A stretch of 64,000 bases of DNA from Rhizobium brockwellii. Lineage in GTDB: Bacteria > Pseudomonadota > Alphaproteobacteria > Rhizobiales > Rhizobiaceae. The translations under genes were made by a program, and so were the position numbers. The DNA is taken from assembly GCF_000769405.2 (NCBI RefSeq), contig NZ_CP053440.1, positions 744,001 through 808,000 on the forward strand, written 5' to 3'. The notes below the pieces were generated by a model, which was given only the letters and a program-made list of their open reading frames with translations, did no database searches and was not told the origin of the DNA. Shown here in pieces: positions 1-64,000 of this stretch. Each line of letters begins with the position of its first letter. The stretch's first letter is position 1.

Positions 1-17
1 CCGGTGATCATAAACAT
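1..17 (-). CDS. Start of a gene running off the left edge (possible NAD(P)-binding protein)
   Basis: Only the first five codons and part of the sixth are inside the window. On the minus strand an ATG at 17-15 is preceded by a good Shine-Dalgarno AAGGAG (30-25) with 7 nt spacing, and the codons read M-F-M-I-T-G. That beginning is typical of NmrA/atypical SDR-type Rossmann proteins, which often sit divergently from a LysR regulator as here. The family call is a guess from a handful of residues; the start itself is well supported. Confidence 0.4.
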
Positions 18-146
18 GGCTAAACTCCTTTGCCGCCTCCGCCGCCAGCATGTTGGCGGTTTGTTATGCTGATCATGTCCCTTGGCAGCCTTTGACTGAA
101 GCGCGCTTCTGTCACATGATTGGTGACTTAAAATCACGGATGCGCG

Positions 147-1043
147 ATGTTTGACGGACGATTATTGAATGGCGTGAGCGTACTGGCCGCCGTTGTCGAG
201 AGCGGAAGCTTCGCGCGGGCGGCGGAGCTAATGGGACTATCGGCGTCGGGCGTCAGCCGCGCCATTTCTCGACTGGAGGGGCGGATCGGTCTGCGGCTCC
301 TCGACCGGACAACACGCACGATGCGGCTGACCGATGACGGCGCGCGGTTCTACGAACAGGTGGCCCCACTCTTGAGCGGCATCGAAGAGGCTGCGCAGAC
401 AGCTGTTGGCGCCAGACAGGCGGTGCGTGGCCGACTGCGAGTCAATGTCGACCCATATTTCTCACGCCTTGTGCTCGGCCCGCGGCTCGGCGCCTTCCTC
501 GATCGTTATCCGGATATCCAGATCGAGGTCATCACCCGCAACGAGATCGGCGATCTTGTTGCTGATGGCATGGACGTCGCGGTGCGTTTTGGCGAGCCTG
601 CACAGCGGTCGCTTATTTCGCGCCTGTTGATGCAGACGCGCGTGATCACGATTGCGGCTCCCGCTTATATCGAGCGATATGGTCGGCCGAGCCGTCCACA
701 GGATTTGAGCGAGCATACCTGTATCCAGTTCCAGGACCCGCTGACGGCAAGGCCTTTCGAATGGGAGCTTCGGCGGGGTGAAAAGGTCGTCTCGATCGAG
801 ACCCGCAGCCGCATTTTAGTCAACGATGCCGGCACGACCTTGGCGACCTGCCTTGCGGGGATAGGCATCGCGCAGGTCTTCTCACTCGGGATGGCGGATT
901 ATCTGAACAATGGGCAGCTCGTGAACCTCTTTCCCGACTGGTCGGACGAGACCTTCCCGCTCTACGCCTTCTATCCCTCGCGTCAGCATGTTCCGGCTAA
1001 GGTCAGGGCCTTCATAGATTTCTGCGTCGAGATCATTGAATAG
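147..1043 (+). CDS. LysR-family transcriptional regulator
   Basis: This 298-residue cytoplasmic DNA-binding protein has normal LysR length. Residues about 1-60 form the winged helix-turn-helix, with the typical A-x-x-L-x-x-S-x-x-x-V-S-R-A-I-x-x-L-E pattern and the following LLDRTTR segment. Residues about 90-295 form the periplasmic-binding-protein-like effector domain. The gene is divergent from the gene whose start lies at the left edge, so it most likely controls that neighbour, as LysR genes commonly do. The effector cannot be told from sequence. The Shine-Dalgarno upstream of this ATG is weak, but the HTH begins close after it and no better start is seen. Confidence 0.93.
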   Translation: MFDGRLLNGVSVLAAVVESGSFARAAELMGLSASGVSRAISRLEGRIGLRLLDRTTRTMRLTDDGARFYEQVAPLLSGIEEAAQTAVGARQAVRGRLRVNVDPYFSRLVLGPRLGAFLDRYPDIQIEVITRNEIGDLVADGMDVAVRFGEPAQRSLISRLLMQTRVITIAAPAYIERYGRPSRPQDLSEHTCIQFQDPLTARPFEWELRRGEKVVSIETRSRILVNDAGTTLATCLAGIGIAQVFSLGMADYLNNGQLVNLFPDWSDETFPLYAFYPSRQHVPAKVRAFIDFCVEIIE

Positions 1044-1044
1044 A

Positions 1045-1070
1045 CGGAGGCGCCTCGTCGAGCGCCTCTG
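1045..1070 (+). terminator. Stem-loop after the LysR gene, possible terminator
   Basis: Directly after the stop codon, GAGGCGC (1047-1053) pairs with GCGCCTC (1062-1068) around an 8-nt loop. The stem extends by a G-U and a C-G pair. No clear U-run follows, so intrinsic termination is only possible. A second small AAGCC/GGCTT stem lies at about 1079-1093. Confidence 0.4.
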
Positions 1071-1326
1071 CTGGCTTAAGCCTGCCGCGGCTTTCTGGTT
1101 CTGATAGGCCATTGCGGTAATTCGTCTTATTGGGTTCTTTCATGCTTGGGCGGAAGGCGAATTGCTATCTCCGGCCATAAAGCCCTTGTCATATGCGTTC
1201 TATGCGGACCGGATACTCGCCGCGCAGCAGCAACGGCTCGAAGCCATTGTCGAAGCGACGACAATGAAGACATCGCAGTTCGTCCGGCGGCTACTCACCG
1301 GCAGTTCGTCATCTCAAGGATCACAT

Positions 1327-1821
1327 TCACGAAAAACTCGAACCGGACTTGTCCCAGCCTTCCTTGATCGTCTCCATGGCGACATTCGTCGATGTGCTGG
1401 CAACGTGGGGCAGTGTCGAGATGCGCTCGCCGAGGACGCGGCGGTAGCGGCCGATATCACGGGTGCGGATCTTCAGCAGATAGTCGAACCTGCCGGCGAT
1501 CATATGGCACTCCTCGACTTCGCTGATTTTCTTGATGGCATCGTTGAAGCTCTTCAGCGCGTCCTCGCGGGTATCGGAAAGCTTCACCTCGACGAAAGCA
1601 ATATGGTCGAGCTGCATTTTCGACGGATTGAGGATGGCCTTGAAACCTTCGATATATCCTTCGCTGATCAGCCTCTTGAAGCGGATCTGGCACGGCGTCT
1701 TCGATAATCCGACACGCGCGGCAAGATCGGTGATCGACAGCCTTCCTTCCTCGGCGAGTGCAGCGAGGATCTTTCTGTCGAACTGGTCCAATTCACTAAA
1801 GATGTCGGTTTCAGCGGCCAT
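1327..1821 (-). CDS. putR: Lrp/AsnC-family regulator, PutR-like activator of putA
   Basis: This 164-residue Lrp-type regulator has an N-terminal HTH (about residues 8-65; LDQFDRKILAAL opening and the LSKTPCQ-RFKRL recognition region) followed by a RAM ligand-binding domain. The reading frame is open further upstream to 1878. The ATG at 1821 is preferred because the family opens a few residues before the LDxxDxKIL motif. The gene is divergent from putA. In Agrobacterium and Rhodobacter an Lrp-type protein called PutR activates putA in response to proline, so the same role is inferred from position and family. The symbol rests on that context. Confidence 0.88.
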   Translation of the reverse strand: MAAETDIFSELDQFDRKILAALAEEGRLSITDLAARVGLSKTPCQIRFKRLISEGYIEGFKAILNPSKMQLDHIAFVEVKLSDTREDALKSFNDAIKKISEVEECHMIAGRFDYLLKIRTRDIGRYRRVLGERISTLPHVASTSTNVAMETIKEGWDKSGSSFS

Positions 1822-1971
1822 TCGAACTCTCAAGGATGAATTAATAAGTTCATACAGCCTGGAAACGGCTGAAATCAAGTGAGATCGCGATTTGAGGCTG
1901 TGGTAGATTGTAGGCCGGGCAGAAGAGTGATGAAATCGGTATCGGCGCCGCGCTCAAAACGGGGATCATAC

Positions 1972-2178
1972 ATGCATAACAAAGAAGCGGATGACGATCG
2001 GACGCTGGACCTGCTCGCTCACTACCGGCCGCTAGCGATCAGGGCCGTGGCTGCGGCGCTCACCCTCAAGCGCGACAGACCGGATGCGCGCCCGCTGCGA
2101 GAGACGGAATATTCCGGCCCCGCCTGCACGGACGATGCACAGTGGGACGACGAGCCCGGCATCTCGTTCATCCGTTAA
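1972..2178 (+). CDS. Small hypothetical protein between putR and putA
   Basis: This 68-residue ORF has a GGGGA Shine-Dalgarno about 7 nt before the ATG. It ends 27 nt before the putA start, so it would be co-transcribed with putA. It has a basic, helix-prone middle (YRPLAIRAVAAALTLKR) and an acidic tail; no signal peptide or membrane span is seen. I do not recognise a family. The composition looks coding and no other gene competes in the intergenic space, but it could also be untranslated leader. A role as a leader peptide or small accessory protein for PutA is speculation. Confidence 0.5.
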   Translation: MHNKEADDDRTLDLLAHYRPLAIRAVAAALTLKRDRPDARPLRETEYSGPACTDDAQWDDEPGISFIR

Positions 2179-2205
2179 ACCAGATTTCGATTGATAGGTA
2201 CTTTC

Positions 2206-5200
2206 ATGTTGAACGCAGTGATCGACCCCGCCTCCTCCAATGATCCGGCCGACGGCGCGCCATTCTCGGCCTTTGCGCCGCCGATCCGGCCGCAATCCGA
2301 ACTTCGCCAGGCCATCACGGCAGCCTATCGCCGACCGGAAACCGAATGCCTGCCGCCGCTCGTTGCCGCGGCGCGTGTCTCCGAGGCAAAACGCTATGAC
2401 ATTCGCAGTACGGCCCGCAGCCTGATCGAGGCGTTGCGCGCCAAGCACAAGGGGACCGGTGTCGAAGGGCTGGTGCAGGAATATTCGCTTTCCAGCCAGG
2501 AAGGCGTGGCGCTCATGTGCCTCGCCGAAGCGCTGCTGCGCATTCCCGATACCGAAACCCGGGACGCGCTGATCCGCGACAAGATCGCCGAGGGCAACTG
2601 GACCTCCCATATCGGCGGCGGAAAATCCATGTTCGTCAACGCCGCCACCTGGGGTCTCGTCGTCACCGGCAAGCTGACGTCGACGGTCAACGACCGAAGC
2701 CTGTCCGCAGCGCTGACGCGGCTGATCGCGCGCGCCGGCGAGCCGGTCATCCGTCGCGGCGTCGATATGGCGATGCGCATGATGGGCGAGCAGTTCGTCA
2801 CCGGCGAAACGATCGCGGAGGCGCTGAAACGCGCCCGGCCGCTGGAAGCGCGCGGCTTCCGCTACTCCTACGACATGCTGGGCGAGGCCGCGACGACGGG
2901 CGCCGATGCCGAGCGTTATTACCGAGATTACGAAAAGGCGATCCACGCCATCGGCAAGGGGTCGGACGGGCGCGGCATCTATGACGGCCCGGGCATATCG
3001 ATCAAGCTTTCGGCCCTGCATCCGCGCTACGTGAGGTCGCAGGCCGGCCGGGTGATGAGCGAGCTGCTGCCGAAGGTCAAGGCGCTGGCCGTTCTCGCCA
3101 AGACCTATGATCTCGGCCTCAATATCGACGCCGAGGAGGCCGATCGGCTGGAGCTTTCGCTCGATCTCCTCGAGGAGCTTTGCTTTGCCCCTGATCTTAC
3201 CGGATGGAACGGGCTGGGCTTCGTCGTGCAGGCCTATGGCAAGCGCTGCCCCTTCGTCCTCGACTACATCATTGATCTCGCACGCCGCTCGGAGCGCCGG
3301 GTCATGGTCCGTCTCGTCAAGGGCGCCTACTGGGATGCCGAGATCAAGCGGGCCCAGCTTGATGGTCTCGACGACTATCCGGTCTATACCCGCAAGATCT
3401 ACACCGATGTCGCCTACGTCGCCTGCGCGCGCAAGCTGCTCGATGCTCCGGATGCGGTCTTCCCGCAATTTGCTACCCATAATGCGCAGACGCTCGCCAC
3501 GATCTATCGTCTGGCGGGTCCTGATTTCGCTGTCGGCAAATACGAGTTCCAATGCCTGCATGGCATGGGCGAACCGCTCTATGACGAGGTGGTCGGAAAG
3601 GAAAAACTGAACCGGCCCTGCCGCATCTATGCGCCTGTGGGAACCCATGAGACGCTGCTCGCCTATCTGGTTCGACGCCTTCTGGAAAATGGCGCCAATT
3701 CGTCCTTCGTTCACCGCATCTCCGATCCGAATGTCTCGGTCGAGGCTCTGATCGCAGATCCCGCCGAAATCGTCGCAGCCATGCCTGTCGTTGGCGCGCC
3801 CCACGCGCAGATCGCCTCGCCGAAGGCTCTTTACGGCAACGCCCGGGCCAATTCCGATGGTCTCGATCTCTCGAACGAGGCCACGCTTTCGGATTTGGCT
3901 GAGGCGCTCGCCTCCACGGCTGCGGGCCTATGGCATGCGCTTCCCATCCTTGCCGACGGCTCGACGGATGGGGTGACGCGGGAGGTTCTCAATCCTGCCG
4001 ATCACCGGGATGTTGTCGGCACGGTGACCGAAGTGAAGGTCGAGGAGGCTGCGCGCATCGTTCGCATGGCGGCCGAGCATGCGCCGCAATGGGCCGCCGT
4101 GCCGCCGGCCGAGCGTGCCGCCTGCCTGGAGCGGGCCGCCGACATCATGCAGGCCCGCATCAAGGTGCTGATGGGGATCGTCATGCGCGAAGCCGGCAAA
4201 TCCGCGGCCAATGCCATCGGCGAGGTGCGTGAGGCCATCGATTTCCTGCGCTACTATGCCGAACAGGCTCGCAAGACCCTCGGCCCCTCGCATGCCCCCC
4301 TCGGTCCGGTCGTCTGCATCAGCCCGTGGAATTTCCCGCTGGCGATTTTCACCGGACAGGTCGCCGCAGCCTTGGTTGCAGGCAATCCCGTGCTTGCCAA
4401 ACCGGCGGGCGTCACGCCGATCATCGCTTCGGAGAGTGTGAAGATCCTTCACGAGGCAGGCGTGCCTGTCGGTGCCTTGCAGTTCGTGCCCGGCAGCGGC
4501 CGTCTCGGCGCCGGCATGGTCGGGGCGGAGGAGACGGCAGGCGTCATGTTTACCGGGTCGACCGAAGTTGCCCGCATGATCCAGGCGCAACTGGCCGAAC
4601 GGCTGTCGGCGACCGGGAAACCGATTCCGCTGATTGCCGAAACCGGTGGCCAGAACGGCATGATCGTCGACTCCTCGGCGTTGGCCGAGCAGGTGGTGGC
4701 CGACGTCATTGCCTCTGCTTTCGACAGCGCCGGTCAGCGCTGCTCGGCCCTCAGGGTTCTCTGCCTTCAGGACGATGTCGCCGACAGGACCCTCGCCATG
4801 CTGAAGGGCGCCTTCCGCGAACTGACGATCGGCCGTACCGATCAGCTGAGCATCGATGTCGGCCCTGTCATCAACGACAGCGCAAAGACGGAGATCGACC
4901 AGCATATCGAACAGATGCGCGGCTTAGGTCGCAAGGTGGATCAGCTGCCGCTGCCCGAAAGTGCTGCGGCGGGGACCTTCGTTCCGCCGACGATCATTGA
5001 GATCAAGTCGCTGTCGGACCTGACGAGGGAGATCTTCGGCCCGGTCCTGCATGTTATCCGTTTCAAGCGAAACGGGCTCGACCGTCTGATCGACGACATC
5101 AACGCATCGGGTTATGGTCTGACATTCGGGCTTCACACCCGGCTTGATGAAACGATCGCGCATGTGACCAGCCGCATCAAGGCTGGAAACCTCTACGTCA

Positions 5201-5913
5201 ACCGGAACATCATCGGCGCCGTCGTCGGCGTGCAGCCGTTCGGCGGCCGCGGCCTGTCGGGAACGGGTCCGAAGGCCGGCGGTCCGCTCTATATCGGCCG
5301 GCTGGTGCAGCGTGCGCCCGTGCCGCCGCAGCAGGATTCCGTTCATACGGACCTCGCTCTTCGCGACTACATCGTCTGGCTCGACAAGAAGGGCTTGTCG
5401 GGCGAGGGGGAAGTGGCGCGTGGATATGCGAGCCGCTCGGCGCTCGGGCTCGAACGCGAACTCACCGGTCCGGTCGGGGAGCTCAATCTCTACGCGCTCC
5501 ATCCCCGCGGCCGTATTCTCCTCGTGCCGCAGACAGAGGGCGGGCTTCATCGCCAGATCGCCGCAGCCCTATCGACCGGCAACCACATCGTCGTGGACAC
5601 GGGTTCCTTATCGAAGTCAGTCCTGGCGGATCTTCCGGCGGCTGTCGCCGGCCGGATTTCCTGGACCTCGGATTGGGAAAAGGACGGACCGTTCTCGGGT
5701 GCCCTCGTCGAAGGGGACCGCGACAGGGTTCTGGCTGTCAATCAGAAGATCGCTCACCTGCCCGGTCCGCTTCTGCTGGTCCAGGCCGCGACGACCGAGG
5801 AATTGGCGAGCGATCCCGAAGCCTACTGCCTCAATTGGTTGCTGGAGGAAGTGTCGACGTCGATTAACACCGCGGCTGCCGGCGGCAATGCAAGCCTCAT
5901 GGCCATCGGCTGA
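2206..5913 (+). CDS. putA: Bifunctional proline dehydrogenase / L-glutamate gamma-semialdehyde dehydrogenase PutA
   Basis: PutA oxidises proline to glutamate in two steps (FAD-dependent proline dehydrogenase, then NAD-dependent P5C dehydrogenase) with channelled intermediate. The protein is 1235 residues from the ATG at 2206; a TTG five codons upstream is less likely. The PRODH barrel shows RLVKGAYWD and FATHN. The ALDH domain shows the ETGGQN glutamate (E812) and the catalytic cysteine C846 in SAGQRCSALR. About 150-200 residues beyond the ALDH domain match the C-terminal domain of long type-B PutAs such as that of Sinorhizobium meliloti. The N-terminal ribbon-helix-helix repressor domain of E. 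coli PutA is absent. Regulation is therefore expected from the divergent Lrp-type gene. Confidence 0.97.
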   Translation: MLNAVIDPASSNDPADGAPFSAFAPPIRPQSELRQAITAAYRRPETECLPPLVAAARVSEAKRYDIRSTARSLIEALRAKHKGTGVEGLVQEYSLSSQEGVALMCLAEALLRIPDTETRDALIRDKIAEGNWTSHIGGGKSMFVNAATWGLVVTGKLTSTVNDRSLSAALTRLIARAGEPVIRRGVDMAMRMMGEQFVTGETIAEALKRARPLEARGFRYSYDMLGEAATTGADAERYYRDYEKAIHAIGKGSDGRGIYDGPGISIKLSALHPRYVRSQAGRVMSELLPKVKALAVLAKTYDLGLNIDAEEADRLELSLDLLEELCFAPDLTGWNGLGFVVQAYGKRCPFVLDYIIDLARRSERRVMVRLVKGAYWDAEIKRAQLDGLDDYPVYTRKIYTDVAYVACARKLLDAPDAVFPQFATHNAQTLATIYRLAGPDFAVGKYEFQCLHGMGEPLYDEVVGKEKLNRPCRIYAPVGTHETLLAYLVRRLLENGANSSFVHRISDPNVSVEALIADPAEIVAAMPVVGAPHAQIASPKALYGNARANSDGLDLSNEATLSDLAEALASTAAGLWHALPILADGSTDGVTREVLNPADHRDVVGTVTEVKVEEAARIVRMAAEHAPQWAAVPPAERAACLERAADIMQARIKVLMGIVMREAGKSAANAIGEVREAIDFLRYYAEQARKTLGPSHAPLGPVVCISPWNFPLAIFTGQVAAALVAGNPVLAKPAGVTPIIASESVKILHEAGVPVGALQFVPGSGRLGAGMVGAEETAGVMFTGSTEVARMIQAQLAERLSATGKPIPLIAETGGQNGMIVDSSALAEQVVADVIASAFDSAGQRCSALRVLCLQDDVADRTLAMLKGAFRELTIGRTDQLSIDVGPVINDSAKTEIDQHIEQMRGLGRKVDQLPLPESAAAGTFVPPTIIEIKSLSDLTREIFGPVLHVIRFKRNGLDRLIDDINASGYGLTFGLHTRLDETIAHVTSRIKAGNLYVNRNIIGAVVGVQPFGGRGLSGTGPKAGGPLYIGRLVQRAPVPPQQDSVHTDLALRDYIVWLDKKGLSGEGEVARGYASRSALGLERELTGPVGELNLYALHPRGRILLVPQTEGGLHRQIAAALSTGNHIVVDTGSLSKSVLADLPAAVAGRISWTSDWEKDGPFSGALVEGDRDRVLAVNQKIAHLPGPLLLVQAATTEELASDPEAYCLNWLLEEVSTSINTAAAGGNASLMAIG

Positions 5914-5922
5914 GTAACAAGA

Positions 5923-5947
5923 CGAGGGCGTTGAAAATGCGTCCTCG
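5923..5947 (+). terminator. Stem-loop after putA
   Basis: CGAGGGCG (5923-5930) pairs with CGTCCTCG (5940-5947), 8 bp with one G-U pair, around a 9-nt loop just after the putA stop. No U-tract follows, so this is only a candidate terminator between two convergent genes. Confidence 0.35.
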
Positions 5948-6071
5948 AAACTCCAGACGGAAAAGAGGGCCTCTTCCCAATCCGGCGCGCCTTACTGAGC
6001 GCTGCATGACCCGAAGGGGGTCATTCCAGTCATTTGCGTAGATGATTCACCTCATGCAGGTGGAGGGAGGT

Positions 6072-7271
6072 TCAGTCGAAGAAGCCCGCATCCTCTTCCC
6101 TGAGATATCTCCTGGCCGCTTCGGCGTCGATATCGATTCCCAGACCCGGCGCTTCCAGTAGGTCCACCATGCTGTCCTTCACGATCTGCGGCGGCAAGCC
6201 GATTACCAGTTCCTCCCACCAGGGGTCGGAGGCGCTCGGATATTCGAAGGCGACGTAATTTGCCGGCAATGTGGCGCAGACATTGATCAACGCGCCGAGC
6301 CCCAGCAGGCCGTTGGCTGTGCCGTGCGGTGCCATCAGGATCGAGTGCATGTAGGCGTGCTCGGCGACCCATTTGAGCTCGGCAATGCCGCCAATATCTG
6401 CCGGATCGGGGCCGATGACGCGCACCGCCTGCGTCTCGATCAGTTCCTTGAAATTGTGCCGCAGGTAGATCTGCTCACCAGTGTGGATCGGTGTCGAGGT
6501 GGAGAGGGTCAGTTCCCGATAGGCCTGCGGATTGACCCACGGCACGTAGTCGCCAGTCAGCATGTCCTCGAGCCACATCAAATTGTACTTCTCGACCGCG
6601 CGAGCGAACTTGATCGCATCGGGCAGCATCCAGCCCGGACCGCAGTCGAGCGCCAGGCTGACTTTGTCGCCCAGCACTTCCTTCATCGCGATCACGCAGT
6701 CAAGCATGTGATTGAAACCGCGCTCGCTGATCATGCCCTGATCCATGGCACCGTGATAGCCGGCCTTCTTCTGCGTCACGCCGTAGTGGAAGTCCTCGAT
6801 GGTGTCCTTCATGTTGGAGTGGAACGAGATGCCTTGCTTGACCATGAAGAAGTTCTGCGGCTGCTCCATCATCCATTTGACGTCAGCGGCGTAATCCTCC
6901 GGCCGGTCGCCCGTGCGTTTCTGGCGAATCGAGCCATTGTAGACGCGCACCTTGTCGCGCACCTTGCCGCCGAGCAGTTTATAGGCGGGCACGCCCGCGG
7001 CCTTGCCGGCAATATCCCACAGCGCATGCTCGATGGCGCTCACCGCCGCGCCGTAGGGCTTGAAAGAGCCGCGTTGGCGTATCTTCAGCATGACTCTCTC
7101 GACGTCTGTCGGGTCCTCGCCGATCAGCGCCTCGCGGAAATGCAGCACAAAGGGCTTGAGGTAGGACTTGGTGAATTCGACTTCACCCAAGCCATGGAGG
7201 CCCTCGTCCGTGACGATGCGGACGATCGGGTGTTTGCCGATAACGGCACAGCGCAGATCGGTGATCTTCAT
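6072..7271 (-). CDS. Enolase-superfamily (mandelate racemase/muconate lactonizing) enzyme, paralogue A
   Basis: This 399-residue member has an N-terminal capping domain (about 1-115) followed by the (beta/alpha)7-beta barrel. Metal ligands are visible as D209 (LALDCG), E235 (WLEDM) and E266 (HTGEQ). An acid/base pair is seen as D289 or D292 with H316 (APHG). The second-strand lysine is K145 (MVKQG) but the usual second lysine of KxK is glycine. Members dehydrate or racemise sugar acids; the substrate cannot be called. It starts 17 nt after paralogue B and has a good AAAGGA Shine-Dalgarno, so it is the last gene of the GntR-C-B-A operon. The neighbouring importer suggests a sugar acid or its precursor. 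Confidence 0.9.
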   Translation of the reverse strand: MKITDLRCAVIGKHPIVRIVTDEGLHGLGEVEFTKSYLKPFVLHFREALIGEDPTDVERVMLKIRQRGSFKPYGAAVSAIEHALWDIAGKAAGVPAYKLLGGKVRDKVRVYNGSIRQKRTGDRPEDYAADVKWMMEQPQNFFMVKQGISFHSNMKDTIEDFHYGVTQKKAGYHGAMDQGMISERGFNHMLDCVIAMKEVLGDKVSLALDCGPGWMLPDAIKFARAVEKYNLMWLEDMLTGDYVPWVNPQAYRELTLSTSTPIHTGEQIYLRHNFKELIETQAVRVIGPDPADIGGIAELKWVAEHAYMHSILMAPHGTANGLLGLGALINVCATLPANYVAFEYPSASDPWWEELVIGLPPQIVKDSMVDLLEAPGLGIDIDAEAARRYLREEDAGFFD

Positions 7272-7288
7272 CTTCGTTCCTTTTCGCC

Positions 7289-8650
7289 TCAGCTCCAGGT
7301 GCGATCCCAGGAATATTCATCGTCCCAGCGATCCGTGGGCTGCCAAATGCCGGTGACGCCCGGCTGCAGATGTTGCGAGATCACCTCGTCGACGACGTCG
7401 TCAATCCCCAGGCCCGGCTTATCCGAAACAGTGATAAAGCCGTCCTTCACCAGCGGCTTGGGAAGGCCGGTGACGATATCGTCCCACCAGTCGACATCGG
7501 CGGAATGGTATTCCAGCGCCATGAAATTTTCAGTCGCCGTCGCCACGTGTGCGGCGGCCATTGCGGCGATTGGACTTTCTGCCATGTGAATAGCCATGGC
7601 GATACCATGGTCCTGCGCCATGTCGCCGATCTTCTTGGTCTCGAGGATGCCCCCACTGGTGAGCAGGTCCGGATGGATAACGGAGATACCGCCGCTCTTG
7701 AGCAGAGGCTCGAAGCCCTCCTTGAGGTAAATGTCCTCGCCGGTGCAGATCGGCACAGTGGTTGAGTCCTGCAGTTGTCGGTACTGCTCGGTATACTGCC
7801 ATGGGATCACATCCTCGAGCCAGGCTGGCACGTATTTTTCAATTCGCCTGGCAAGACGAATGCCGTTCTGCACCGAGATGTGGCCGATGTGGTCGATGGC
7901 GAGCGGAATATCCATGCCGATGACCTCACGAACCTCGGCAATGTATTGCTCAAGGAAGTCGAGGCCCTTGTCGGAAAAGTGGAGGCCGGTAAACGGGTGC
8001 GGGACGTTATGCAAATCATACGTAGCGTTGCGGACGCGCCGCTCTTCAATGGTTTTCAGCGGGCCGCGGCCGGGGTGGTCGCGGTACCCTTCAAGTGAGC
8101 CGGCAGGAGACACGACCGCACCGGGCACATCCGCGATCTGCATCAGCCCCAGATCCATCTTGAGGAAGGTGAACCCAAGCTCCATGCGTTGCTTGAGGCG
8201 CCTACCGGTCTCGGTGCCGCTCGGCACGGTGGCGTCGGTGTCGCAGTAGACGCGCACTTTTTCCCGAAACCGGCCGCCGAGCATCTGGTAGATGGGGACG
8301 CCATAGGCTTTGCCGGCAAGATCCCACAACGCGATTTCGACGGCCGATACGCCGCCGCCTTGCCGGCCGTGCCCGCCGAACTGCTTGATCCGCCGAAACA
8401 GCCGGTCGATGTTGCAAGGGTTCTCGCCAAGCAACCGGCTCTTCAGCATCAGCGCGTAGGTGGCGCTGGCGCCGTCGCGCACCTCGCCAAGCCCGACGAT
8501 GCCCTGGTTGGTGTAAATCTTGAGCAGCGCTGAGGTGAACGGCGCGCCGACAATTTCGGCTACCCGCATGTCGATGATGCGAAGGTCGGATGGCTTGGAA
8601 TGCGTGTTCACCCGATTGAGCGCCTCGTCGGCTCCATCTGCCTCTGGCAT
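7289..8650 (-). CDS. Enolase-superfamily enzyme, paralogue B, with long insertion
   Basis: At 453 residues this is about 60 longer than the usual MR/MLE enzyme. The extra length is mainly a loop at about residues 172-235, between the KxD motif (K164, D166 of FLKMD) and the first metal ligand D253 (LAIDH). Other ligands are E279 (WLEDV) and E305 (CTGED), with D328 and H355 as the likely acid/base pair. An N-terminal extension of about 22 residues precedes the capping domain. The ATG at 8650 has GAGGA 6 nt upstream. It lies second of three enolase-type genes in the operon (63 nt after C, 17 nt before A). Likely function is sugar-acid dehydratase or racemase; the insertion may shape the active-site lid. 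Confidence 0.88.
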
Positions 8651-8713
8651 GATCTATCCTCGTTCTGTCGCTGGGTTTGTCTCCGCGCATGGCTGCGGCG
8701 GCATAGAGCGTTG

Positions 8714-9880
8714 CTAATCCAGCTCTATCTCGTGGTTTTGAAGGTAGTCGCGGTTCATTTCGACGCCGAGGCCAGGCTTGGGCGCAAGCTTGAGGCTGCC
8801 GTTCGAAACATCGAGTGGTCTGTCGATGAGGTGATCGTATTTGTCCAGGTTCCACTCCGACGTTTCGAGTTTGTAGAAGTTAGGAACGGTCATCATCACC
8901 TGCGCTCCCGCAACCACGTTGATCGGTCCCGCGGCGTCATGCGGCGAGACCGGGATGTAGTAGGCTTCGCATAGGGCAGAAATCTTCTTCAGTTCGGTAA
9001 TGCCGCCGGTCCAGGTGACATCCGGCATGATGTAGTCGGCGAGCTTGTTTTCGAGCACCGGCACGAAATCCCACTTCGTGTGGCCGCGCTCGCCCCACGA
9101 GATAGCGGCGCTGACCTTCTCACGGACCTGTCTGAGAGCGTTGAGGCTCTCCGGTGGACAGGGCTCCTCGAACCAGTCGATCTGACCAGCTTCCTCGAGG
9201 CTCCGACAAAGGCGAATGGCGGTGGGAACGTCGAACCGGCCATGCGCATCGATGAGAATGTCAACATCAGCCCCCGCTGTTTCGCGGATCAGAGCAGTGA
9301 GTTCGGCGGCTTCGCGCTCGTCCTTGCGGGTCATGCTGCCATCGAGGTAGCCGTCCCGCTGCTCGCGGGACTGTCCATCGGCGGTGCGGCCCTGGTGGGG
9401 GAAAGGATCGAACTTGAGCGCAGTATGGCCGGACTCGACGATGTCTCGAATTTCCCGGACCACAGCGTCTTTGCTGGTGAACTTGGCCTGGTTGGGATGG
9501 GTGTAGAGCGCGATTTCATCCCGTACCGGTCCGCCCAACAGCTCGTAAATCGGCTTGCCCAAGACTTTGCCTCGAATGTCCCAAAGGGCTATGTCGATGG
9601 CGCTTACGCATTCGACTGCAGCGCCGCGACTGCCCATGTAGGTGAAGCTGCGGAATATCTTGTGCCATAGATACTCGATACGCGCCGGGTCCTCGCCTGT
9701 TACAGCGGCACCGATCTGCCGCAGGATCGTGCAGAGGGCGCGATTGGCGAGCCTTGTCGTGGTGGTGATCTCTCCCCAGCCGCTCACCCCCTCGTCGGTC
9801 GTCACTTCGACGAACAAAAACTCTCCCCAATAAGAAGCATCGGATCTGATTAGCCACGGCCGAACGCTGGTGATTTTCAT
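8714..9880 (-). CDS. Enolase-superfamily enzyme, paralogue C (sugar-acid dehydratase-like)
   Basis: This 388-residue MR-subgroup enzyme shows K156-F-D158 at the second barrel strand. Metal ligands are D211, E238 (FEEP) and E264 (WGERG). H213 sits in DAHGR, and D287 pairs with H314 (SPHD), which is the usual catalytic dyad. The DxHGR plus PHxxxGPI pattern recalls the galactonate/gluconate dehydratase-type branch. It follows the GntR regulator by 53 nt and is first of three consecutive enolase-superfamily genes. The substrate is unknown; dehydration of an aldonic or aldaric acid to a 2-keto-3-deoxy acid is the best inference. Confidence 0.9.
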   Translation of the reverse strand: MKITSVRPWLIRSDASYWGEFLFVEVTTDEGVSGWGEITTTTRLANRALCTILRQIGAAVTGEDPARIEYLWHKIFRSFTYMGSRGAAVECVSAIDIALWDIRGKVLGKPIYELLGGPVRDEIALYTHPNQAKFTSKDAVVREIRDIVESGHTALKFDPFPHQGRTADGQSREQRDGYLDGSMTRKDEREAAELTALIRETAGADVDILIDAHGRFDVPTAIRLCRSLEEAGQIDWFEEPCPPESLNALRQVREKVSAAISWGERGHTKWDFVPVLENKLADYIMPDVTWTGGITELKKISALCEAYYIPVSPHDAAGPINVVAGAQVMMTVPNFYKLETSEWNLDKYDHLIDRPLDVSNGSLKLAPKPGLGVEMNRDYLQNHEIELD

Positions 9881-9933
9881 CTCGACTGCCTTTACTGAAA
9901 TGGTCGGGATAGCGATAATTCAGGCTATGTATT

Positions 9934-10668
9934 CTATCCTGCCCGAGCGGCGCTACGCGCGCGCATGTGTTCGAGGATGTGCCGGCCGGAGCCCTCGACA
10001 TGGCGTGCAATGAGCTCGGCTGCCTCGTTCGCATTTCCCGCTTTTACATGCGCGATGAGCTCGCGATGCTCGCTAAGGATCGCGGCACGCCGGGCGAGCG
10101 TGAAGTTGAAACGCCGGCTCACGGCTCGAAGTACTTCGCGATGCTTCCACCAAAGCTCGGCGGCATGGCGGTTGTAGTGCTTTTGGTACATGACGGTGTG
10201 AAAGGCGGTGTCCAGCTCGCTGTGCCTGAACGTGTCGGCGAAGTTGTTCTCTTCAATGAGGCCTTGGATGCGTTCGAGTTCAGCAATGTCCTCGACGGTG
10301 GCCATATTCACGAACCATCGCGTCAGTGCCGGCTCGATCAAGACTCCGATCTCGTAGATGTCCCGAACAAAATCCTGATCTATGGGCCGCACGCGCGCTC
10401 CCCGGTTGGGAACAAGGGTGACAAAACCCTCTCCACGCAACAGCTGCAGAGCCTCGCGCACGGGGTTGGTTGAGGTGCCGTGGCGCCGGGCGAGATCGGT
10501 GACCACAAGCCGCTCGTTGGCAGCGAGCCGCCCTTCGATGATGTCTTCCCTGATCAGTTGATAAAGCGACGCGCCCTCGCTGGAGGCACCGATAGCGTCG
10601 ATCCCTTCGGGCGGCTTTGCTTTAAAATCGCTTGCTTCGGCCAAGGCTGTCCCCAAATTAATACACAC
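9934..10668 (-). CDS. GntR-family (FadR/FCD subfamily) regulator
   Basis: This regulator has a winged HTH at about residues 32-98 (LYQLIREDIIEGRL, then TSTNPVREALQLL) and an all-helical FCD ligand domain at about 105-235. FCD-type GntR proteins typically bind acids from sugar-acid or amino-acid pathways, which fits the downstream enolase-superfamily operon and the divergent importer. The start is uncertain: GTG at 10668 gives 244 residues, and a TTG at 10644 with a GGGGA Shine-Dalgarno is an alternative. The 183-nt divergent region (10669-10851) presumably holds its operator, but no convincing palindrome was found there. Confidence 0.92.
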   Translation of the reverse strand: MCINLGTALAEASDFKAKPPEGIDAIGASSEGASLYQLIREDIIEGRLAANERLVVTDLARRHGTSTNPVREALQLLRGEGFVTLVPNRGARVRPIDQDFVRDIYEIGVLIEPALTRWFVNMATVEDIAELERIQGLIEENNFADTFRHSELDTAFHTVMYQKHYNRHAAELWWKHREVLRAVSRRFNFTLARRAAILSEHRELIAHVKAGNANEAAELIARHVEGSGRHILEHMRARSAARAG

Positions 10669-10851
10669 ATTGCTCGGATATCACGCCAGCCTTCTCAAAA
10701 CAATGTACGATTTAATCAATTGACAGGCAATCTACAATCTGAAAACGTATGATTAGGCCAAAGGGATACATTGGGTGGAAAGTCCCGCGGCCAGGGAGCA
10801 AGACCGCTCGCCTCGACGCAGAGCGGCATGGGAGAAGCTGGAGGATACCTT

Positions 10852-12330
10852 ATGACGAGGATTTCACTCGGCCGTGCGGTACTGCGCGGCACTGTCTGCA
10901 CTGCTTTGATGGTATCGTTGATGTCCGCGTCCGCTCTGGGTGCGCCGGTCGACTTGAGCAAGTGGTCGCCGGAATATGTGCGCTCCATCGCCGGCACACA
11001 GGACTTTGACACGGCGGGCGATTGCGCCAAGGTCACCCCCCTCGACTACAAGGGGCGACTCACGTTCTGGTATCAGGGCGTGTTCGAGGGTGACCCCGAC
11101 CTCCTGCGCCAGTATTACAAGGAGTTCTTCGAGACTTTCCGCAAGACCTATCCAAACATCCAGCTTGAGGAACAAGCCCTTACCTATAACGACCTGTTGG
11201 ACAAATTCCGCACCGCCCTCCTTGGCAATGCAGCGCCAATGGCGGTGCGTCTGCAAATCCTGGGCGGCACCGAGTTCGCCTCCAAGGGCTATCTGGAACC
11301 CCTCAAGCCCGAGGACGTAGGGTATTCGACCGAGGACTTCTGGCCCGGTGCAATGAAGGCCGTAACCTGGGAGGGGGTGACCTACGGCATCCCGACCAAC
11401 AACGAGACGATGGCGTTCATCTGGAACGCCGACGTCTTCAAGCGTGCAGGCCTCGATCCGGAAAAGGCTCCGGCAACCTGGGACGACGTCGTCAAATATT
11501 CCAAGCAGATCCACGACAAGCTCGGCATTGCCGGTTACGGCCTCGTGGCGCGCAAGAACGCCGGCAATACGCCGTATCGCTTCATGCCGCAGCTGTGGGC
11601 CTATGGCGGCGGCGTCTTCGACGAAGCCACCGCCAATCCGACCTACAAGCAGGTCCAGCTCGATAGCCCGCAGAGCAAAGCGGCATTGCAAGCCTCCTAC
11701 GATATGTATGTTCGCGACAAGTCGGTTCCGGTTTCGGCGCTCACCAATCAGCAGGCAGATAACCAACCCCTCTTCCTCGCTGGCCAGCTCGGCATGATGG
11801 TCTCGCACCCCTCCGACTACAACGTCATGCTCGACCTGCAGAAAAAGACGACGGGCAGCGACAAGGACAAAGCGCAGACCGTCATCGATAATATGCGCTA
11901 CGGCCTGATTCCGACTGGCCCCGACGGCAAGCGTGCCGTCGTGTTTGGCGGCTCGAACATTCACATCCTGAAGCCCGAATATGTCGAAGGCGGCAAGGTC
12001 GACGAGCCGGCTGCAAAGGCTATCAGTTGCATGTGGGCGAGCCCCGAATGGTCGCTGAAAATGGCTTATGCCGGCTCAAACCCGGGGAACCTCAACGGCT
12101 TCAAGACCAAATGGATGAAGGAGCGTCTGGACAACATCAAGTTCCTTGATGTCACGACTTCGATGCTGCCATACGGCATCCCGTTTCCGGCGCTGCCACA
12201 GTCCCCCGAGATCATGAACATCATCGTCCCGGACATGCTGCAGAATGCCCTCACAGGAGCCATGACTGTCGACCAGGCAGCCGACGACGCAGCCAAGAAG
12301 GTCAAAGACCTGACGGACGGCGGACTCTAG
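10852..12330 (+). CDS. CUT1-type ABC transporter solute-binding protein (sugar-acid locus)
   Basis: This 492-residue extracytoplasmic binding protein of the bacterial type 1 family has an N-terminal secretion signal (basic MTRISLGR, then a hydrophobic stretch ending near ALGA). A long soluble body follows, with TNNETMAFIWNADVFKRAGL-type hinge and ligand segments. The ATG at 10852 is chosen because GGAGG stands 7 nt upstream and the signal peptide follows at once; the frame is open 27 codons further up. It is first gene of an importer operon with two permeases and one ATPase, divergent from GntR. The ligand is probably the substrate, or a precursor, of the adjacent enolase-type enzymes. Confidence 0.93.
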   Translation: MTRISLGRAVLRGTVCTALMVSLMSASALGAPVDLSKWSPEYVRSIAGTQDFDTAGDCAKVTPLDYKGRLTFWYQGVFEGDPDLLRQYYKEFFETFRKTYPNIQLEEQALTYNDLLDKFRTALLGNAAPMAVRLQILGGTEFASKGYLEPLKPEDVGYSTEDFWPGAMKAVTWEGVTYGIPTNNETMAFIWNADVFKRAGLDPEKAPATWDDVVKYSKQIHDKLGIAGYGLVARKNAGNTPYRFMPQLWAYGGGVFDEATANPTYKQVQLDSPQSKAALQASYDMYVRDKSVPVSALTNQQADNQPLFLAGQLGMMVSHPSDYNVMLDLQKKTTGSDKDKAQTVIDNMRYGLIPTGPDGKRAVVFGGSNIHILKPEYVEGGKVDEPAAKAISCMWASPEWSLKMAYAGSNPGNLNGFKTKWMKERLDNIKFLDVTTSMLPYGIPFPALPQSPEIMNIIVPDMLQNALTGAMTVDQAADDAAKKVKDLTDGGL

Positions 12331-12349
12331 TCCGCGCCTGCCGACTAAT

Positions 12350-12372
12350 CGGCTGCGCCTCCATCGCAGCCG
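12350..12372 (+). terminator. Stem-loop between binding-protein and permease genes
   Basis: CGGCTGCG (12350-12357) pairs perfectly with CGCAGCCG (12365-12372) around a 7-nt loop, followed by GTTTCTT. A smaller GCCGA/TCGGC stem precedes it. It lies 20 nt after the binding-protein stop. Such hairpins usually act as partial terminators or 3' mRNA stabilisers that raise binding-protein yield over permease. Confidence 0.55.
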
Positions 12373-12402
12373 GTTTCTTCCGAAGAATAGGGGCAGGGCA
12401 CA

Positions 12403-13362
12403 GTGACGATCTTGACTGGCAAGGCCGAGGCGCGCCGAAGACTGCAACCTGACGGGCACGGCGTGTTGCGAAAGATTTGGGAGCATCGCGCTGACTACGC
12501 GTACGTGCTTCCCGCGATCGCCGTGATGCTCATCGTCATAGCCTATCCGATCTACTACACGATCGAGCTGTCGTTCTTCAACACACCGCCGGGCCTGCAG
12601 CTCCGGGACAAGATTTTTATCGGCTTCGACAACTACACCGCCATCCTCACAAGTCCGGTGTTCTGGACAGTCACCTCGAACACTCTGATCTGGACATTAG
12701 GATCCACTTTGATCTCATTTGTCCTGGGGTTTGCCTGCGCCCTGGCGCTTCATCGCGACTTTGTCGGTCGCGGCCTCCTGCGGGCCATCCTGATCATTCC
12801 CTGGGTCATCAGCGCGGTCGCCGCGTCCTATATCTGGAAGTGGATCTACCATTCGGACTTTGGAATCATTGGGGCGGTGCTGGTCGGCCTCGGATTGGCC
12901 GACAGGCCTCCGAATTTCATCGACAGCGTCAGCACAGTGCTGCCCTCTCTGATCGTCGTCAATATCTGGCGGGAGTTTCCGTTTGCCATGATCATGATGA
13001 TGGCCGGCCTGCAGACGGTTCCCGATCAGTTGCTGCGCGCCGCAAAAGTTGACGGAGCAAATGCATGGCAGCGGTTCTGGCACGTCACTTTCCCGCATTT
13101 GAGAAACGTTTCGACGGTGACGATCCTTCTGCTGGCCGTGGCCAACTTCAATTCATTCATCATCCCCTGGATCATGACCGGCGGTGGGCCGTCGAACGCA
13201 TCGCATATCTGGATCACCCACATTTATGAGCTCGCCTTCGGCCGCCAGCGCTGGGGGGTGGCATCGGCCTATTCGGTGCTGCTGTTCCTGATCCTGATGT
13301 CGTTCGGCTACTTTTACGTCCGTGCTCTGAGCGGCAACGAGCGGAAGGATGGGAGCGCATGA
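12403..13362 (+). CDS. CUT1 ABC transporter permease 1
   Basis: This 319-residue inner-membrane permease (MalF-like) has about six hydrophobic helices beginning at about residue 32. The conserved permease loop for ATPase contact is visible as RAAKVDGANAWQRFWHVTFP (the EAA-like motif). The start is GTG, with a purine-rich GGGGCAGGG just upstream. It overlaps the second permease by 4 nt (ATGA), so the two subunits are translationally coupled. Confidence 0.93.
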   Translation: MTILTGKAEARRRLQPDGHGVLRKIWEHRADYAYVLPAIAVMLIVIAYPIYYTIELSFFNTPPGLQLRDKIFIGFDNYTAILTSPVFWTVTSNTLIWTLGSTLISFVLGFACALALHRDFVGRGLLRAILIIPWVISAVAASYIWKWIYHSDFGIIGAVLVGLGLADRPPNFIDSVSTVLPSLIVVNIWREFPFAMIMMMAGLQTVPDQLLRAAKVDGANAWQRFWHVTFPHLRNVSTVTILLLAVANFNSFIIPWIMTGGGPSNASHIWITHIYELAFGRQRWGVASAYSVLLFLILMSFGYFYVRALSGNERKDGSA

Positions 13363-14249
13363 GCACGATTGCCGAGACTGCTCCTCGAGGCAAGGCCCGT
13401 CGCCGTATGCGCATCGACGGATGGCGGTGGGGCGGACGCATCTTCCTCGTGTTCATGATGCTTTACACCGCGTTGCCGATGATCTGGATGCTGATCACCT
13501 CGATCAAGTCCGGCTTCGCGGCCATGCAATTCCCGCCGCAATGGTGGCCTGATCAACCTACCCTTGCCAGCTACCAGAAACTGCTTGATCCGCAAAACAG
13601 CGTCGGCCAGGACTTCCTCCGCTTCTTCTGGAACAGCCTTTTCGTCTCCACCGCCACGACCATCCTTTCGGTCATCGTGGCAGTACCTGCGGCCTACGCG
13701 TTTTCGCGCTTCACCTTCCCGGGCCGAAACTTTCTGTTCTTCGCCGTCTTGCTTCGCAACATGTTCCCGGCCGTGATCTTTCTCGTGCCGCTCTTCATCC
13801 TGATGCGCGCGATCGGGCTGGTGAACACGCATGCGTCGCTCGTCCTCACCTACCTCACATTCGGCCTGCCGCTGGCAATCTGGCTCCTTAAGGGCTTCTA
13901 CGACAACATCCCGGTGCAGCTCGAGCAGGCGGCGCGCATCGACGGCGCGACGCGGTTCCAGGCCTTTGTCCTGATCGTGATGCCGCTCTCGACGCCAGGA
14001 ATCATCGCCACGGCGATCTATTCCTTTATCGGCGCGTGGAACGAATACATCTACGCTTACACCTTCCTCTCCAAGAACGAGCAGTTGACACTGCCGGTCG
14101 GCATCCAGCGCTTCTTCTCGGAAAATACGACGGACTTTCCGGGCCTGATGGCGGCCAGCTTTATGATGAGCGTGCCCGTCGTGGTCCTGTTCCTCGTCCT
14201 GCAACGATACTTCGTACGCGCCCTCACGGAGGGCGCAGTCAAGCATTAG
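13359..14249 (+). CDS. CUT1 ABC transporter permease 2
   Basis: This 296-residue inner-membrane permease (MalG-like) has a basic N-terminus, six predicted helices and the EAA-like motif EQAARIDGATRFQAF near residue 190. It begins inside the stop codon of permease 1 and ends 11 nt before the ATPase gene. It forms the membrane heterodimer of the importer with the preceding gene. Confidence 0.93.
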   Translation: MSTIAETAPRGKARRRMRIDGWRWGGRIFLVFMMLYTALPMIWMLITSIKSGFAAMQFPPQWWPDQPTLASYQKLLDPQNSVGQDFLRFFWNSLFVSTATTILSVIVAVPAAYAFSRFTFPGRNFLFFAVLLRNMFPAVIFLVPLFILMRAIGLVNTHASLVLTYLTFGLPLAIWLLKGFYDNIPVQLEQAARIDGATRFQAFVLIVMPLSTPGIIATAIYSFIGAWNEYIYAYTFLSKNEQLTLPVGIQRFFSENTTDFPGLMAASFMMSVPVVVLFLVLQRYFVRALTEGAVKH

Positions 14250-14260
14250 AGGAGTTGACG

Positions 14261-15358
14261 GTGGCCCACGTGGTTCTTAACGATCTGGTCAAGACCTATG
14301 GCAGCTTCAAAGCTGTCAACAACGTTTCGCTGACGGTCAACGACGGCGAATTCGTTGCGCTCGTCGGCCCTTCAGGCTGCGGCAAGACAACCACGCTCAA
14401 TCTTGTGGCGGGGCTCATCCCCATCACATCTGGCGACATCGTCATCGGCGACCGAGTGGTCAACGACCTCGACCCCAAGGACCGGGACATCGCAATGGTG
14501 TTCCAGAACTACGCGCTCTATCCGCAGAAATCGGTCTACAAGAACCTGGCCTTCCCGCTGCAGATGCGCAAACTGCCAAGGGACGAGATCGACAGGAAGG
14601 TCAAGGAAGCAGCGCGCGTGCTCGACATGACGCAGCTGCTCGAGCGCAAGCCACGCGAACTTTCGGGCGGGCAACAGCAGCGCGTGGCGCTCGGCCGTGC
14701 CCTCGTTCGCGATCCGGCGGTATTTCTGATGGATGAACCACTCTCCAACCTCGACGCAAAGCTGCGCGTGCAGATGCGGTCAGAGATCAAGCGTTTCCAC
14801 CAGGACCTCAAGGCGACGATCATCTACGTGACGCACGACCAGCTCGAAGCGGTAACTATGGCCGACAGGATGGCGGTGATGAACGGCGGCTACCTGCAGC
14901 AATACGATTCGCCGGCGCAGGTCTTCGCCGATCCGGTGAACATGTTCGTCGCCAGCTTCGTCGGCAGCCCGGCGATGAGCCTTGTTCCGCTGGAGGCATC
15001 AACGGCAAGCGGCAACACTGTGTTGACCAGCGCGGAGGGCTGGCACTTCGAGCTCTCGCCACACAACGCCCAGAAGGTCTCAAGGGCAACAACCAAGAAA
15101 GTCGTGCTCGGCGCACGTCACTCGGCGATCAAGCTGCACAAGAGTGCGGTGCCAGGAAGCATACCTGCCAAGGCCTATACGGTGGAGCCGACCGGAGACG
15201 TCACCTTCGTACAGGCGTTGCTGTCTGGCGCCATCGTCAACGTTAGCGTGCCGCCGACCATTGCCGTTGCGCCCGACGAGCAGATTTGGCTCGAGTTCGA
15301 CCAGGAGCGGATGCATCTGTTCGACGGCGAAACAGAAATGGCCCTCAAGGCCAACTGA
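14261..15358 (+). CDS. CUT1 ABC transporter ATP-binding protein (UgpC/MsmK type)
   Basis: This 365-residue ATPase has Walker A (GPSGCGKTT), the LSGGQQQR signature, Walker B (VFLMDEPLSNLD) and a switch histidine region (YVTHD). A C-terminal TOBE/OB regulatory part covers about residues 240-365. The preferred start is GTG at 14261, preceded by AGAGGAG. The frame is open for 75 codons upstream, but that stretch overlaps the permease gene and is not homologous to ATPases. It energises the two preceding permeases. Confidence 0.94.
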   Translation: MAHVVLNDLVKTYGSFKAVNNVSLTVNDGEFVALVGPSGCGKTTTLNLVAGLIPITSGDIVIGDRVVNDLDPKDRDIAMVFQNYALYPQKSVYKNLAFPLQMRKLPRDEIDRKVKEAARVLDMTQLLERKPRELSGGQQQRVALGRALVRDPAVFLMDEPLSNLDAKLRVQMRSEIKRFHQDLKATIIYVTHDQLEAVTMADRMAVMNGGYLQQYDSPAQVFADPVNMFVASFVGSPAMSLVPLEASTASGNTVLTSAEGWHFELSPHNAQKVSRATTKKVVLGARHSAIKLHKSAVPGSIPAKAYTVEPTGDVTFVQALLSGAIVNVSVPPTIAVAPDEQIWLEFDQERMHLFDGETEMALKAN

Positions 15359-15391
15359 GACCAAGCGGATGCGTGTGAAACGAGGGCGTGG

Positions 15392-16555
15392 ATGACTACG
15401 AAGCTAAAAATCACGGCGATCAAGCCCTATCCGGTATGGGTAGGAACGCGCAACCAGATGCTGGTCAAGGTCGAGACTGACAACGGCATCTTCGGCTGGG
15501 GCGAGAGCGGTTTGAGCGGTCGCGAGAAGGCGGTGGCCGGCGCGATCGAGCACTATCGCGAGTTTCTCATCGGCCGCGACGCGATGCAGATTGGTCGGAT
15601 CTGGCAAGAAGTCTATCGTAGCCAATACTTCGAAGGCGGGCGCGTTCTGCAGGCGGCGATTTCGGCCATCGACATTGCCCTTCATGACATCAAGGGCAAG
15701 GCGCTGGGGGTGCCGGCCTACGATCTGTTGGGCGGCAAGCAGCGCGACCGCATTCCTACCTTCGCCTCGACCGGTGACGAGGCCGAGGGCGACGTTGCCA
15801 TCGAACGGGCCCGCGAACTACGCGCACAGGGGTGGCAGACGATCCGCTTCTTTCCTATCGGGCAAAACAGCAAGGACATCTTCGAGCCGCGCGAATCGAT
15901 CGGCGCTACAGCAAGCATGCTAAACAAGGCGCGCGAGGCGCTGGGCGACGAGGTCGTCCTCGGCATCGACTATCATCATCGGCTGTCGGTGGCAGAGGCG
16001 GCGAGCTTTTGTAACAAGCTCGGCCGCGGCGTGCTTGATTTCCTCGAGGAGCCGATACGAGACGAGACACCGGAGGCGTACGAATCCCTGCGCACGATGA
16101 CCGACATCCCGTTCGCCATCGGCGAGGAATTTGCCAGCAAGTGGCAATTCCTGCCCTATATCGAGCGTGGCATCCATCAGTTCAACCGGCTCGATGTTTG
16201 CAACGTTGGCGGGCTCACTGAAGCGATGAAGGTCGCTGGTTGGAGCGAGGCGCATTATGTGGACCTGATGCCGCACAATCCCCTCGGGCCAGTCTGCACG
16301 GCCGCGACCATCCATCTCGCCGCCGCGGTGGCGAATTTCGCTTGGCTCGAGACCAGGGCGCCCGAAGCAAAGCTCGGCTTCGACAATTCCGACTTCTTCC
16401 CCGTGCAACCACGGCTCGACGGCCCCGACTATCCGGTCAGCGATCTGCCGGGGCTCGGCGTCGAGGTCAACGAAGAGGCGGTCAAGGCGGAGAGCTTTCG
16501 TTTCTGGGAAGCGCCTCACCTGAAGCGCCGCGACGGTTCTGTTACGAACTGGTAG
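15392..16555 (+). CDS. Enolase-superfamily enzyme, paralogue D (galactonate dehydratase-like)
   Basis: This 387-residue MR-subgroup member resembles D-galactonate dehydratase (DgoD/GalD). It has D193-Y-H195-H at the third strand, E219/E220 (LEEP) and E245/E246 as metal-ligand candidates, D268, and H295 in the MPHNPLGP segment. The second-strand KxK motif is missing (R152-F-F), as in GalD-type enzymes that use two histidines. It lies 33 nt after the importer ATPase and 20 nt before the RraA-like gene, so it is part of the importer operon. Expected reaction: dehydration of an aldonic acid to a 2-keto-3-deoxy acid. The exact sugar acid is not determined. Confidence 0.88.
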   Translation: MTTKLKITAIKPYPVWVGTRNQMLVKVETDNGIFGWGESGLSGREKAVAGAIEHYREFLIGRDAMQIGRIWQEVYRSQYFEGGRVLQAAISAIDIALHDIKGKALGVPAYDLLGGKQRDRIPTFASTGDEAEGDVAIERARELRAQGWQTIRFFPIGQNSKDIFEPRESIGATASMLNKAREALGDEVVLGIDYHHRLSVAEAASFCNKLGRGVLDFLEEPIRDETPEAYESLRTMTDIPFAIGEEFASKWQFLPYIERGIHQFNRLDVCNVGGLTEAMKVAGWSEAHYVDLMPHNPLGPVCTAATIHLAAAVANFAWLETRAPEAKLGFDNSDFFPVQPRLDGPDYPVSDLPGLGVEVNEEAVKAESFRFWEAPHLKRRDGSVTNW

Positions 16556-16575
16556 TTCATCCACCGGAGTCTAAA

Positions 16576-17325
16576 ATGACCCATACTTCCGATATTACGC
16601 GACCCCCCAAAGAGCTGATCGACGCACTGAAGGAAATCGGCGCCGCGACGGTTGCCGGCACGCTTGGCCACATGGGCTTCCGCAATCCGCACATGGTCGG
16701 TCCCGTGCCGCAGAACCGCGGGAAGTCGATCGTCGGGCCGGCGCTGACGCTCCAGTTCATGCCGCAGCGGCCAGACCTCTTCAACGAGGGAGAATATGCC
16801 GATCCGGAGACGCAGTTGCACCGGCACGTGCTCTATCACGCGCAGGAGGGCGATGTGGTCGTGGTCGACGCGCGCGGCGACATGAGCTCGGGCGTCTTTG
16901 GCGATATGATGTCGACCTATTTCAAAGGCAGAGGCGGCGCTGGCATCGTAATCGACGGGTGCATGCGTGATCGGCCCAATGTCGAGAAGCTAGATCTCCC
17001 CCTATGGCTACGAGGCTGGACTCCCAACTATCATGTGCAGACCAGCATCTATCCGAATGCGGTCAACGTTCCGATCGCCTGCGGCGGTGTCACGGTAATC
17101 CCCGGCGACATCATCGTCGCCGACGATGATGGGGTGGTGGTGCTTCCAGTCGCAATGGCCTCGAAGGTAATCGAAGAGTCGCAAAAGCACCACGATTGGG
17201 AGGAGTTCTCGCGAGTGAAGCTTATGGAGGGCGGGTCGTTGCAGCGCTACTATCCGCTGCATGACGATGCCCGCGGAGAGTACGAAGAGTGGCGCAAAAC
17301 AAACCGCGTGGAGAACCGAAGTTAG
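16576..17325 (+). CDS. RraA-family / HMG (2-keto acid) aldolase-like protein
   Basis: This 249-residue protein of the RraA/4-hydroxy-4-methyl-2-oxoglutarate aldolase family carries the family motif GIVIDGCMRDRP with the conserved Arg-Asp pair. It also has the GDMSSGVFGD segment and a DGVVVLP tail. Many members are divalent-metal aldolases or decarboxylases for 2-keto acids, and some cleave sugar-acid products. RNase E inhibition is known only for a few. Its place just after a galactonate dehydratase-like gene suggests cleavage of the 2-keto-3-deoxy product. ATG at 16576 is chosen; a longer open frame upstream only overlaps the dehydratase gene. Confidence 0.87.
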   Translation: MTHTSDITRPPKELIDALKEIGAATVAGTLGHMGFRNPHMVGPVPQNRGKSIVGPALTLQFMPQRPDLFNEGEYADPETQLHRHVLYHAQEGDVVVVDARGDMSSGVFGDMMSTYFKGRGGAGIVIDGCMRDRPNVEKLDLPLWLRGWTPNYHVQTSIYPNAVNVPIACGGVTVIPGDIIVADDDGVVVLPVAMASKVIEESQKHHDWEEFSRVKLMEGGSLQRYYPLHDDARGEYEEWRKTNRVENRS

Positions 17326-17341
17326 CCAATCGATTACCCGA
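17322..17341. promoter_or_regulatory. Putative LacI-type operator, distal copy
   Basis: This 20-mer shares 15 of 20 positions with the stronger palindrome at 17463-17482, including the central AATCGAT and right-arm ACCC. It overlaps the stop of the RraA-like gene. The two centres are about 141 bp apart, which could allow repression by looping. Confidence 0.45.
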
Positions 17342-17436
17342 GGCGGGCGGCGACCTGCCGCATCGACTTGCGCACCGCGTCGAGAAAGGCTGGTGTCCTC
17401 CATCAAATGCCAGCGAGCACTGCGCGTAAAAGCCGC

Positions 17437-17482
17437 TTGACAAAACGCGTCCGCCGCGAGTATTGGGTAATCGATCACCCAA
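17437..17482 (+). promoter_or_regulatory. Sigma-70-like promoter overlapped by a LacI-type operator
   Basis: TTGACA at 17437-17442 is followed after 18 nt by TATTGG (17461-17466). The -10 region is overlapped by the palindrome TTGGGTAATCGATCACCCAA (17463-17482), which matches its reverse complement at 18 of 20 positions and has the central CG typical of LacI-family operators. It also touches the AAGGAGG Shine-Dalgarno of the lacI-type gene, so autoregulation is likely. Confidence 0.65.
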
Positions 17483-17499
17483 GGAGGATGGCGAGGATC

Positions 17500-18498
17500 G
17501 TGGCAGTATCTCTTTCTGACATCGCGGAACGTGCGGGAGTCTCGGCAAAGACGGTTTCCGGCGCATTGCACGGCGGCTCCGCCCGCATGTCGGACGATAC
17601 GCGCCAGAAGATCAAGGCCATTGCGGAAGAGCTCGGCTACGTGACTAACCTTGCGGCGCGTGGCGTGCGTCAGGGCTGGCTGCCGCTGGTCGGCGTCGTC
17701 TCCGACGGCCTCATCACTTCGCCCTTCGCCACCGAGATCGTACGTGGCCTCGACGGGGCGGCCCGCGGTGCCGGCATGGCGGTCTTTGCGGTCAACCACC
17801 GCAGCGGCCAGTCTATCGGCTCGGTGCTCGACGAGGTGCAGCAGTTCCGGCCGCGCGCCGTTGCTTATGCCGCCATGTACCACAAGGATGTCGCCCTGCC
17901 GGACAGATTGGCGGGCTCCGTCGGCGTCATGATCAACTGCCGCGAGGCTGCCGGCCGCGTCACCGCGCTGGTGCCGGACGAAGAGGGCGGCGCACGGGAG
18001 ATTGTGCGTTATCTCCTCGCCGCCGGCCGCCGGCGCATCGCCTTCATCAACCTGCCGGGCATTCTCGCCGGCACGCTACGCGAGATGGGGTTTCGTGCGG
18101 CGCTTGAGGAGGCGGGCATCGACCCCGTCGGCGTGTTGCCGGCGGTGCGCCGCAGCGTCTACAGCGACCGCGCGCCAAGCCTTGTTGCCTCTCATGTGGA
18201 GGCGCTTCTGAAATCCGGTCAACGGCCTGACGCCATCTTGTGCGGTAACGACCGCGTGGCGATGGAAGTCTATGCGGCGCTTGCCCGCGCCGGCCTTCGC
18301 ATTCCGGACGATATCGCGGTGGCAAGCTTCGACAACCAGGTCGAGCTGGCCTCGCGGCTGGACCCGCCATTGACGACGATGGCCTTGCCGCACCGCGCCA
18401 TGGGCCGCCTTGCCATGGAGATCCTCCTGGCCGAGCAGCCCGAACCGCCGCATCTGCATAAACTGCCGTTCCATCTGGTCGAACGGGCATCCGTCTGA
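17500..18498 (+). CDS. LacI-family regulator of the fructoside (GH32) operon
   Basis: The protein is 332 residues from the GTG at 17500. The N-terminal HTH/hinge (VSLSDIAERAGVSAKTVSGAL) spans about residues 3-55, followed by a periplasmic-binding-protein-like sensor domain to the end. ATG at 17488 is in frame but abuts AAGGAGG directly, so the GTG is preferred. Immediately downstream (35 nt) begins the importer and GH32 operon, which it most likely represses. A palindromic site overlaps its own promoter. The inducer is probably a fructose-containing oligosaccharide or its breakdown product. Confidence 0.92.
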   Translation: MAVSLSDIAERAGVSAKTVSGALHGGSARMSDDTRQKIKAIAEELGYVTNLAARGVRQGWLPLVGVVSDGLITSPFATEIVRGLDGAARGAGMAVFAVNHRSGQSIGSVLDEVQQFRPRAVAYAAMYHKDVALPDRLAGSVGVMINCREAAGRVTALVPDEEGGAREIVRYLLAAGRRRIAFINLPGILAGTLREMGFRAALEEAGIDPVGVLPAVRRSVYSDRAPSLVASHVEALLKSGQRPDAILCGNDRVAMEVYAALARAGLRIPDDIAVASFDNQVELASRLDPPLTTMALPHRAMGRLAMEILLAEQPEPPHLHKLPFHLVERASV

Positions 18499-18533
18499 AC
18501 ATCGAATAGTGCCAAACAGGAGGAGAATACGAA

Positions 18534-19838
18534 ATGAGGATTTTTGTGGGTAATCGTTTACTTTCCGCACTCTTAGCGTCCGCTGCCCTGGTCGCGACCG
18601 CCGGCTTCGCCGAGGCGAAGACCGTCATCCACGTCATGCACCAGGGCGATCCCGGCTGGGTCAAGGCCTATGGCGACGTTGCCACCCGCTTCGAGGCCGC
18701 CAATCCCGATGTCGACATCGAGATGATCTACGCGCCGCACGATGCCTATAACGAAAAGTTCAGCGCCGCCGTCATGGCCAAGCAGCTGCCCGATATCATG
18801 GAACTCGATGCTCCGTTCCTCGCCAATTATGTCTGGTCCGGCTATCTGCAGCCCGTCAAGCCGCTCATTGACAAGGATCTGCTCGATGACATGACGGATT
18901 CGAATATCGCCCAGGGCACCTATCCGATCGACAAGGACCTCTATGCGATCGGCCTCACCGACTCCTCGGTCGTGCTCTACGGCAATAAGAAATATCTTGA
19001 AGCCATTGGCGCCCGCATTCCGAAATCGGTCGATGATGCCTGGACCCGCGAGGAATTCGAAGGCTATCTCGAAAAGCTTTCCAAGCTCGAAGGCGTGAAG
19101 TGGCCGATCGACACCTTCCGAGGTTACGGCATCAAGACCGAATGGATCACCTATGCCTACGGCCCCCTGCTCGAAAGCGCCGGCTGCGACCTGATCGACC
19201 GCAAGACTTGGAAGGCCAGCGGCACGCTCGATGGCGAGGCCTGCGTCAAGGCGCTGACGATGATGCAGGACTGGGTGAAGAAGGGCTGGGTCGTACCGAC
19301 TTCGTCGGGCACCAACCAGTTCTACGCCGAGGGACAGCCGGCCGCGCTCGCCATGGGCGGCCACTGGTTCTACGCGGAGGCATCGGCAGCGATGAAGGAC
19401 AATATCGTCGTCATGCCGCTGCCGAAGATCGGCGACAAGGGCGTGAGCCCGAACGGAACCTGGATCTGGGGCATTTCCGCGACCTCGGAAAACCCTGAGA
19501 TCGCCGGCAAGTTCCTGAGCTTCCTGCTGAAGGACAAGGAGTACCGGGAGTACGCCAAGAGCCAGTCCGCCTATCCGGGCCTGAAGAGCTTCGCCGCCGA
19601 ATCGCCGCTCTATGCGGAAGGCGGTCCGCTCGCCGTCGCCTTTGAGCAGGCTTCCAAGACCGCGATCGCCCGGCCGCCGCACCCGGCCTACCCGACGATC
19701 ACCTCGGCCTTCATGCAGGCCGTCGACAAGATCTTCAACGGTGGTGACGCGCAGGAAGCGCTGACGGCCGCCGCCAAGAAGATCGACGAGGATATCGAGG
19801 ACAACGCCGGCTACCCACCCTTCGACGAGCAGAAGTGA
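18534..19838 (+). CDS. CUT1-type ABC transporter solute-binding protein (fructoside locus)
   Basis: This 434-residue secreted sugar-binding protein has an AGGAGGA Shine-Dalgarno before the ATG. Its signal peptide is basic MRIFVGNR, then a hydrophobic core ending with AGFAEA. The mature part shows type 1 extracellular binding-protein features (FEAANPDVDIEMIY; MAMGGHWFYAEA-type ligand segment). It is first structural gene after the LacI regulator and leads the binding protein-permease-permease-GH32-ATPase operon, so the ligand is likely a fructoside such as sucrose, kestose or another fructo-oligosaccharide. Confidence 0.93.
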   Translation: MRIFVGNRLLSALLASAALVATAGFAEAKTVIHVMHQGDPGWVKAYGDVATRFEAANPDVDIEMIYAPHDAYNEKFSAAVMAKQLPDIMELDAPFLANYVWSGYLQPVKPLIDKDLLDDMTDSNIAQGTYPIDKDLYAIGLTDSSVVLYGNKKYLEAIGARIPKSVDDAWTREEFEGYLEKLSKLEGVKWPIDTFRGYGIKTEWITYAYGPLLESAGCDLIDRKTWKASGTLDGEACVKALTMMQDWVKKGWVVPTSSGTNQFYAEGQPAALAMGGHWFYAEASAAMKDNIVVMPLPKIGDKGVSPNGTWIWGISATSENPEIAGKFLSFLLKDKEYREYAKSQSAYPGLKSFAAESPLYAEGGPLAVAFEQASKTAIARPPHPAYPTITSAFMQAVDKIFNGGDAQEALTAAAKKIDEDIEDNAGYPPFDEQK

Positions 19839-19850
19839 GGGGTTTTGACG

Positions 19851-19873
19851 GGGCCGGCTCGTCCTGCCGGCCC
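19851..19873 (+). terminator. Stem-loop between binding-protein and permease genes (fructoside operon)
   Basis: GGGCCGGC (19851-19858) and GCCGGCCC (19866-19873) form a perfect 8-bp stem with a 7-nt loop, 12 nt after the binding-protein stop. No U-run follows, so mRNA stabilisation or partial attenuation is more likely than full termination. Confidence 0.55.
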
Positions 19874-19911
19874 TGGACTATCTCGGGAGGATGACTGATG
19901 AGGAGGAAACA

Positions 19912-20844
19912 ATGACTTTGCAACAGACCTCCACGCCCGCTTTGCGACGTCCGGCGAAACGCCGCGACAACAAGCGGCTCTGGCAGGAAATGGCGATGAT
20001 CGCGCCTGCCTTTCTGCTTATGGCGATATTCCTGATCACGCCGTTCCTCTTGTCCTTCTGGACGGCGATGACCAACCAGCCGCTCGTGCCGCGCCCGACG
20101 CCGGTGCGCTTCGTCGGCCTCCTGAATTTCGAGCGCGTTTTCACCGATCCGCTGTTCTGGACCTCGCTGTGGAACGTCACGCGCTTCACCGTCTGGGTGC
20201 TGCCGCTGCAGTGCGGCCTCGCTTTCCTGACCGCGCTACTCTTGCATCAGAAGCTGCCGATGCAAAACCTGCTGCGCGGCCTGTTCTTCCTGCCGGCGAT
20301 CACCTCCATGGTGGTGGTCTGCGTCATCTGGGGCACGCTTTTCCAGTACCCGAGCGGCCCGCTCAACCAGATCGTCGGGTTCCTTTCCGGCGGCACGATT
20401 CAGCCGATTGACTGGCTCGGCGACCCCAACTGGGCGATGTTCTCCATCGTGTTGCTTTCAGCCTGGCAGGCCTATGGCTTTCAGATGATCATCTATCTCG
20501 CCGGCCTGCAGGGCATTCCCGAAGAACTATACGATGCCGCCCGCATCGACGGAGCAAGCGCGCTGCGCCGCTTCTGGCACGTCACCATGCCCGGCCTTCG
20601 CCCGACCCATGTCTTCGTGCTGGTCATCACCACGATCCAGGCCTTCAAGCTCTATACGCAGGTGGCGATCCTCACCCAGGGCGGCCCGAACGAAAGCACC
20701 GAAACCGTTGTCCACTACATGGTGCGCGCCGGCTTCGAGGAGCAGAAACTCGGCTACGCATCGGCCGTGTCCGTCATCCTCTTCGTCATCGTTCTTCTGA
20801 TCGCGCTCCTGCAACGCAAACTCCTGAGGCGCTTCGATGTCTGA
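19912..20844 (+). CDS. CUT1 ABC transporter permease 1 (fructoside locus)
   Basis: This 310-residue MalF-type inner-membrane permease has six predicted helices and the EAA-like loop YDAARIDGASALRRFWHVTMP. The ATG at 19912 follows GAGGAGG with 5 nt spacing. The in-frame ATG at 19891 abuts its own purine run and is disfavoured. It overlaps the next permease by 8 nt. Confidence 0.93.
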   Translation: MTLQQTSTPALRRPAKRRDNKRLWQEMAMIAPAFLLMAIFLITPFLLSFWTAMTNQPLVPRPTPVRFVGLLNFERVFTDPLFWTSLWNVTRFTVWVLPLQCGLAFLTALLLHQKLPMQNLLRGLFFLPAITSMVVVCVIWGTLFQYPSGPLNQIVGFLSGGTIQPIDWLGDPNWAMFSIVLLSAWQAYGFQMIIYLAGLQGIPEELYDAARIDGASALRRFWHVTMPGLRPTHVFVLVITTIQAFKLYTQVAILTQGGPNESTETVVHYMVRAGFEEQKLGYASAVSVILFVIVLLIALLQRKLLRRFDV

Positions 20845-21730
20845 TCTCGCTTTGACCCAGCCCGTCCCGCTGGCAATCGCACGGGGCAACGGCAAGAGAA
20901 GCCTGCGCATCGTGCAGAGCCTCTGCATCCTGGTCATCGCGCTGGTGATGATCTCACCGCTGTTCATGCTGCTGATCGCCAGCCTGAAGGACGACCGCTT
21001 CCGCATCCTCGCCGACATGGGCAGCTTCCGCGCCTTCTGGGTCAGCGACCCGACGCTGTCGAACTATAAGGAGATCGCCCATTTCTCCGGCGAGTTGGCC
21101 TATGGCCGATATCTCTTCAATTCGCTGGCGATCCTCGTCGCCACAGTCGTCTCGGGACTGGTCATCAATTCCATGGCGGGCTTCGTTCTCGCCTGGGGTT
21201 CGCTGCGCGGCAAGGCGGCGCTCTTGGCGCTGGTCGTCGCGCTCTATGTCATCCCGCAGGAAAGCATCATCATGCCGCTCGTCGTCATGATGTCGCGGGC
21301 GGGGCTGACGGATACTTTCGCGGTGCAGATCCTACCGTGGGTGGCAAGCCCGCTCTATGTCTTCCTCTTCTACCAGTTCTTCGCGCAGCTGCCGAAAGAA
21401 CTCTATGAAGCGGCGGAAATGGACGGCGCATCGGCCTTCCGCATCTACCGGTCGATCTACATGCCGCTCAGCCTGCCGGCACTCGCCACGGTCTCGATCC
21501 TCATGGGCATCGAAAGCTGGAACCAGTATCTCTGGCCGACGCTGGTCACCCAGACCGACTATGCTCGGCCGATTGCCGTCGCCATCGCCACCTTCTTCGG
21601 ACAGGACAGCATCTACTGGGACCGCGCCATGGCCGCCTCGGTGCTGATGATGATCCCGGTCCTCATTCTCTATCTGGCTTTCCAGCGCTGGTTCGTCAGT
21701 TCATTCGTCGGCTCCGCCGTGAAAGGTTGA
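20837..21730 (+). CDS. CUT1 ABC transporter permease 2 (fructoside locus)
   Basis: This 297-residue MalG-type inner-membrane permease has an N-terminal helix near residues 25-50 and the EAA-like motif YEAAEMDGASAFRIYRSIYMP in the C-terminal half. It overlaps the first permease and ends two nt before the GH32 gene, so the three are tightly coupled. Confidence 0.93.
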   Translation: MSDLALTQPVPLAIARGNGKRSLRIVQSLCILVIALVMISPLFMLLIASLKDDRFRILADMGSFRAFWVSDPTLSNYKEIAHFSGELAYGRYLFNSLAILVATVVSGLVINSMAGFVLAWGSLRGKAALLALVVALYVIPQESIIMPLVVMMSRAGLTDTFAVQILPWVASPLYVFLFYQFFAQLPKELYEAAEMDGASAFRIYRSIYMPLSLPALATVSILMGIESWNQYLWPTLVTQTDYARPIAVAIATFFGQDSIYWDRAMAASVLMMIPVLILYLAFQRWFVSSFVGSAVKG

Positions 21731-21732
21731 TC

Positions 21733-23433
21733 ATGTCTCTGCAGGCAAAATCCGAAACGTCAGCACCTGAAACCATTGAAGCGGAACTGCCCGAAGGCAC
21801 GGTGCTGCATCTCTGGCTGAAGGCGCGCCATGCCGGCGGCGAGGCGAAGCTCTTCGTCGCCGTTGATGGCAACGACATCGGCGAGCCCTCGACCCGCCGC
21901 ACAGGGGAATTTGAGTTCTTCGCTGTGACGCTCGCGAAAGGCGGTCGTGCCACGCTGTCCTATGATGCGACAACCACAGCGCTCTCCGTCGCTTACTCCT
22001 TCCGGCCGGAAACCGTGATGAAGGAGGGCATCCGCGTCCTGTACAGCGATGCCCGCACCGCCGCCCCCGAGGTGCCCGACAGCTACCATTTCCGCCCGCC
22101 CTTCGGCTGGATGAACGATCCGAACGGTTTTGGACGGTTCGGCGGAAACGCTCACCTCTTCTACCAGCATTATCCTCATGAGCCGCGCTGGAACACTATG
22201 CACTGGGGCCATGCCGTCTCGAAGGATTTCGTCCGCTGGAGGCATCTGCCCATGTTCCTCTTCCCGGCAGCGCATCTATCGGAAAAGGACGACGGCCGCG
22301 GCGGTGCCTTCTCCGGCTCGGCGATCCCCGGCTCCGGCCCGAAAGGCGAGGAGATCCGGGTCTTCTACACCGAGCATGTTCGTGACCGGCAACCGGAAGA
22401 GCAAATCCAGCTTTCCGCGGTCAGCCGCGACGGCATCGTCGCCGGGCCGTCGGAAATCGTGATGCCGCTGCGCCCGGAAGGCTTGAACCTCACCACCGAT
22501 TTCCGCGACCCCTATGTCTTCAAAGGCCCGGACGGGCGCTGGAAGATGCTGCTCGGCAGCCGCGACAGGCAGGGCGGCGTCGTATTGCTCTATGAAACGG
22601 CAGACGCGCAAGGCGCCGATGGCTGGACCTTCCTCGGCATCCTCCATCGTGAGGACGGTTTCGGCATGACGGCGGCGGAATGCCCCTGCATGGTGCCGCT
22701 TTCCGGCAAAAACGCAGAAACCCGCTGGGCGTTGATCTTCGGTCTGCTCACCAGCCGCGACCCGCCCACCGGCCGCCGCAACCTCACCTCTGTCACCGTC
22801 GGCGGCTTCGATGGCCGCACCTTCACTGCGGAGTTCGTGCAGGAGTTGGATTTCGGTTCGGATGCCTATGCCTTCCAGGCCTTCGTTGATGGCGACGAGC
22901 CGGTCGGCATCGCCTGGCTCGCCAACTGGACGGATTTTTCCAGGAAGGACGACTTCCCGACGGCCATGACCCTGCCGCGCCGCATGCTTCTCGACGGCGA
23001 CACCGTGCTGACCCCGCCGGTCGCAGCCGTCGAAAGCCTGCGTCATCAGTTGCTGGACGACACCGCGCTTGCCGCCGGTGAGACCGTGCCGCTCGGCACC
23101 GGCGCCGTCGAGATCGTGCTTGATCTCACCGCGCCGGGCGCCGCCTTCGATCTCACCTTCGATCATCCGGATGTCGATCTAGGCGTGAAACTCGATGCCG
23201 ATGGTCTGGCGATTGTCTTCGACGCCCGCACCGGTTTGACGCCGCCACGTTACGTCGCCGCCGGCGCGAAACCGTCGAGCCTGCGCATCTTCCTCGATGC
23301 CGGCTCCATCGAGGTCTTCGCTGACAACGGCCGCTGGACGGGGTCCAAACGCATTCCGGGCTTTGCCGCCGCACGTTCGGCAACGCTCACCGGCGCCGTC
23401 GTCGAGGCCGGCGTCTGGCAATTGAAATTGTGA
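21733..23433 (+). CDS. Glycoside hydrolase family 32 beta-fructosidase (sucrose/fructan hydrolase)
   Basis: GH32 enzymes release fructose from sucrose, levan or inulin-type oligosaccharides. The 566-residue protein shows the nucleophile motif WMNDPNG (D129), the transition-state stabiliser FRDP (D259) and the acid/base in AECP (E316), on a five-bladed propeller. A C-terminal beta-sandwich follows. About 110 residues precede the catalytic domain and look like a beta-rich module (LHLWLKARHAGGEAKLFVAV), which is unusual for the simplest family members. No signal peptide is present, so the substrate must be imported intact. It lies between the permease and ATPase genes of the importer. Confidence 0.95.
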   Translation: MSLQAKSETSAPETIEAELPEGTVLHLWLKARHAGGEAKLFVAVDGNDIGEPSTRRTGEFEFFAVTLAKGGRATLSYDATTTALSVAYSFRPETVMKEGIRVLYSDARTAAPEVPDSYHFRPPFGWMNDPNGFGRFGGNAHLFYQHYPHEPRWNTMHWGHAVSKDFVRWRHLPMFLFPAAHLSEKDDGRGGAFSGSAIPGSGPKGEEIRVFYTEHVRDRQPEEQIQLSAVSRDGIVAGPSEIVMPLRPEGLNLTTDFRDPYVFKGPDGRWKMLLGSRDRQGGVVLLYETADAQGADGWTFLGILHREDGFGMTAAECPCMVPLSGKNAETRWALIFGLLTSRDPPTGRRNLTSVTVGGFDGRTFTAEFVQELDFGSDAYAFQAFVDGDEPVGIAWLANWTDFSRKDDFPTAMTLPRRMLLDGDTVLTPPVAAVESLRHQLLDDTALAAGETVPLGTGAVEIVLDLTAPGAAFDLTFDHPDVDLGVKLDADGLAIVFDARTGLTPPRYVAAGAKPSSLRIFLDAGSIEVFADNGRWTGSKRIPGFAAARSATLTGAVVEAGVWQLKL

Positions 23434-23446
23434 GGGAGGACAGACA

Positions 23447-24493
23447 ATGGCATCGGTAGCAATCGACCGGGTTCAGAAGCAATACGGCGCGGCCTCCGTT
23501 ATCCACGGGGTTTCCGCAGATATCGAGGACGGTGAGTTCGTCACGCTCGTCGGGCCGTCCGGTTGCGGCAAGTCCACGCTTCTGCGCATGCTGGCGGGTC
23601 TAGAGGATATCAGCGGCGGCGAAATCCGCATCGACGGGCGCGTCATGAACGACGTCGCGCCAAAGGAGCGCGATATCGCCATGGTGTTCCAGTCCTACGC
23701 GCTTTATCCGCACATGACGGTGCGCGAAAATATGGGCTTTGCCCTGAAGCTGCAGGGGCGCGATAAGGCGACAATCAACAAGCTGGTGAACGAAGCCGCC
23801 GGCATTCTCGCACTTGAACCCCTGCTGGAGCGCCTGCCGAAACAGCTTTCCGGCGGCCAGCGCCAGCGCGTCGCCATGGGTCGCGCCATCGTACGCCATC
23901 CGAAAGTGTTCCTCTTTGACGAGCCGCTGTCCAACCTCGACGCCAAGCTGCGGGTGACCATGCGCAGCGAGATCAAGGAACTGCATCAGCGCCTTGGCAC
24001 GACCATCGTTTACGTCACCCACGACCAGATCGAGGCGATGACCATGGCCGACAAGATCGTCGTCATGCGCGCCGGCCGCATCGAGCAGATCGGCAAGCCG
24101 CTCGATCTCTACGACCGCCCGGATAACACCTTCGTCGCCGCCTTCATCGGCTCGCCGTCGATGAACCTCTTCGAGGGTGGCATCAGCGACGGCAGCTTCC
24201 GTATCGAAGGCGGTGTTTCCCTGCCGCTTCCGCCGCAATTGAGCCAAAGCGCGGCACGTACCTACGGCATCCGCCCGGAAGATCTCGACATTGGCGAGAC
24301 GGGCATTCCGGCCACCGTGCTGACTGTCGAGCCGACCGGCGCGGAGACCCATCTTTCGGTGCGTGTCGGCACGCAGACGGCAACCATCGTGCTGCACCGG
24401 CGGGTGGATTTAAAACCCGACCAGCAAATCCACCTCGCGCCCAAATCCGAGAAAATCCACCTCTTCTCCGCCGGAGGCAATCGGATAGGTTGA
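23447..24493 (+). CDS. CUT1 ABC transporter ATP-binding protein (fructoside locus)
   Basis: This 348-residue UgpC/MsmK-type ATPase has Walker A (GPSGCGKST), LSGGQRQR signature, Walker B (VFLFDEPLSNLD) and YVTHDQ, with a TOBE-type C-terminal regulatory domain from about residue 240. GGGAGGA stands before the ATG. It starts 13 nt after the GH32 stop and completes the importer. Confidence 0.95.
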   Translation: MASVAIDRVQKQYGAASVIHGVSADIEDGEFVTLVGPSGCGKSTLLRMLAGLEDISGGEIRIDGRVMNDVAPKERDIAMVFQSYALYPHMTVRENMGFALKLQGRDKATINKLVNEAAGILALEPLLERLPKQLSGGQRQRVAMGRAIVRHPKVFLFDEPLSNLDAKLRVTMRSEIKELHQRLGTTIVYVTHDQIEAMTMADKIVVMRAGRIEQIGKPLDLYDRPDNTFVAAFIGSPSMNLFEGGISDGSFRIEGGVSLPLPPQLSQSAARTYGIRPEDLDIGETGIPATVLTVEPTGAETHLSVRVGTQTATIVLHRRVDLKPDQQIHLAPKSEKIHLFSAGGNRIG

Positions 24494-24514
24494 TCTCCGG
24501 CGCCTCCCGCTGAG

Positions 24515-24540
24515 CCGCGTCCGTCAATTGACGGGCGCGG
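24515..24540 (+). terminator. Likely terminator of the fructoside operon
   Basis: A 26-nt sequence 21 nt after the ATPase stop is a near-perfect inverted repeat. It has CCGTCA/TGACGG at the centre and CCGCG/CGCGG at the outside, with one T-G mismatch pair each way. It is followed by TTCGGTT. The stem is strong but the U-run is weak. Confidence 0.5.
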
Positions 24541-24858
24541 TTCGGTTCCGGTGCCATCCAGCCTTGCGACGTCTTGGTTTTGGGTGTTCGGCCCTTCAGT
24601 TGATCCAATTGGCCAATTGCGCGGCGTCTGTTGCCACGGTTTGAATTTCTTCAAGAGCGCCAAACGGGCGGGGCTTACGGCTGAGTCGTACCGGTTGCTG
24701 CGGGTCTTTCTCGTAACACCTATGTGGGGAACTGGAATCACGGACGGATTTGGCTGGATTAGAGCGTTTCCGTTACGGTATCCGTAGGACTGCGAAGCGA
24801 TTTGCGCGAGCGGGACAGCTAGAGACAGCACGTCCGGCTCTCGTAAAGCAGGATCTTG
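24541..24858. other. Intergenic stretch without a recognisable gene
   Basis: No convincing coding frame is seen. There is a TACGG-TAT-CCGTA palindrome at about 24774-24788 within the phrase GAGCGTTTCCGTTACGG. That phrase looks like a dispersed rhizobial intergenic sequence, but it cannot be checked here. Confidence 0.4.
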
Positions 24859-25113
24859 ATGAACGCGGATATGATAGCCGCCTGGGCGGTGGAAAATGGA
24901 TTCCATGCGATGGATTCGGGGAATTATCGTCGCCATGACAACGCAGGCGTGATCACGATCGAGATAAAGAGGATGTCATTCCTCCTCATCGATGAGAGGC
25001 AAGGATTGCAACCGCGCCTCATATCGCGGTTGTTCAAAGACATGCCCCTTAAAAGCGGAGCGGCCGCTTGCAGGGTCTCCTTCGTGACCGCAATCCCAAT
25101 CATTGAGTCCTGA
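24859..25113 (+). CDS. Small hypothetical protein
   Basis: This 84-residue ORF starts with an ATG preceded by AGGA at suitable distance. The first part (NADMIAAWAVENGFHAMDSGNYRRHDN, read in two pieces) has the look of a small domain family that opens with I-x-x-W-A-x-x-N-G-W/F. The middle has alternating beta-strand-like residues, and the C-terminus may be out of its original frame. No membrane span or signal is seen. The family impression is weak, and the gene stands alone in a gene-poor stretch. Confidence 0.4.
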   Translation: MNADMIAAWAVENGFHAMDSGNYRRHDNAGVITIEIKRMSFLLIDERQGLQPRLISRLFKDMPLKSGAAACRVSFVTAIPIIES

Positions 25114-25588
25114 CGCGATCACCACAGCCCAGCCAATTTACCCAGGCGGCCGACCGGCGGTATCAAGTTGCCATGCCAATCAGCAAGGCAATAGCGATCC
25201 TACGGGACGGGAGGGCATTCGCACGATCTGTCCTGTATCGAAGCTCTGAAGCGAGCACTTGCCAGGACGACGTTGCAGCGGGATGCATAGCTCGTTCGCC
25301 GCTCAGCAAACAGAGGCTGTGATCGGCTGCAATACTGAACCGAACACCCGCCTGCGCCCGAAATCCGTTCGCTGCAAGGTACCAACGGCGGCGACGAAAT
25401 AAACGATGTATCAAAAGACCGAGATCAGCACAAATGCAGGTCCACGCACCAATGCCACTCCGAAACTGAGCATTAACGGTCGAAACTCGGTTTCCTGCAC
25501 ATCTCTGACAACGTCATTCTATTGGGATTGTTCGCAATTGGTCGGCGCCATTCCGGTCGCCGGCATCGATCCAACTTTTGACCGTCAA
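25114..25588. other. Intergenic stretch downstream of zwf
   Basis: About 475 nt with only short unsupported frames on both strands. I see no RNA gene, clear terminator or repeat here; it separates the small ORF from the 3' end of the convergent zwf gene. Confidence 0.4.
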
Positions 25589-27055
25589 TCACCCTTTTGC
25601 CGCATCCCTCCAGGCGCGCTCGAACGGCAGGCGCCAGGCGTGGGGGGCAATGAGTTGGTGGATCGACTTCGGCCCCCAGCCGCCCTGGTCGTAGAGGCGT
25701 ACGGGCGGCGGGTTATCGAGGAGAGATTGGGAAACCTCCCAGAGCCGCTCAATACCCTCGGCCGTAGTGAACAGCGTGTGGTCACCGCGCATGGCGTCGA
25801 GGATCAGACGCTCATAGGCCTCCAGAACTTCGCCAATCAGGCCGGTTTCGCTCATGGCGAATTGCAGCGAGAGCTTGTCGAGCCGGAAGCCAGGGCCAGG
25901 GCGCTTGCCATAGAAGGAAAGCGAGACCTTGGAGGCATCAGCGAGGTCGAAGGTGAGGTGGTCAGGGCCCTGTGCCCCCACGCCAGATCCCGCAGGGAAC
26001 ATCGATTTCGGGGGCTCGCGGAATGCGATCGAAATAATGCGCTGCCCCTCGGCCATGCGCTTGCCTGTACGCAGGTAGAAGGGCACTCCGGCCCAGCGCC
26101 AGTTGTCGATGGCGCATTTTAGGGCGATGAAGGTGTCAGTGTCGCTTTCGGGATCGACACCAGGCTCATTACGGTAGCCAATGTATTGACCGCGCACCAC
26201 GTCGCGCGGCTCAATCGGCAACATGGAGCGGAACACCTTGTTCTTCTCTTCCGAGATTGGCGCAGGCTCAAGGGCAGTGGGCGGCTCCATCGCCATGAAG
26301 GCGAGGATCTGGAAGAGGTGGGTCACCACCATGTCACGATAGGCGCCGGTGGTCTCGTAAAAGGCGGCACGGGTGGAAAGGCCGAGCGTCTCCGGGACGT
26401 CGATCTGCACATGGTCGATGAAGTTGCGGTTCCAGATTGGTTCGAACAGGCCATTGGCAAATCGGAAGGCCAGGATGTTTTGCGCCGGCTCCTTGCCGAG
26501 GAAATGGTCGATGCGGAAGATCTGCTTCTCGTCGAACACCTCGTGCAGCTTCTTGTTCAGTGCAACGGCACTGGCAAGGTCCGTGCCGAAGGGCTTTTCC
26601 ATAATGATACGCGAGCGTTCAGTCAGCTCAGCCTGGGCGAGGAGTTGCACGGCCAGAAGGGCGGCACTTGGTGGCACGGATAAATAATGCACGCGCCGCG
26701 TCTCGGCGCCCAGTGCTTCCTCGGCCCTGTCGACCGCTTCTTTGAGAGCATTGGCGCCTGCTGCGAGCGGGACATAGTCGAGCGTTGCGGCAAACGCTTC
26801 CCATTCGGACTGCGAGAACTTGCGAGTCAAGAACTTGTCCAGCGAGTCACGGGCGATGGTGCGGAAGGCATCCGCGTCGATGTCGTCGAGCGAGACGCCG
26901 ATAATGCGGCACCCTGGAATGAAGCCCGCATTGGTGAGGTGGAACAGCCCGGTCAGTAGCTTGCGCCGTGAGAGATCGCCCGTTGCGCCGACAAGCACAA
27001 CGACCTGTGGATAGCCGGGGCCAACCCGAGTTGAATTCTTGCGCAAAACACTCAT
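25589..27055 (-). CDS. zwf: Glucose-6-phosphate 1-dehydrogenase
   Basis: Oxidises glucose 6-phosphate to 6-phosphogluconolactone, feeding the Entner-Doudoroff and pentose phosphate routes. The 488-residue protein has the N-terminal dinucleotide-binding motif (VVLVGATGDLSRRKL) and the active-site signature RIDHFLGKE. Other conserved blocks are EKPFGTD and a GYRNEPGVDPESDTDTF-like substrate region. ATG at 27055 is preferred; the frame continues upstream to 27157 without homology. It is a lone gene with no edd or pgl neighbour, unlike the usual rhizobial zwf-pgl-edd operon, so it may be an extra copy. Flanking DNA is gene-poor and contains decayed sequence. Confidence 0.94.
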   Translation of the reverse strand: MSVLRKNSTRVGPGYPQVVVLVGATGDLSRRKLLTGLFHLTNAGFIPGCRIIGVSLDDIDADAFRTIARDSLDKFLTRKFSQSEWEAFAATLDYVPLAAGANALKEAVDRAEEALGAETRRVHYLSVPPSAALLAVQLLAQAELTERSRIIMEKPFGTDLASAVALNKKLHEVFDEKQIFRIDHFLGKEPAQNILAFRFANGLFEPIWNRNFIDHVQIDVPETLGLSTRAAFYETTGAYRDMVVTHLFQILAFMAMEPPTALEPAPISEEKNKVFRSMLPIEPRDVVRGQYIGYRNEPGVDPESDTDTFIALKCAIDNWRWAGVPFYLRTGKRMAEGQRIISIAFREPPKSMFPAGSGVGAQGPDHLTFDLADASKVSLSFYGKRPGPGFRLDKLSLQFAMSETGLIGEVLEAYERLILDAMRGDHTLFTTAEGIERLWEVSQSLLDNPPPVRLYDQGGWGPKSIHQLIAPHAWRLPFERAWRDAAKG

Positions 27056-27289
27056 CCTCAAGTCTTCCGTTGTCCCTTGGGGATGGAGGTCGACCCCAGC
27101 TCCGAGCTGCCGCGAAGCGGCTATCTTCGTGCGTGATGCCATGACGTTGAAGCTCACCCCTCAAAGGTTAAATAGACGCATGGATTGCGTAGCGGAGCAA
27201 GGGGGGCGGCGATACCGTCCCGAAGTGCCGCGTCTTAGCGACTTCGGTCGCTCGTTTGTCGACTTTCTCGATACCAAGGTCTTGAGCAC

Positions 27290-27641
27290 CTCATTTTTCC
27301 ACCAGCGCATCGCAAGTCGGCGCCGGCGTCCGGCTCGTCGAGGAGACCGGCCAGGCGCTGTCATCCATCATGGACCACTTCACCTCGATCAATGGGCTGG
27401 TGCAAGTCATCTCGTCTTCGACGACCACGCAATACAAGGGGATCGACGAGGTCAACAACGCCGTTCGCGATGTCGAGCACATCACCCAGCACAATGCCGC
27501 CATGGTGTAGGAAAACACCGCGGAGATTCATCGGCTCCGGCATCAGGTGGAAGCGTTGAACGAAAGAATCTCCCACTTTCAGACCGCCGATATCCGCAAG
27601 GCATCGCCCGCCGCCCGCCCGCCGATGTCCCTGGTCTCCTG
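27290..27641 (+). pseudogene. Remnant of a methyl-accepting chemotaxis protein (C-terminal end)
   Basis: One plus-strand frame ending at the TGA of 27639-27641 reads like the last 115 or so residues of a rhizobial chemotaxis receptor. It runs STSASQVGAGVRLVEETG, later IDEVNNAVRDVEHITQHNAAMV, an in-frame TAG, then ENTAEIHRLRHQVEALN and a short tail. The intact family has EEN/EES at the stop position, so a single codon change to TAG explains it. No start and no upstream receptor domains are present, so this is a 5'-truncated, nonsense-bearing relic. It sits just upstream of zwf, head to head. Confidence 0.7.
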
Positions 27642-27749
27642 AGGGAATACCTTCGGAAATCATCCCCAATATGCAATGGAATCTGCGTGCTCAATGAAAG
27701 CAGGCAGAGGGTGATTGCTCAGGCGTAAGGCGGACGATCCTGGGGACAC

Positions 27750-28745
27750 TCATGCCGATGACCTCGGCACAAGCCGCCCCTGCATGACAACCATTTCGGC
27801 ATCGCGCTTGCCCGCTATCATTGCGACCATGGCGTTGATCATCTCGTCGGTGGGCTGTTCGTAGCTGGTTAGTTCGTAGGCAGGAGCCCCGCCGAGTTCG
27901 ATATTGTCGAAGCCGACGACTGCCAAGTCTTGCGGAATCCCAAGACCGAATTCGCTCCGGGCGACATCCATTGCTCCCAGTGCCAGAATGTCATTTTCAC
28001 ACATCAATACATCGATGCGCGACGCGGGCGAAGTTGCACTCAAATAAGTACGTGCCGCTTCGGCGCCGGCCTGGGCGCTGTATCTTTCCGCGGCCAATTC
28101 TATGACGCCTTCGACACCTTTCCCTCGCCAGAAACTTGCATAATGATGGCGCCTGCCCAGCGCCGTCGACAGGGTTCTCGCCCCCGTCATAAAGCCGGGG
28201 CGGCGATAGCCCTTGTCGAAGAGGTAATCGACGATCTCGCTGAGAGCGAGCTCTGCATCGCAGGCAATCGCGGGAACGCCGGGGATTTGGCTGTCTCTCG
28301 CAAGAACGAACATCGGCGGGAAACCTCGGCCAAGCCGTCGATCACCCAGTGTTTCCTCGCGAAAGGCGGTACCGAATAGGATAACAGCGTCGAATTGTCG
28401 TTGGTCGGCGTTGATCAACGCGTGAACGTGATCGAAATGGCGGTTGATGTTGATCAATACGGTCAGCAGACCCTCCGCCTGCAGGCGCTCGGTCAACATC
28501 TCCAGAACCGGAAGCTTGTGCGGATTGGCGAAGTCGTCGACGAAGACGGCCACCTGATGGGTGGTGTTCGTCGCAAGACTGCGGGCAAGCAGGTTAGGCG
28601 AATAGTTCAGAACCTCGGCCGCCTGAAGCACTTTTTGTCGGCTTGCTTCCGTAATCGACGCACCGGGCGTGAACGCACGAATGACGGTCCATTTCGACAC
28701 GCCGGCGGCTTCCGCCACCTCTTTCGCCGTCGCCCGTTTGCGCAT
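27750..28745 (-). CDS. LacI-family regulator of the CUT2 sugar operon
   Basis: This 331-residue regulator has an N-terminal HTH (ATAKEVAEAAGVSKWTVIRAF, residues about 5-25), a hinge, and a ribose-binding-protein-like sensor domain. ATG at 28745 has GGAGGAGA just upstream; the frame's extension to 28868 is non-homologous. It is divergent from the importer gene at 28919. The shared 173-nt region contains a palindromic site, so it most likely represses the divergent operon and itself. The inducer is unknown, perhaps a cyclitol or sugar, given the IolG-like and isomerase genes in the operon. Confidence 0.92.
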   Translation of the reverse strand: MRKRATAKEVAEAAGVSKWTVIRAFTPGASITEASRQKVLQAAEVLNYSPNLLARSLATNTTHQVAVFVDDFANPHKLPVLEMLTERLQAEGLLTVLININRHFDHVHALINADQRQFDAVILFGTAFREETLGDRRLGRGFPPMFVLARDSQIPGVPAIACDAELALSEIVDYLFDKGYRRPGFMTGARTLSTALGRRHHYASFWRGKGVEGVIELAAERYSAQAGAEAARTYLSATSPASRIDVLMCENDILALGAMDVARSEFGLGIPQDLAVVGFDNIELGGAPAYELTSYEQPTDEMINAMVAMIAGKRDAEMVVMQGRLVPRSSA

Positions 28746-28762
28746 GGCCGTCTCCTCCTGAT

Positions 28763-28798
28763 TGGAATGAATATTCCACAAAAAAATAAAAATGGAAT
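28763..28798. promoter_or_regulatory. Putative LacI operator: TGGAAT inverted repeat plus extra half-site
   Basis: TGGAAT (28763-28768) and ATTCCA (28773-28778) form a perfect 6-bp inverted repeat with a 4-nt spacer. It lies 18 nt upstream of the regulator start. A third TGGAAT half-site lies at 28793-28798. The site sits in an AT-rich divergent promoter region and is the only strong palindrome there. Confidence 0.55.
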
Positions 28799-28918
28799 GG
28801 ATGCTTGATTTCTGTCGACAATAAAGTAGTTTTATCGAGCTTGCTACCGGGTGCAAATGGAGTTGCAATCGGTAGCATTGGGAAGTTCGCGTAATGCGGA
28901 CTATTTTGGGAGGGTAAA

Positions 28919-29866
28919 ATGAAATTCGGTTTGAAATCGTTTCTCGCGGGCGCGGCCGTTGCTGCTGCGCTCATGTGCTCTTCGGCAATCGCCAATGCCG
29001 CTGACATTCGCATCGTCGCCGTCACCCACGGCCAGGCCAATGATCCTTTCTGGTCCGTCGTCAAGAACGGCGTCAACGCAGCGGCGAAGGACATGGGTAT
29101 TAGCGTCGATTATCGCGCTCCGGAGACTTTCGACATGGTGTCGATGGGGCAGCTCATCGATGCTGCCGTCAATCAGAAGCCCGATGGGCTCATCGTCTCC
29201 ATTCCAGACGCCTCAGCACTCGGTCCATCCATCAAGAAGGCTGTCGCCGCCGGTATCCCGGTTATTTCCATCAATTCCGGTTCCGACGTTTCAAAGGAGT
29301 TGGGAGCGCTTCTCCATGTTGGCCAGGACGAATATACCGCCGGCAAAGCCGCCGGTGGGAAACTGCATGAGCTGGGCGGCAAGGAAGGCCTGTGCGTGAA
29401 CCAGGAGGTCGGCAATGTTTCGCTCGATCTGCGCTGCAAGGGCTTTGCCGACGGTTTCGGCGGCAAGGTCACGGTTCTACCCGTCAGCAACGATCCGGCT
29501 GATGTCCGTGCGAAGGTCAAGGCGGCGCTGAGTTCCAATACTGCCGTCGACACTGTCATGGCGCTCGGTGCCGGCACTGCTGGCGAGCCGTCCCTGGCTG
29601 CTGTCGAGGATGTCGGAATGACTGGCAAGATCAAGGTGGCGACATTCGACCTTTCAGCCGATTTCCTGAAGGCCGTGGCCGACGGCAAGGCTGCTTTCGC
29701 GATCGATCAGCAGCAGTTCCTGCAGGGCTATCTGCCGGTCGTATTCTTGGCCAACTACGCCAAATACGGGCTTATCCCGGGGGGTAATGTTCCGTCCGGC
29801 CCGAACCTTATCACCAAGGAAAAGGCCGCCCAAGTCGTGGATCTTTCCGCCAAGGGCATTCGCTAA
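28919..29866 (+). CDS. CUT2-type ABC transporter sugar-binding protein
   Basis: This 315-residue periplasmic binding protein of the ribose/galactose-binding (PBP1-like) family has a good GGGAGG Shine-Dalgarno. It has a clear signal peptide (MKFGLKSFLAGAAVAAAL, cleaved near ANA-AD) and conserved segments such as THGQANDPFWSVVKNGV and the ligand-loop DEYTAGKAAG. It is first gene of a binding protein-permease-ATPase-isomerase-dehydrogenase operon. The order resembles frcBCA of Sinorhizobium. The ligand is a monosaccharide or cyclitol; not resolved. Confidence 0.94.
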   Translation: MKFGLKSFLAGAAVAAALMCSSAIANAADIRIVAVTHGQANDPFWSVVKNGVNAAAKDMGISVDYRAPETFDMVSMGQLIDAAVNQKPDGLIVSIPDASALGPSIKKAVAAGIPVISINSGSDVSKELGALLHVGQDEYTAGKAAGGKLHELGGKEGLCVNQEVGNVSLDLRCKGFADGFGGKVTVLPVSNDPADVRAKVKAALSSNTAVDTVMALGAGTAGEPSLAAVEDVGMTGKIKVATFDLSADFLKAVADGKAAFAIDQQQFLQGYLPVVFLANYAKYGLIPGGNVPSGPNLITKEKAAQVVDLSAKGIR

Positions 29867-29899
29867 GCGGAATTGCCGAAAGGCATTCTCCCAGAATCT

Positions 29900-29920
29900 C
29901 CTCCCCCCTGATGGGGGAGG
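29900..29920 (+). terminator. Stem-loop between binding-protein and permease genes (CUT2 operon)
   Basis: CCTCCCCC (29900-29907) pairs with GGGGGAGG (29913-29920) around a 5-nt loop and can extend by further pairs. It sits 34 nt after the binding-protein stop and is followed by GGCTTTGG. Same position as the hairpins in the other importers here; likely partial terminator or mRNA-stabilising structure. Confidence 0.55.
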
Positions 29921-29991
29921 GGCTTTGGCTGACCGAGCGCGCTGCCGAACAGCGCTAACGCTACCCTAAATTATGATCCGTGGGAGGAGTT

Positions 29992-31113
29992 ATGGCTTCG
30001 CTTGAGCAGAGAACGGCGGCCGCGCCGAAGGCCGATGAGCGCGTCAAACAAGTGAGTTTTCTGACGCATCTGATGCGGCGGCCCGAGCTTGGTGCCGTGG
30101 CAGGCCTTGTTCTCGTCATCGTCTTTTTCTTTCTCACCGCAGATTCGACGATGTTTTCGCTTTCCGGCCTGATGACCATCATGGCGCCGGCCTCGCAATT
30201 GGGAATCCTTGCCATTGCAGCAGCGCTTCTGATGATCGGAGGAGAGTTCGATCTCTCGATCGGCTCGATGGTGGCCTTTGCCGGACTGATCTTCGGCGTC
30301 ATCCTCACGAATTTCGGCCAGCCGCTTTCGGTTGCCATCGTCATGACGATGCTCTTCGCCGCGTTCATGGGGGCGATCAATGGGCAGATCGTCATTCACA
30401 CGCGCCTTCCGTCCTTCATCGTGACCCTGGCATTCCTCTTCATTCTCCGTGGCCTGACGCTCGTCGGCCTGAAATGGGCAACGGGCGGTTCGACGCAGCT
30501 TCGCGGCATCAGCGACCGTGTCAAGGACAGTCCGCTGCTTGGCTTTTTTTCCGGCGATGCGTTGAAGGGCGCATTTGTCTGGCTCGCGGATCACGATCTG
30601 ATCGACAAGTTCCCCAACGGCATGCCGAAGGTCACGGGCGTCCCGGTCTCCGTATTGTGGTTTGTCGTGCTTGCCCTGGCTGCAACCTGGGTCCTCCTTC
30701 GCACCCGCATGGGCAACTGGATTTTTGCCGCCGGTGGCGATCCCAATGCGGCGAGAAACTCCGGCGTCCCCGTTCACAGAGTTAAGACCGGCCTGTTTGC
30801 GCTGACAGCATGCGCGGCAGCTCTGGTTGCCATCATCACCGTGCTCGATGCTGGCTCGACTGACGCCAGACGCGGCTTTCAGAAAGAGTTCGAGGCGATC
30901 ATTGCCGCCGTCATTGGTGGGTGCTTGCTGACAGGCGGCTATGGTTCGGCGATTGGCGCCTTCTTCGGCGCGATCATCTTCGGTTCGGTCTCGATCGGCC
31001 TGACCTACACCAAGTTCGATTCCGACTGGTTTCAGGTCTTCCTGGGCTCGATGCTGCTGCTGGCCGTTCTCTTCAACAATTTCATCCGCCGCAAGGTTAC
31101 CGGGGAGCGCTGA
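29992..31113 (+). CDS. CUT2 ABC transporter permease
   Basis: This 373-residue RbsC/FrcC-type inner-membrane permease is strongly hydrophobic, with the conserved cytoplasmic [16 protein letters not shown] segment. A late [23 protein letters not shown] region (in two pieces) holds the substrate and ATPase contact motifs. It is somewhat longer than ribose permease because of a hydrophilic insertion near residues 160-220, as in FrcC-like proteins. The ATG at 29992 has GGGAGGAG upstream. It ends two nt before the ATPase gene. Confidence 0.93.
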
Positions 31114-31115
31114 TC

Positions 31116-31910
31116 ATGTCTGATGTCAACAATCGAACGCCGATCATTGAAGTGACCGAGATTGTCAAGCACTACGGCTCCGTGATTGCTCTCAACGGCG
31201 TATCAATGCATGTGTCGGCCGGAGAGGTGCTCTGCCTCCTCGGAGACAACGGCGCGGGCAAATCCACCTTGATCAAGACGCTCTCCGGCGTTGTCCGCCC
31301 AAGCGGCGGTGCCTTCCTGGTCGAAGGCAAGCCGGTCAATTTCAGCAGCCCGCGCGACGCGCTCGATGCTGGCATCGCGACCGTCTATCAAGATCTCGCC
31401 ATGATCCCGCTGATGTCGATCACCCGCAATTTCTTCATGGGGCGTGAGCCCCGTAAGGGCTTCTTCCCCTTCCGTCACATCGACCTTACGCACTGCAACA
31501 ACGTCACGCGTGAGGAGATGCACAAGATCGGTATCGATATCCGCGATCCCAATCAGGCGGTAGGCACATTGTCTGGGGGCGAACGCCAGTGCGTCGCCAT
31601 TGCTCGCGCAGTCTATTTTGGCGCCAAGATCCTCATTCTCGACGAGCCGACCTCGGCGCTCGGCGTGGCGCAAACCTCGATGGTGCTGAAATACATCCAC
31701 CAGGTTCGACAGAGAGGATTGGGCGTCATTTTCATCACCCACAATGTCCGCCATGCCTATGCCGTCGCGGACCGTTTCACCATCCTCAATCGCGGCCAGA
31801 CGCTTGGCACCTTTGGTAAAGCGGACATCGCGATGGATGAGCTTCAGAACCTCATGGCCGGCGGCAAGGAACTGCAGCAATTGTCCGAAGAACTCGGCGG
31901 CACGATCTAG
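31116..31910 (+). CDS. CUT2 ABC transporter ATP-binding protein, single-domain (FrcA-like)
   Basis: This 264-residue ATPase has Walker A (GDNGAGKST), signature LSGGERQ and Walker B ([12 protein letters not shown]). Most CUT2 ATPases are about 500 residues with two cassettes. A single cassette, as here, is characteristic of the FrcA branch described for fructose uptake in Sinorhizobium. It is translationally close to the permease. The frame is open 65 codons upstream, but only by overlapping the permease gene. Confidence 0.93.
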
Positions 31911-31994
31911 TCGGCTTGCTTCCGAGGCGGCGTTCGATTGGTTTTCACGGGCCGTCGCCGCCTTTCACTCAATCATCAATCATGGAATACGGTC

Positions 31995-32798
31995 ATGAAC
32001 GACGGCTCGCCGAATGCCTCATCCCCCTTCACGCTCGCAGTTTGCGCCGAGATGGTCTTCAAGTCGCTTCCTGTTCTCGACAGGCTCAAGCGCATCACAG
32101 AACTTGGCTTTCACGCCGAGATCTGGGACTGGACGAAACATGACATCGCCGCCCTGGCGAAATCTGGAGCAGTCTTCACGTCGATGACGGGCTATGTGGC
32201 CGGCACACTTGCCGATGACGAGGGCGCAGATGAATTGCTGCGAACTGCGAAGCAATCAATCCCGATTGCTAGGGAGCTCAATTGCCCGCGTCTCAACCTG
32301 CATGGGACCGGTCTCGACGGCCAGGGCCTGCCGGTGGTCAAGGCCGACAAAGTGACGGGCGCCATGTGGCTCAAGGCGCACGACACGCTTAGCCGCATCG
32401 CCGACCTCGGCGAGAAAGAGGGCGTCACCTTCGTGCTCGAAAACCTCAATGAAGCAGTCGATCACCCCAAGACACCGTTTGCCAAGGCCGAAGATACGCT
32501 TGCGCTTGTTTCGTCGGTAAACCGACCGGCGCTGAAGCTCAATCTCGACCTCTATCACGCTCAGATCGGCGAAGGAAACCTGATCGAGCTATGCCGGCGC
32601 GCTCTGCCCCATATCGGCGAAATCCAGGTGGCGGATGTTCCGGGCCGCATGGAGCCCGGTACCGGAGAGATCAACTACAAGGCAATTGCTCGTGCACTCA
32701 AGGATATGGGCTATCGCGGCACGATCGGCATGGAGGCCTGGGCTTCCGGCGACGATGAGACGGCGCTTGCCCGTTTCCGCGACGCCTTCACGGTTTGA
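31995..32798 (+). CDS. Sugar phosphate isomerase/epimerase family protein (hydroxypyruvate isomerase-like TIM barrel)
   Basis: This 267-residue member of the xylose-isomerase-like TIM-barrel family has the metal-binding acids and histidines in FVLENLNE, LNLDLYHAQIGEG and HIGEIQVADVPGR, and a final GMEAW. These segments resemble hydroxypyruvate isomerase and related ketose isomerases. It follows the importer ATPase by 84 nt and precedes an inositol-dehydrogenase-like gene, suggesting an isomerase or epimerase step on the imported sugar or cyclitol. The exact substrate is unknown. Confidence 0.85.
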   Translation: MNDGSPNASSPFTLAVCAEMVFKSLPVLDRLKRITELGFHAEIWDWTKHDIAALAKSGAVFTSMTGYVAGTLADDEGADELLRTAKQSIPIARELNCPRLNLHGTGLDGQGLPVVKADKVTGAMWLKAHDTLSRIADLGEKEGVTFVLENLNEAVDHPKTPFAKAEDTLALVSSVNRPALKLNLDLYHAQIGEGNLIELCRRALPHIGEIQVADVPGRMEPGTGEINYKAIARALKDMGYRGTIGMEAWASGDDETALARFRDAFTV

Positions 32799-32840
32799 AG
32801 ATTTCGATAGTCAACACTTACACGTCATGGAGAGACATCA

Positions 32841-33833
32841 ATGATCAGGTTTGGAGTGATCGGCGCCGGCCGGATAGGCAAGGTGCATGCCGCGACCATT
32901 GCGGCGAACCCGAAGGCGAAGCTCGTCTATGTGGCGGATGCCTTCAAGGCATCGGCAGAGGCGCTTGCCGCGCAGACGGGCGCCGAGGTTGCCGATGCGG
33001 AGGATGTCATCAAGTCCTCAAGTGTCGATGCGATCCTGATTGCGACACCGACCCCCAGCCACGCCGATCTCATCGAGGCGGCCGCGAAGGCCGGCAAGGC
33101 TATTCTCTGCGAAAAGCCGGTGTCCCTGTCGGTCGAGCGCATCAATGCCTGCCTCGACATCGTCGAGAAGAACAAGTCGACTTTGATGATCGGCTTCAAT
33201 CGCCGGTTTGACCCGAACTTCGCCAGTGTGGAAGCGCGCCTACGCCGCGGGGATATCGGCGAAATCGAGATCGTGACGATCACCAGCCGAGATCCCGCGC
33301 CGCCGTCGGCTGATTACGTCAAATCCTCCGGCGGCCTGTTCCGCGACATGATGATCCATGACTTCGACATGGCCCGTTTCCTCATAGGGGAAGAATTCGT
33401 CGTCGTGAATGCACTTGGATCTTCGCTCGTCGACAAGGCGATCGGCGCCGAAGGCGATGTGGATACTGCAGCGGTGCAGATGCAGACGGCTTCCGGGCGC
33501 ATTGCCGTTATCACCAATTCACGCCGGGCGACTTACGGCTACGACCAGCGCATCGAAGTCCACGGAGCTGCCGGCATGCTTGCGGCGAGGAATATCCAAG
33601 CAACCAGCGTCGAGCTTTCCAATGCGAATGGTGTCAGCGGCGATCCCGTCCAATATTTCTTCCTTGAACGCTACGCCCAGGCCTACGCCAACGAGATCAA
33701 TGCCTTCATCGATGCGATCGACAGCGGCAACCGTTCGCCAAAGCCCGGCGGAGTTGATGGCCTCCAGGCTCAGAAACTGGCGGAGGCCGCCACCGTAAGC
33801 TGGCAGACTGGCAGGCCGGTGCAGGTCGATTAG
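32841..33833 (+). CDS. Gfo/Idh/MocA-family oxidoreductase, inositol 2-dehydrogenase-like
   Basis: This 330-residue NAD(P)-dependent oxidoreductase has an N-terminal Rossmann motif (GVIGAGRIGKVHA) and the catalytic-lysine motif CEKPVSLS near residue 95. Its IolG-type substrate segment is GGLFRDMMIHDFDMARFL, with the conserved Asp-x-x-x-His/Asp arrangement. IolG enzymes oxidise myo-inositol or related cyclitols; other family members oxidise sugars. It is last gene of the CUT2 operon. With a TIM-barrel isomerase beside it, a cyclitol or sugar oxidation route is inferred. Confidence 0.88.
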   Translation: MIRFGVIGAGRIGKVHAATIAANPKAKLVYVADAFKASAEALAAQTGAEVADAEDVIKSSSVDAILIATPTPSHADLIEAAAKAGKAILCEKPVSLSVERINACLDIVEKNKSTLMIGFNRRFDPNFASVEARLRRGDIGEIEIVTITSRDPAPPSADYVKSSGGLFRDMMIHDFDMARFLIGEEFVVVNALGSSLVDKAIGAEGDVDTAAVQMQTASGRIAVITNSRRATYGYDQRIEVHGAAGMLAARNIQATSVELSNANGVSGDPVQYFFLERYAQAYANEINAFIDAIDSGNRSPKPGGVDGLQAQKLAEAATVSWQTGRPVQVD

Positions 33834-33844
33834 CAAGCTTCGAC

Positions 33845-33878
33845 GCGATGCGGCTATGTCCTCACACTGTCGCATCGC
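33845..33878 (+). terminator. Stem-loop after the CUT2 operon
   Basis: GCGATGCG (33845-33852) and CGCATCGC (33871-33878) form a perfect 8-bp stem around an 18-nt loop just after the last gene. No U-run follows. Candidate Rho-assisted terminator or 3' stabiliser. Confidence 0.35.
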
Positions 33879-33963
33879 CATCGGGGATAACGCGCCGCCT
33901 TCCAATATGCATCCGGGTCGCACCGAGATTGCCGGAAGACGGATCTTTGGAAGGTGAAGCGCA

Positions 33964-34269
33964 ATGCTACAGGATAGATGCCATCGTCCTCCCGCGACAC
34001 TGCAGGAACTGAAGTGCCTGATCGCCAAACGGCAGATCGTATTTCCAAACAGTCTCGAACAGCTCGCGAGGCAGATTATAGAACGGCCGGAAATGATTGT
34101 ATTCGAAAGTGCCGCTGTGATTGCGCGCAATTGCAAGGTTTCTCAAACGACGGTTCACCGATTTGCGCAGCACATCGGGTTTCGAACATTGCGCGATGAT
34201 AAGAGATCATCTTCGCAAGACTTCCGCCAATCATCGCATAACGAAGCTAAAAACAGAAAATTCGATTAA
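33964..34269 (+). pseudogene. Truncated RpiR/MurR-type regulator (HTH domain only)
   Basis: The 101-residue ORF matches the N-terminal HTH_6 domain of RpiR-type regulators over residues about 12-80 (LEQLARQIIERPEMIVFES, then AAVIARNCKVSQTTVHRFAQHIGF). It then ends in a short unrelated polar tail. Intact members are about 280 residues with a SIS sugar-phosphate domain, and no SIS sequence follows. It is therefore a 3'-truncated remnant, or at best a DNA-binding-only protein. RpiR regulators often control inositol or sugar operons, so it may once have belonged to the adjacent operon. Confidence 0.6.
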
Positions 34270-34336
34270 GCTATTAGACGGCTGAGGTTCATAAAGCTTC
34301 AGCGCGATGGATGCGTATGCTATCAAATCTATCCGA

Positions 34337-34528
34337 CTAGTAACATAATGTCCGCATCATTCCCTCAAAATTTGGCTTACTGCGACATCCTTGTCTTTCT
34401 ACGGATTCTTTATCAGGAGAAGTACTATGGGGTGCAACAGATCTTTCGCTAGATCCGTTATAGGTCGAGCACGCCGAGAATATAATAGAAATTATCGATA
34501 TTATGGCGATTTTCTGCACAGCGTTCAT
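34337..34528 (-). CDS. Small putative lipoprotein
   Basis: This 63-residue ORF has a very good Shine-Dalgarno (GGAGGA, 5 nt before ATG). Its lipoprotein-type N-terminus is MNAVQKIAIISIISIIFSAC, with a hydrophobic core and a lipobox-like F-S-A-C. The mature part would be about 44 polar residues with three further cysteines and no recognised domain. It stands alone in an AT-richer, mosaic intergenic region. The ORF frame is open 18 codons further upstream, but the Shine-Dalgarno fixes the start. Confidence 0.55.
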   Translation of the reverse strand: MNAVQKIAIISIISIIFSACSTYNGSSERSVAPHSTSPDKESVERQGCRSKPNFEGMMRTLCY

Positions 34529-34758
34529 CTGCTTCCTCCATATCATTGCGAGGCCCCGTCCCAGCGTTTGTATCTTCGACATTGCCTCCTCATGGCGATC
34601 AAAGGCTGCTTTTTACCGCGATCGATAATCAAAATATGTCGTAGTGACTACGCTGGATTGAAGCTTTGGATCAAAAGCTTTTTGTTTTCTGGTGTACCGG
34701 CGTTTTGATCTGCTTTGACCAGCCGCCCGTAAACTTTGACTATTCAAAAGAGGGCCGC

Positions 34759-35385
34759 ATGCCGCGAATGATATCCATCGTTGGAAACGCATCTTTCGGT
34801 TGCCGTGAAGCCGCTATCATCGACGATTGCGATTTTGTTGTGCGCTTTAACGATTGCTGGTCTGTCGGGAAGGGTGGCTGCCGCACCGACGTGGTCGCGG
34901 CTACAATACCGGCCGGCCGGCAGCTCTCGATGGCTAGAGAGCGCTCGTGGCACGAAAAGTCAGCGGTAGCGTCGGCCTCGGAGATTTGGTGCGTGCGGGA
35001 CGCAATGAAGTTCATGGAACTCAAGACGAAACTTGATCCGGCGCTGGACGACTTTTGCGACGACTATACCGGAGAGCTTGCGATGTTCGCCGCTGAGACC
35101 GAAAAAGTGTTCAAGGTCATACCACGCAGCCACCACGACCGGATCGATATCGAGCTTCAGTCGATGTCGTCCGAGAGCTACGTCGTGCCGAGCTCCGGAT
35201 TGATGGCGATCGCTTATGTACTTGAAGAGGTGTTTGGCCCGTGGCGCGACTGTCGGACCAATCGTGGCTACCATGGAATGGTTGTTCCATCATATGCGAA
35301 GAACCCGCCTGTATGGTGGGGTGTCAAATCGTCCAGCATCCGCAAGATGCGCTTGGCGGCTTCATCAGGCTCGGAACGCTGGTGA
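34759..35385 (+). pseudogene. GT29-like / 'urease operon accessory'-type protein with aberrant C-terminus
   Basis: The ORF encodes 208 residues from ATG 34759 (AGAGGG upstream). Residues 1 to about 155 look like the sialyltransferase-fold proteins annotated in rhizobia as urease operon accessory protein: ISIVGNASFG opening, IDDCDFVVRFNDC, RTDVVA, SEIWCVRD, DDFCDDY, and YVVPSSGLMAIAYVLEEVFGP. The family then continues with GATV and a GHxGW segment. Here the GATV reading is in another frame, and the last 40 or so codons are simply antisense to the convergent SDR gene. The gene thus appears frameshifted and truncated by its overlap of about 118 nt with the SDR. No urease genes are nearby. Confidence 0.6.
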
Positions 35386-35975
35386 CCCGATGAAAATGGA
35401 TCGGAAAGCTGAGTTATGACGGTCCCGGGATGCACTGTAACGATCAAGGACAATGGGTTCGCCCGGGCCACTTCTATTGCGGCTGTGTGAACGATCTGGT
35501 TGAGCGCAGCCTTCGACGAGCGATATGAAATCCAGCCTCCCAGCGCATTGTCGCCGATCGATCCCACCCGCGCCGATAGGAGGGCGAAAATTACCCGCTT
35601 CTTTTTTGCGAGCAGCGGAACGAAGTGCTTCACGACGAGAGCGGGTCCAACGGCGTTGACGGCAAACTGGGCCATCATGGCATTTTGCGAAATCTGGCGT
35701 ATCGACTTCTCCGGTCCCATGCCGTCAATGGTCAAAGCACCTGTGGCACAGATGATGAGATCAAACTCATTCGACCTGAGCATGTCCGCCGCGCGCTGCA
35801 CGGAATTCTCGTCCGTAAGGTCGAACCCGTTCTCTTGACGAGAAAGGCGGGCAACCTTGGCGCAGTTGCTGTCCATTTCCAACTGCCTCGAAATCGCATT
35901 TCCGATTCCTCCGCTGGCTCCAGTGACCAAGGCAGAATACCCTGCATCTAATGATCGCATCAGTGTTTCGGTCAT
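35268..35975 (-). CDS. Short-chain dehydrogenase/reductase
   Basis: This 235-residue SDR shows the glycine-rich cofactor motif TGASGGIGNAIS near residue 18, a central NAVGPALV segment and the YRSSKAALN catalytic Tyr-x-x-x-Lys, with an active-site Ser in the preceding strand region. The C-terminus GFFAYDGTTIPW is typical of the CsgA-like SDR branch. GGAGA precedes the ATG. It starts 45 nt after folE and is in the same direction, so the two likely share the upstream ECF11-type promoter. SDRs of this branch occur in the Rhodobacter RpoE-ChrR regulon, which fits the setting. Substrate unknown. Confidence 0.9.
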   Translation of the reverse strand: MTETLMRSLDAGYSALVTGASGGIGNAISRQLEMDSNCAKVARLSRQENGFDLTDENSVQRAADMLRSNEFDLIICATGALTIDGMGPEKSIRQISQNAMMAQFAVNAVGPALVVKHFVPLLAKKKRVIFALLSARVGSIGDNALGGWISYRSSKAALNQIVHTAAIEVARANPLSLIVTVHPGTVITQLSDPFSSGHQRSEPDEAAKRILRMLDDLTPHHTGGFFAYDGTTIPW

Positions 35976-36020
35976 CCGGGGTTCTCCAGATTGCGATTCA
36001 TTGTCGTCAGGAGGCCGGTT

Positions 36021-36629
36021 TCAACCGCGGGCCAGCATTATGAAACGCGCCTGATCCGATACAGATGCTTCGAACTGTCCGGCGAACGCGGTTGTGAGCG
36101 TCTTGCCTCCCTGCTTCCGAATGCCGCGCATCGCCATGCACATGTGCTCCGCCTCGATCATCACGGCGACACCTTTCGGGCGTAAACTTTCTTCAAGAGC
36201 TCTCGCGATCTGAGCAGTCATGGTTTCCTGGGTCTGCAGCCTGCGGGCATAGAGATCGACAAGCCTTGCCATTTTTGAAAGACCGAGCACGCCCTGCTCG
36301 GGAATGTATGCGATATGAGCAATCCCATGGAACGGCACCATGTGGTGCTCGCAATGGGAATGAAACTCGATGCCTCTGACGAGCACCATCTCGTTGTAGC
36401 CACCGACTTCGGAAAAAGTCTTCGAAAGCACATCCTCAGGCTCCGTCGCGTATCCGGAGAAGAGTTCGCGATAGGCCTTTGCCACCCGCTTCGGAGTATC
36501 GAGCAGACCTTCGCGTGATGGATCGTCTCCGGCCCAGCGTATTAGCGTACGCACCGCTTCCTCAGCCTGGTGTTGAGTTGGACGTTCCGAGGCAGCCACC
36601 GGGCATGCATTGGTGACAATGGCATCCAT
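36021..36629 (-). CDS. folE: GTP cyclohydrolase I, type 1
   Basis: Converts GTP to 7,8-dihydroneopterin triphosphate, first step to folate and pterins. The 202-residue protein carries the zinc ligands C93 and H96 ([11 protein letters not shown]) and C164 (HMCMAMRG), with [10 protein letters not shown] and the QTQE substrate-binding region. ATG at 36629 has CGGAGAG upstream; the longer frame to 36821 is rejected because it runs through the promoter. Directly upstream lies a strong RpoE/ECF11-like promoter, so this copy appears stress-controlled rather than housekeeping. It is followed by the SDR gene. A second, housekeeping folE elsewhere in the genome is expected but cannot be seen here. Confidence 0.95.
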
Positions 36630-36658
36630 AAATCTCTCCGGAATTAATAAGCGACTTA

Positions 36659-36687
36659 GCTTACGTCCCTTGCCGGGTTCCGGATCA
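36659..36687 (-). promoter_or_regulatory. RpoE/ECF11-type promoter for folE-SDR
   Basis: Read on the minus strand, TGATCC (36687-36682) is followed after exactly 18 nt by TAAGC (36663-36659), 30 nt before the folE start codon. This matches the promoter form known for Rhodobacter sphaeroides RpoE (TGATCC, 18 nt, TAAG). The cognate ECF sigma gene is 6 kb away. Confidence 0.75.
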
Positions 36688-36864
36688 AAACTGCCGATCT
36701 GCAAAGTAGCGCAACTGTCAGATTGGTTCTGGATACGCTGGTGGCCTGGATTTGGTGAAGAGGTCGTGATTGCGACAGTCGATTTAGTGCGGACCCTGTT
36801 AACTTGTTCCGTCACCTGCAACCAGTGCTCAAGCCACCTGTCGGATATCTTTTGGTATGACGTT

Positions 36865-37332
36865 TCAGCCGTTCAGCCAAAGCAAAGACGCGTTCAGGAC
36901 GGAAGCAAATCCCACCCATAGCGCATAGGGAAAGAAGCAAAAACGCGCGACCTTATCTCTTGCTATCGCAATAAAATAAAGGATGAGAAGCAGTAGGCAT
37001 AGGATGACCGCCAGGCCTAAAGACATTGCATGCGCCCCAAAGAATAGTGGCGTCCACAGCCAGTTCAGTATCATCTGCCCAATCCAGATCTTGATGCCCC
37101 GGCCTTTGACGCCCTCGATAAGCCACGTGCGCCAGCCCGCAATTGCAATAAGGATATAGAGTGTGGTCCATGCCGGACCGAAAATCCAATTTGGCGGATT
37201 GAAAAACGGCTTGTTCAACGAGGCATACCAGGCCCCTGGTTGAATGGTTAGACCGATCACCAGCCCGGCGCCGATCACGACAAGGAGAAAGAAGCCCAGC
37301 ATCATTGCGCTGGTTGTGCGGTAGGAGGGCAT
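36865..37332 (-). CDS. tspO: TspO/MBR-family membrane protein
   Basis: This 155-residue inner-membrane protein has five hydrophobic helices and the family's aromatic-rich segments ([28 protein letters not shown] in the first loop and helix 2; NWLWTPLFF in helix 3). TspO binds porphyrins and in Rhodobacter is an oxygen-dependent modulator of tetrapyrrole gene expression; bacterial forms can photodegrade protoporphyrin IX. Its position downstream of the lipocalin gene (64 nt) and within a ChrR-type stress region suggests a role in handling photosensitising tetrapyrroles. AGGAGA stands before the ATG. Confidence 0.93.
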
Positions 37333-37396
37333 TGTATCTAATTCTCCTGGAAGTCCATCAGCGCGTTAAGGGATATTGCCAGTCTGTGTTTTCTCT

Positions 37397-37927
37397 TTAC
37401 TGCTGCGGAAACTCAAGCTTGCGAACGTCGTAGCCGAGTTCGCTCGCCTTGTTGATCATGCGATGCAGCTTGTTTTTCGAGGGAACGTTCCTGGAGTAAA
37501 TCCACAGGTTCGTCATCGACGGGTTGGCGCTGATAAACCAGGATTTGTCAGGAGATTTATACAAAACCCAATAGTTGAAAGTGATTAGCCAGGGGTATCG
37601 AACCTGCATCTTCGCATTTGTTGTCCCGAAATCCTGGATGGTCCCGGTGCCGCGGACGGTCTTCAGTCGACCTTGGGGCGTGTCGACTCTACAACCGTCT
37701 TCGATGAGAATCTCATCTGGCGATTTGCCTTGTCGGTAGCTCGAATAGCCCGCAACGCAGCCGTCGGTCAGGAACATCGGTGTCCGCCCGACCTCCAGCC
37801 ATGTCCCGCGATAGTGATCCGGTCCCACTTTAATCACGTTGGGTGTGGCGTACGCAGCGGCGGCTTCGCTAAGGATGAAGAGCACCGCCAGCAGAAGCCG
37901 GCCCGCACGATTGAGACAATGTTTCAT
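37397..37927 (-). CDS. Lipocalin-family secreted protein (Blc-like)
   Basis: This 176-residue protein has a signal peptide (basic MKHCLNRAGR, hydrophobic core, AYA-TP cleavage region) and a lipocalin fold. It shows GTWLEVGRTP (the family GxW motif), a disulfide-type cysteine pair, and the later FGTTNAKMQVRYPWL and SWFISA strands. Bacterial lipocalins bind lipids or fatty acids in the periplasm or outer membrane, and lipocalin genes are members of several alphaproteobacterial singlet-oxygen regulons. It overlaps the upstream membrane protein gene by 4 nt and belongs to a four- or five-gene operon with the CFA-type methyltransferase. Confidence 0.87.
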   Translation of the reverse strand: MKHCLNRAGRLLLAVLFILSEAAAAYATPNVIKVGPDHYRGTWLEVGRTPMFLTDGCVAGYSSYRQGKSPDEILIEDGCRVDTPQGRLKTVRGTGTIQDFGTTNAKMQVRYPWLITFNYWVLYKSPDKSWFISANPSMTNLWIYSRNVPSKNKLHRMINKASELGYDVRKLEFPQQ

Positions 37928-38502
37928 GAATACCTCCCCGGTGTCGGGTGCTCAGGCACCGCTGAATAAAGCCTCGACTGGCGTGAAGTTCCCGCATATC
38001 GCAGCGTTACGAAGGCCATCAGACTTGCCACGGCGAACGCGTTCAAGTTGAGGAGTATCGCAAGGTCTGTTTGCGTCCAAACGTGCAGCGGCGCGCCGAT
38101 GAAACCCCGTGAAAACACGAAGGCGGCAAAAACGAGGACAGCCATTCCACGTTGCCACCAGTGTTCGTCTTCTCGAAAGGAGACTGCAACGAGCATTAAG
38201 CAGGCCGCCAGAAACAACTCAGTACCGGAGTGTTGGCCAAAGAGCTTCGTTTCGAACAGAGTGTCAAACGTACCGACCAGCGGAAGCGCGATCCTTGCCG
38301 ACAGCGGCGAACGCCGGGCTATCAAAGGGATCGCCAGAAAGAGCGGCGCTGCGGCTAATGTGCCAAGCGAAGCTGCCACGCCATCACCCACCAAATACCA
38401 AATGTAGAGCGGGTAAAACGGCTTGTTCAGGAGGATGACCCAAGCGACCGTCACGGACGCCTTTGTCAATGGATCAAGATTTGCAGGTGCAACTGCCATC
38501 AT
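37924..38502 (-). CDS. Multi-pass membrane protein of unknown function
   Basis: This 192-residue hydrophobic protein has five or six predicted membrane helices and conserved-looking NKPFYPLYIWYLVGDG and FDTLFETKLFGQHSGTELF segments. Its gene overlaps both neighbours by 4 nt (methyltransferase before, lipocalin after), so it is translationally coupled to lipid-modification genes. I do not assign a family. Its place suggests a membrane partner of the fatty-acid-modifying enzymes. Confidence 0.82.
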   Translation of the reverse strand: MMAVAPANLDPLTKASVTVAWVILLNKPFYPLYIWYLVGDGVAASLGTLAAAPLFLAIPLIARRSPLSARIALPLVGTFDTLFETKLFGQHSGTELFLAACLMLVAVSFREDEHWWQRGMAVLVFAAFVFSRGFIGAPLHVWTQTDLAILLNLNAFAVASLMAFVTLRYAGTSRQSRLYSAVPEHPTPGRYS

Positions 38503-39527
38503 GGTGTTCGTCCCAGAAGGTAGTGGCCGACACCCCAGATATCGCCCCTGTCATGGCCGAACATGCCAGCCGTCGAAAGAAAGAACAGTCTCCAACGGCG
38601 CTGCCATAGAGACGCGTCCCGGCCGTAGATCTGCCTTAAGATTGGCTGGATGCGATCGATGCGCCGATCGAAATTGGCAAGCCAGTCAAGAGAAGTGCGG
38701 CGATAATGCGTGCCCGACCAGCGCCATTCCATTTCCACTTGGAATAGATCGCCGAAACGGTGCGGCAGGTCATGGGCCGGCATGATGCCGCCGGTGAAGA
38801 AGTGCTGGGCGATCCAATCGGCAGGGTCGGCGCGGTCGAAACGATAGGATCGGTCTTTGTGCGTGAAGATGTGCAGGAACAGCTTGCCGTCAGGCTGGAT
38901 CCAGCGGTGCACCCGCTCTAAAAGCGCCCGCCAGTTCGACATGTGCTCGAACATCTCCACGGAGACGACGCGGTCATAACGCTGGTCGGTGGCAAAGTGG
39001 TTCATGTCGGCGGTGATGACGCTCAGGTTGATCAATCCGAGTGTTTCGGCGCGGGCAAGGATGTATGCGCGCTGAGAGGCGGAGTTTGATACGGAGGTGA
39101 CGCGCGAATTCGGGAAATGCGTGGCGAGGTAGAGCGACAGCGAGCCCCAGCCGCAGCCGAGTTCAAGAATACTCATGCCATCTTCGATGGCGGCGTGGTT
39201 CACGGTCTCGGCAAGAGCAAAGGTTTCGGCCTCGTCAAGCGTCGTGGTATCTGTCGGGTATAGACAGCATGAGTATTTTCTCTGCGCCCCGAGCGCCAGC
39301 GCGAAAAAGGCGGCCGGCACTTCATAATGTTGGCGGTTGGCCTGGTCAGTATGCGTGGCGACCGGAAAATGCCCCATCGTGTCGACAAAGATCCTCTCGG
39401 CCTCAGCTGACGTCGCCGCCAGTCTGCGCTTGGTGCGGTTGCAGAGGAGCTCGATGCCTGCGAGCGTCATGCTGTCGTTGAGCGGGGCTCGCTCGGCAGT
39501 CTTGATAGCGAAAGCCATCACATTCAT
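38499..39527 (-). CDS. Cyclopropane-fatty-acyl-phospholipid synthase-family methyltransferase
   Basis: This 342-residue SAM-dependent methyltransferase has the glycine-rich SAM motif ILELGCGWGSLSLYLA near residue 125, an upstream YSCCLYP segment typical of CFA synthases, and a VEMFEHM motif. The family methylates double bonds of membrane fatty acids. In Rhodobacter the RpoE regulon includes CFA-type enzymes, among them the UfaM methylase of furan-fatty-acid synthesis, a singlet-oxygen scavenger pathway. A similar job is inferred from the ChrR-type neighbourhood, not proven. It overlaps both flanking genes by 4 nt. Confidence 0.9.
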   Translation of the reverse strand: MNVMAFAIKTAERAPLNDSMTLAGIELLCNRTKRRLAATSAEAERIFVDTMGHFPVATHTDQANRQHYEVPAAFFALALGAQRKYSCCLYPTDTTTLDEAETFALAETVNHAAIEDGMSILELGCGWGSLSLYLATHFPNSRVTSVSNSASQRAYILARAETLGLINLSVITADMNHFATDQRYDRVVSVEMFEHMSNWRALLERVHRWIQPDGKLFLHIFTHKDRSYRFDRADPADWIAQHFFTGGIMPAHDLPHRFGDLFQVEMEWRWSGTHYRRTSLDWLANFDRRIDRIQPILRQIYGRDASLWQRRWRLFFLSTAGMFGHDRGDIWGVGHYLLGRTP

Positions 39528-40324
39528 CGCTCATCTCCTTGTGGGCGCTGTCTTCGAGGTGCTGGGAAAAAGGCGTTGACGCGGCTCTGTAGGGCGCGGA
39601 ACTTTTCGCCGCGCGAGCGCAGCATGTGCTCTTCGAGCGGGGGGATGCCGGAGACATGAACGAGCAGCCAATACATCAGCAGCGGTGCGAAGATCGACAG
39701 CCAGCTCGAGATTGGCGCTGCAATCGCGAAAAGTGGCCAGCAACACCAGAAGAGCCATTCGAAGAAATAGTTGGGGTGGCGCGAATAGCGCCATAGGCCA
39801 GCCTCGCAGACCTCTGTCTTCGCCTGCGGTGTTTTCCGGAAGCGCGCCAGCTGCACGTCGGCGATCGCCTCGCCGACCAGCGCAACAGCAGCGATCAAGA
39901 CAGCGACCCCATCATGCAAACTTGGGAACACGATATCATTGTTCGCTGCGAGATAGACGGCCAGCATGAGCACGAATGCCGCTAACGCCTGGATCTGGAG
40001 AAAGAGGAATAGCCGCCATTCGGCGCTATCACCCCACTCCGCTATAAGTCTTGCATAGCGGGGATCTTCGCTACCGCCTCTGGTACGTGACCCGATATGG
40101 CCGCCGAGCCTCAGTGCCCAGGCGGCGATGATAATCATGAGGGCGATGCGACGATCAACGTCCCCATTCGAAAAAAGCGCCGCGGTCATACCGCCGACGC
40201 CTACCGCGGCGGTCCAGATCGTATCGATCCAGCCACTCAAGCCCGTAACACGCTGAATCGCCCAGGCGATGGCCATCGCAAGCGACAACAAGATCGCGAT
40301 GAGAACTAAAAGAGACAAATCCAT
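39524..40324 (-). CDS. DUF1295 (steroid 5-alpha-reductase-like) membrane protein
   Basis: This 266-residue integral membrane protein has several hydrophobic helices. The characteristic C-terminal block is CEAGLWRYSRHPNYFFEW, then GIPPLEEHM, as in DUF1295/steroid reductase-like proteins. Such proteins neighbour CFA-type methyltransferases and FAD oxidoreductases in singlet-oxygen regulons. It heads the minus-strand operon with the methyltransferase, membrane protein and lipocalin. ATG at 40324 is preferred over 40375, because the longer version would run into the putative promoter; GGA stands 7 nt upstream. Confidence 0.88.
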   Translation of the reverse strand: MDLSLLVLIAILLSLAMAIAWAIQRVTGLSGWIDTIWTAAVGVGGMTAALFSNGDVDRRIALMIIIAAWALRLGGHIGSRTRGGSEDPRYARLIAEWGDSAEWRLFLFLQIQALAAFVLMLAVYLAANNDIVFPSLHDGVAVLIAAVALVGEAIADVQLARFRKTPQAKTEVCEAGLWRYSRHPNYFFEWLFWCCWPLFAIAAPISSWLSIFAPLLMYWLLVHVSGIPPLEEHMLRSRGEKFRALQSRVNAFFPAPRRQRPQGDER

Positions 40325-40352
40325 CGTTTTTCCATCGGGTGGATTGTTAACG

Positions 40353-40381
40353 AGCTTCTCTACGGCCTTGCACACAGATCA
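40353..40381 (-). promoter_or_regulatory. Weak RpoE/ECF11-like promoter for the DUF1295-CFA operon
   Basis: On the minus strand TGATCT (40381-40376) is followed after 18 nt by AAGCT (or GAAGC after 17 nt). This is a one-mismatch -35 and a poor -10 against TGATCC/TAAG. Location, 30 nt before the start codon of the operon's first gene, is right. Low confidence. Confidence 0.3.
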
Positions 40382-40511
40382 GTTTTTCCGCGCGCCTGGA
40401 AATTCCTCAAAAAATTGCGCAGCCAGCAAAACTAACCTGAGCTCCTCTTCGTAGAGGCGGTCTGAAAACAACTGCATTGAGAGCCGGCAACGGCTCACAC
40501 CGAGAGGTTAT

Positions 40512-41885
40512 ATGGAATTTGATAATCGGAACGCTGGCGGACGGCGCCTGAATATAGCCGTCGTTGGAACCGGCATTTCAGGCCTTTCGGCAGCTTGGCT
40601 TTTGTCTCACCGCCACGATGTTACTGTTTACGAGGCTGCGAACCGGATTGGTGGTCACAGCAATACGGTGGAGTTCGAGAGCGCGAGCGGGCCAGTTGCG
40701 GTTGATACTGGCTTTATCGTCTATAACGAGGTCACCTACCCGAATCTGGCAGCTTTGTTCCGCCTGCTCGACGTGCCGACGGCTGCGTCCGACATGTCAT
40801 TTGCCGTCTCGCTGAACGATGGTGCCTTCGAATATTCCGGCGGCACCCGCCTCGGTTTATTTGCTCAAAGATCAAATCTCGTCAACGCGCGCTTCTGGTC
40901 GATGATACGGGATTTACTTCGCTTCTATCGCACCGCACCGCGCGATCTTGCTATGATGGGCAATATCTCGCTTCACGACTACCTGTGCCGCAACGGCTAT
41001 GGTCGACCTTTCCGCGACGACCACCTCTATCCGATGGCCGCGGCAATCTGGTCGACGGCGGCCATGGAGGTGGGCAACTACGCTGCTGCCAGCTTCGTGA
41101 AATTCTGTCGCAATCACGGCCTTCTCGAACTCTGGAACCGGCCAATCTGGCGAACGGTCAAGGGTGGCAGCCGTGAATATGTGTCGCGCATTGCCAGCTG
41201 TTTCGCCGACCGGATAAGGCTTTCGACCCCGGTGACGGCCATCCGCCGGTTGCCGGGGCGAGTGGAAGTCCGGGATGCGGGGGGTGCAAACCAAGTCTTC
41301 GACGACGTCGTGATTGCCACGCACGCGGATCAGGCGCTCCGCCTGCTGACTGATGCAACGGACGACGAACGGCGCATCCTTGGTGCGTTTCAATATTCGC
41401 GCAACGAGGCCGTGCTCCACGGCGATGCCAGCCTCATGCCGAGGCGGCGCGGCGCGTGGTCAAGTTGGAATTATATCGCCGACACCGAGGATGCACCCGC
41501 ACAGCCGTCGATCACCTATTGGATGAACAGGCTGCAGCCACTTGGCGCAGCGCCTCCAATATTTGTGACCCTCAATCCACGTCGCGAGCCGCGCGCTGAC
41601 AGCGTTATTCTGCGTGAAGTCTACGACCACCCTGTCTTCGACCTTGGAACAGACAGAGCTCAGCACGAAGTCTGGTCGCTGCAAGGGGTAGGCAATACCT
41701 GGTTCTGCGGCGCGCATTTCGGGTCAGAGTTTCATGAAGACGGCATTCAAGCCGGGCTCGCGGTCGCTGAAGATCTCGGCGGCCTGCGCCGGCCCTGGCA
41801 GGTGGCGCAGGAAAGTGCCCGGATTATTCGCAAGCCGCTGATTAGGCCCATCGATGTTCCGATCGACGGGCCAGTGCTCGCATGA
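40512..41885 (+). CDS. FAD-dependent amine-oxidase-like oxidoreductase
   Basis: This 457-residue protein has an N-terminal FAD dinucleotide-binding motif (IAVVGTGISGLSAAWLL, then VYEAANRIGGHSNTV) and the flavin-containing amine oxidase/phytoene-desaturase-like architecture. The C-terminus (TWFCGAHFGSEFHEDGIQAGLAVAEDL, in pieces) closes the FAD site. It is divergent from the DUF1295-CFA operon, with 187 nt between. Homologues of this type travel with CFA-like methyltransferases and are thought to desaturate or oxidise the modified acyl chain. Conversion of a methylated fatty acid is inferred. The DUF1365 partner often found next to it is absent here. Confidence 0.9.
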   Translation: MEFDNRNAGGRRLNIAVVGTGISGLSAAWLLSHRHDVTVYEAANRIGGHSNTVEFESASGPVAVDTGFIVYNEVTYPNLAALFRLLDVPTAASDMSFAVSLNDGAFEYSGGTRLGLFAQRSNLVNARFWSMIRDLLRFYRTAPRDLAMMGNISLHDYLCRNGYGRPFRDDHLYPMAAAIWSTAAMEVGNYAAASFVKFCRNHGLLELWNRPIWRTVKGGSREYVSRIASCFADRIRLSTPVTAIRRLPGRVEVRDAGGANQVFDDVVIATHADQALRLLTDATDDERRILGAFQYSRNEAVLHGDASLMPRRRGAWSSWNYIADTEDAPAQPSITYWMNRLQPLGAAPPIFVTLNPRREPRADSVILREVYDHPVFDLGTDRAQHEVWSLQGVGNTWFCGAHFGSEFHEDGIQAGLAVAEDLGGLRRPWQVAQESARIIRKPLIRPIDVPIDGPVLA

Positions 41886-42026
41886 CACCGGAATTTCGAC
41901 CAAGTCCCAGTCATCCGGCTTTTACCCACCTAAGTCACGCACGGCACAGGCTAACGCGCATCGTTAAGAGTCATCCATGTTCGGGCGCATCGAACATGCT
42001 TGAATCGCACCTTAAGGAGAAATGGT

Positions 42027-42398
42027 ATGAACCCGATGATGCCGATGGTTGCAGTTTTAGCTATTGGAGCTGCAAGCATGGCGGGGGCTGCTGACATCAA
42101 CGGTCAGTGGGCGCGAGGAGACGGAAATGCAAAGGTGAAGATCGCACCGTGCGGTTCGGATCTCTGCGCGGTCAACACCTGGATCAAGCCGGGGACGCCG
42201 AAGGAGAAGGAAGGCGACAAGCTTGTGATGTCGATAAGACCAGACGCCGAGGGTAGCTATTCGGGCACTGCTTTCGATCCGCAACGTGACATGAGCTACA
42301 AGCTGACGGTCACCGTCGACGGCAACAAGATGACCACGAAAGGCTGTGTGGTCGCCGGTTTGCTTTGCAAAGCTATCGACTGGACGCGCATTGACTGA
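42027..42398 (+). CDS. DUF2147-family small secreted protein
   Basis: This 123-residue protein has a signal peptide (MNPMMPMVAVLAIGAASMAGA, in two parts, cleavage before AD). Its DUF2147-type body has GQWARGDGNAKVKI, PCGSDLC, and the closing KGCVVAGLLCKAIDWTR. ATG at 42027 has AAGGAG 7 nt upstream. Function of the family is unknown; proteins are periplasmic. It is placed between the FAD oxidoreductase and the sigma/ChrR pair on the same strand. Confidence 0.85.
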   Translation: MNPMMPMVAVLAIGAASMAGAADINGQWARGDGNAKVKIAPCGSDLCAVNTWIKPGTPKEKEGDKLVMSIRPDAEGSYSGTAFDPQRDMSYKLTVTVDGNKMTTKGCVVAGLLCKAIDWTRID

Positions 42399-42413
42399 GG
42401 TGCAGAATTTGTA

Positions 42414-42845
42414 ATGAGAAAAAATGTGAAAACCTATATTGTCGCCTATCTTGCAACGCTGATCATTTTCGTCGCAATTGATTTCGTCTGGCTTGGCAGC
42501 ATGGCAGATCGCCTCTATCGCCCGACTTTGGGCGAAATGCTGGCCCCTGAATTCAGGCTCGCTCCGGCCGTCGCCTTTTACCTCATCTACGCGGCCGGGC
42601 TGACGTTTCTGGCTGTCAGGACAGGCTTGATGTCAGGCTCCGTGGTCACGGCGGCTCTATACGGCGCCGCCGTTGGCTTCACAGCGTACGCAACCTACGA
42701 CTTAACAAACCAGTCAACGCTTAAAAATTGGTCGACCACTTTAACGATGGCCGATTTGCTTTGGGGTAGTGCCTTATCGGCTGCTTCAGCCGGCGCGGCT
42801 TTTTGGATTACGCAGCGCGTTGTGGGAACACTGGATAAGATGTGA
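42414..42845 (+). CDS. DUF2177-family membrane protein
   Basis: This 143-residue protein has four hydrophobic helices and the family pattern IDFVWLGSMADRLYRP near the first helix end, then GAAVGFTAYATYDLTN and a final WGSALSAASAGAAFW. Function unknown; family members are common next to ECF sigma/anti-sigma stress loci. It follows the DUF2147 gene by 15 nt and precedes the sigma factor. Confidence 0.88.
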   Translation: MRKNVKTYIVAYLATLIIFVAIDFVWLGSMADRLYRPTLGEMLAPEFRLAPAVAFYLIYAAGLTFLAVRTGLMSGSVVTAALYGAAVGFTAYATYDLTNQSTLKNWSTTLTMADLLWGSALSAASAGAAFWITQRVVGTLDKM

Positions 42846-42923
42846 TGAGGTTCCGTAGGGGATATGCTGACTTCGCATTGGCAGATGATCCGTCGCCTGT
42901 TCAAATTTTTCATGTCGCTTTTT

Positions 42924-42952
42924 TGATCCGCTCAGGTTCTCACGCGTAATCC
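42924..42952 (+). promoter_or_regulatory. RpoE/ECF11-type promoter of the sigma-chrR operon
   Basis: TGATCC (42924-42929), a 17-nt spacer and TAATCC (42947-42952) match the Rhodobacter RpoE promoter form, implying autoregulation. The expected transcript start lies near 42958. That makes an ATG at 42958 almost leaderless and favours a downstream start for the sigma gene. Confidence 0.6.
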
Positions 42953-43026
42953 ACCTCATGAACATGCGATTACCGTTCCGATCCGGATTACGTCGAGGGA
43001 CCCGTGCTAAGGCAGTCGCCTGGCAC

Positions 43027-43632
43027 ATGCCGGGTTTGGAACGAAAGGTCGGCGCCTTGGAGGAAGAGAAGCAAAAATTGGATGCCGCGCGGATCAATTC
43101 ATTGATGTCGGCCGTAGGAAAATCGCGCGACATCGACTCATTCGAAATTCTGTACAGGCACTTTTACCCACGCGTCCGTTCTTACATGGTCCGTCTGACG
43201 AGAGGCAATCGCATACTCGCTGAGGAACTGACTCAGGAAACCATGATGCGGGTCTGGTATAAGGCGGCGCTGTTCGATTCATCAAAAGCGCAGGCATCGA
43301 CCTGGATATTTGCGATTGCGAGAAATCAAATGATCGATGCTGCCCGCAAAGGTGCCCATCCCGAATTCGACGTTAACGACCCCGCATTTGTGCCAGATGA
43401 GATGGAAGCGGCGGACGTCAAGATTCAGCGGCAACAGAACGCGCAGGAGCTGCATAATGCGATGCTCACATTGAAACAGAAGTACGTGGAGGTCCTTCGG
43501 ATGTCGTTCTTCGACGGTCTGACCCACACAATGATAGCAGAAAGACTAAACCTCCCAATTGGAACGGTAAAATCGAGGATACGGCTTGCATGCGAGAAGT
43601 TGCGGATGGCGATTCAGGTCGATGCCAAATGA
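43027..43632 (+). CDS. rpoE: ECF11-type RNA polymerase sigma factor (RpoE/ChrR-type)
   Basis: This ECF sigma factor has region 2 (FEILYRHFYPRVRSYM, EELTQETMMRVW) and region 4 with HTH (GLTHTMIAERLNLPIGTVKSRIRLA). No extra C-terminal domain is present. It is followed, with 4-nt overlap, by a ChrR-type zinc anti-sigma gene, which identifies it as the Rhodobacter RpoE kind that responds to singlet oxygen. Start is uncertain: ATG 42958 (224 aa), ATG 43027 (201 aa) or ATG 43105 are all in frame. The upstream promoter position argues against 42958, and homology begins near residue 50 of the longest form. Confidence 0.9.
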   Translation: MPGLERKVGALEEEKQKLDAARINSLMSAVGKSRDIDSFEILYRHFYPRVRSYMVRLTRGNRILAEELTQETMMRVWYKAALFDSSKAQASTWIFAIARNQMIDAARKGAHPEFDVNDPAFVPDEMEAADVKIQRQQNAQELHNAMLTLKQKYVEVLRMSFFDGLTHTMIAERLNLPIGTVKSRIRLACEKLRMAIQVDAK

Positions 43633-44282
43633 TTGAACATCATCTGGACGACGATATGCTCCTCCACTACTCCGCCGGGACTCTGGCGGAGGGTTGGAGC
43701 GTCGCAGTTGCGACCCACCTCGCACTTTGCCCGTCATGCCGCGCGAATCTTGCGATGCTCGAAAACGTGGGGGGCTACTTTCTTGAATCCCAAGACGCGG
43801 GCAAAGACGATGTGACAGCAAGTTGGCAAAGCCTCCGAGCGCGGATTGAAGCTGGTGAGATCGAGAAAGTCGTGCCTATCAAGAAGCACACGACCGCCAA
43901 CAACACTTACCCCGAGCCCCTGAGGTCTTATATCGAGCAAGCTGGCGGGTTGAAGTGGCGCAGACTGGGCCGCGGCGCAGCGCAGATGATTATACCGACC
44001 GACGACAATACGACGACCGTTCGATTGCTGAAGATTCCTGCCGGTCAGCCCGTTCCGGAACATTCCCACGAGGGCTCTGAACTGACGCTTGTTCTCGATG
44101 GCAGCTTCAGCGATGAAGTCTCGACGTTCGCGCGAGGCGACGTCGAAATGGCAGATGGCGATCTCATGCATCAGCCACGAGCCAGCGCCGGAAAAGACTG
44201 CATATGTCTTGCCGTCACTGACGCGCCTCTGCGCTTTAAAAGCAGGTTTGTGCGCTGGCTGCAACCTTTGTTGGGCATCTGA
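43629..44282 (+). CDS. chrR: ChrR-type zinc anti-sigma factor with cupin domain
   Basis: This 217-residue protein has an N-terminal zinc-binding anti-sigma domain, with H5, H30, C34 and C37 (THLALCPSC). A C-terminal cupin domain has H145, H147, E151 (PEHSHEGSE) and H181. This is the ligand set of Rhodobacter sphaeroides ChrR shifted by one to four positions. There the N-domain holds RpoE and the cupin domain is required for release under singlet oxygen. It begins at the ATGA overlap with the sigma gene. The upstream extension of the frame is rejected. Strong basis for calling the whole neighbourhood a photo-oxidative stress regulon. Confidence 0.95.
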   Translation: MIEHHLDDDMLLHYSAGTLAEGWSVAVATHLALCPSCRANLAMLENVGGYFLESQDAGKDDVTASWQSLRARIEAGEIEKVVPIKKHTTANNTYPEPLRSYIEQAGGLKWRRLGRGAAQMIIPTDDNTTTVRLLKIPAGQPVPEHSHEGSELTLVLDGSFSDEVSTFARGDVEMADGDLMHQPRASAGKDCICLAVTDAPLRFKSRFVRWLQPLLGI

Positions 44283-44431
44283 TCGTCAATAGAAATCACG
44301 ACATCGAGAAGCACACAGAAAAGCGCCTTTTGATCGTAAATATCTGAAATAACGATCTTGTTATAAAGTACTAAACCAATAGCCAACTCGTGCGTAAAAA
44401 TCGACACCGCGCCAAGAAGGCCGGCATCGAG

Positions 44432-44946
44432 ATGAGACGTATTATGAACAAGTCTATGATCATTTCAGCACTCGCCTTCGCTATGGCCGCATTCATTCCC
44501 GTGACGGCACTCGCGGCAAACCCGAAGGTCGGCGCAATGTACGAGGACAAGAACATTATCGAGAACGCCGCCAACTCCAAGGATCACACGACACTCGTCG
44601 CCGCTGTGAAGGCTGCGGGTTTGGTTTCAACGCTCCAAGGCAAAGGACCGTTCACAGTCTTCGCGCCCACCAACGAAGCGTTCGAAGCGCTTCCGAGGGC
44701 ACCGTGGAAACGCTTCTGATGCCGGAGAATAAGGCTCAGCTTACAAAGCTGCTGACCTGCCACGTGGTTGCTGCCGATGCGATGGCGAGCACGGTCGGCG
44801 GCTGTGTGCTCAGGGCCAAGGAAAGCATGGGCAAGATTACCCTTGCTGACGAGATAGGGGGAACAGCAACTGTGACGATCGCAGATGTCAAGCAGTCGAA
44901 TGGCGTCATCCACGTCATCGACAAGGTGCTTCTGCCGAAGATGTAG
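44432..44946 (+). pseudogene. Fasciclin-domain secreted protein, frameshifted
   Basis: Two overlapping frames together make one fasciclin (FAS1) domain protein of about 170 residues. The first reads [17 protein letters not shown], signal cleavage ALA-AN, then [17 protein letters not shown] and a premature stop at 44717-44719. The second frame resumes with [28 protein letters not shown] and VIHVIDKVLLPKM. The break is at about 44696-44699, where one base is missing (LP-?-GTVE). FAS1 proteins are secreted adhesion-type proteins common in rhizobia. It is either a pseudogene or a single-base sequencing error; the frame is otherwise clean. Confidence 0.8.
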
Positions 44947-44970
44947 ATAACCCGGCTTTCTATTGCAACA

Positions 44971-45168
44971 TCAGTCGATCGACTTGTCTGGCGTTTCTTC
45001 AATACCTGATCGCCATCCGAGTTCCTCGCATAGCTTTTCTCCAGCAGTTACCCCTGTTCGGAGGTCTTGAAAGGGGCCTTCAAGAATTGTGGTTTTGCCA
45101 CGAAAGACCACAATGACATTTTTGGTCACCGGATCGTAGAAAACCGTCATTCCATACTCATAATTCAC
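44971..45168 (-). CDS. Small hypothetical protein
   Basis: This 65-residue ORF starts with GTG, preceded by GGGAAGGAG at 6 nt, a strong Shine-Dalgarno. The sequence has a beta-hairpin-like N-terminus (YGMTVFYDPVTKNVIVVFRGKTTILEGPF, in two pieces) and an acidic helical end. No signal peptide or membrane span. Not recognised. It is convergent with the fasciclin gene. Confidence 0.55.
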   Translation of the reverse strand: MNYEYGMTVFYDPVTKNVIVVFRGKTTILEGPFQDLRTGVTAGEKLCEELGWRSGIEETPDKSID

Positions 45169-45610
45169 GATCTGCTCCTTCCCTGACTTAACAGGGGCCG
45201 GCGGATGCGGCGCCGACCCCCTGCGGGCCTAACTCGGGTCCGCATCAGCTCCTGGGGTGCGGAGCCGGTCCGATCGCGGGTAGGACTTCCGCTCGGAACG
45301 GATGTTTTACGTCAAACAGCTCCGGCAGATCAGAATCGTTTCAACTCTGTTGACGATACCAGCAATTTCATTTCCGCGGCCGTCCGCGGGATAGCATTCG
45401 CTGCAACGTTCGCCGGTGCATGTTTAGAGGACGCGCAGCGCCAAGTTGCCCGCCTTGTCGAGCGCAGTCATCGTGCAGAACTCACGAAGCAGATGGAGTT
45501 GAGGCGCTCACTGAAGCGGGGCAGAACCTTGGGACTTGGGATGTAGACGGTTGGGTCTGAGCACAAGCTATTGGCGGCAATGAGTCTAGGATGCTGTCGG
45601 ATCGCTCTAA
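45169..45610. other. Intergenic stretch without a supported gene
   Basis: About 440 nt between the small minus-strand ORF and the monooxygenase scrap. A 113-codon plus-strand frame (45205-45546) exists, but it lacks a Shine-Dalgarno and has coding-unlike composition. I see no RNA gene or repeat. Confidence 0.4.
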
Positions 45611-45859
45611 GATCCGATGCTGGATGGCACGGGTGTTTTTCTCGACGCCTCACCTGAGGGCGCGGCGTCCAAACTTGTTGCAGCCGCTACACAGAGGACA
45701 CATTGCGTCGCCGTCGATAAAGAGCCTTGGCTGCTGATCCGTCCCGATGCCTGTATTGCTTGGGTTGAAGAGGAAGACAGCATGGACGGATTGGAGGAAG
45801 CGCTCGGCTGCTGGTTCAAGGCAACACGGGATGACGGGTCCACGGTGCGATCCGGGTAG
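45611..45859 (+). pseudogene. C-terminal scrap of a FAD-dependent aromatic-type monooxygenase
   Basis: About 80 codons read GTGVFLDASPEGAASKLV, then HCVAVDKEPWLLIRPDACIAW and LEEALGCWF. This resembles the thioredoxin-like C-terminal end of flavin hydroxylases of the phenol/pentachlorophenol monooxygenase kind, which typically end in L-I/V-R-P-D-x-x-I/V-A-W. A stop codon lies in frame directly upstream and no FAD domain is present, so it is a 5'-truncated relic. Confidence 0.45.
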
Positions 45860-45910
45860 TGATCATTTCTGCCGCAGTTCGAGGTTCGAGTGGGGCTAGC
45901 CGAGCCGCAC

Positions 45911-47236
45911 TCAAAAATCGGCCACTTTGCCCCAGGCGGATCCCCCGAACCGGTCGGGGTGGTAGGGCCTGGGGTCGACGATCGGCTCATCGCCGGTGAC
46001 GATATCGGCAATCAGATGGCCGGCGCCCGGCCCGATGCCGAAGCCGTGGCCGCTGAAGCCGGCAGCGAGGATGAAACCGGGCAAGGCGGCGATCTCGCCG
46101 ATCCCCGGCACGCCGTCGGGCGTGCTGTCGATATAGCCCGCCCAGGTCGCGCTGATGGCGGTCTTCTTCAAGGCGGGCAGAAGCTCGAGCGCCCGCGCAT
46201 GGGTGAGGGCGATGGTGGCCTCGTCGACCGTCGGGTCGAGGATGCGCATGCGCTCCATCGGCGTCGGCCTGTCGAGCCGCCAGCGTGCCAGAGATTCGTG
46301 GCCGGAGCGAAAGCCCTCCAGCCCGCCTGGTGCGAGACTGCGCCAGCGCCGGGCAAACATCGGCAGGAACTGCCGCGCGAAGCGGAACTGCTGTGGCGTC
46401 GGATCGACGCGTGCGCGGCCGCTGATCGCCAGTGTGTGGCCGCCATCGCGGCGTCGCGTCACCGAAACGGCTGATGTGTGCAGCGCATCCGGCAGGCTGC
46501 TTGCGCCTGGAGATACGGATAGGATCGAGGAGCGAATCGAGGCTTGCGGAAATCGAATGCCGAACTGGCGGCAGAAGGAGGAGGCCCAGGCCCCACCGGC
46601 GAGCACCGCGATCTTTGTCCGGATTGTACCATGCTCGGTGACGACACCCGAGAGCCGGCCGCCTTCGACGTCGAGGCCGCGAGCCGCGCACGACTGATGC
46701 ACCGTGCCGCCGAGTTTCAGGATCGCACGGGCGACGGCCGGCGCAGCGCTCGCCGGATCGGCGGTGCCGTCGGTCGGCGAAAAGACCCCGCCTTTCCATG
46801 ATGTGCCGGTGGCATGCCCGCGTTCGGTTGCCTCGGCGCTGCTCAGCATATGCGTCGTGACGCCGACCGAGCGGGCGAAATCGCGCCAACGGGCCCAGCC
46901 GGACAGTTCCTCGTCGCTATTGCTGAGATAAAAGAGGCCGCATCGACGGAAGCCGGTGTCCTCCCCGGTCTCAATGGCGAAGCGCTCCCACAGGTCGAGG
47001 CTCTTCGTCGACATCGGCAATTCGCGCGCGTCGCGGTTCTGCTGGCGACACCAGCCCCAGTTGCGGCTTGATTGCTCAGCGCCGATCAGGCCCTTCTCGA
47101 CGAGGACGACCTTCAATCCGCGCCGGGCGAGATAATAGGCCGCGAAAACGCCGACGATGCCGCCGCCGATGACCACGACATCAGCATTGGAAGGCAGTTC
47201 CGGCGTGGTGTCGATGCGATTGAGCGGTGCGGGCAT
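45911..47236 (-). CDS. FAD-dependent oxidoreductase of the DAO family
   Basis: This 441-residue protein of the glycine/D-amino-acid oxidase (DAO) superfamily has an N-terminal FAD motif (ADVVVIGGGIVGVFAAYYLARRG, in two parts) and a conserved RNWGWCRQQNRD segment that marks one rhizobial/proteobacterial branch. The C-terminal closing motif is AAGFSGHGFGIGPGAGHLIADI. No signal peptide. It likely oxidises an amine or imino/amino acid. It is divergent (233 nt) from an Lrp-type regulator, which probably controls it. The dipeptide/opine-type importer downstream of that regulator may supply the substrate. Confidence 0.9.
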   Translation of the reverse strand: MPAPLNRIDTTPELPSNADVVVIGGGIVGVFAAYYLARRGLKVVLVEKGLIGAEQSSRNWGWCRQQNRDARELPMSTKSLDLWERFAIETGEDTGFRRCGLFYLSNSDEELSGWARWRDFARSVGVTTHMLSSAEATERGHATGTSWKGGVFSPTDGTADPASAAPAVARAILKLGGTVHQSCAARGLDVEGGRLSGVVTEHGTIRTKIAVLAGGAWASSFCRQFGIRFPQASIRSSILSVSPGASSLPDALHTSAVSVTRRRDGGHTLAISGRARVDPTPQQFRFARQFLPMFARRWRSLAPGGLEGFRSGHESLARWRLDRPTPMERMRILDPTVDEATIALTHARALELLPALKKTAISATWAGYIDSTPDGVPGIGEIAALPGFILAAGFSGHGFGIGPGAGHLIADIVTGDEPIVDPRPYHPDRFGGSAWGKVADF

Positions 47237-47469
47237 GGGAGAATCTCCGTTTTAACCGTAGTGTAGCTGATCCGACGCCACGGCTTTGCCGGAGATCGGT
47301 TGGTGGCAGCAGAAGATTCCGTGTTGGGAGGATGCCAGCAGCCGTTTGTGCTTCGGCCTGTCTCGCAACGCGATCGACAGGCCAGCATCATGTGTTAAGG
47401 TTGGCGCCAGAAAGTAGCAGCATAATATGCTGTGTGATTGGCGATCTCGAGCAAGTGAGGGCGTGTGAG

Positions 47470-47946
47470 ATGAAACTCGACCGGATCGACGTAAAAATTC
47501 TCTACGAACTGCAGAAGAATGGCCGCGTCACGAATGTGGAACTCGCCGAACTGGTCAATCTGTCGCCAAGCCCCTGCCTGATGCGAGTGAAGAAGCTGCA
47601 GTCGGAGGGCTACATCGAAGGTTATTCGGCTCAGATCAACGTCAGCAAACTCGGACAGACGCTGACAGTGTTCACCGAGATCACCCTGAAGAACCACCGG
47701 CAGATCGACTTCGCCCGCTTCCTGGCGGCGATCGAAAAAGTCGATCAGGTGATCGAATGCCACCTGGTTTCGGGCGGCTACGATTATATGCTGAAATTCG
47801 TCACCGCCGGCATCGACGAATACCAGACGATCATGGAGCGGCTCACCGATATGGACGTCGGCATCGACAAATATTTCAGCTTCGTCGTCCTGAAATCGCC
47901 GATCATCAAGGCCCACATGCCGCTGACCACCCTATTTCCGCATTAG
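47470..47946 (+). CDS. Lrp/AsnC-family regulator
   Basis: This 158-residue regulator begins MKLDRIDVKILYELQKNGR, has the HTH with NLSPSPCLMRVKKLQSEGYI (in one run of the recognition region) and a C-terminal RAM domain. It closely parallels the regulators that control amino-acid catabolic genes divergently. The ATG at 47470 is preferred; the frame is open far upstream but without homology and across the DAO promoter. Likely regulates the divergent DAO gene and possibly the importer/aminotransferase operon. The effector is presumably an amino acid. Confidence 0.93.
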   Translation: MKLDRIDVKILYELQKNGRVTNVELAELVNLSPSPCLMRVKKLQSEGYIEGYSAQINVSKLGQTLTVFTEITLKNHRQIDFARFLAAIEKVDQVIECHLVSGGYDYMLKFVTAGIDEYQTIMERLTDMDVGIDKYFSFVVLKSPIIKAHMPLTTLFPH

Positions 47947-48264
47947 CAAAAGTGCGCAGTTTTTGCGTCACTCGTCAGTCCTGCGTGGATACAGGTTCTC
48001 TCTGTCGCAGGTTGTTCTCCCTATAACTGTAAGCATCTACTAGTTGGAAGGACTTGCGACAAAATTTCGGCCGTACCTTCCAAAGCCATGTTCGCTACCA
48101 CTTGCTGGGTTCCTGCCGCGGAGTCGAAGCTTTCGAGCACGACCTGACCCGGTGCGCTTGATCTGGCAAGCGCCCAACTCTTGGTTTCGAAGAGGGCAGA
48201 GCAGTTTGCCGCACAATTTCTTGAAGCAAATCCGACCCGAAAAATTTCGCAGTGGAATCGGCGC
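47947..48264. other. Intergenic region between convergent Lrp regulator and importer ATPase
   Basis: About 318 nt. Just after the Lrp stop, GCAAAA and TTTTGC can pair around a short loop (about 47946-47966), a possible terminator. The rest shows no supported ORF, RNA or repeat. Confidence 0.4.
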
Positions 48265-49920
48265 TCAGTGCCGGCAATAAGCCCGCACCAGTTCCGGATC
48301 CTGCTGGAGCCCGTCGAGCCAGGCCGGATCGAGCGTTGGCACCGATGAGAAGAGCAGTTGCGAATAGGGGTGTTGCGGCGCCTTCACCGTCAGGGATGTG
48401 ATTTCCTCGACCTTGCGGCCGCCATACATCACGACGATCTCGTCGCAGATCGCCTCTACCACCGAGAGGTCATGGCTGATGAAGATGTAGGAAAGGCCGA
48501 GTTCGCGCTGTAATTCCTTGAGCAGATCGATGACCGCGGCGGCGACCACCGTGTCGAGTGCCGAGGTAATCTCGTCGCAGAGGATCAGCTTCGGATCGGC
48601 GGCGAGCGCCCGCGCGAAGTTGACACGTTGCTTCTGCCCGCCCGAGAGTTCGCCCGGCCGGCGATGGCGCAGGTTGCGGGGCAGGCGTACCATGTCGAGC
48701 AGTTGATCGATCCGGGCGTTCCGCGCCTTTCGATCCATGCGGTGGTAAAAGACCAGAGGTCTGTCGAGAATGTCCTCAACCGATTTTGCCGGGTTGAGTG
48801 CGGTATCGGCATATTGGAAGACGATCTGCATCTCGCGCAACTCATCACGCGAGCGCTCGCGCGCGTTGCGATGCAGTTCCGTGCCGTCGAAGACGATCTT
48901 GCCGACGGCCGCCGGCAGGATGCCGGCGATTGTGCGGGCGAGCGTCGACTTTCCGCAACCGGATTCGCCGATAATGCCGAGATTACGGCCTCTTTCCACC
49001 TTCAGGCTCACATGCTCGACCGCGCGAACGAGCGGCAGGCCATCAGCCTGGCGCTGTCCATAGCCCGCGACCAGATCTTCGATGCTCAGCAGGGGAGCCG
49101 TCGCGGGTTCGGCGAGGCCAGTTGCGCCCCGCGGTTTCGGTTCGAAGGCTGCGAGCAGCTCCCTGGTATAGGGGTGCTTGGCATTGTTGAGGATTTCGTC
49201 GGTGGTGCCGGTTTCCTGGGTCTCTCCGCCTTTCAAGACCACGATGCGGTCGGCGATCTGGGCGACGACGGCAAGGTCGTGCGAGACATAAACGCCAGCG
49301 ATGCCCCCCTTCTTCATGACCGACTTGAAAGCCCGCAACACTTCGATCTGGGTCGTCACGTCGAGTGCCGTCGTCGGCTCGTCGAAGATGACGAGGGTCG
49401 GGTCGCCGATCAGCGCCATGGCGGCAGCCAGACGTTGCAACTGGCCGCCGGAAACCTGGTGCGGATAACGGCTGCCGATCGTCTCGGGGTCCGGCAGGGA
49501 CAGCGCCCGGAAGAGCTCGACGGCGCGGGCGCGCGCCTCGTCCGGCGACATCAGCTGGTGAATACGCGTGACTTCGATCACCTGGTCCATGATTGATGTG
49601 GCCGGGTTGAAGGCGGCAGCCGCCGATTGCGGCACATAGGCAACTTCGGTACCGCGCACCTTGGCGCGCTGCTTCTCGCTGAGCGTGACCATGTCCTTGC
49701 CGCCGACCGAAACGCTGCCGCCGGAGATACGACAGCCCGCACGGGTATGGCCCATCAGGGTCAGGGCAATGGTTGTCTTGCCCGAGCCGCTCTCGCCGAT
49801 CAGCGCAACGATCTCGCCCTCGGCAACATCGAGGCTGACACCCTTGATGATTTCGACGCGTCGGCCGGAATCGGTGGTGGCCTCGACCTTCAGGTCACGG
49901 ATTTCGATGAAATTGCTCAT
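48265..49920 (-). CDS. Dipeptide/opine-type ABC transporter, fused dual ATP-binding protein (DppD-DppF)
   Basis: This 551-residue protein carries two complete ATPase cassettes, the equivalent of DppD and DppF fused. Walker A motifs are GESGSGKTT near residue 40 and GESGCGKST near residue 320. Signatures are SGGQLQR and SGGQKQR; Walker B motifs are VIFDEPTTALD and LILCDEITSALD. In place of the usual E the second cassette still has DE. Fused forms are common in rhizobial peptide/opine importers. It overlaps the permease gene by 4 nt and is last of the binding protein-permease-permease-ATPase set. Confidence 0.94.
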   Translation of the reverse strand: MSNFIEIRDLKVEATTDSGRRVEIIKGVSLDVAEGEIVALIGESGSGKTTIALTLMGHTRAGCRISGGSVSVGGKDMVTLSEKQRAKVRGTEVAYVPQSAAAAFNPATSIMDQVIEVTRIHQLMSPDEARARAVELFRALSLPDPETIGSRYPHQVSGGQLQRLAAAMALIGDPTLVIFDEPTTALDVTTQIEVLRAFKSVMKKGGIAGVYVSHDLAVVAQIADRIVVLKGGETQETGTTDEILNNAKHPYTRELLAAFEPKPRGATGLAEPATAPLLSIEDLVAGYGQRQADGLPLVRAVEHVSLKVERGRNLGIIGESGCGKSTLARTIAGILPAAVGKIVFDGTELHRNARERSRDELREMQIVFQYADTALNPAKSVEDILDRPLVFYHRMDRKARNARIDQLLDMVRLPRNLRHRRPGELSGGQKQRVNFARALAADPKLILCDEITSALDTVVAAAVIDLLKELQRELGLSYIFISHDLSVVEAICDEIVVMYGGRKVEEITSLTVKAPQHPYSQLLFSSVPTLDPAWLDGLQQDPELVRAYCRH

Positions 49921-50783
49921 GACGTGCTCCGGTCGCGAATTTTCTGCGGCAGGTTGTCGATCAGCAGGTTGACGCTGATCGTCAGGCTGGCGATGGCAAG
50001 CGAGGGAAACATCACCGCCGGCGCACCGAACGGTAGGCCGCCGATATTCTCACGTACGAGCGCACCCCAATCGGCATAGGGCGGCTGGACGCCAAGACCG
50101 AGGAAGGAAAGCCCGGAAAGCAGCAGAACGATGAAGACGAAGCGGATGCCGAGATCGGCAAGTACCGGTCCGACGATGTTCGGCAGGATTTCCGAGCGAA
50201 TGAGATAGAGGGTGCTTTCGCCGCGGATGCGCGCGACCGTGATGAAATCCATCGCATTGATGTTGACCGCGAGCGCCCGGGCGAAACGGTAAGCGCCAGG
50301 GATGTAGATCACCGACAGCGTCATGATCAGCACCGGGACCGAGGAGCCGACGGCAGCGACAACCACCAGGCCGAACAGCTTGCTCGGGATGGAGTTGAGG
50401 GCGTCGAGGAAGCGGCTGAGGATGGTGTCCAGCCAGCCGCCGGCGACCGCCGCGATCATGCCGAGCACCACGCCGCTGAAGCAGGCGATCGTGACCGCCG
50501 CCAGCGAGATGCCGACCGTGTAGCGCGCGCCCATCAGAATCCGCGAGAGCATGTCGCGGCCGAGATAATCGGAGCCGAGCCAGAGTTCCCGGCTCATCGG
50601 GCCGAAATAGTCGAGATCGATAATCTCGCCGACCGGGTAGGGGATGACCCATGGCGCGAAGATCGCGACGAGCGCCCATAAGAGGATGACAGTGAAGCCG
50701 ATCGCGCCGACGATGTTGAAGCGATAGCCAAACCGGGTTCCGGACAGCCGGCCGGAGGTGGTTTTGGAACTGGTCATGGTCAT
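49917..50783 (-). CDS. Dipeptide/opine-type ABC transporter permease (DppC-like)
   Basis: This 288-residue inner-membrane permease of the OppC/DppC family has an N-terminal tail and first helix near residue 25, then the family LGSDYLGRDMLSRILMGAR segment, five further helices, and a late GLSFLGLGVQPPYADWG motif. It overlaps both neighbours by 4 nt (ATPase and DppB-like permease). Confidence 0.94.
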   Translation of the reverse strand: MTMTSSKTTSGRLSGTRFGYRFNIVGAIGFTVILLWALVAIFAPWVIPYPVGEIIDLDYFGPMSRELWLGSDYLGRDMLSRILMGARYTVGISLAAVTIACFSGVVLGMIAAVAGGWLDTILSRFLDALNSIPSKLFGLVVVAAVGSSVPVLIMTLSVIYIPGAYRFARALAVNINAMDFITVARIRGESTLYLIRSEILPNIVGPVLADLGIRFVFIVLLLSGLSFLGLGVQPPYADWGALVRENIGGLPFGAPAVMFPSLAIASLTISVNLLIDNLPQKIRDRSTS

Positions 50784-51730
50784 CGGAGCCTCGGATTGGA
50801 AAGGATGGCGATGATATCGGCGATGGTGATCAGCAGCAGATAGCCCAGGCAGAAAATCATCGCGCAGCTCTGGATCAGCGGCAGGTCGCGGGTTGCGACG
50901 GCATCCAGCATCAGCTTGGCGATGCCGGGATAGTTGAAAATGGTCTCGACGATGATGACGCCTCCGAGCAGATAGGACAGCGAAAGCGCAACGGCATTGA
51001 CGATCGGGCCCAGCGCATTGGGCAGCGCATGGCGAAAGACGATGCGCGGCCGGGAGGCGCCCTTGAGCAATGCCATTTCGACATAGGGTGTGTTGAGCGT
51101 CTCGATGACAGCGGCGCGTGTCATGCGGATCATCTGGGCCGATACGACGAAGGTGAGGGTGATCACCGGCATGGCATAGACGCGCAACAGGTCGGTCAGA
51201 CTGTGGACCTCATTGGCGAAAGACAGCGCCGGGAGCCATTTCAGATAGACGGCGAAGATGAGCGCTGCGGAGGTCGCGACCATGAACTCCGGCACGGAGA
51301 TGACGCCGATGGTGATCACGGTGACGATCCGGTCGTAAAGGGTGCCGCGCAGCATCGCCGCGGTGATCCCGAGCGTCAGCGCGATCGGTACGGAGAAAAG
51401 CGCGGTGACGCCGGCAAGTTTCAGCGTGTTGACGAAGCGGCCGGCGATGAGAGCGGCGATCGGCATTTCGTTGGCATAGGACGTGCCGAGGTCGCCTTGC
51501 AGCAGCCCGACTAACCAGCGCAGGAAACGAAAGAGCGCCGGTTCGTCGAGATGCATGGCCTTGCGCAGGCCTTCGACGGCTTCCGGCGTGGCGGCTTGGC
51601 CGAGCAGGATCGTCGCCGTATCTCCAGGCAACAGCGTTGTCGCGAAGAAGACGGCGAAGGAGACGATCACCAGGGTGATCACGGCGACGAACAATCTGCT
51701 CAGTACAAGGGATAAGACCTGGCGGTTCAC
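50780..51730 (-). CDS. Dipeptide/opine-type ABC transporter permease (DppB-like)
   Basis: This 316-residue OppB/DppB-family permease has the typical N-terminal FFATTLLPGDTATILLG segment, DLGTSYANEMPIAALI, the EAA-like loop VEMALLKGASRPRIVFRHALP (in two parts) and six helices. It follows the binding-protein gene after an 89-nt gap that contains a hairpin. Confidence 0.94.
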   Translation of the reverse strand: MNRQVLSLVLSRLFVAVITLVIVSFAVFFATTLLPGDTATILLGQAATPEAVEGLRKAMHLDEPALFRFLRWLVGLLQGDLGTSYANEMPIAALIAGRFVNTLKLAGVTALFSVPIALTLGITAAMLRGTLYDRIVTVITIGVISVPEFMVATSAALIFAVYLKWLPALSFANEVHSLTDLLRVYAMPVITLTFVVSAQMIRMTRAAVIETLNTPYVEMALLKGASRPRIVFRHALPNALGPIVNAVALSLSYLLGGVIIVETIFNYPGIAKLMLDAVATRDLPLIQSCAMIFCLGYLLLITIADIIAILSNPRLR

Positions 51731-51781
51731 GGGCGTCTTCCCTTTGCGTTCGAGTTGAGTTCCACCAATGCTGATGGAGGA

Positions 51782-51806
51782 ACTGGGGCGCGGCTGCAGC
51801 CCCAGT
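51782..51806 (-). terminator. Stem-loop between binding-protein and permease genes (dipeptide-type operon)
   Basis: On the plus strand ACTGGGGC (51782-51789) pairs with GCCCCAGT (51799-51806), an 8-bp stem with a 9-nt loop. It sits 13 nt downstream of the binding-protein stop in the direction of transcription. Same placement as the hairpins in the three sugar importers. Confidence 0.5.
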
Positions 51807-51819
51807 CTGCTTTGCTGTA

Positions 51820-53430
51820 TCAGGCTTCAAGCCAGACATATTCCGCGAAAGCGTATCCCATCTGGCCGCCTAGCGGGTTGGCTTCCAGGCCCTTGAGCTT
51901 GGCGGTCGTGGCATCGACGTTCGAGATATAGGCCGGAATGATTGTACCAGCTTCCTGGGCGACCATGCCCTGCATCTCGTTATAGATCGTCTTGCGCTTG
52001 TCTTGATCGAGAGAGCCGCGCGCCTCGATCAGCATCTTGTCGAACTTCTCCGACTTGTAGTGGCTTTCGTTCCACGGAGCGTCCGAGGTGTAGAGCAGGG
52101 AGAAGAGGATATCAGGGGTCGGACGCGGGTTGATATTGCCGAAGTGGATCGGCGCCTTGAGCCAGTAATTGTCCCAGTAGCCGTCGGAAGGTACCCGCTG
52201 CACATCGAGCTTCATGCCGATTTCGGCGCCGGCCGCCTGGATGATCATGGCCATGTCGATCGACGAGCTCGCCGCATCGGAAGCGATGATCGGGATGGAT
52301 TGGCCAAGCACGCCGGCCTTATCGAAGTGGAACTTCGCCTTGTCGGGATCGAAGGCCCGCGCTTTCAGCTCTGCGTCATGATAGAAGTTCGCAGGTGAAA
52401 CGGGCTGATCGTTGCCGACTTCACCGAGGCCGCGTAGCGCCGATTTGACGATCTGTTCGCGGTTGACGAGATACTTCATGCCCTCGATGAAGTCCCGCTT
52501 GTTGCCGGGCTCCATATCCAGTCGCATGTTGAGATTGGTATAGTTGCCGGACGTCGTCTTCGACAAGGTGAAGCCGTCGCCCTGGGCCTCGACGAGGCGC
52601 ATAGAGCGCGGATTGATCGTGGCTGCGAGATGGATGTCGCCCGCAAGCAGTGCGTTGACACGGGCATTGTCGTCGCTGATCGCGAAATATTCGAAGGAAT
52701 CGACATTCGGGCCGGATTTCCAGTAATTCTTGTTCTTGATCCCGACCGACCGGACGCCCGGCTCGAAGACTTCCTTGACGAAGGCGCCGGTGCCGTTGGC
52801 CTTGGTGAAATCGGTCGTGCCGTCGGCGACGATCATGAAATGATGCATCGACAGAATGGTCGGCAGGTCGGCATTCGGACTGGCGAGCGTGATCTCGACG
52901 GTCTGTTTGTCGACCGCCTTGAAGCCGGTCATCTGGGCGGCGATCTTGGCGACCTTCGAGCCGACGGACGGATCGAGATGGCGCTTCAGCGAGAAAACCA
53001 CGTCTTCGGCGGTCAGCGGCTTGCCGTCATGGAAAGTAACGCCGTTCTTCAGCTTGACCGTCCAGGTCTTCGCATCCTTGGACTCGATTGCTTCGGCAAG
53101 CTCCATCTGCGGCGTGCCTGATTTGTCGAGGAAGGTGAGGCGGTTATAGAAGGAGCAGCACCGGACATAGTCGGTGGAGAGCGACGCCTTGGCGGGGTCG
53201 AGCGTATCGGCTGTGGAGGACGACCAGCCGGCCGCCTTGAGCGCGCCGCCGGAAACGGGCGTAGCGGCGAGCGCCTTGCCGGCGCGGCCAAGCACGAGCC
53301 CGCCAGCTGATATGGCCACGCCGCCCGCAAGCATCATATGCAGCAACTCGCGACGGGTGGCGCCACGACGGATGGCGCTTTCGACCATGGCGTCGTCGGA
53401 TCTGGTCCAATTGGTGATCTTGTCGTTCAT
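51820..53430 (-). CDS. Dipeptide/opine-type ABC transporter solute-binding protein (SBP family 5)
   Basis: This 536-residue extracytoplasmic binding protein of the DppA/OppA family has an N-terminal signal carrying a twin-arginine-like motif (GATRRELLHMMLAGG) about 35 residues in, suggesting Tat export. Conserved segments are KNGVTFHDGKPLTAEDVVFSLKRH (in two pieces) and YNEMQGMVAQEAG. It heads the importer transcript after the HAD and aminotransferase genes, so all may be co-transcribed. The ligand could be a peptide, opine or amine conjugate. Confidence 0.93.
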   Translation of the reverse strand: MNDKITNWTRSDDAMVESAIRRGATRRELLHMMLAGGVAISAGGLVLGRAGKALAATPVSGGALKAAGWSSSTADTLDPAKASLSTDYVRCCSFYNRLTFLDKSGTPQMELAEAIESKDAKTWTVKLKNGVTFHDGKPLTAEDVVFSLKRHLDPSVGSKVAKIAAQMTGFKAVDKQTVEITLASPNADLPTILSMHHFMIVADGTTDFTKANGTGAFVKEVFEPGVRSVGIKNKNYWKSGPNVDSFEYFAISDDNARVNALLAGDIHLAATINPRSMRLVEAQGDGFTLSKTTSGNYTNLNMRLDMEPGNKRDFIEGMKYLVNREQIVKSALRGLGEVGNDQPVSPANFYHDAELKARAFDPDKAKFHFDKAGVLGQSIPIIASDAASSSIDMAMIIQAAGAEIGMKLDVQRVPSDGYWDNYWLKAPIHFGNINPRPTPDILFSLLYTSDAPWNESHYKSEKFDKMLIEARGSLDQDKRKTIYNEMQGMVAQEAGTIIPAYISNVDATTAKLKGLEANPLGGQMGYAFAEYVWLEA

Positions 53431-53493
53431 CTCATTCCCCTTTTCTTGTGTGGCGGGCTGCCCGTTCCAGGCAGGCCCGATCTGCTTTCAAAG

Positions 53494-54207
53494 TCAGGCG
53501 CGCGCGGCGGCCACGGCATCGGCAAGGCCGGCCATGGAGGTGAAATGGTAATCGGGTTTGGTGAACTCGGCCGGTTCGATCGTGCCGCCGTAACCCTTCT
53601 CAGCATGTCGCCGCTCGATCCAGCAATTGGTCAGTCCGAGTTTCCGGGAAATCCCGATGTCGTGGTACTGGCTCTGGGCGACATGCAGGATGTCGTCCTT
53701 CGAATGTCCTTGCGAGACGACGTAGTCGAACACCTTTTCGAAGAATGCGGGATCGGGTTTCTCGGTCCCGGTATCATCGGCGGTGAAGGCGGCATAAAAG
53801 GGATTGCCGAGTTCCTTCTCGAAGAAATCGAATGCCCAGCGGCGGGCGTTGGTCATCGCAACGAGACGGTAATCTTTCGCAAGACTGGCCAGCGCTGCGG
53901 CGCTGTCTGCAAAACCCTTCCAGCTCTTTGCCGAATCCCGCAGCTGTTCGCCATATTTTTGCTCGGCGGGCAGGCCGAGTTTCGGGGCGATCGCGAGGTA
54001 GACGCGAACGAGGTCGTCGGGAAAGAGATCGGCGTCTTCGGAGTAGCGGGCTGCGCGGTAAAGGCTAAGCGCTTGCTCGCCATCGATTTCAGTCCCCGCC
54101 TCGGCCGCGATCTCGGTGAGGCAGGTCTTGAGGCCACCTTCGAAGTCGATGAGCGTGCCGACGACGTCGAAGGTCAGGTATTTGAATTCCGGAAGGCTTT
54201 TGCTCAC
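53494..54207 (-). CDS. Type II haloacid-dehalogenase-like hydrolase (copy 1)
   Basis: This 237-residue HAD protein has the nucleophile motif FDVVGTLIDF near residue 12, the motif-II-like MTNARRWAF, a KPDPAFFEKV lysine segment and a closing HVAQSQYHDI. The fold matches L-2-haloacid dehalogenase-like proteins, but the true substrate is unclear. GTG start at 54207 has GGGGA 7 nt upstream; the frame is open to 54393 without homology. It sits between the aminotransferase and the importer genes in the same direction. A second HAD of the same type lies at 61934-62602 next to another DAO gene. Confidence 0.87.
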   Translation of the reverse strand: MSKSLPEFKYLTFDVVGTLIDFEGGLKTCLTEIAAEAGTEIDGEQALSLYRAARYSEDADLFPDDLVRVYLAIAPKLGLPAEQKYGEQLRDSAKSWKGFADSAAALASLAKDYRLVAMTNARRWAFDFFEKELGNPFYAAFTADDTGTEKPDPAFFEKVFDYVVSQGHSKDDILHVAQSQYHDIGISRKLGLTNCWIERRHAEKGYGGTIEPAEFTKPDYHFTSMAGLADAVAAARA

Positions 54208-54423
54208 GTGAATTCCCCAGTGTTCGGCTCCGATGGGAGCTCGGCTTCTCGAAGAAGAAAATTCTGTTCCGCTGGCGGGGTCTTTATCCCGCTCTTGTAT
54301 GGAAGGCCGGCTTCTGCCGCGGCCTTTCGTTGATTTCAGTGTGTCACCTGCACCGCACCGGATTCGCCGAATAGGCATCATGAGGCGGCACAAAATACCG
54401 AATCTGACCGTTTCGCGATATTC

Positions 54424-55800
54424 TCAGGCCTGCAGCGCCCGACGCACATCCGGGTCCTCCAGCGTCTCGTCCAGCGTGATGCGGGTGCGCTCGACGATCG
54501 CATCTATCTCCGTTTCGGTGCAGCAGAGCGGCGGAGCATAGCCAAGCACACCATTGCCGAAGGCGCGGATGACGAGGCCGTTCTCCCAGGCGCGATCGAA
54601 GATGCGGCGGGAGGGTTCGGCGGATGCCGGCAACGGCGTCTTGTTCACCTTGTCGACCACGAGTTCGACGGCGGCCAGCATGCCGCGGCCGCGGACATCG
54701 CCGACGAGCGGATGATCTCTCAGCGACTCCAGGCCCTGCATCAGCCGCGCACCGGCCCTGACGCCGTTTTCGAGAAGGCCGTTTTCATAAAGCTTCAGGA
54801 CTTCCAGGCCGACCGCTGCGCTGACGGGATGGGCCGAATAGGTATAGCCATGGCCGACGGCGGCAGCACCCGCGCCCTCGGCGATCGTTTCATAGACATG
54901 ATCGGCCATGAAGACGGCGCCCATGGGGACGTAGCCGGAGGTCAGACCCTTGGCGGTCGTCATGAAATCGGGCACGATCTCATCCTCGCTGCAGGCAAAA
55001 AGCGGGCCGGTGCGGCCAAAGCCGGTGATCACTTCGTCCGCCACGAAAAGGATGTCGTGTGCGCGGCAGAATTCGCGCATGGCTTTCATCCAGCCTTTCG
55101 GCGGCACCAGAACGCCGCCCGAGCCCTGGATCGGCTCGACGTAGAAAGCGGCAACACGTTCCGGCCCGATCGCCTCGACCTTGCTTTTCAGCGCCGCAAG
55201 CGAGGCGTCGATGATCGCCTGCGGATTGTCGCCTGCCGGGTTGCGATAGGCGTAATGAGACGGAATTTTATGCTGCCAGTCGAAGGGAAGGCCGAAGCCG
55301 GCATGGAAGGCAGGCAGCGCGGTCAAACCCGCGCCGACCGTCGAGGAGCCGTGATAGCCCTGTTCGACCGAGATGAATTGATCGCGCTCAGGCTGTCCTC
55401 GGGCATTCCAGTAGTAGCGGATGAAGCGGACCGTGCTGTCCACCGCATCGGAACCACCGAGGGTGAAATAGATATGGTTGAGATCGCCCGGCGCGCGGTC
55501 GGCGAGTTCGCCGGCAAGCCGGATCGCGGGCTCGGAGCCGAGGCCGAAATAGGCCGTCGCATAGGGAAGCTCGCGCATCTGCCGGGCCGCCGCCTCGACG
55601 ATGCTCTCGTGGCCGTAACCGGCATTGACGCACCAGAGGCCGGCAAAGCCGTCGATCAGTTGCTTGCCGGAGGCGTCGGTGACCGTCGCGCCTTTGGCCG
55701 AGGCGAGCACGCGCACGCCAAGCTTTTCATGGCCGCGGTAGGAGGCGACCGGATGAATGAGGTGGGCGCGATCGAGTTCGATGAGAGAATTGCTGTACAT
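54424..55800 (-). CDS. Class III (omega-amino acid:pyruvate type) aminotransferase
   Basis: This 458-residue PLP enzyme has the class III signature around FVADEVITGFGRTG (PLP-binding Asp) and the PLP lysine in TTAKGLTSGYVPMGAV. Substrate-loop features resemble beta-alanine/omega-amino-acid:pyruvate transaminases. GGAGATC precedes the ATG at 55800; the frame extends only 14 codons upstream. It is the gene before HAD copy 1 and after the GNAT gene, all minus strand. Likely transfers the amino group from the imported amine or omega-amino acid. Confidence 0.93.
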   Translation of the reverse strand: MYSNSLIELDRAHLIHPVASYRGHEKLGVRVLASAKGATVTDASGKQLIDGFAGLWCVNAGYGHESIVEAAARQMRELPYATAYFGLGSEPAIRLAGELADRAPGDLNHIYFTLGGSDAVDSTVRFIRYYWNARGQPERDQFISVEQGYHGSSTVGAGLTALPAFHAGFGLPFDWQHKIPSHYAYRNPAGDNPQAIIDASLAALKSKVEAIGPERVAAFYVEPIQGSGGVLVPPKGWMKAMREFCRAHDILFVADEVITGFGRTGPLFACSEDEIVPDFMTTAKGLTSGYVPMGAVFMADHVYETIAEGAGAAAVGHGYTYSAHPVSAAVGLEVLKLYENGLLENGVRAGARLMQGLESLRDHPLVGDVRGRGMLAAVELVVDKVNKTPLPASAEPSRRIFDRAWENGLVIRAFGNGVLGYAPPLCCTETEIDAIVERTRITLDETLEDPDVRRALQA

Positions 55801-55813
55801 GGAGATCTCCGGA

Positions 55814-56650
55814 TCAGCCGAGCGCCTGACTGGCGAGGGCAAAGGTGGTGGCAGTCGGATCGGCGGCGACGTTGGCCAACGGCTTTCTCATCGTAATGCC
55901 GCCGCCAACATGGGCGAGCCCCTGTTCGGCGAGCCATGGGGAAAGCCCGGTCTCGGCAGTGGTGTCGACCCTGAGGAACCGCCGAGGCCGTCTGGCGATG
56001 AAATGTTCGATGAGTTTCCTGGCCTCGCCGAGGTCGGCGGCCACCACGGGTCCGATCACTTCACCGCGGCCGAAGGGACGCAGACACGCGAAACCGGAGA
56101 GGCGGCCATCGCGACGAATGACGGCGAACTCGCCGATCCCGGTGAAATAAGAGAGCAGCCCTTCGCGGTCGGCGCCGAAGGCAAGGCGGTCGAGTGCCGC
56201 GATAGCAGGGAGGTCGGCGTCGGTAGCGGCTTCCGTTTCCGCCGGCGCGGCGATTTCTCCGGCAAGGCCCTGATGCTGCAGCACGGTTCCCGTCTCGTGG
56301 AAGCCAAGCTTCTGGTAGAGCGGCAGGCCTGCCGTCGTCGCCACCAGCCTCAGCGGCCGGTCGCCTGCGGCCAGCAATGCGGCGTCCATGAGTTTTCGAC
56401 CGAGACCCCTGCCGCGCATCGTCTCGTCGACGATGACCATGTTGATGGTCGCGCAATCTCGCTTGTAGGGCGTGACGAGGACGGTGCCGACGACCCTGCC
56501 ATCCTCGACCGCAACCATCCCTTCGCTCAAGGCGAGCGCCAGCTGCCAGTCTTCCGTCCGATGCGGCCAGCCCGCCTGTCTTGAGAGCGCGACGGCGGCT
56601 TCCAGATGGTCGGGGCCGAACGGGACGATTTCGATCTGACTTGCTTGCAT
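55814..56650 (-). CDS. GNAT-family N-acetyltransferase
   Basis: This 278-residue protein has an N-terminal GNAT domain with the acetyl-CoA motif ETMRGRGLGRKLMDAAL near residue 85. A C-terminal half (about residues 130-275) looks like a second, GNAT-related domain. AAGGA stands 7 nt before ATG 56650; an in-frame ATG lies at 56665. It ends 13 nt before the aminotransferase start, so co-transcription is likely. An amine acetylation or side-product detoxification role is inferred from the context only. Confidence 0.87.
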   Translation of the reverse strand: MQASQIEIVPFGPDHLEAAVALSRQAGWPHRTEDWQLALALSEGMVAVEDGRVVGTVLVTPYKRDCATINMVIVDETMRGRGLGRKLMDAALLAAGDRPLRLVATTAGLPLYQKLGFHETGTVLQHQGLAGEIAAPAETEAATDADLPAIAALDRLAFGADREGLLSYFTGIGEFAVIRRDGRLSGFACLRPFGRGEVIGPVVAADLGEARKLIEHFIARRPRRFLRVDTTAETGLSPWLAEQGLAHVGGGITMRKPLANVAADPTATTFALASQALG

Positions 56651-56805
56651 GGGGGCGTCCTTCATATCGTACCCGCCAGTCTGCCGGAGCGCCGGCGGGC
56701 AGATCGTCTGAAGGCCATGGTTCAAGCAGTATCTTATGGCGTTGCTGTCATGGGGCGCCGCATCTTATGCTAGAACCGATCGATATTCCTCGGATCCAGG
56801 CCCTG

Positions 56806-58086
56806 TCAGTGCATCATCGCCAGCGCTGCCGTAAAGAAATCCTCGCCTCCGAAGTTTCCTGATTTCAACGCCAGAAGCATATCGCCCTGCGCATTGCCGA
56901 CCGTGCGCAGCACCGGCACACCGGGCGCAATCTCCGGGCCGATCAGAAATGCCGGAATGGCGAGCCTGTCGACCGCCGCGCCCGAGGTTTCGCCGCCTGC
57001 GACCACAAGGCGGCGCACGCCTCTCTCCACCAGTTCGGCTGTGATGATCGACGTCGCGGTCTCGATTGCGTGGCCGGAGGCCTCTCGTCCATGGAGCGAT
57101 TGCAGCCGGGACACGGTTTCAGGCGCAGCACTCGCGGCGATGACGACGGGGCCGGCGGAGATGCGGTCTCCGGCCCAGGAGATCGCCGCGGCGATCTCCT
57201 GGGGACCTGCAAGCAGCCGCTCCGGGTCGAGCCGTAGGACGGGCATCGACCGTTCGGCGATGTCGAGCTGGTGGAGCGTCGCCTTGGAGCAACTGCCGGC
57301 AACGATCGCGGAAAGCCCGCCCACCGGGCGAATGGCGTCCGCCGTCGTTGCAGCGCCGGAGGATTTCCGACCGGAGCGGACGAGCGCGCGGGCAAGGCCG
57401 AGGCCGAGGCCGGACGCACCTGTCGATACCGGTGTTTCCAACGCGACCTCGCCGAGCGTTTCAAGATCGCGTTCGAAAATTGCATCGGCGATAACAGCAG
57501 TGATGCCTGCCGTGCTGAGGGCGTCAAGCCTCGCCTTGACGGCGCCGGGTCCGGCCGCGATGGTCGTGAGATCGATCAGTCCGACAGCGTTGCGCGACTG
57601 TCGGGTGAGAACCCGCACGAGATTGGCGTCATGCATCGGATTGAGGGGGTGGTCCCTGAGCGGGCTTTCGTTCAGCGGCTGTCCGCCGACGAAGAGATGG
57701 CCAAGATAGACGGTGCGTCCCGTTTCCGGAAAGGCTGGTGTCACCAGCACGACGCCGCCGCCGGCCGCCTCGCTCAAGGCCTCGGTGACCGGACCGATAT
57801 TGCCGGCATCGGTAGAATCGAAGGTCGAGCAGATCTTGTAAAGTACATGGCCGGCACCCCGCTGGCGCAGCCATCGCTCAGCGCTCGCCGCGGCCGCGAT
57901 GGCGTCCGAGGCCGGGACGGATCGGATCTTCAGGGAAACGACGACGGCGTCGACATCCGGTAGTGCCAGCGACGGGTCGGGGATGCCGACCGTCTGCACC
58001 GTGCGCAGACCGTTCTTCGTCAGCGTGTTGGCGAGGTCGGACGCGCCCGTATAGTCGTCAGCGATTGATCCGAGCAAAATAGCCAT
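56806..58086 (-). CDS. otnK: Four-carbon acid sugar kinase (3-oxo-tetronate kinase), OtnK/LtnK-like
   Basis: This 426-residue DUF1537-type kinase has the opening GSIADDYTGASDLANTL (acid-sugar-binding Asp-Asp), a central GSCSKATLHQLD and a C-terminal ATP-binding GGETSGAAVDRL region. Family members phosphorylate 3-oxo-tetronate, the step before aldolase-type cleavage. It starts 3 nt after the isomerase gene stop, in an operon LtnD-OtnI-OtnK. Whether the pathway is for L-threonate (LtnK) or D-erythronate-type acids is not settled by sequence. Confidence 0.92.
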   Translation of the reverse strand: MAILLGSIADDYTGASDLANTLTKNGLRTVQTVGIPDPSLALPDVDAVVVSLKIRSVPASDAIAAAASAERWLRQRGAGHVLYKICSTFDSTDAGNIGPVTEALSEAAGGGVVLVTPAFPETGRTVYLGHLFVGGQPLNESPLRDHPLNPMHDANLVRVLTRQSRNAVGLIDLTTIAAGPGAVKARLDALSTAGITAVIADAIFERDLETLGEVALETPVSTGASGLGLGLARALVRSGRKSSGAATTADAIRPVGGLSAIVAGSCSKATLHQLDIAERSMPVLRLDPERLLAGPQEIAAAISWAGDRISAGPVVIAASAAPETVSRLQSLHGREASGHAIETATSIITAELVERGVRRLVVAGGETSGAAVDRLAIPAFLIGPEIAPGVPVLRTVGNAQGDMLLALKSGNFGGEDFFTAALAMMH

Positions 58087-58089
58087 CGT

Positions 58090-58866
58090 CTAGCCCCGTG
58101 CAAAAGGTTTGAACCAGCCAAGACCGTCCAATGTGTGGCCGCGCGGGATGTATTCGCAGCCGATGAAACCGTCATAACCCAGGCGGTCGATTTCGCCGAA
58201 CAGATAGGCATAGTTCAGTTCCTCTCCATCAGGCTCATTGCGTGACGGCACGCTGGCGATCTGGATATGGCCGGTGATCGGCAGCAGACGTCGCAACGCC
58301 ATAGTGACGTCGCCATGGATGATCTGTCGGTGATAGATGTCGAACTGCAGCTTCAGGTTCGGTAGACCGCATTCGGCAATCAGCCGCTCGGCCACGCCGA
58401 AGTCGTTGAGGAAATATCCTGGCATGTTGCGCCCGTTGATCGGTTCGAGCAGAAGATCGATGCCCTTTTCCACAAGCCGCCCGGCAACATAGGTGACGGA
58501 GCGCCGGTAACAGGAGACGGCGTCTTCGTCATGACGGTCGGCGATGCCTGCCATCAGGTGCAACCGTCTGACGCCCGTCGCCGCCGCATAGTCCAGTGCC
58601 CGCTCGACATCCGCTTTCAGCGCATCGAACCGTCCGGGAAGAGCCGCGATGCCACGCTCGCCTGCTGCCCAGTCGCCCGGCGGCAGGTTGAACAAGGCCT
58701 GCTGCAGATTGTTGCGGGCAAGCCGTTCGGCGATTGCCTCGGGCGTGGCTTCATAGGGAAAGAGGTATTCGACGGCGGCAAAACCGGCATCGGCTGCGGC
58801 GTCGAAGCGGTCGAGGAACGCCCATTCGTTGAACATCATCGTCAGGTTGGCGGCGAAAACCGGCAT
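58090..58866 (-). CDS. otnI: 2-oxo-tetronate isomerase (OtnI; hydroxypyruvate isomerase family)
   Basis: This 258-residue TIM-barrel isomerase has the Hyi/OtnI pattern: NLTMMFNEWAFLDRFDAA at the start, LLLEPINGRNMPGYFLND and LKLQFDIYHRQIIHGD in the middle, and GFIGCEYIPRGHT at the end. These include the metal-binding Glu and Asp and the histidines. In tetronate pathways OtnI interconverts 2-oxo- and 3-oxo-tetronate. It lies between the LtnD-like dehydrogenase (23 nt upstream) and the kinase (3 nt downstream). Confidence 0.93.
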   Translation of the reverse strand: MPVFAANLTMMFNEWAFLDRFDAAADAGFAAVEYLFPYEATPEAIAERLARNNLQQALFNLPPGDWAAGERGIAALPGRFDALKADVERALDYAAATGVRRLHLMAGIADRHDEDAVSCYRRSVTYVAGRLVEKGIDLLLEPINGRNMPGYFLNDFGVAERLIAECGLPNLKLQFDIYHRQIIHGDVTMALRRLLPITGHIQIASVPSRNEPDGEELNYAYLFGEIDRLGYDGFIGCEYIPRGHTLDGLGWFKPFARG

Positions 58867-58889
58867 GTCTAGCGTTCCTTTTACAGGCT

Positions 58890-59825
58890 CTACGGCTCTT
58901 TGGTGGCGCTGGGCAATTCAGCGCCGGAAAGCTTGGCGTAGAGCCGCGCCAGCGAGGAATCGTCGTCACGGCCCATGCCCGCCCCGGAGGCGGCCAGGTA
59001 CATCTGCAAGGCTGCCGCCGCGAGCGGTACCGGGTAACGCTCGGAGCGGGCCATGTCTTGGACGATACCGAGATCCTTGACGAAAATTTCGATGCTGCTG
59101 AGCGGAGTATAGTCTCCGGCCAGCACATGCGGCACGCGGTTTTCGAACATCCAGGAATTGCCGGCCGAAGCGGTGATCACCTCATAGACCTTGTCGAGGT
59201 CGAGGCCCTGCTTGGCGGCAAGGGTTATGGCCTCACAGGCGGCCGCGATGTGCACCCCGGCGAGAAGCTGGTTGATCATCTTGAAGGCAGCACCTTTTCC
59301 GGCCTCGTCGCCGAGCTCGTAGACCTTGCCGGCCATGGCGTCGAGACCCGGACGCGCGGTGTCGAAGGCCTGTCTGGAGCCGGAAGCCATGATCGTCAGT
59401 TCGCCACGCGCCGCCTTGGCCGCGCCGCCCGAAATCGGCGCGTCGAGATAATGCAGGCCGAGGGCCTCCGTCCGCTGTGCCAGATCGCGCGCGACGGCGG
59501 GATCCATGGTGGCCGACGAGATGAAGACGGCGCCGGGCTTCATCGCACATGCGACGCCTTCGGCCCCGAACAGCACGGCCTCGGTCTGCGCGCCGTTGAC
59601 GACCACGGAGACGACAATGTCGGCGTCCTTTGCCGCAGCGGCAGGGGTCGCCGCGCCACGTCCGCCATCGGCGACGAAGCGGTCCACTGCCGCCGGCGTG
59701 ATGTCATATCCAACGACGTCGAGACCGGCGCGCTTCATCGACCGGGCCATTCCAAGCCCCATGGAGCCAAGACCGATGACGGCTGCGGCAACGGCCGAGC
59801 CCGAGTTTTCAGCAAGCGGTGGCAT
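58890..59825 (-). CDS. ltnD: NAD-dependent L-threonate dehydrogenase (LtnD-like beta-hydroxyacid dehydrogenase)
   Basis: This 311-residue protein of the 3-hydroxyisobutyrate dehydrogenase family has the Rossmann GLGSMGLGMARSM motif near residue 18 and the substrate motif DAPISGGAAKAARGELTIM (in two pieces). The catalytic lysine is in GKGAAFKMINQLLAG and the C-terminal tail is KDLGIVQDMA. In the tetronate pathway LtnD oxidises L-threonate to 2-oxo-tetronate. First gene of the minus-strand operon LtnD-OtnI-OtnK, divergent from the LacI regulator, with operator-like palindromes between. Confidence 0.92.
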   Translation of the reverse strand: MPPLAENSGSAVAAAVIGLGSMGLGMARSMKRAGLDVVGYDITPAAVDRFVADGGRGAATPAAAAKDADIVVSVVVNGAQTEAVLFGAEGVACAMKPGAVFISSATMDPAVARDLAQRTEALGLHYLDAPISGGAAKAARGELTIMASGSRQAFDTARPGLDAMAGKVYELGDEAGKGAAFKMINQLLAGVHIAAACEAITLAAKQGLDLDKVYEVITASAGNSWMFENRVPHVLAGDYTPLSSIEIFVKDLGIVQDMARSERYPVPLAAAALQMYLAASGAGMGRDDDSSLARLYAKLSGAELPSATKEP

Positions 59826-59909
59826 GAGGAGGTTCTCCAGTCTTGTGAGGAATGATCTGCGCCCCTCCCGGCTATCATTTCAGAGGGAAGGGGGCATGTC
59901 AGTCAATTT

Positions 59910-59973
59910 TGGCGCTGCCACATTCGTTAAAGCATTTTGGCAGCGTTGCCAACGTAAAATGGTAGCGCTGCCA
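59910..59973. promoter_or_regulatory. Cluster of LacI-type operators in the ltnD-lacI divergent promoter
   Basis: Three related sites fall in 64 nt. TTGGCAGCGTTGCCAA (59937-59952) is a perfect 6-bp inverted repeat with a GCGT centre. TGGTAGCGCTGCCA (59960-59973) is palindromic with one mismatch. A shortened copy, TGGCGCTGCCA, lies at 59910-59920. They share TGG-C/T-A-GCG-TGCCA. The flanking LacI gene and the divergent pathway operon make this its likely binding region. Confidence 0.7.
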
Positions 59974-60060
59974 AAAAAGCCTTGCTTCTTGGCGGGAGCG
60001 ATGAAAAAGGTGATAGCGAGCGGCCGGGCAACCACGCCGCAAGCTGGGTCAAACGTAACG

Positions 60061-61059
60061 ATGGAATTCAAACATCAACCAACGGTAACGCTTGCCGAGG
60101 TCGCGGAAGCGGCCGGAGTTGGCGAGAGCACGGTGTCTCGCGTGCTGCGCAACCACGGTTCGTTTTCCGGCAAGACTCGCGAGCGGGTGATGGCCGCCGT
60201 CGAGCGGCTGGGCTATGTGCCGAACCGGATCGCGGGAACACTGGCCTCCACTGGTTCGCGTCTTGTCGCCTTCGTCATTCCCTCGCTGTCCAACATCGTC
60301 TTTCCCGATGTGCTGCGCGGCGCCAGCGCCGTTCTGGAGGAAAACCGGTATCAAGCGGTATTCTCCGTGACCGATTATGATCCGGGCAAGGAGGAAGCGC
60401 TCGCCGCCGCGATGCTTGCCTGGCGACCGGCGGCGGTCATGCTGGCGGGATACGAGCATACGAAGGGCACGGTGAAGATGCTGCGCGCCAGCGGGTGTCG
60501 GATCGTCGAACTGCTCGATCTCGACGGTGATGCTCTCGATATCGCGGTCGGCTTCTCGAACCGCGCGGCCGGGCGGGAGAGCGCTGCCTTCCTGCTCAAA
60601 CGGGGTTATCGCCGGATCGGCTATGTCGGTCACGACCTGAACCGCGATACCCGTGCCGGCAAGCGGTTTTCCAGCTTTTGCGAAACGCTCGATGCGCATG
60701 ACGTTCCGCTCGTCGCTCGCGAAATTCTCGCAGGCGCCTCGTCTGTGGAAAATGGCAGGTTGGGGCTGGAGCGGCTGCTTGCCCGGACAAGCGATCTCGA
60801 TGCGGTTTATTTCTCCAACGACGATATGGCGCTGGGCGGCTATTTTCACTGTCTGGCCGAGGGGATCGCGATCCCCTCGAAGCTCGCCATTTTCGGCTAT
60901 AACGGCCTTGATATCGGCCGGGCAACACCGCAACCGCTGTCGACCATCCGAACGCCGCGCGTGGCGACGGGACAGATGGCCGCGCAGTTGGTCGTCACAA
61001 ATGCGCCGCCGCAGGCCGTCGATCTCGGCTTTGAGCTGATCGAAGGGGCAACCGCGTAA
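60061..61059 (+). CDS. LacI-family regulator of tetronate catabolism
   Basis: This 332-residue GntR-subfamily LacI protein has an N-terminal HTH (VTLAEVAEAAGVGESTVSRVLRN, in two parts) and a sensor domain with the typical FPDVLRGASAVLEENRYQAVFS opening (in two parts). ATG 60061 is preferred because the HTH begins about 10 residues in; the frame is open 185 codons upstream, antisense to ltnD. It lies 16 nt before the aldolase gene and divergent from ltnD, so it stands at the centre of the pathway. The operator palindromes lie 90-150 nt upstream. Confidence 0.93.
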   Translation: MEFKHQPTVTLAEVAEAAGVGESTVSRVLRNHGSFSGKTRERVMAAVERLGYVPNRIAGTLASTGSRLVAFVIPSLSNIVFPDVLRGASAVLEENRYQAVFSVTDYDPGKEEALAAAMLAWRPAAVMLAGYEHTKGTVKMLRASGCRIVELLDLDGDALDIAVGFSNRAAGRESAAFLLKRGYRRIGYVGHDLNRDTRAGKRFSSFCETLDAHDVPLVAREILAGASSVENGRLGLERLLARTSDLDAVYFSNDDMALGGYFHCLAEGIAIPSKLAIFGYNGLDIGRATPQPLSTIRTPRVATGQMAAQLVVTNAPPQAVDLGFELIEGATA

Positions 61060-61075
61060 TATTGGAGGAACTGTC

Positions 61076-61762
61076 ATGTCCGACGCGCGCCTGCGTGAGC
61101 AAATTTGCCGATACGGTCGCTCGCTGTTCGAGCGCGGGCTGACGCCTGGTTCGTCGGGCAACATATCGCTACGGCTGGAGGATGGCGGCTGGCTGGTCAC
61201 ACCGACCAACGCCTCGCTCGGCTTTCTCGACCCGGCTCGGATCTCCAGGCTCGATGCCGAAGGCAGGCTCCTGTCCGGCGACAAGCCGACCAAGGAGATC
61301 CCGCTACACACTGCCCTCTATGATACGCGCGGCAGTGCCCGCGCCATCGTCCATCTTCACTCCACCCACGCGGTGGCACTGACCATGCTGCCGGAGATCG
61401 ATCCGCGCGCCGCCCTGCCGCCGATGACGCCGTATTATCTGATGCGCGCCGGCGAAACCGCGCTGGTGCCCTATTATCGTCCCGGCGATCCGGCGGTAGC
61501 CGACGCGATCCGCGGACTGGCGGGCAAGTATTCGTCAGTGCTTCTGGCCAATCATGGACCTGTTGTTGCCGGCGACAGCCTGGAAGCGGCGGTCTTTGCG
61601 ACCGAGGAACTGGAGGAAACGGCGAAGCTCTATCTGCTGTTGCGCAACCTCAATCCCCGTTTCCTCAGCCCGGCGCAGGTGGCCGATCTCGTCAACACCT
61701 TCGGCCTCGACCTTCCGTCCCATCACGATCACGATCACGATCACGATCACGACGGCGATTGA
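61076..61762 (+). CDS. otnC: Class II aldolase-family 3-oxo-tetronate 4-phosphate decarboxylase (OtnC-like)
   Basis: This 228-residue class II aldolase/adducin-family enzyme has the phosphate-binding GSSGNISLRL segment, the metal histidines of IVHLHSTHAVAL and a later ANHGPV. In tetronate catabolism OtnC decarboxylates 3-oxo-tetronate 4-phosphate to dihydroxyacetone phosphate, completing the LtnD-OtnI-OtnK route. An oddity is a C-terminal tail of alternating His-Asp (HHDHDHDHDHDGD), absent from the core family fold. It is 16 nt after the LacI gene, on the opposite strand from the other three pathway genes. Confidence 0.92.
   Translation: MSDARLREQICRYGRSLFERGLTPGSSGNISLRLEDGGWLVTPTNASLGFLDPARISRLDAEGRLLSGDKPTKEIPLHTALYDTRGSARAIVHLHSTHAVALTMLPEIDPRAALPPMTPYYLMRAGETALVPYYRPGDPAVADAIRGLAGKYSSVLLANHGPVVAGDSLEAAVFATEELEETAKLYLLLRNLNPRFLSPAQVADLVNTFGLDLPSHHDHDHDHDHDGD
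61724..61753 (+). repeat. Tandem 6-nt repeat encoding the His-Asp tail of OtnC
   Basis: CACGAT repeats four times in frame and is followed by the variant CACGAC, giving five His-Asp units at the protein's C-terminus. Slippage-prone microsatellite inside a coding sequence. Confidence 0.8.
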
Positions 61763-61933
61763 TGTCGTCACTCCGCCGACCGTTAACTGCGGGCAAGCGC
61801 GCAACCTTCTGCCAAACCCCGCTTTCGATACGATAGATTCTGCTTCCGATGCCGCCAATTCAGGCGAGCTGTGGGTGAAGCGGTGCCTATGATTGTGACA
61901 CGTCCCCAGTTCCGATTGCTCAAGGATACTCAA

Positions 61934-62602
61934 ATGACGACGTTCCGTCCGAAATACATCACCTTCGACTGCTACGGCACGCTGACCAACTTTCAGATGG
62001 CGGAAGCGGCGCGCGACCTCTACGGCGAAGAGCTCGACGAGCCACGCATGGCGGAGTTCATCAAGAATTTCGCTGCCTATCGCCTCGACGAGATCATGGG
62101 CGACTGGAAACCCTATGCCGAGGTGGTGCACAATTCGCTCGAGCGGACATGCAAGCGCAACGGCGTGACCTTTCGCGACGAAGCCGCCCGGATGGTCTAT
62201 GAGCGCGTTCCGACCTGGGGGCCGCATTCGGATGTCCCGGCCGGTCTCGCCAAGGTCGCCAAGGAAATCCCTTTGGTCATCCTCTCCAACGCCATGAATT
62301 CGCAGATCATGTCGAACGTCGAAAAACTGGGCGCGCCCTTCCATGCGGTTTATACCGCCGAGCAGGCGCAGTCCTACAAGCCACGCTTCAAGGGCTTCGA
62401 ATATATGCTCGATATGCTGGGCTGCGGGCCGGAAGACGTGCTGCATTGCTCGTCCTCCTTCCGCTATGACCTGATGTCTGCCCACGACCTCGGCATCAAG
62501 AACAAGGTTTGGGTCAATCGCGGCCACGAGCCGGCCAACCCTTATTACGGTTATGTCGAAATTCCTGACATCTCGGGCCTGCCTGGCGTCGTCGGGCTCT
62601 GA
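61934..62602 (+). CDS. Type II haloacid-dehalogenase-like hydrolase (copy 2)
   Basis: This 222-residue HAD protein has the nucleophile motif FDCYGTLTNF near residue 10, motif II in LSNAMNSQI, the lysine segment YKPRFKGFEYML and a C-terminal HCSSSFRYDLMSAHDLG (first residues of motif III). ATG 61934 has AAGGA 7 nt upstream. It is 13 nt before the PuuB-like oxidase gene. Relation to copy 1 is same family, clearly diverged. Substrate unknown. Confidence 0.88.
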   Translation: MTTFRPKYITFDCYGTLTNFQMAEAARDLYGEELDEPRMAEFIKNFAAYRLDEIMGDWKPYAEVVHNSLERTCKRNGVTFRDEAARMVYERVPTWGPHSDVPAGLAKVAKEIPLVILSNAMNSQIMSNVEKLGAPFHAVYTAEQAQSYKPRFKGFEYMLDMLGCGPEDVLHCSSSFRYDLMSAHDLGIKNKVWVNRGHEPANPYYGYVEIPDISGLPGVVGL

Positions 62603-62615
62603 CGGAGAGAGGCGG

Positions 62616-63890
62616 ATGCAGTTCGAATCCTACTGGCACGACACGGCACCGGCCTTTGCCGGCGGCGCTCAAGGCGCCGTCGAAGGACATTATGACGTCG
62701 CCGTCATCGGCGCCGGCTTCACCGGGCTTGCCGCGGCGCGCCAGCTTGCAAAGGCCGGCGTCAAGGTCGTGGTGCTGGAGGCCGAAAGGGTCGGCTGGGG
62801 GGCATCGGGGCGCAATGGCGGACATCTCAACAACGGGCTCGCCCACAGTTTCCTGTCCGCCAAATCAGCACTCGGCGTGGAGCGGGCCGTCGCCCTCTAC
62901 AAGGCGTTCGACGATTCCATCGATACGATCGAGGCGATCATTGCCGAAGAGGGAATCGACTGCAATTTCCGCCGCGCCGGAAAGCTGAAGCTTGCCTCCA
63001 AGCCGCAGCATTTCGACGCGATTGCCCGCAATTTCGAGGCCGTTCATAGAGAGGTCGATCCGGACACGGCACTTCTGACGGCGGGTGACCTGAAAAGCGA
63101 GGTCGGATCGCCCTTCCATGGCGCCATGCTCTCGAAGAAAAGCGCGATGATGCATATGGGCCGTTATGTCGCCGGGCTCGCCACTGCAACCGTGCGTCAT
63201 GGCGCCGTCATCTTCGAAAAGGCGGCCGTGACCGCCCACCGGCAGGGCAATAGTCGCCACAGCCTGACGACGGCACGAGGCACTGTCACCGCAGACCATG
63301 TGCTGGTCGCGACAGGCGCCTATACGCCCTCGCTCTTTAACTATTTCCGCCGCCGGATCATTTCCGTCGGCAGCTTCCTGATTGCCACCCGTCCGCTGAC
63401 CGACGCCGAAATCGCCGCTACGATGCCGGGTAACCGCACCTGCGTGACGTCGATGAACATCGGTAATTATTTCCGGCTATCGCCGGACAAGCGGCTGATC
63501 TTCGGCGGTCGCGCCCGGTTTTCCGCCACGTCCGATCAACGATCGGACGCAAGGAGCGGCGACATTCTCCGCGCCAGCCTGGCTGAAATCTTCCCCCAGC
63601 TTGCCGGCGTCGAGATCGACTATTGCTGGGGCGGCCTCGTCGACATGACCAAGGATCGCTATCCGCGTGCCGGCTATGTCGATGGTGTCTGGTATGCCAT
63701 GGGCTATTCCGGCCACGGCGCCCAGCTCTCCACCCACCTCGGCTTGATCATGGCCGACGCCATCCTCGGCAAAGCTGACCGTAACCCGATCAAGGGGCTC
63801 GACTGGCCGGCCGTCCCCGGCCATTTCGGAAAACCGTGGTTCCTGCCGCTCGTCGGGCTCTATTACAAGACGCTCGATCGCTTCCAGTAA
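62616..63890 (+). CDS. FAD-dependent oxidoreductase, gamma-glutamylputrescine oxidase-like (PuuB type)
   Basis: This 424-residue DAO-family flavoenzyme opens with the YWHDTAPAF segment typical of PuuB-like oxidases, then the FAD motif VAVIGAGFTGLAAARQLA (near residue 30) and WGASGRNGG. The C-terminal motif is GYSGHGAQLSTHLG. PuuB-type enzymes oxidise N-acylated or free amines to aldehydes. ATG 62616 has GGAGAGAGG upstream. It follows HAD copy 2 by 13 nt, and together they look like a two-gene operon downstream of otnC. The true amine substrate is not known. Confidence 0.9.
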   Translation: MQFESYWHDTAPAFAGGAQGAVEGHYDVAVIGAGFTGLAAARQLAKAGVKVVVLEAERVGWGASGRNGGHLNNGLAHSFLSAKSALGVERAVALYKAFDDSIDTIEAIIAEEGIDCNFRRAGKLKLASKPQHFDAIARNFEAVHREVDPDTALLTAGDLKSEVGSPFHGAMLSKKSAMMHMGRYVAGLATATVRHGAVIFEKAAVTAHRQGNSRHSLTTARGTVTADHVLVATGAYTPSLFNYFRRRIISVGSFLIATRPLTDAEIAATMPGNRTCVTSMNIGNYFRLSPDKRLIFGGRARFSATSDQRSDARSGDILRASLAEIFPQLAGVEIDYCWGGLVDMTKDRYPRAGYVDGVWYAMGYSGHGAQLSTHLGLIMADAILGKADRNPIKGLDWPAVPGHFGKPWFLPLVGLYYKTLDRFQ

Positions 63891-64000
63891 CGGGCCGGAT
63901 CAGTCCGATTGCAGCCGAAGCGGCTCGATGGGGGCAGGATTGCGATGAGCGCCTGCGCGGCGGTCAACTACCTCGCCTCGCTGACGGGATAGATCCTGAA
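63891..64000. other. Right-edge intergenic sequence
   Basis: 110 nt after the oxidase stop with no supported start, RNA or repeat. A minus-strand frame at the very edge (reading FRIYPVSEAR then stop) could be the end of a gene beyond the window, but it is too short to judge. Confidence 0.3.

Follow-up and report, generated by a model that had tools for sequence, protein, structure and literature searches.

A region of about 10 kb on a pRL12-type plasmid of a Rhizobium leguminosarum-type bacterium is a stress island, and its genes, zinc ligands, conserved promoter motifs and sigma-slot exchange, all of them observed directly, lead to the probable conclusion that two ECF regulons meet in this hybrid island, one of the ECF11-ChrR type and the other of the SigK-like/RskA type. 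The ECF11 sigma factor would be autoregulated and held by a zinc ChrR, and by analogy with related systems it may be released on singlet oxygen or organic peroxide. The released sigma factor would act on sigma-chrR, on a stress-dedicated folE together with an SDR gene, on a small lipoprotein gene and on gene 34759-35385, with the chromosomal promoters of chrR-SDR and photolyase-ufaDOM as possible further targets. The lipid genes (DUF1295-CFA-membrane protein-lipocalin-TspO) and the divergent UfaD gene are predicted to start at paired RAAACY-N16-CGTA sites, a code most likely read by a chromosomal SigK-like sigma factor with an RskA-type membrane anti-sigma factor. The assignments of sigma factors to promoters, the operons, the signals and the chemistry in this model are inferred. 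The model suggests that adjacency to an ECF sigma gene is insufficient for regulon assignment, since one module seems to bear the promoters of another sigma factor, and it presents a natural case of regulator exchange in which both promoter codes are legible base by base.

Gene map of the island

Positions are those of the window, the whole stretch of 64,000 nucleotides that was analysed.

34337..34528 (-): lipoprotein-like ORF, 63 aa, lipobox-like ..IIFSAC, no Pfam match; ECF11 target candidate
34647..34673 (-): putative ECF11 promoter TGATCC-N15-CGTA of the lipoprotein ORF; exact motif, also in loci L002 and L092 and in 3841
34706..34733 (+): ECF11-like promoter TGATCT-N16-CGTA, one mismatch, upstream of gene 34759-35385
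34759..35385 (+): 208-aa protein, called 'Urease operon accessory protein' in RefSeq; no Pfam match
35268..35975 (-): SDR, second gene behind folE, 45 bp downstream of it
36021..36629 (-): folE, GTP cyclohydrolase I (FolE, 250 bits)
36660..36687 (-): putative ECF11 promoter TGATCC-N16-CGTA of folE-SDR; exact motif
36865..37332 (-): TspO/MBR protein
37397..37927 (-): lipocalin (Lipocalin_2)
37924..38502 (-): membrane protein; PF20967 (MASE7) in many homologues, no Pfam model reached by the protein encoded here
38499..39527 (-): short CFA-type methyltransferase (CMAS), 29% to chromosomal UfaM
39524..40324 (-): DUF1295 membrane protein, start taken from RefSeq relatives; the ORF extends to 40375
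40361..40386 (-): promoter-like site of the second code, AAAACT-N16-CGTA, DUF1295 operon
40428..40453 (+): promoter-like site of the second code, AAAACT-N16-CGTA, UfaD
40512..41885 (+): UfaD-like FAD oxidoreductase, 47% to chromosomal UfaD
42027..42398 (+): DUF2147 protein, start taken from a RefSeq relative
42426..42845 (+): DUF2177 membrane protein, start taken from a RefSeq relative
42924..42950 (+): putative ECF11 promoter TGATCC-N15-CGTA of sigma-chrR; exact motif
43027..43632 (+): ECF11 sigma factor, sigma regions 2 and 4
43629..44282 (+): ChrR anti-sigma factor, zinc ASD and cupin; TIGR02451 207.7 bits, 8/8 ligands
44390..44946 (+): fasciclin gene over two frames, frameshifted and probably a pseudogene; the two pieces were scanned separately

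The SDR, FolE, TspO, lipocalin, CMAS/CFA, DUF1295, FAD amine-oxidase-like, ECF sigma and ChrR genes named in an earlier sequence-only reading all lie at or near the positions given there. That reading did not mention the membrane protein at 37924-38502, DUF2147, DUF2177, the lipoprotein-like ORF, gene 34759-35385 or fasciclin. The sigma ORF opens at 42958, too near the promoter, and the annotated start in relatives corresponds to about 43027 or 43057. Gene 34759..35385 (+) overlaps the 3' end of the SDR gene in antisense. The 63-aa lipoprotein ORF has homologues in pRL9b4, R. anhuiense and 3841 and weak matches in loci L083 and L115; strain 3841 is represented by both L001 and L093, and the ORF has no match in L093, a stretch that ends inside it. 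The island folE is the second GTP cyclohydrolase I gene of the genome, the other copy being at C1:2068704. From the gene spacing, folE and SDR are inferred to be co-transcribed, and TspO is probably the last gene of the lipid operon.

The ECF11 sigma-ChrR pair and the TGATCC code

Judged by the sigma regions, the adjacent zinc ChrR and the promoter of its own, the sigma factor and ChrR of the island form a genuine ECF11 pair. The nearest solved structures are R. sphaeroides sigmaE for the sigma factor (2q1z_A, 117 bits) and R. sphaeroides ChrR for its partner (2z2s_B, 172 bits). As the sequence-only reading had claimed, the zinc ligands are kept, namely H5, H30, C34 and C37 in the ASD and H145, H147, E151 and H181 in the cupin domain. 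The promoters that it proposed for folE and sigma are exact (36660-36687 on the minus strand, TGATCC-N16-CGTA; 42924-42950 on the plus strand, TGATCC-N15-CGTA), and its ECF11-ChrR unit with an autoregulatory promoter is supported. Two more ECF11-type promoters, at 34647..34673 (-) and 34706..34733 (+), had been missed. In passages of PMC5507510, TGATCCN16CGTA is the ChIP-based consensus of P. syringae PSPTO_1043, and the mapped Shewanella starts given in passages of PMC4336711 agree with it.

The motif TGATCCN{15,16}CGTA occurs 17 times in the 7.1-Mb genome, against three occurrences of a reversed control, and three of the 17 sites fall in a single 8.3-kb span of the island (the span was picked after the sites had been seen; binomial P about 1e-6). 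Twelve of the 17 belong neither to the island nor to the chrR-photolyase locus on the chromosome; examined for position only, several of these are inside long ORFs and a few, such as L118, L119 and L131, precede ORFs. When at most one mismatch and spacers of 15-17 are allowed, a 12-kb stretch contains seven sites, of which four precede listed genes and three (37815, 38450 and 45306) do not.

Conservation was counted over ORFs of at least 60 bits with at least 150 bases upstream, near-identical loci being counted apart. The class-1 loci comprise 43 full-length matches, 39 of which were fetched, plus one degraded copy; the remaining four are the window and three left out (G141:C39, G064 and G110). 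For class 2, 19 of 91 genus loci were fetched beside the genome's own one, plus a truncated copy of G004, and 20 of 61 family loci were fetched. With at most one mismatch, a TGATCC-type promoter precedes all 40 sigma copies (23 exact) and all 13 folE copies (6 exact), the window included in both counts, and folE is likely to be a direct target of the island ECF11 sigma factor. The SDR gene has a TGATCC promoter of its own in none of 16 loci. Upstream of gene 34759-35385, the motif is present at the same tolerance in 10 of 14 homologous ORF matches and its reversed control in none, the four misses being pieces in 3841 (three) and in R. anhuiense (one). Fasciclin copies beside ECF11 carry intermediate TGAACC sites.

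The lipid genes and the RAAACY code

The proposal that one stress sigma factor controls all island genes is not supported for the lipid genes, which lack the TGATCC code and carry another motif instead. At one mismatch or fewer, no TGATCC-type promoter was found upstream of DUF1295 (0/25 loci), CFA (0/23), lipocalin (0/12) or the window-type TspO (0/3, by subtraction), and UfaD has one in two of 23 loci (L085 and L094). At up to two mismatches DUF1295 scores 7/25 against 12/25 for the control, which is uninformative, and UfaD 15/23 against 3/23, and this suggestive UfaD excess led to the second motif. A pair of RAAACY-N16-CGTA motifs occupies the divergent region common to the DUF1295 operon and UfaD, and the idea that the lipid genes are simply promoterless was dropped once the pair had been found. 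In the 250 bp that precede each gene, [ACG]AAAC[CT]-N15/16-CGTA is present at DUF1295 in 19 of 25 loci and at UfaD in 16 of 23, and at the other scored island genes only once (a fasciclin copy), with 46 occurrences in 734 kb. Both -35 copies match in their last base in 16 listed two-site loci, which are related, and also in R. lusitanum. The clade A loci have GAAACC rather than GAAACT.

A SigK-like/RskA pair is encoded on the chromosome at C1:71849, and the sigma slot of the island holds ECF11-ChrR instead. In R. lusitanum 629 and Neorhizobium EC2-8, UfaD-UfaO-UfaM-DUF2147-DUF2177 is followed by sigK-RskA in place of sigma-ChrR, and both lipid promoters carry GAAACT. GAAACT-N16-CGTA also precedes the fasciclin gene beside sigK-rskA in the present genome, A. 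larrymoorei and Shinella, and the window lipid promoters are an AAAACT variant of this SigK-linked type. The nearest solved relative of the SigK-like sigma factor is SigK (4nqw, 96 bits, against 74 bits for sigmaE), and its partner has an RskA_C domain. 'SigK-like' is a nearest-relative label, since the NCBIfam SigK model scores 135.5 bits, below its cut-off of 226 bits, and no solved structure matches the anti-sigma factor at E<=1. In the loci inspected, the sigK genes do not show a RAAACY site of their own, which, like the GAAACC of clade A, speaks against the SigK assignment.

The ECF11 sigma factor might tolerate the variant -35 of the lipid promoters, because the -10 (CGTA) is common to both codes. 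Carried further, this gives a single regulon in which the ECF11 sigma factor reads TGATCC and RAAACY alike and to which the lipid genes belong weakly or late, a reading that we regard as unlikely. It would account for the shared -10 and spacing, for the lipid genes adjoining sigma-chrR in many class-1 loci, for the UfaD excess at two mismatches and for the TGATCC sites that precede UfaD in L085 and L094. Mesorhizobium terrae and Phyllobacterium sp. 628 likewise have TGATCC or TGATCT sites at UfaD and DUF2177, with both codes overlapping at UfaD of the latter. According to passages of PMC11832516, a CFA/FAD/lipocalin cluster in Stenotrophomonas is strongly sigma-Ec dependent, which also favors a single regulon. 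Against a single regulon, folE and sigma have TGATCC and the lipid pair RAAACY within one and the same locus, also in Rhizobium sp. C104. RAAACY moreover accompanies the module in L187, L189 and L191, where no ChrR gene was seen, and a motif of this type accompanies fasciclin beside sigK-rskA.

It is highly improbable that the RAAACY promoters are read by some other ECF sigma factor or by the general stress sigma factor EcfG/RpoE2, whose sites are of the GGAAC-N16-CGTT type. At least one S. meliloti RpoE2 target listed in passages of PMC6180224 has a GAAAC-type -35, but the lipid -10 is CGTA, not CGTT, none of the S. meliloti ECF motifs in those passages matches, and the sigma-slot exchange and fasciclin promoters better fit a SigK-like sigma factor. 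The two-regulon reading is extended by the tentative proposal that in Rhizobiaceae the lipid module shuttles between two unrelated stress switches, the cytoplasmic ECF11-ChrR and the membrane-bound SigK-RskA, either of which can fill the slot next to it. On R. leguminosarum plasmids it would be cross-wired, with SigK-type lipid promoters beside an ECF11-ChrR slot. The chromosomal ECF11 circuit of the family would run split, its ChrR lacking the ASD zinc cysteines and lying far from the sigma factor, and the plasmid sigma factor could drive the photolyase-furan regulon of that circuit in trans.

Furan fatty acids, which the sequence-only reading considered a possible product, are not expected from the island, where UfaO, the DUF1365 protein of passages in PMC7380195, is absent and UfaM is gone. 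Clade A islands and the chromosome have a contiguous ufaD-ufaO-ufaM. UfaM is a relic in 3841 and gone in the window, and UfaD is nearly gone in R. anhuiense; this stepwise loss in the present lineage makes furan synthesis by the island alone unlikely. Together with the frameshifted fasciclin gene and the dN/dS of UfaD to pRL9b4, which at 0.52 (13 changes) is the highest scored, these losses would suit a largely decaying island with no more than background expression. We give this little credence, however, because the 11 scorable island genes have pairwise dN/dS values of 0.04-0.26 to 3841, the DUF2147 rows being disregarded, and the sigma and folE promoters are intact.

The split chromosomal ECF11 pair and known systems

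DUF1365 and photolyase are missing from the island, as had been noted, but the regulon difference drawn from this was dropped, both genes being intact in one chromosomal locus under ECF11-type promoters. Neither ASD cysteine is present in the ChrR at this locus, and the sigma factor that it probably binds is encoded 2.65 Mb away on the contig, at C1:4210640. The plasmid sigma factor may act on the chrR-SDR and photolyase-ufaDOM promoters there, which have the same code. A split ECF11 sigma/ChrR pair is found in 59 of 297 sampled family genomes, the relatives not being independent, so that Fisher's P is no fair probability here, and the cut-offs of the genus and family presence sets having been set by eye at a score gap; G199, 88% complete and with no ChrR listed, is just below the sigma cut-off at 172 bits. 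The literature searched, as titles and passages, gave no description of a split or cysteine-free ChrR in rhizobia. This side result may matter more than the island itself: a widespread ChrR that lacks the zinc cysteines of the ASD and is unlinked from its likely sigma factor casts doubt on the need for ASD zinc in ECF11 sigma binding or singlet-oxygen sensing, and is ready material for testing its role.

Mycobacterial SigK controls fasciclin proteins, and the SigK locus also holds CFA, DUF1365 and FAD genes. The present genome resembles it in having a SigK-like sigma factor and an RskA_C anti-sigma factor beside a fasciclin gene, but here the pair is chromosomal and the lipid module is on a plasmid beside ECF11-ChrR. 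The island shares a UfaD-like gene with the UfaM-UfaD-UfaO furan pathway, whereas UfaO and UfaM, and with them the operon, are absent from it.

The mix of genes is less unusual than had been claimed, since FolE2, fasciclin and an SDR are listed in the R. sphaeroides RpoE regulon table (passages of PMC7074977) and similar genes form the Stenotrophomonas sigma-Ec cluster (passages of PMC11832516). The island resembles R. sphaeroides RpoE-ChrR in its adjacent sigma and zinc ChrR genes, all eight ligands, a TGATCC...CGTA-type promoter and the presence of GTP cyclohydrolase, fasciclin and SDR. It differs in having FolE (PF01227) rather than FolE2, in photolyase and UfaO lying outside it, in its lipid genes being under another promoter motif and in the second, split ECF11 pair of the genome. 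In Stenotrophomonas maltophilia (smlt2375-2367), two CFA synthases, an FAD oxidoreductase, inner-membrane proteins and a lipocalin are encoded near rpoEc-chrR, and this ECF11-type sigma factor serves superoxide rather than singlet-oxygen tolerance in passages of PMC11832516. Compared by gene content, that cluster resembles the island lipid cluster; it is more than 160-fold up in a chrR mutant according to the same passages, whereas the island cluster carries no ECF11 motif.

Gene content and ECF11 promoters of the island

The genome comprises 7.1 Mb in 7 contigs, and the window spans 744001-808000 of contig C2, which is 971,705 bp long. Since the 9-kb island region has a 99.2% match in pRL9b4 (R. 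leguminosarum bv. trifolii) and a 97.5% match in pRL12 (R. johnstonii 3841), C2 is, as judged from these matches, a pRL12-type plasmid. All island genes named by the sequence-only reading were recovered by Pfam search. The island ChrR scores 207.7 bits against TIGR02451, and R. sphaeroides sigmaE and ChrR are the solved proteins nearest to the island pair. In agreement with that reading, all eight zinc ligands given for ChrR in PMC6852236 have counterparts in the window protein. The island folE is a second copy, the other being at C1:2068704 on the chromosome (C1). The fasciclin gene downstream of chrR (44390-44946) is broken across two frames, with an intact gene at C1:73355; several relatives also show fasciclin matches downstream of chrR.

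For a relative mapped by ChIP, the consensus has been published as TGATCCn16CGTA (PMC5507510). TGATCCN{15,16}CGTA occurs at 17 sites in the whole genome versus 3 for the reversed control; 3 of the 17 lie in the island and 2 at one chromosomal locus. An exact site precedes a 63-aa lipoprotein-like ORF. In forty-one island-type (class-1) sigma–ChrR loci, including the window, the 250 bp ahead of each gene were scanned for sites, allowing up to one mismatch; controls yielded no more than one hit per gene. Sites precede sigma in 40/40 copies (23 exact; 27 plus 13 scored with a paralogue query) and folE in 13/13 (6 exact), supporting the promoters originally proposed for these two genes. Fasciclin has a site in 6 of 9 copies and TspO in 12 of 15; by subtraction, the three TspO exceptions belong to the window, 3841 and R. 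anhuiense. The gene at 34759-35385, overlooked before, has one in 10 of 14 homologous ORF matches, the other four being fragments in 3841 and R. anhuiense. TGATCT-N15-CGTA at 45306-45332 (minus strand), also found in L001 (3841) and the fetched stretches L002 and L092, lies about 137 bp ahead of a short gene that the 3841 and pRL9b4 annotations give as hypothetical, a possible further target.

Under the same thresholds, no site was found upstream of DUF1295 (0/25), CFA (0/23) or lipocalin (0/12), and only 2/23 UfaD genes have one. The proposal that one sigma factor governs all island genes is therefore supported for sigma and folE and not supported at these lipid genes; its best argument is the placement of a Stenotrophomonas cluster under an ECF11-type sigma factor (PMC11832516).

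A probable second promoter code at the lipid genes

When the divergent DUF1295/UfaD regions are aligned, CGTA is kept at a fixed distance from AAAC(C/T). In the window, this region has two motif matches:

40361-40386, minus strand: AAAACT-N16-CGTA, DUF1295 side
40428-40453, plus strand: AAAACT-N16-CGTA, UfaD side

[ACG]AAAC[CT]-N15/16-CGTA lies upstream of DUF1295 in 19/25 and of UfaD in 16/23 class-1 loci (controls 0 to 2), and among the other scored island genes upstream of one fasciclin copy; because the pattern was derived from the same loci, these counts describe and do not test. It has 46 sites in 734 kb, and two further occurrences in the window. The independent check comes from named loci of Neorhizobium, Sinorhizobium, R. 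lusitanum, Agrobacterium, Shinella, Rhizobium sp. C104 and others. The motif pair is present in Neorhizobium EC2-8, in Neorhizobium NCHU2750, where the plus-strand gene is CFA, and in Sinorhizobium B11, where the two copies read CAAACC and CGAACC. Both -35 copies end in the same base in 16 listed loci. No annotated ChrR lies near the NCHU2750 lipid module, and two other sigma/anti-sigma pairs lie nearby, one RskA-type and one NrsF-type.

A candidate reader of this code is encoded on the chromosome:

L005:1438-3417 (C1:71.8-73.8 kb): SigK-like sigma, RskA-type anti-sigma, and fasciclin with GAAACT-N16-CGTA

SigK is the closest solved relative of the sigma at C1:71849, whose score is under the NCBIfam SigK model cut-off. 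The adjoining anti-sigma carries RskA_C, and fasciclin comes next, preceded at 58 bp by GAAACT-N16-CGTA. The same set recurs in Agrobacterium larrymoorei, with the motif at 72 bp, and in Shinella, with the motif at 71 bp. In R. lusitanum 629, sigK-RskA comes after UfaD-UfaO-UfaM-DUF2147-DUF2177, in the position of the window's sigma–ChrR; Neorhizobium EC2-8 shares this gene order, its UfaM, DUF2147 and membrane protein each being in two pieces, and GAAACT stands at both lipid promoters in these two strains. Mesorhizobium terrae and Phyllobacterium sp. 628 have the module with ECF11-ChrR and TGATCC or TGATCT ahead of UfaD and DUF2177, and both codes overlap at the Phyllobacterium UfaD. Rhizobium sp. 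C104 is mixed like the window, with TGATCC at sigma and folE and AAAACC and CAAACC at the lipid pair. These arrangements across relatives suggest that the lipid module is wired to either switch, ECF11-ChrR or SigK-RskA, and that the window represents a cross-wired state. A weak point of the SigK reading is that no second-code motif was found ahead of the sigK genes themselves in the loci inspected.

A chromosomal ChrR and its probable partner

DUF1365 and photolyase, described as missing by the sequence-only reading, are both on the chromosome. The single DUF1365 of the genome, at C1:1561088, lies in a locus with chrR, SDR, UfaM, UfaO, UfaD and photolyase, and exact ECF11 sites precede chrR and photolyase. 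UfaO is the DUF1365 protein required for the furan ring (PMC7380195). In 41 scanned chromosomal chrR (class-2) loci, a site with at most one mismatch precedes photolyase in 27/27 and chrR in 39/41. In the chrR promoters (L044:5918-5945 and relatives), the TGATCC-to-CGTA spacer itself, ATTGACTTT, is kept in many genus loci and is perhaps an overlapping housekeeping -35.

No sigma gene was found beside chrR at this locus. The two genes concerned are:

L044:5984-6643 (C1:1558 kb): chromosomal ChrR without the cysteines of the zinc anti-sigma domain (ASD)
C1:4210640-4211197: co-occurring chromosomal sigma

Both ASD cysteines are absent from 20/20 intact genus copies (this genome included), 20/20 family copies and 120/120 listed homologues; in two of the family copies the ASD histidine is missing too. 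The cupin ligands are retained in 20/20 genus and 20/20 family copies, and among the 120 listed homologues H, H and E in 120/120 and the fourth H in 119. Since non-zinc anti-sigma domains exist in other groups (PMC7406223), the cysteine loss is not unique in principle. In G008 and G055 (L149 and L152), the open frame containing the chromosomal ChrR is about 520 codons long.

The sigma at C1:4210640 shares 40% identity with the island sigma, and its closest solved structure is sigmaE (142 bits). Among 148 genus genomes, 90 have both this ChrR and this sigma, 57 have neither complete (three, G004, G052 and G078, keep remnants), and one, G116, has ChrR alone, its sigma being in two pieces. Among 297 sampled family genomes, ChrR is found in 61, sigma in 60 and both in 59; the exceptions are G004, with a truncated ChrR, and two genomes whose completeness is 81 and 83%. 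The genes are 1.1 to 2.86 Mb apart in 34 listed same-contig cases, measured along the contig. Their co-occurrence suggests that the chromosomal ChrR pairs with this sigma. L004:2576-2881, adjoining the sigma gene, resembles pterin carbinolamine dehydratase by eye.

Island history, function and known parallels

The sigma plus ChrR tree splits into two main clades. Clade A has 13 leaves; UfaD, UfaO and UfaM are all present in the fetched stretches of 11 of them, and the chromosomal ChrR is absent from 12 of the 13 genomes. The second clade begins with G012 and G005, whose loci carry all three genes. The window belongs to the remainder of this clade (support 0.81), where the fetched stretches, some of them truncated at contig ends, showed no UfaO. 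UfaM is gone from the window and is a 168-aa relic in 3841 (L001:14798-15301, annotated hypothetical), and about 80 bp of UfaD is left in R. anhuiense. Thirty-eight of the 39 genomes carrying a class-1 island have DUF1365 somewhere, and G012 alone among them has two full copies. The plain reading is that the furan genes were lost from the island through redundancy. Eleven scorable island genes have dN/dS values of 0.04 to 0.26 against 3841, so the genes still in the island look constrained, although against pRL9b4 UfaD has 0.52, with few changes.

By analogy with R. sphaeroides (PMC6852236), ChrR would free sigma upon singlet oxygen or organic peroxide. The additional GTP cyclohydrolase may replenish oxidised pterins or folates; singlet oxygen induces folE2 in two Rhodobacter species (PMC7074977). 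The DUF1295 protein and the short CFA enzyme probably act on acyl chains with methyl branches. In Stenotrophomonas, genes for CFA, an FAD oxidoreductase, inner-membrane proteins and a lipocalin form a cluster known as the target of an ECF11-type sigma factor, and so the gene mix of the island is less novel than it would otherwise be (PMC11832516).
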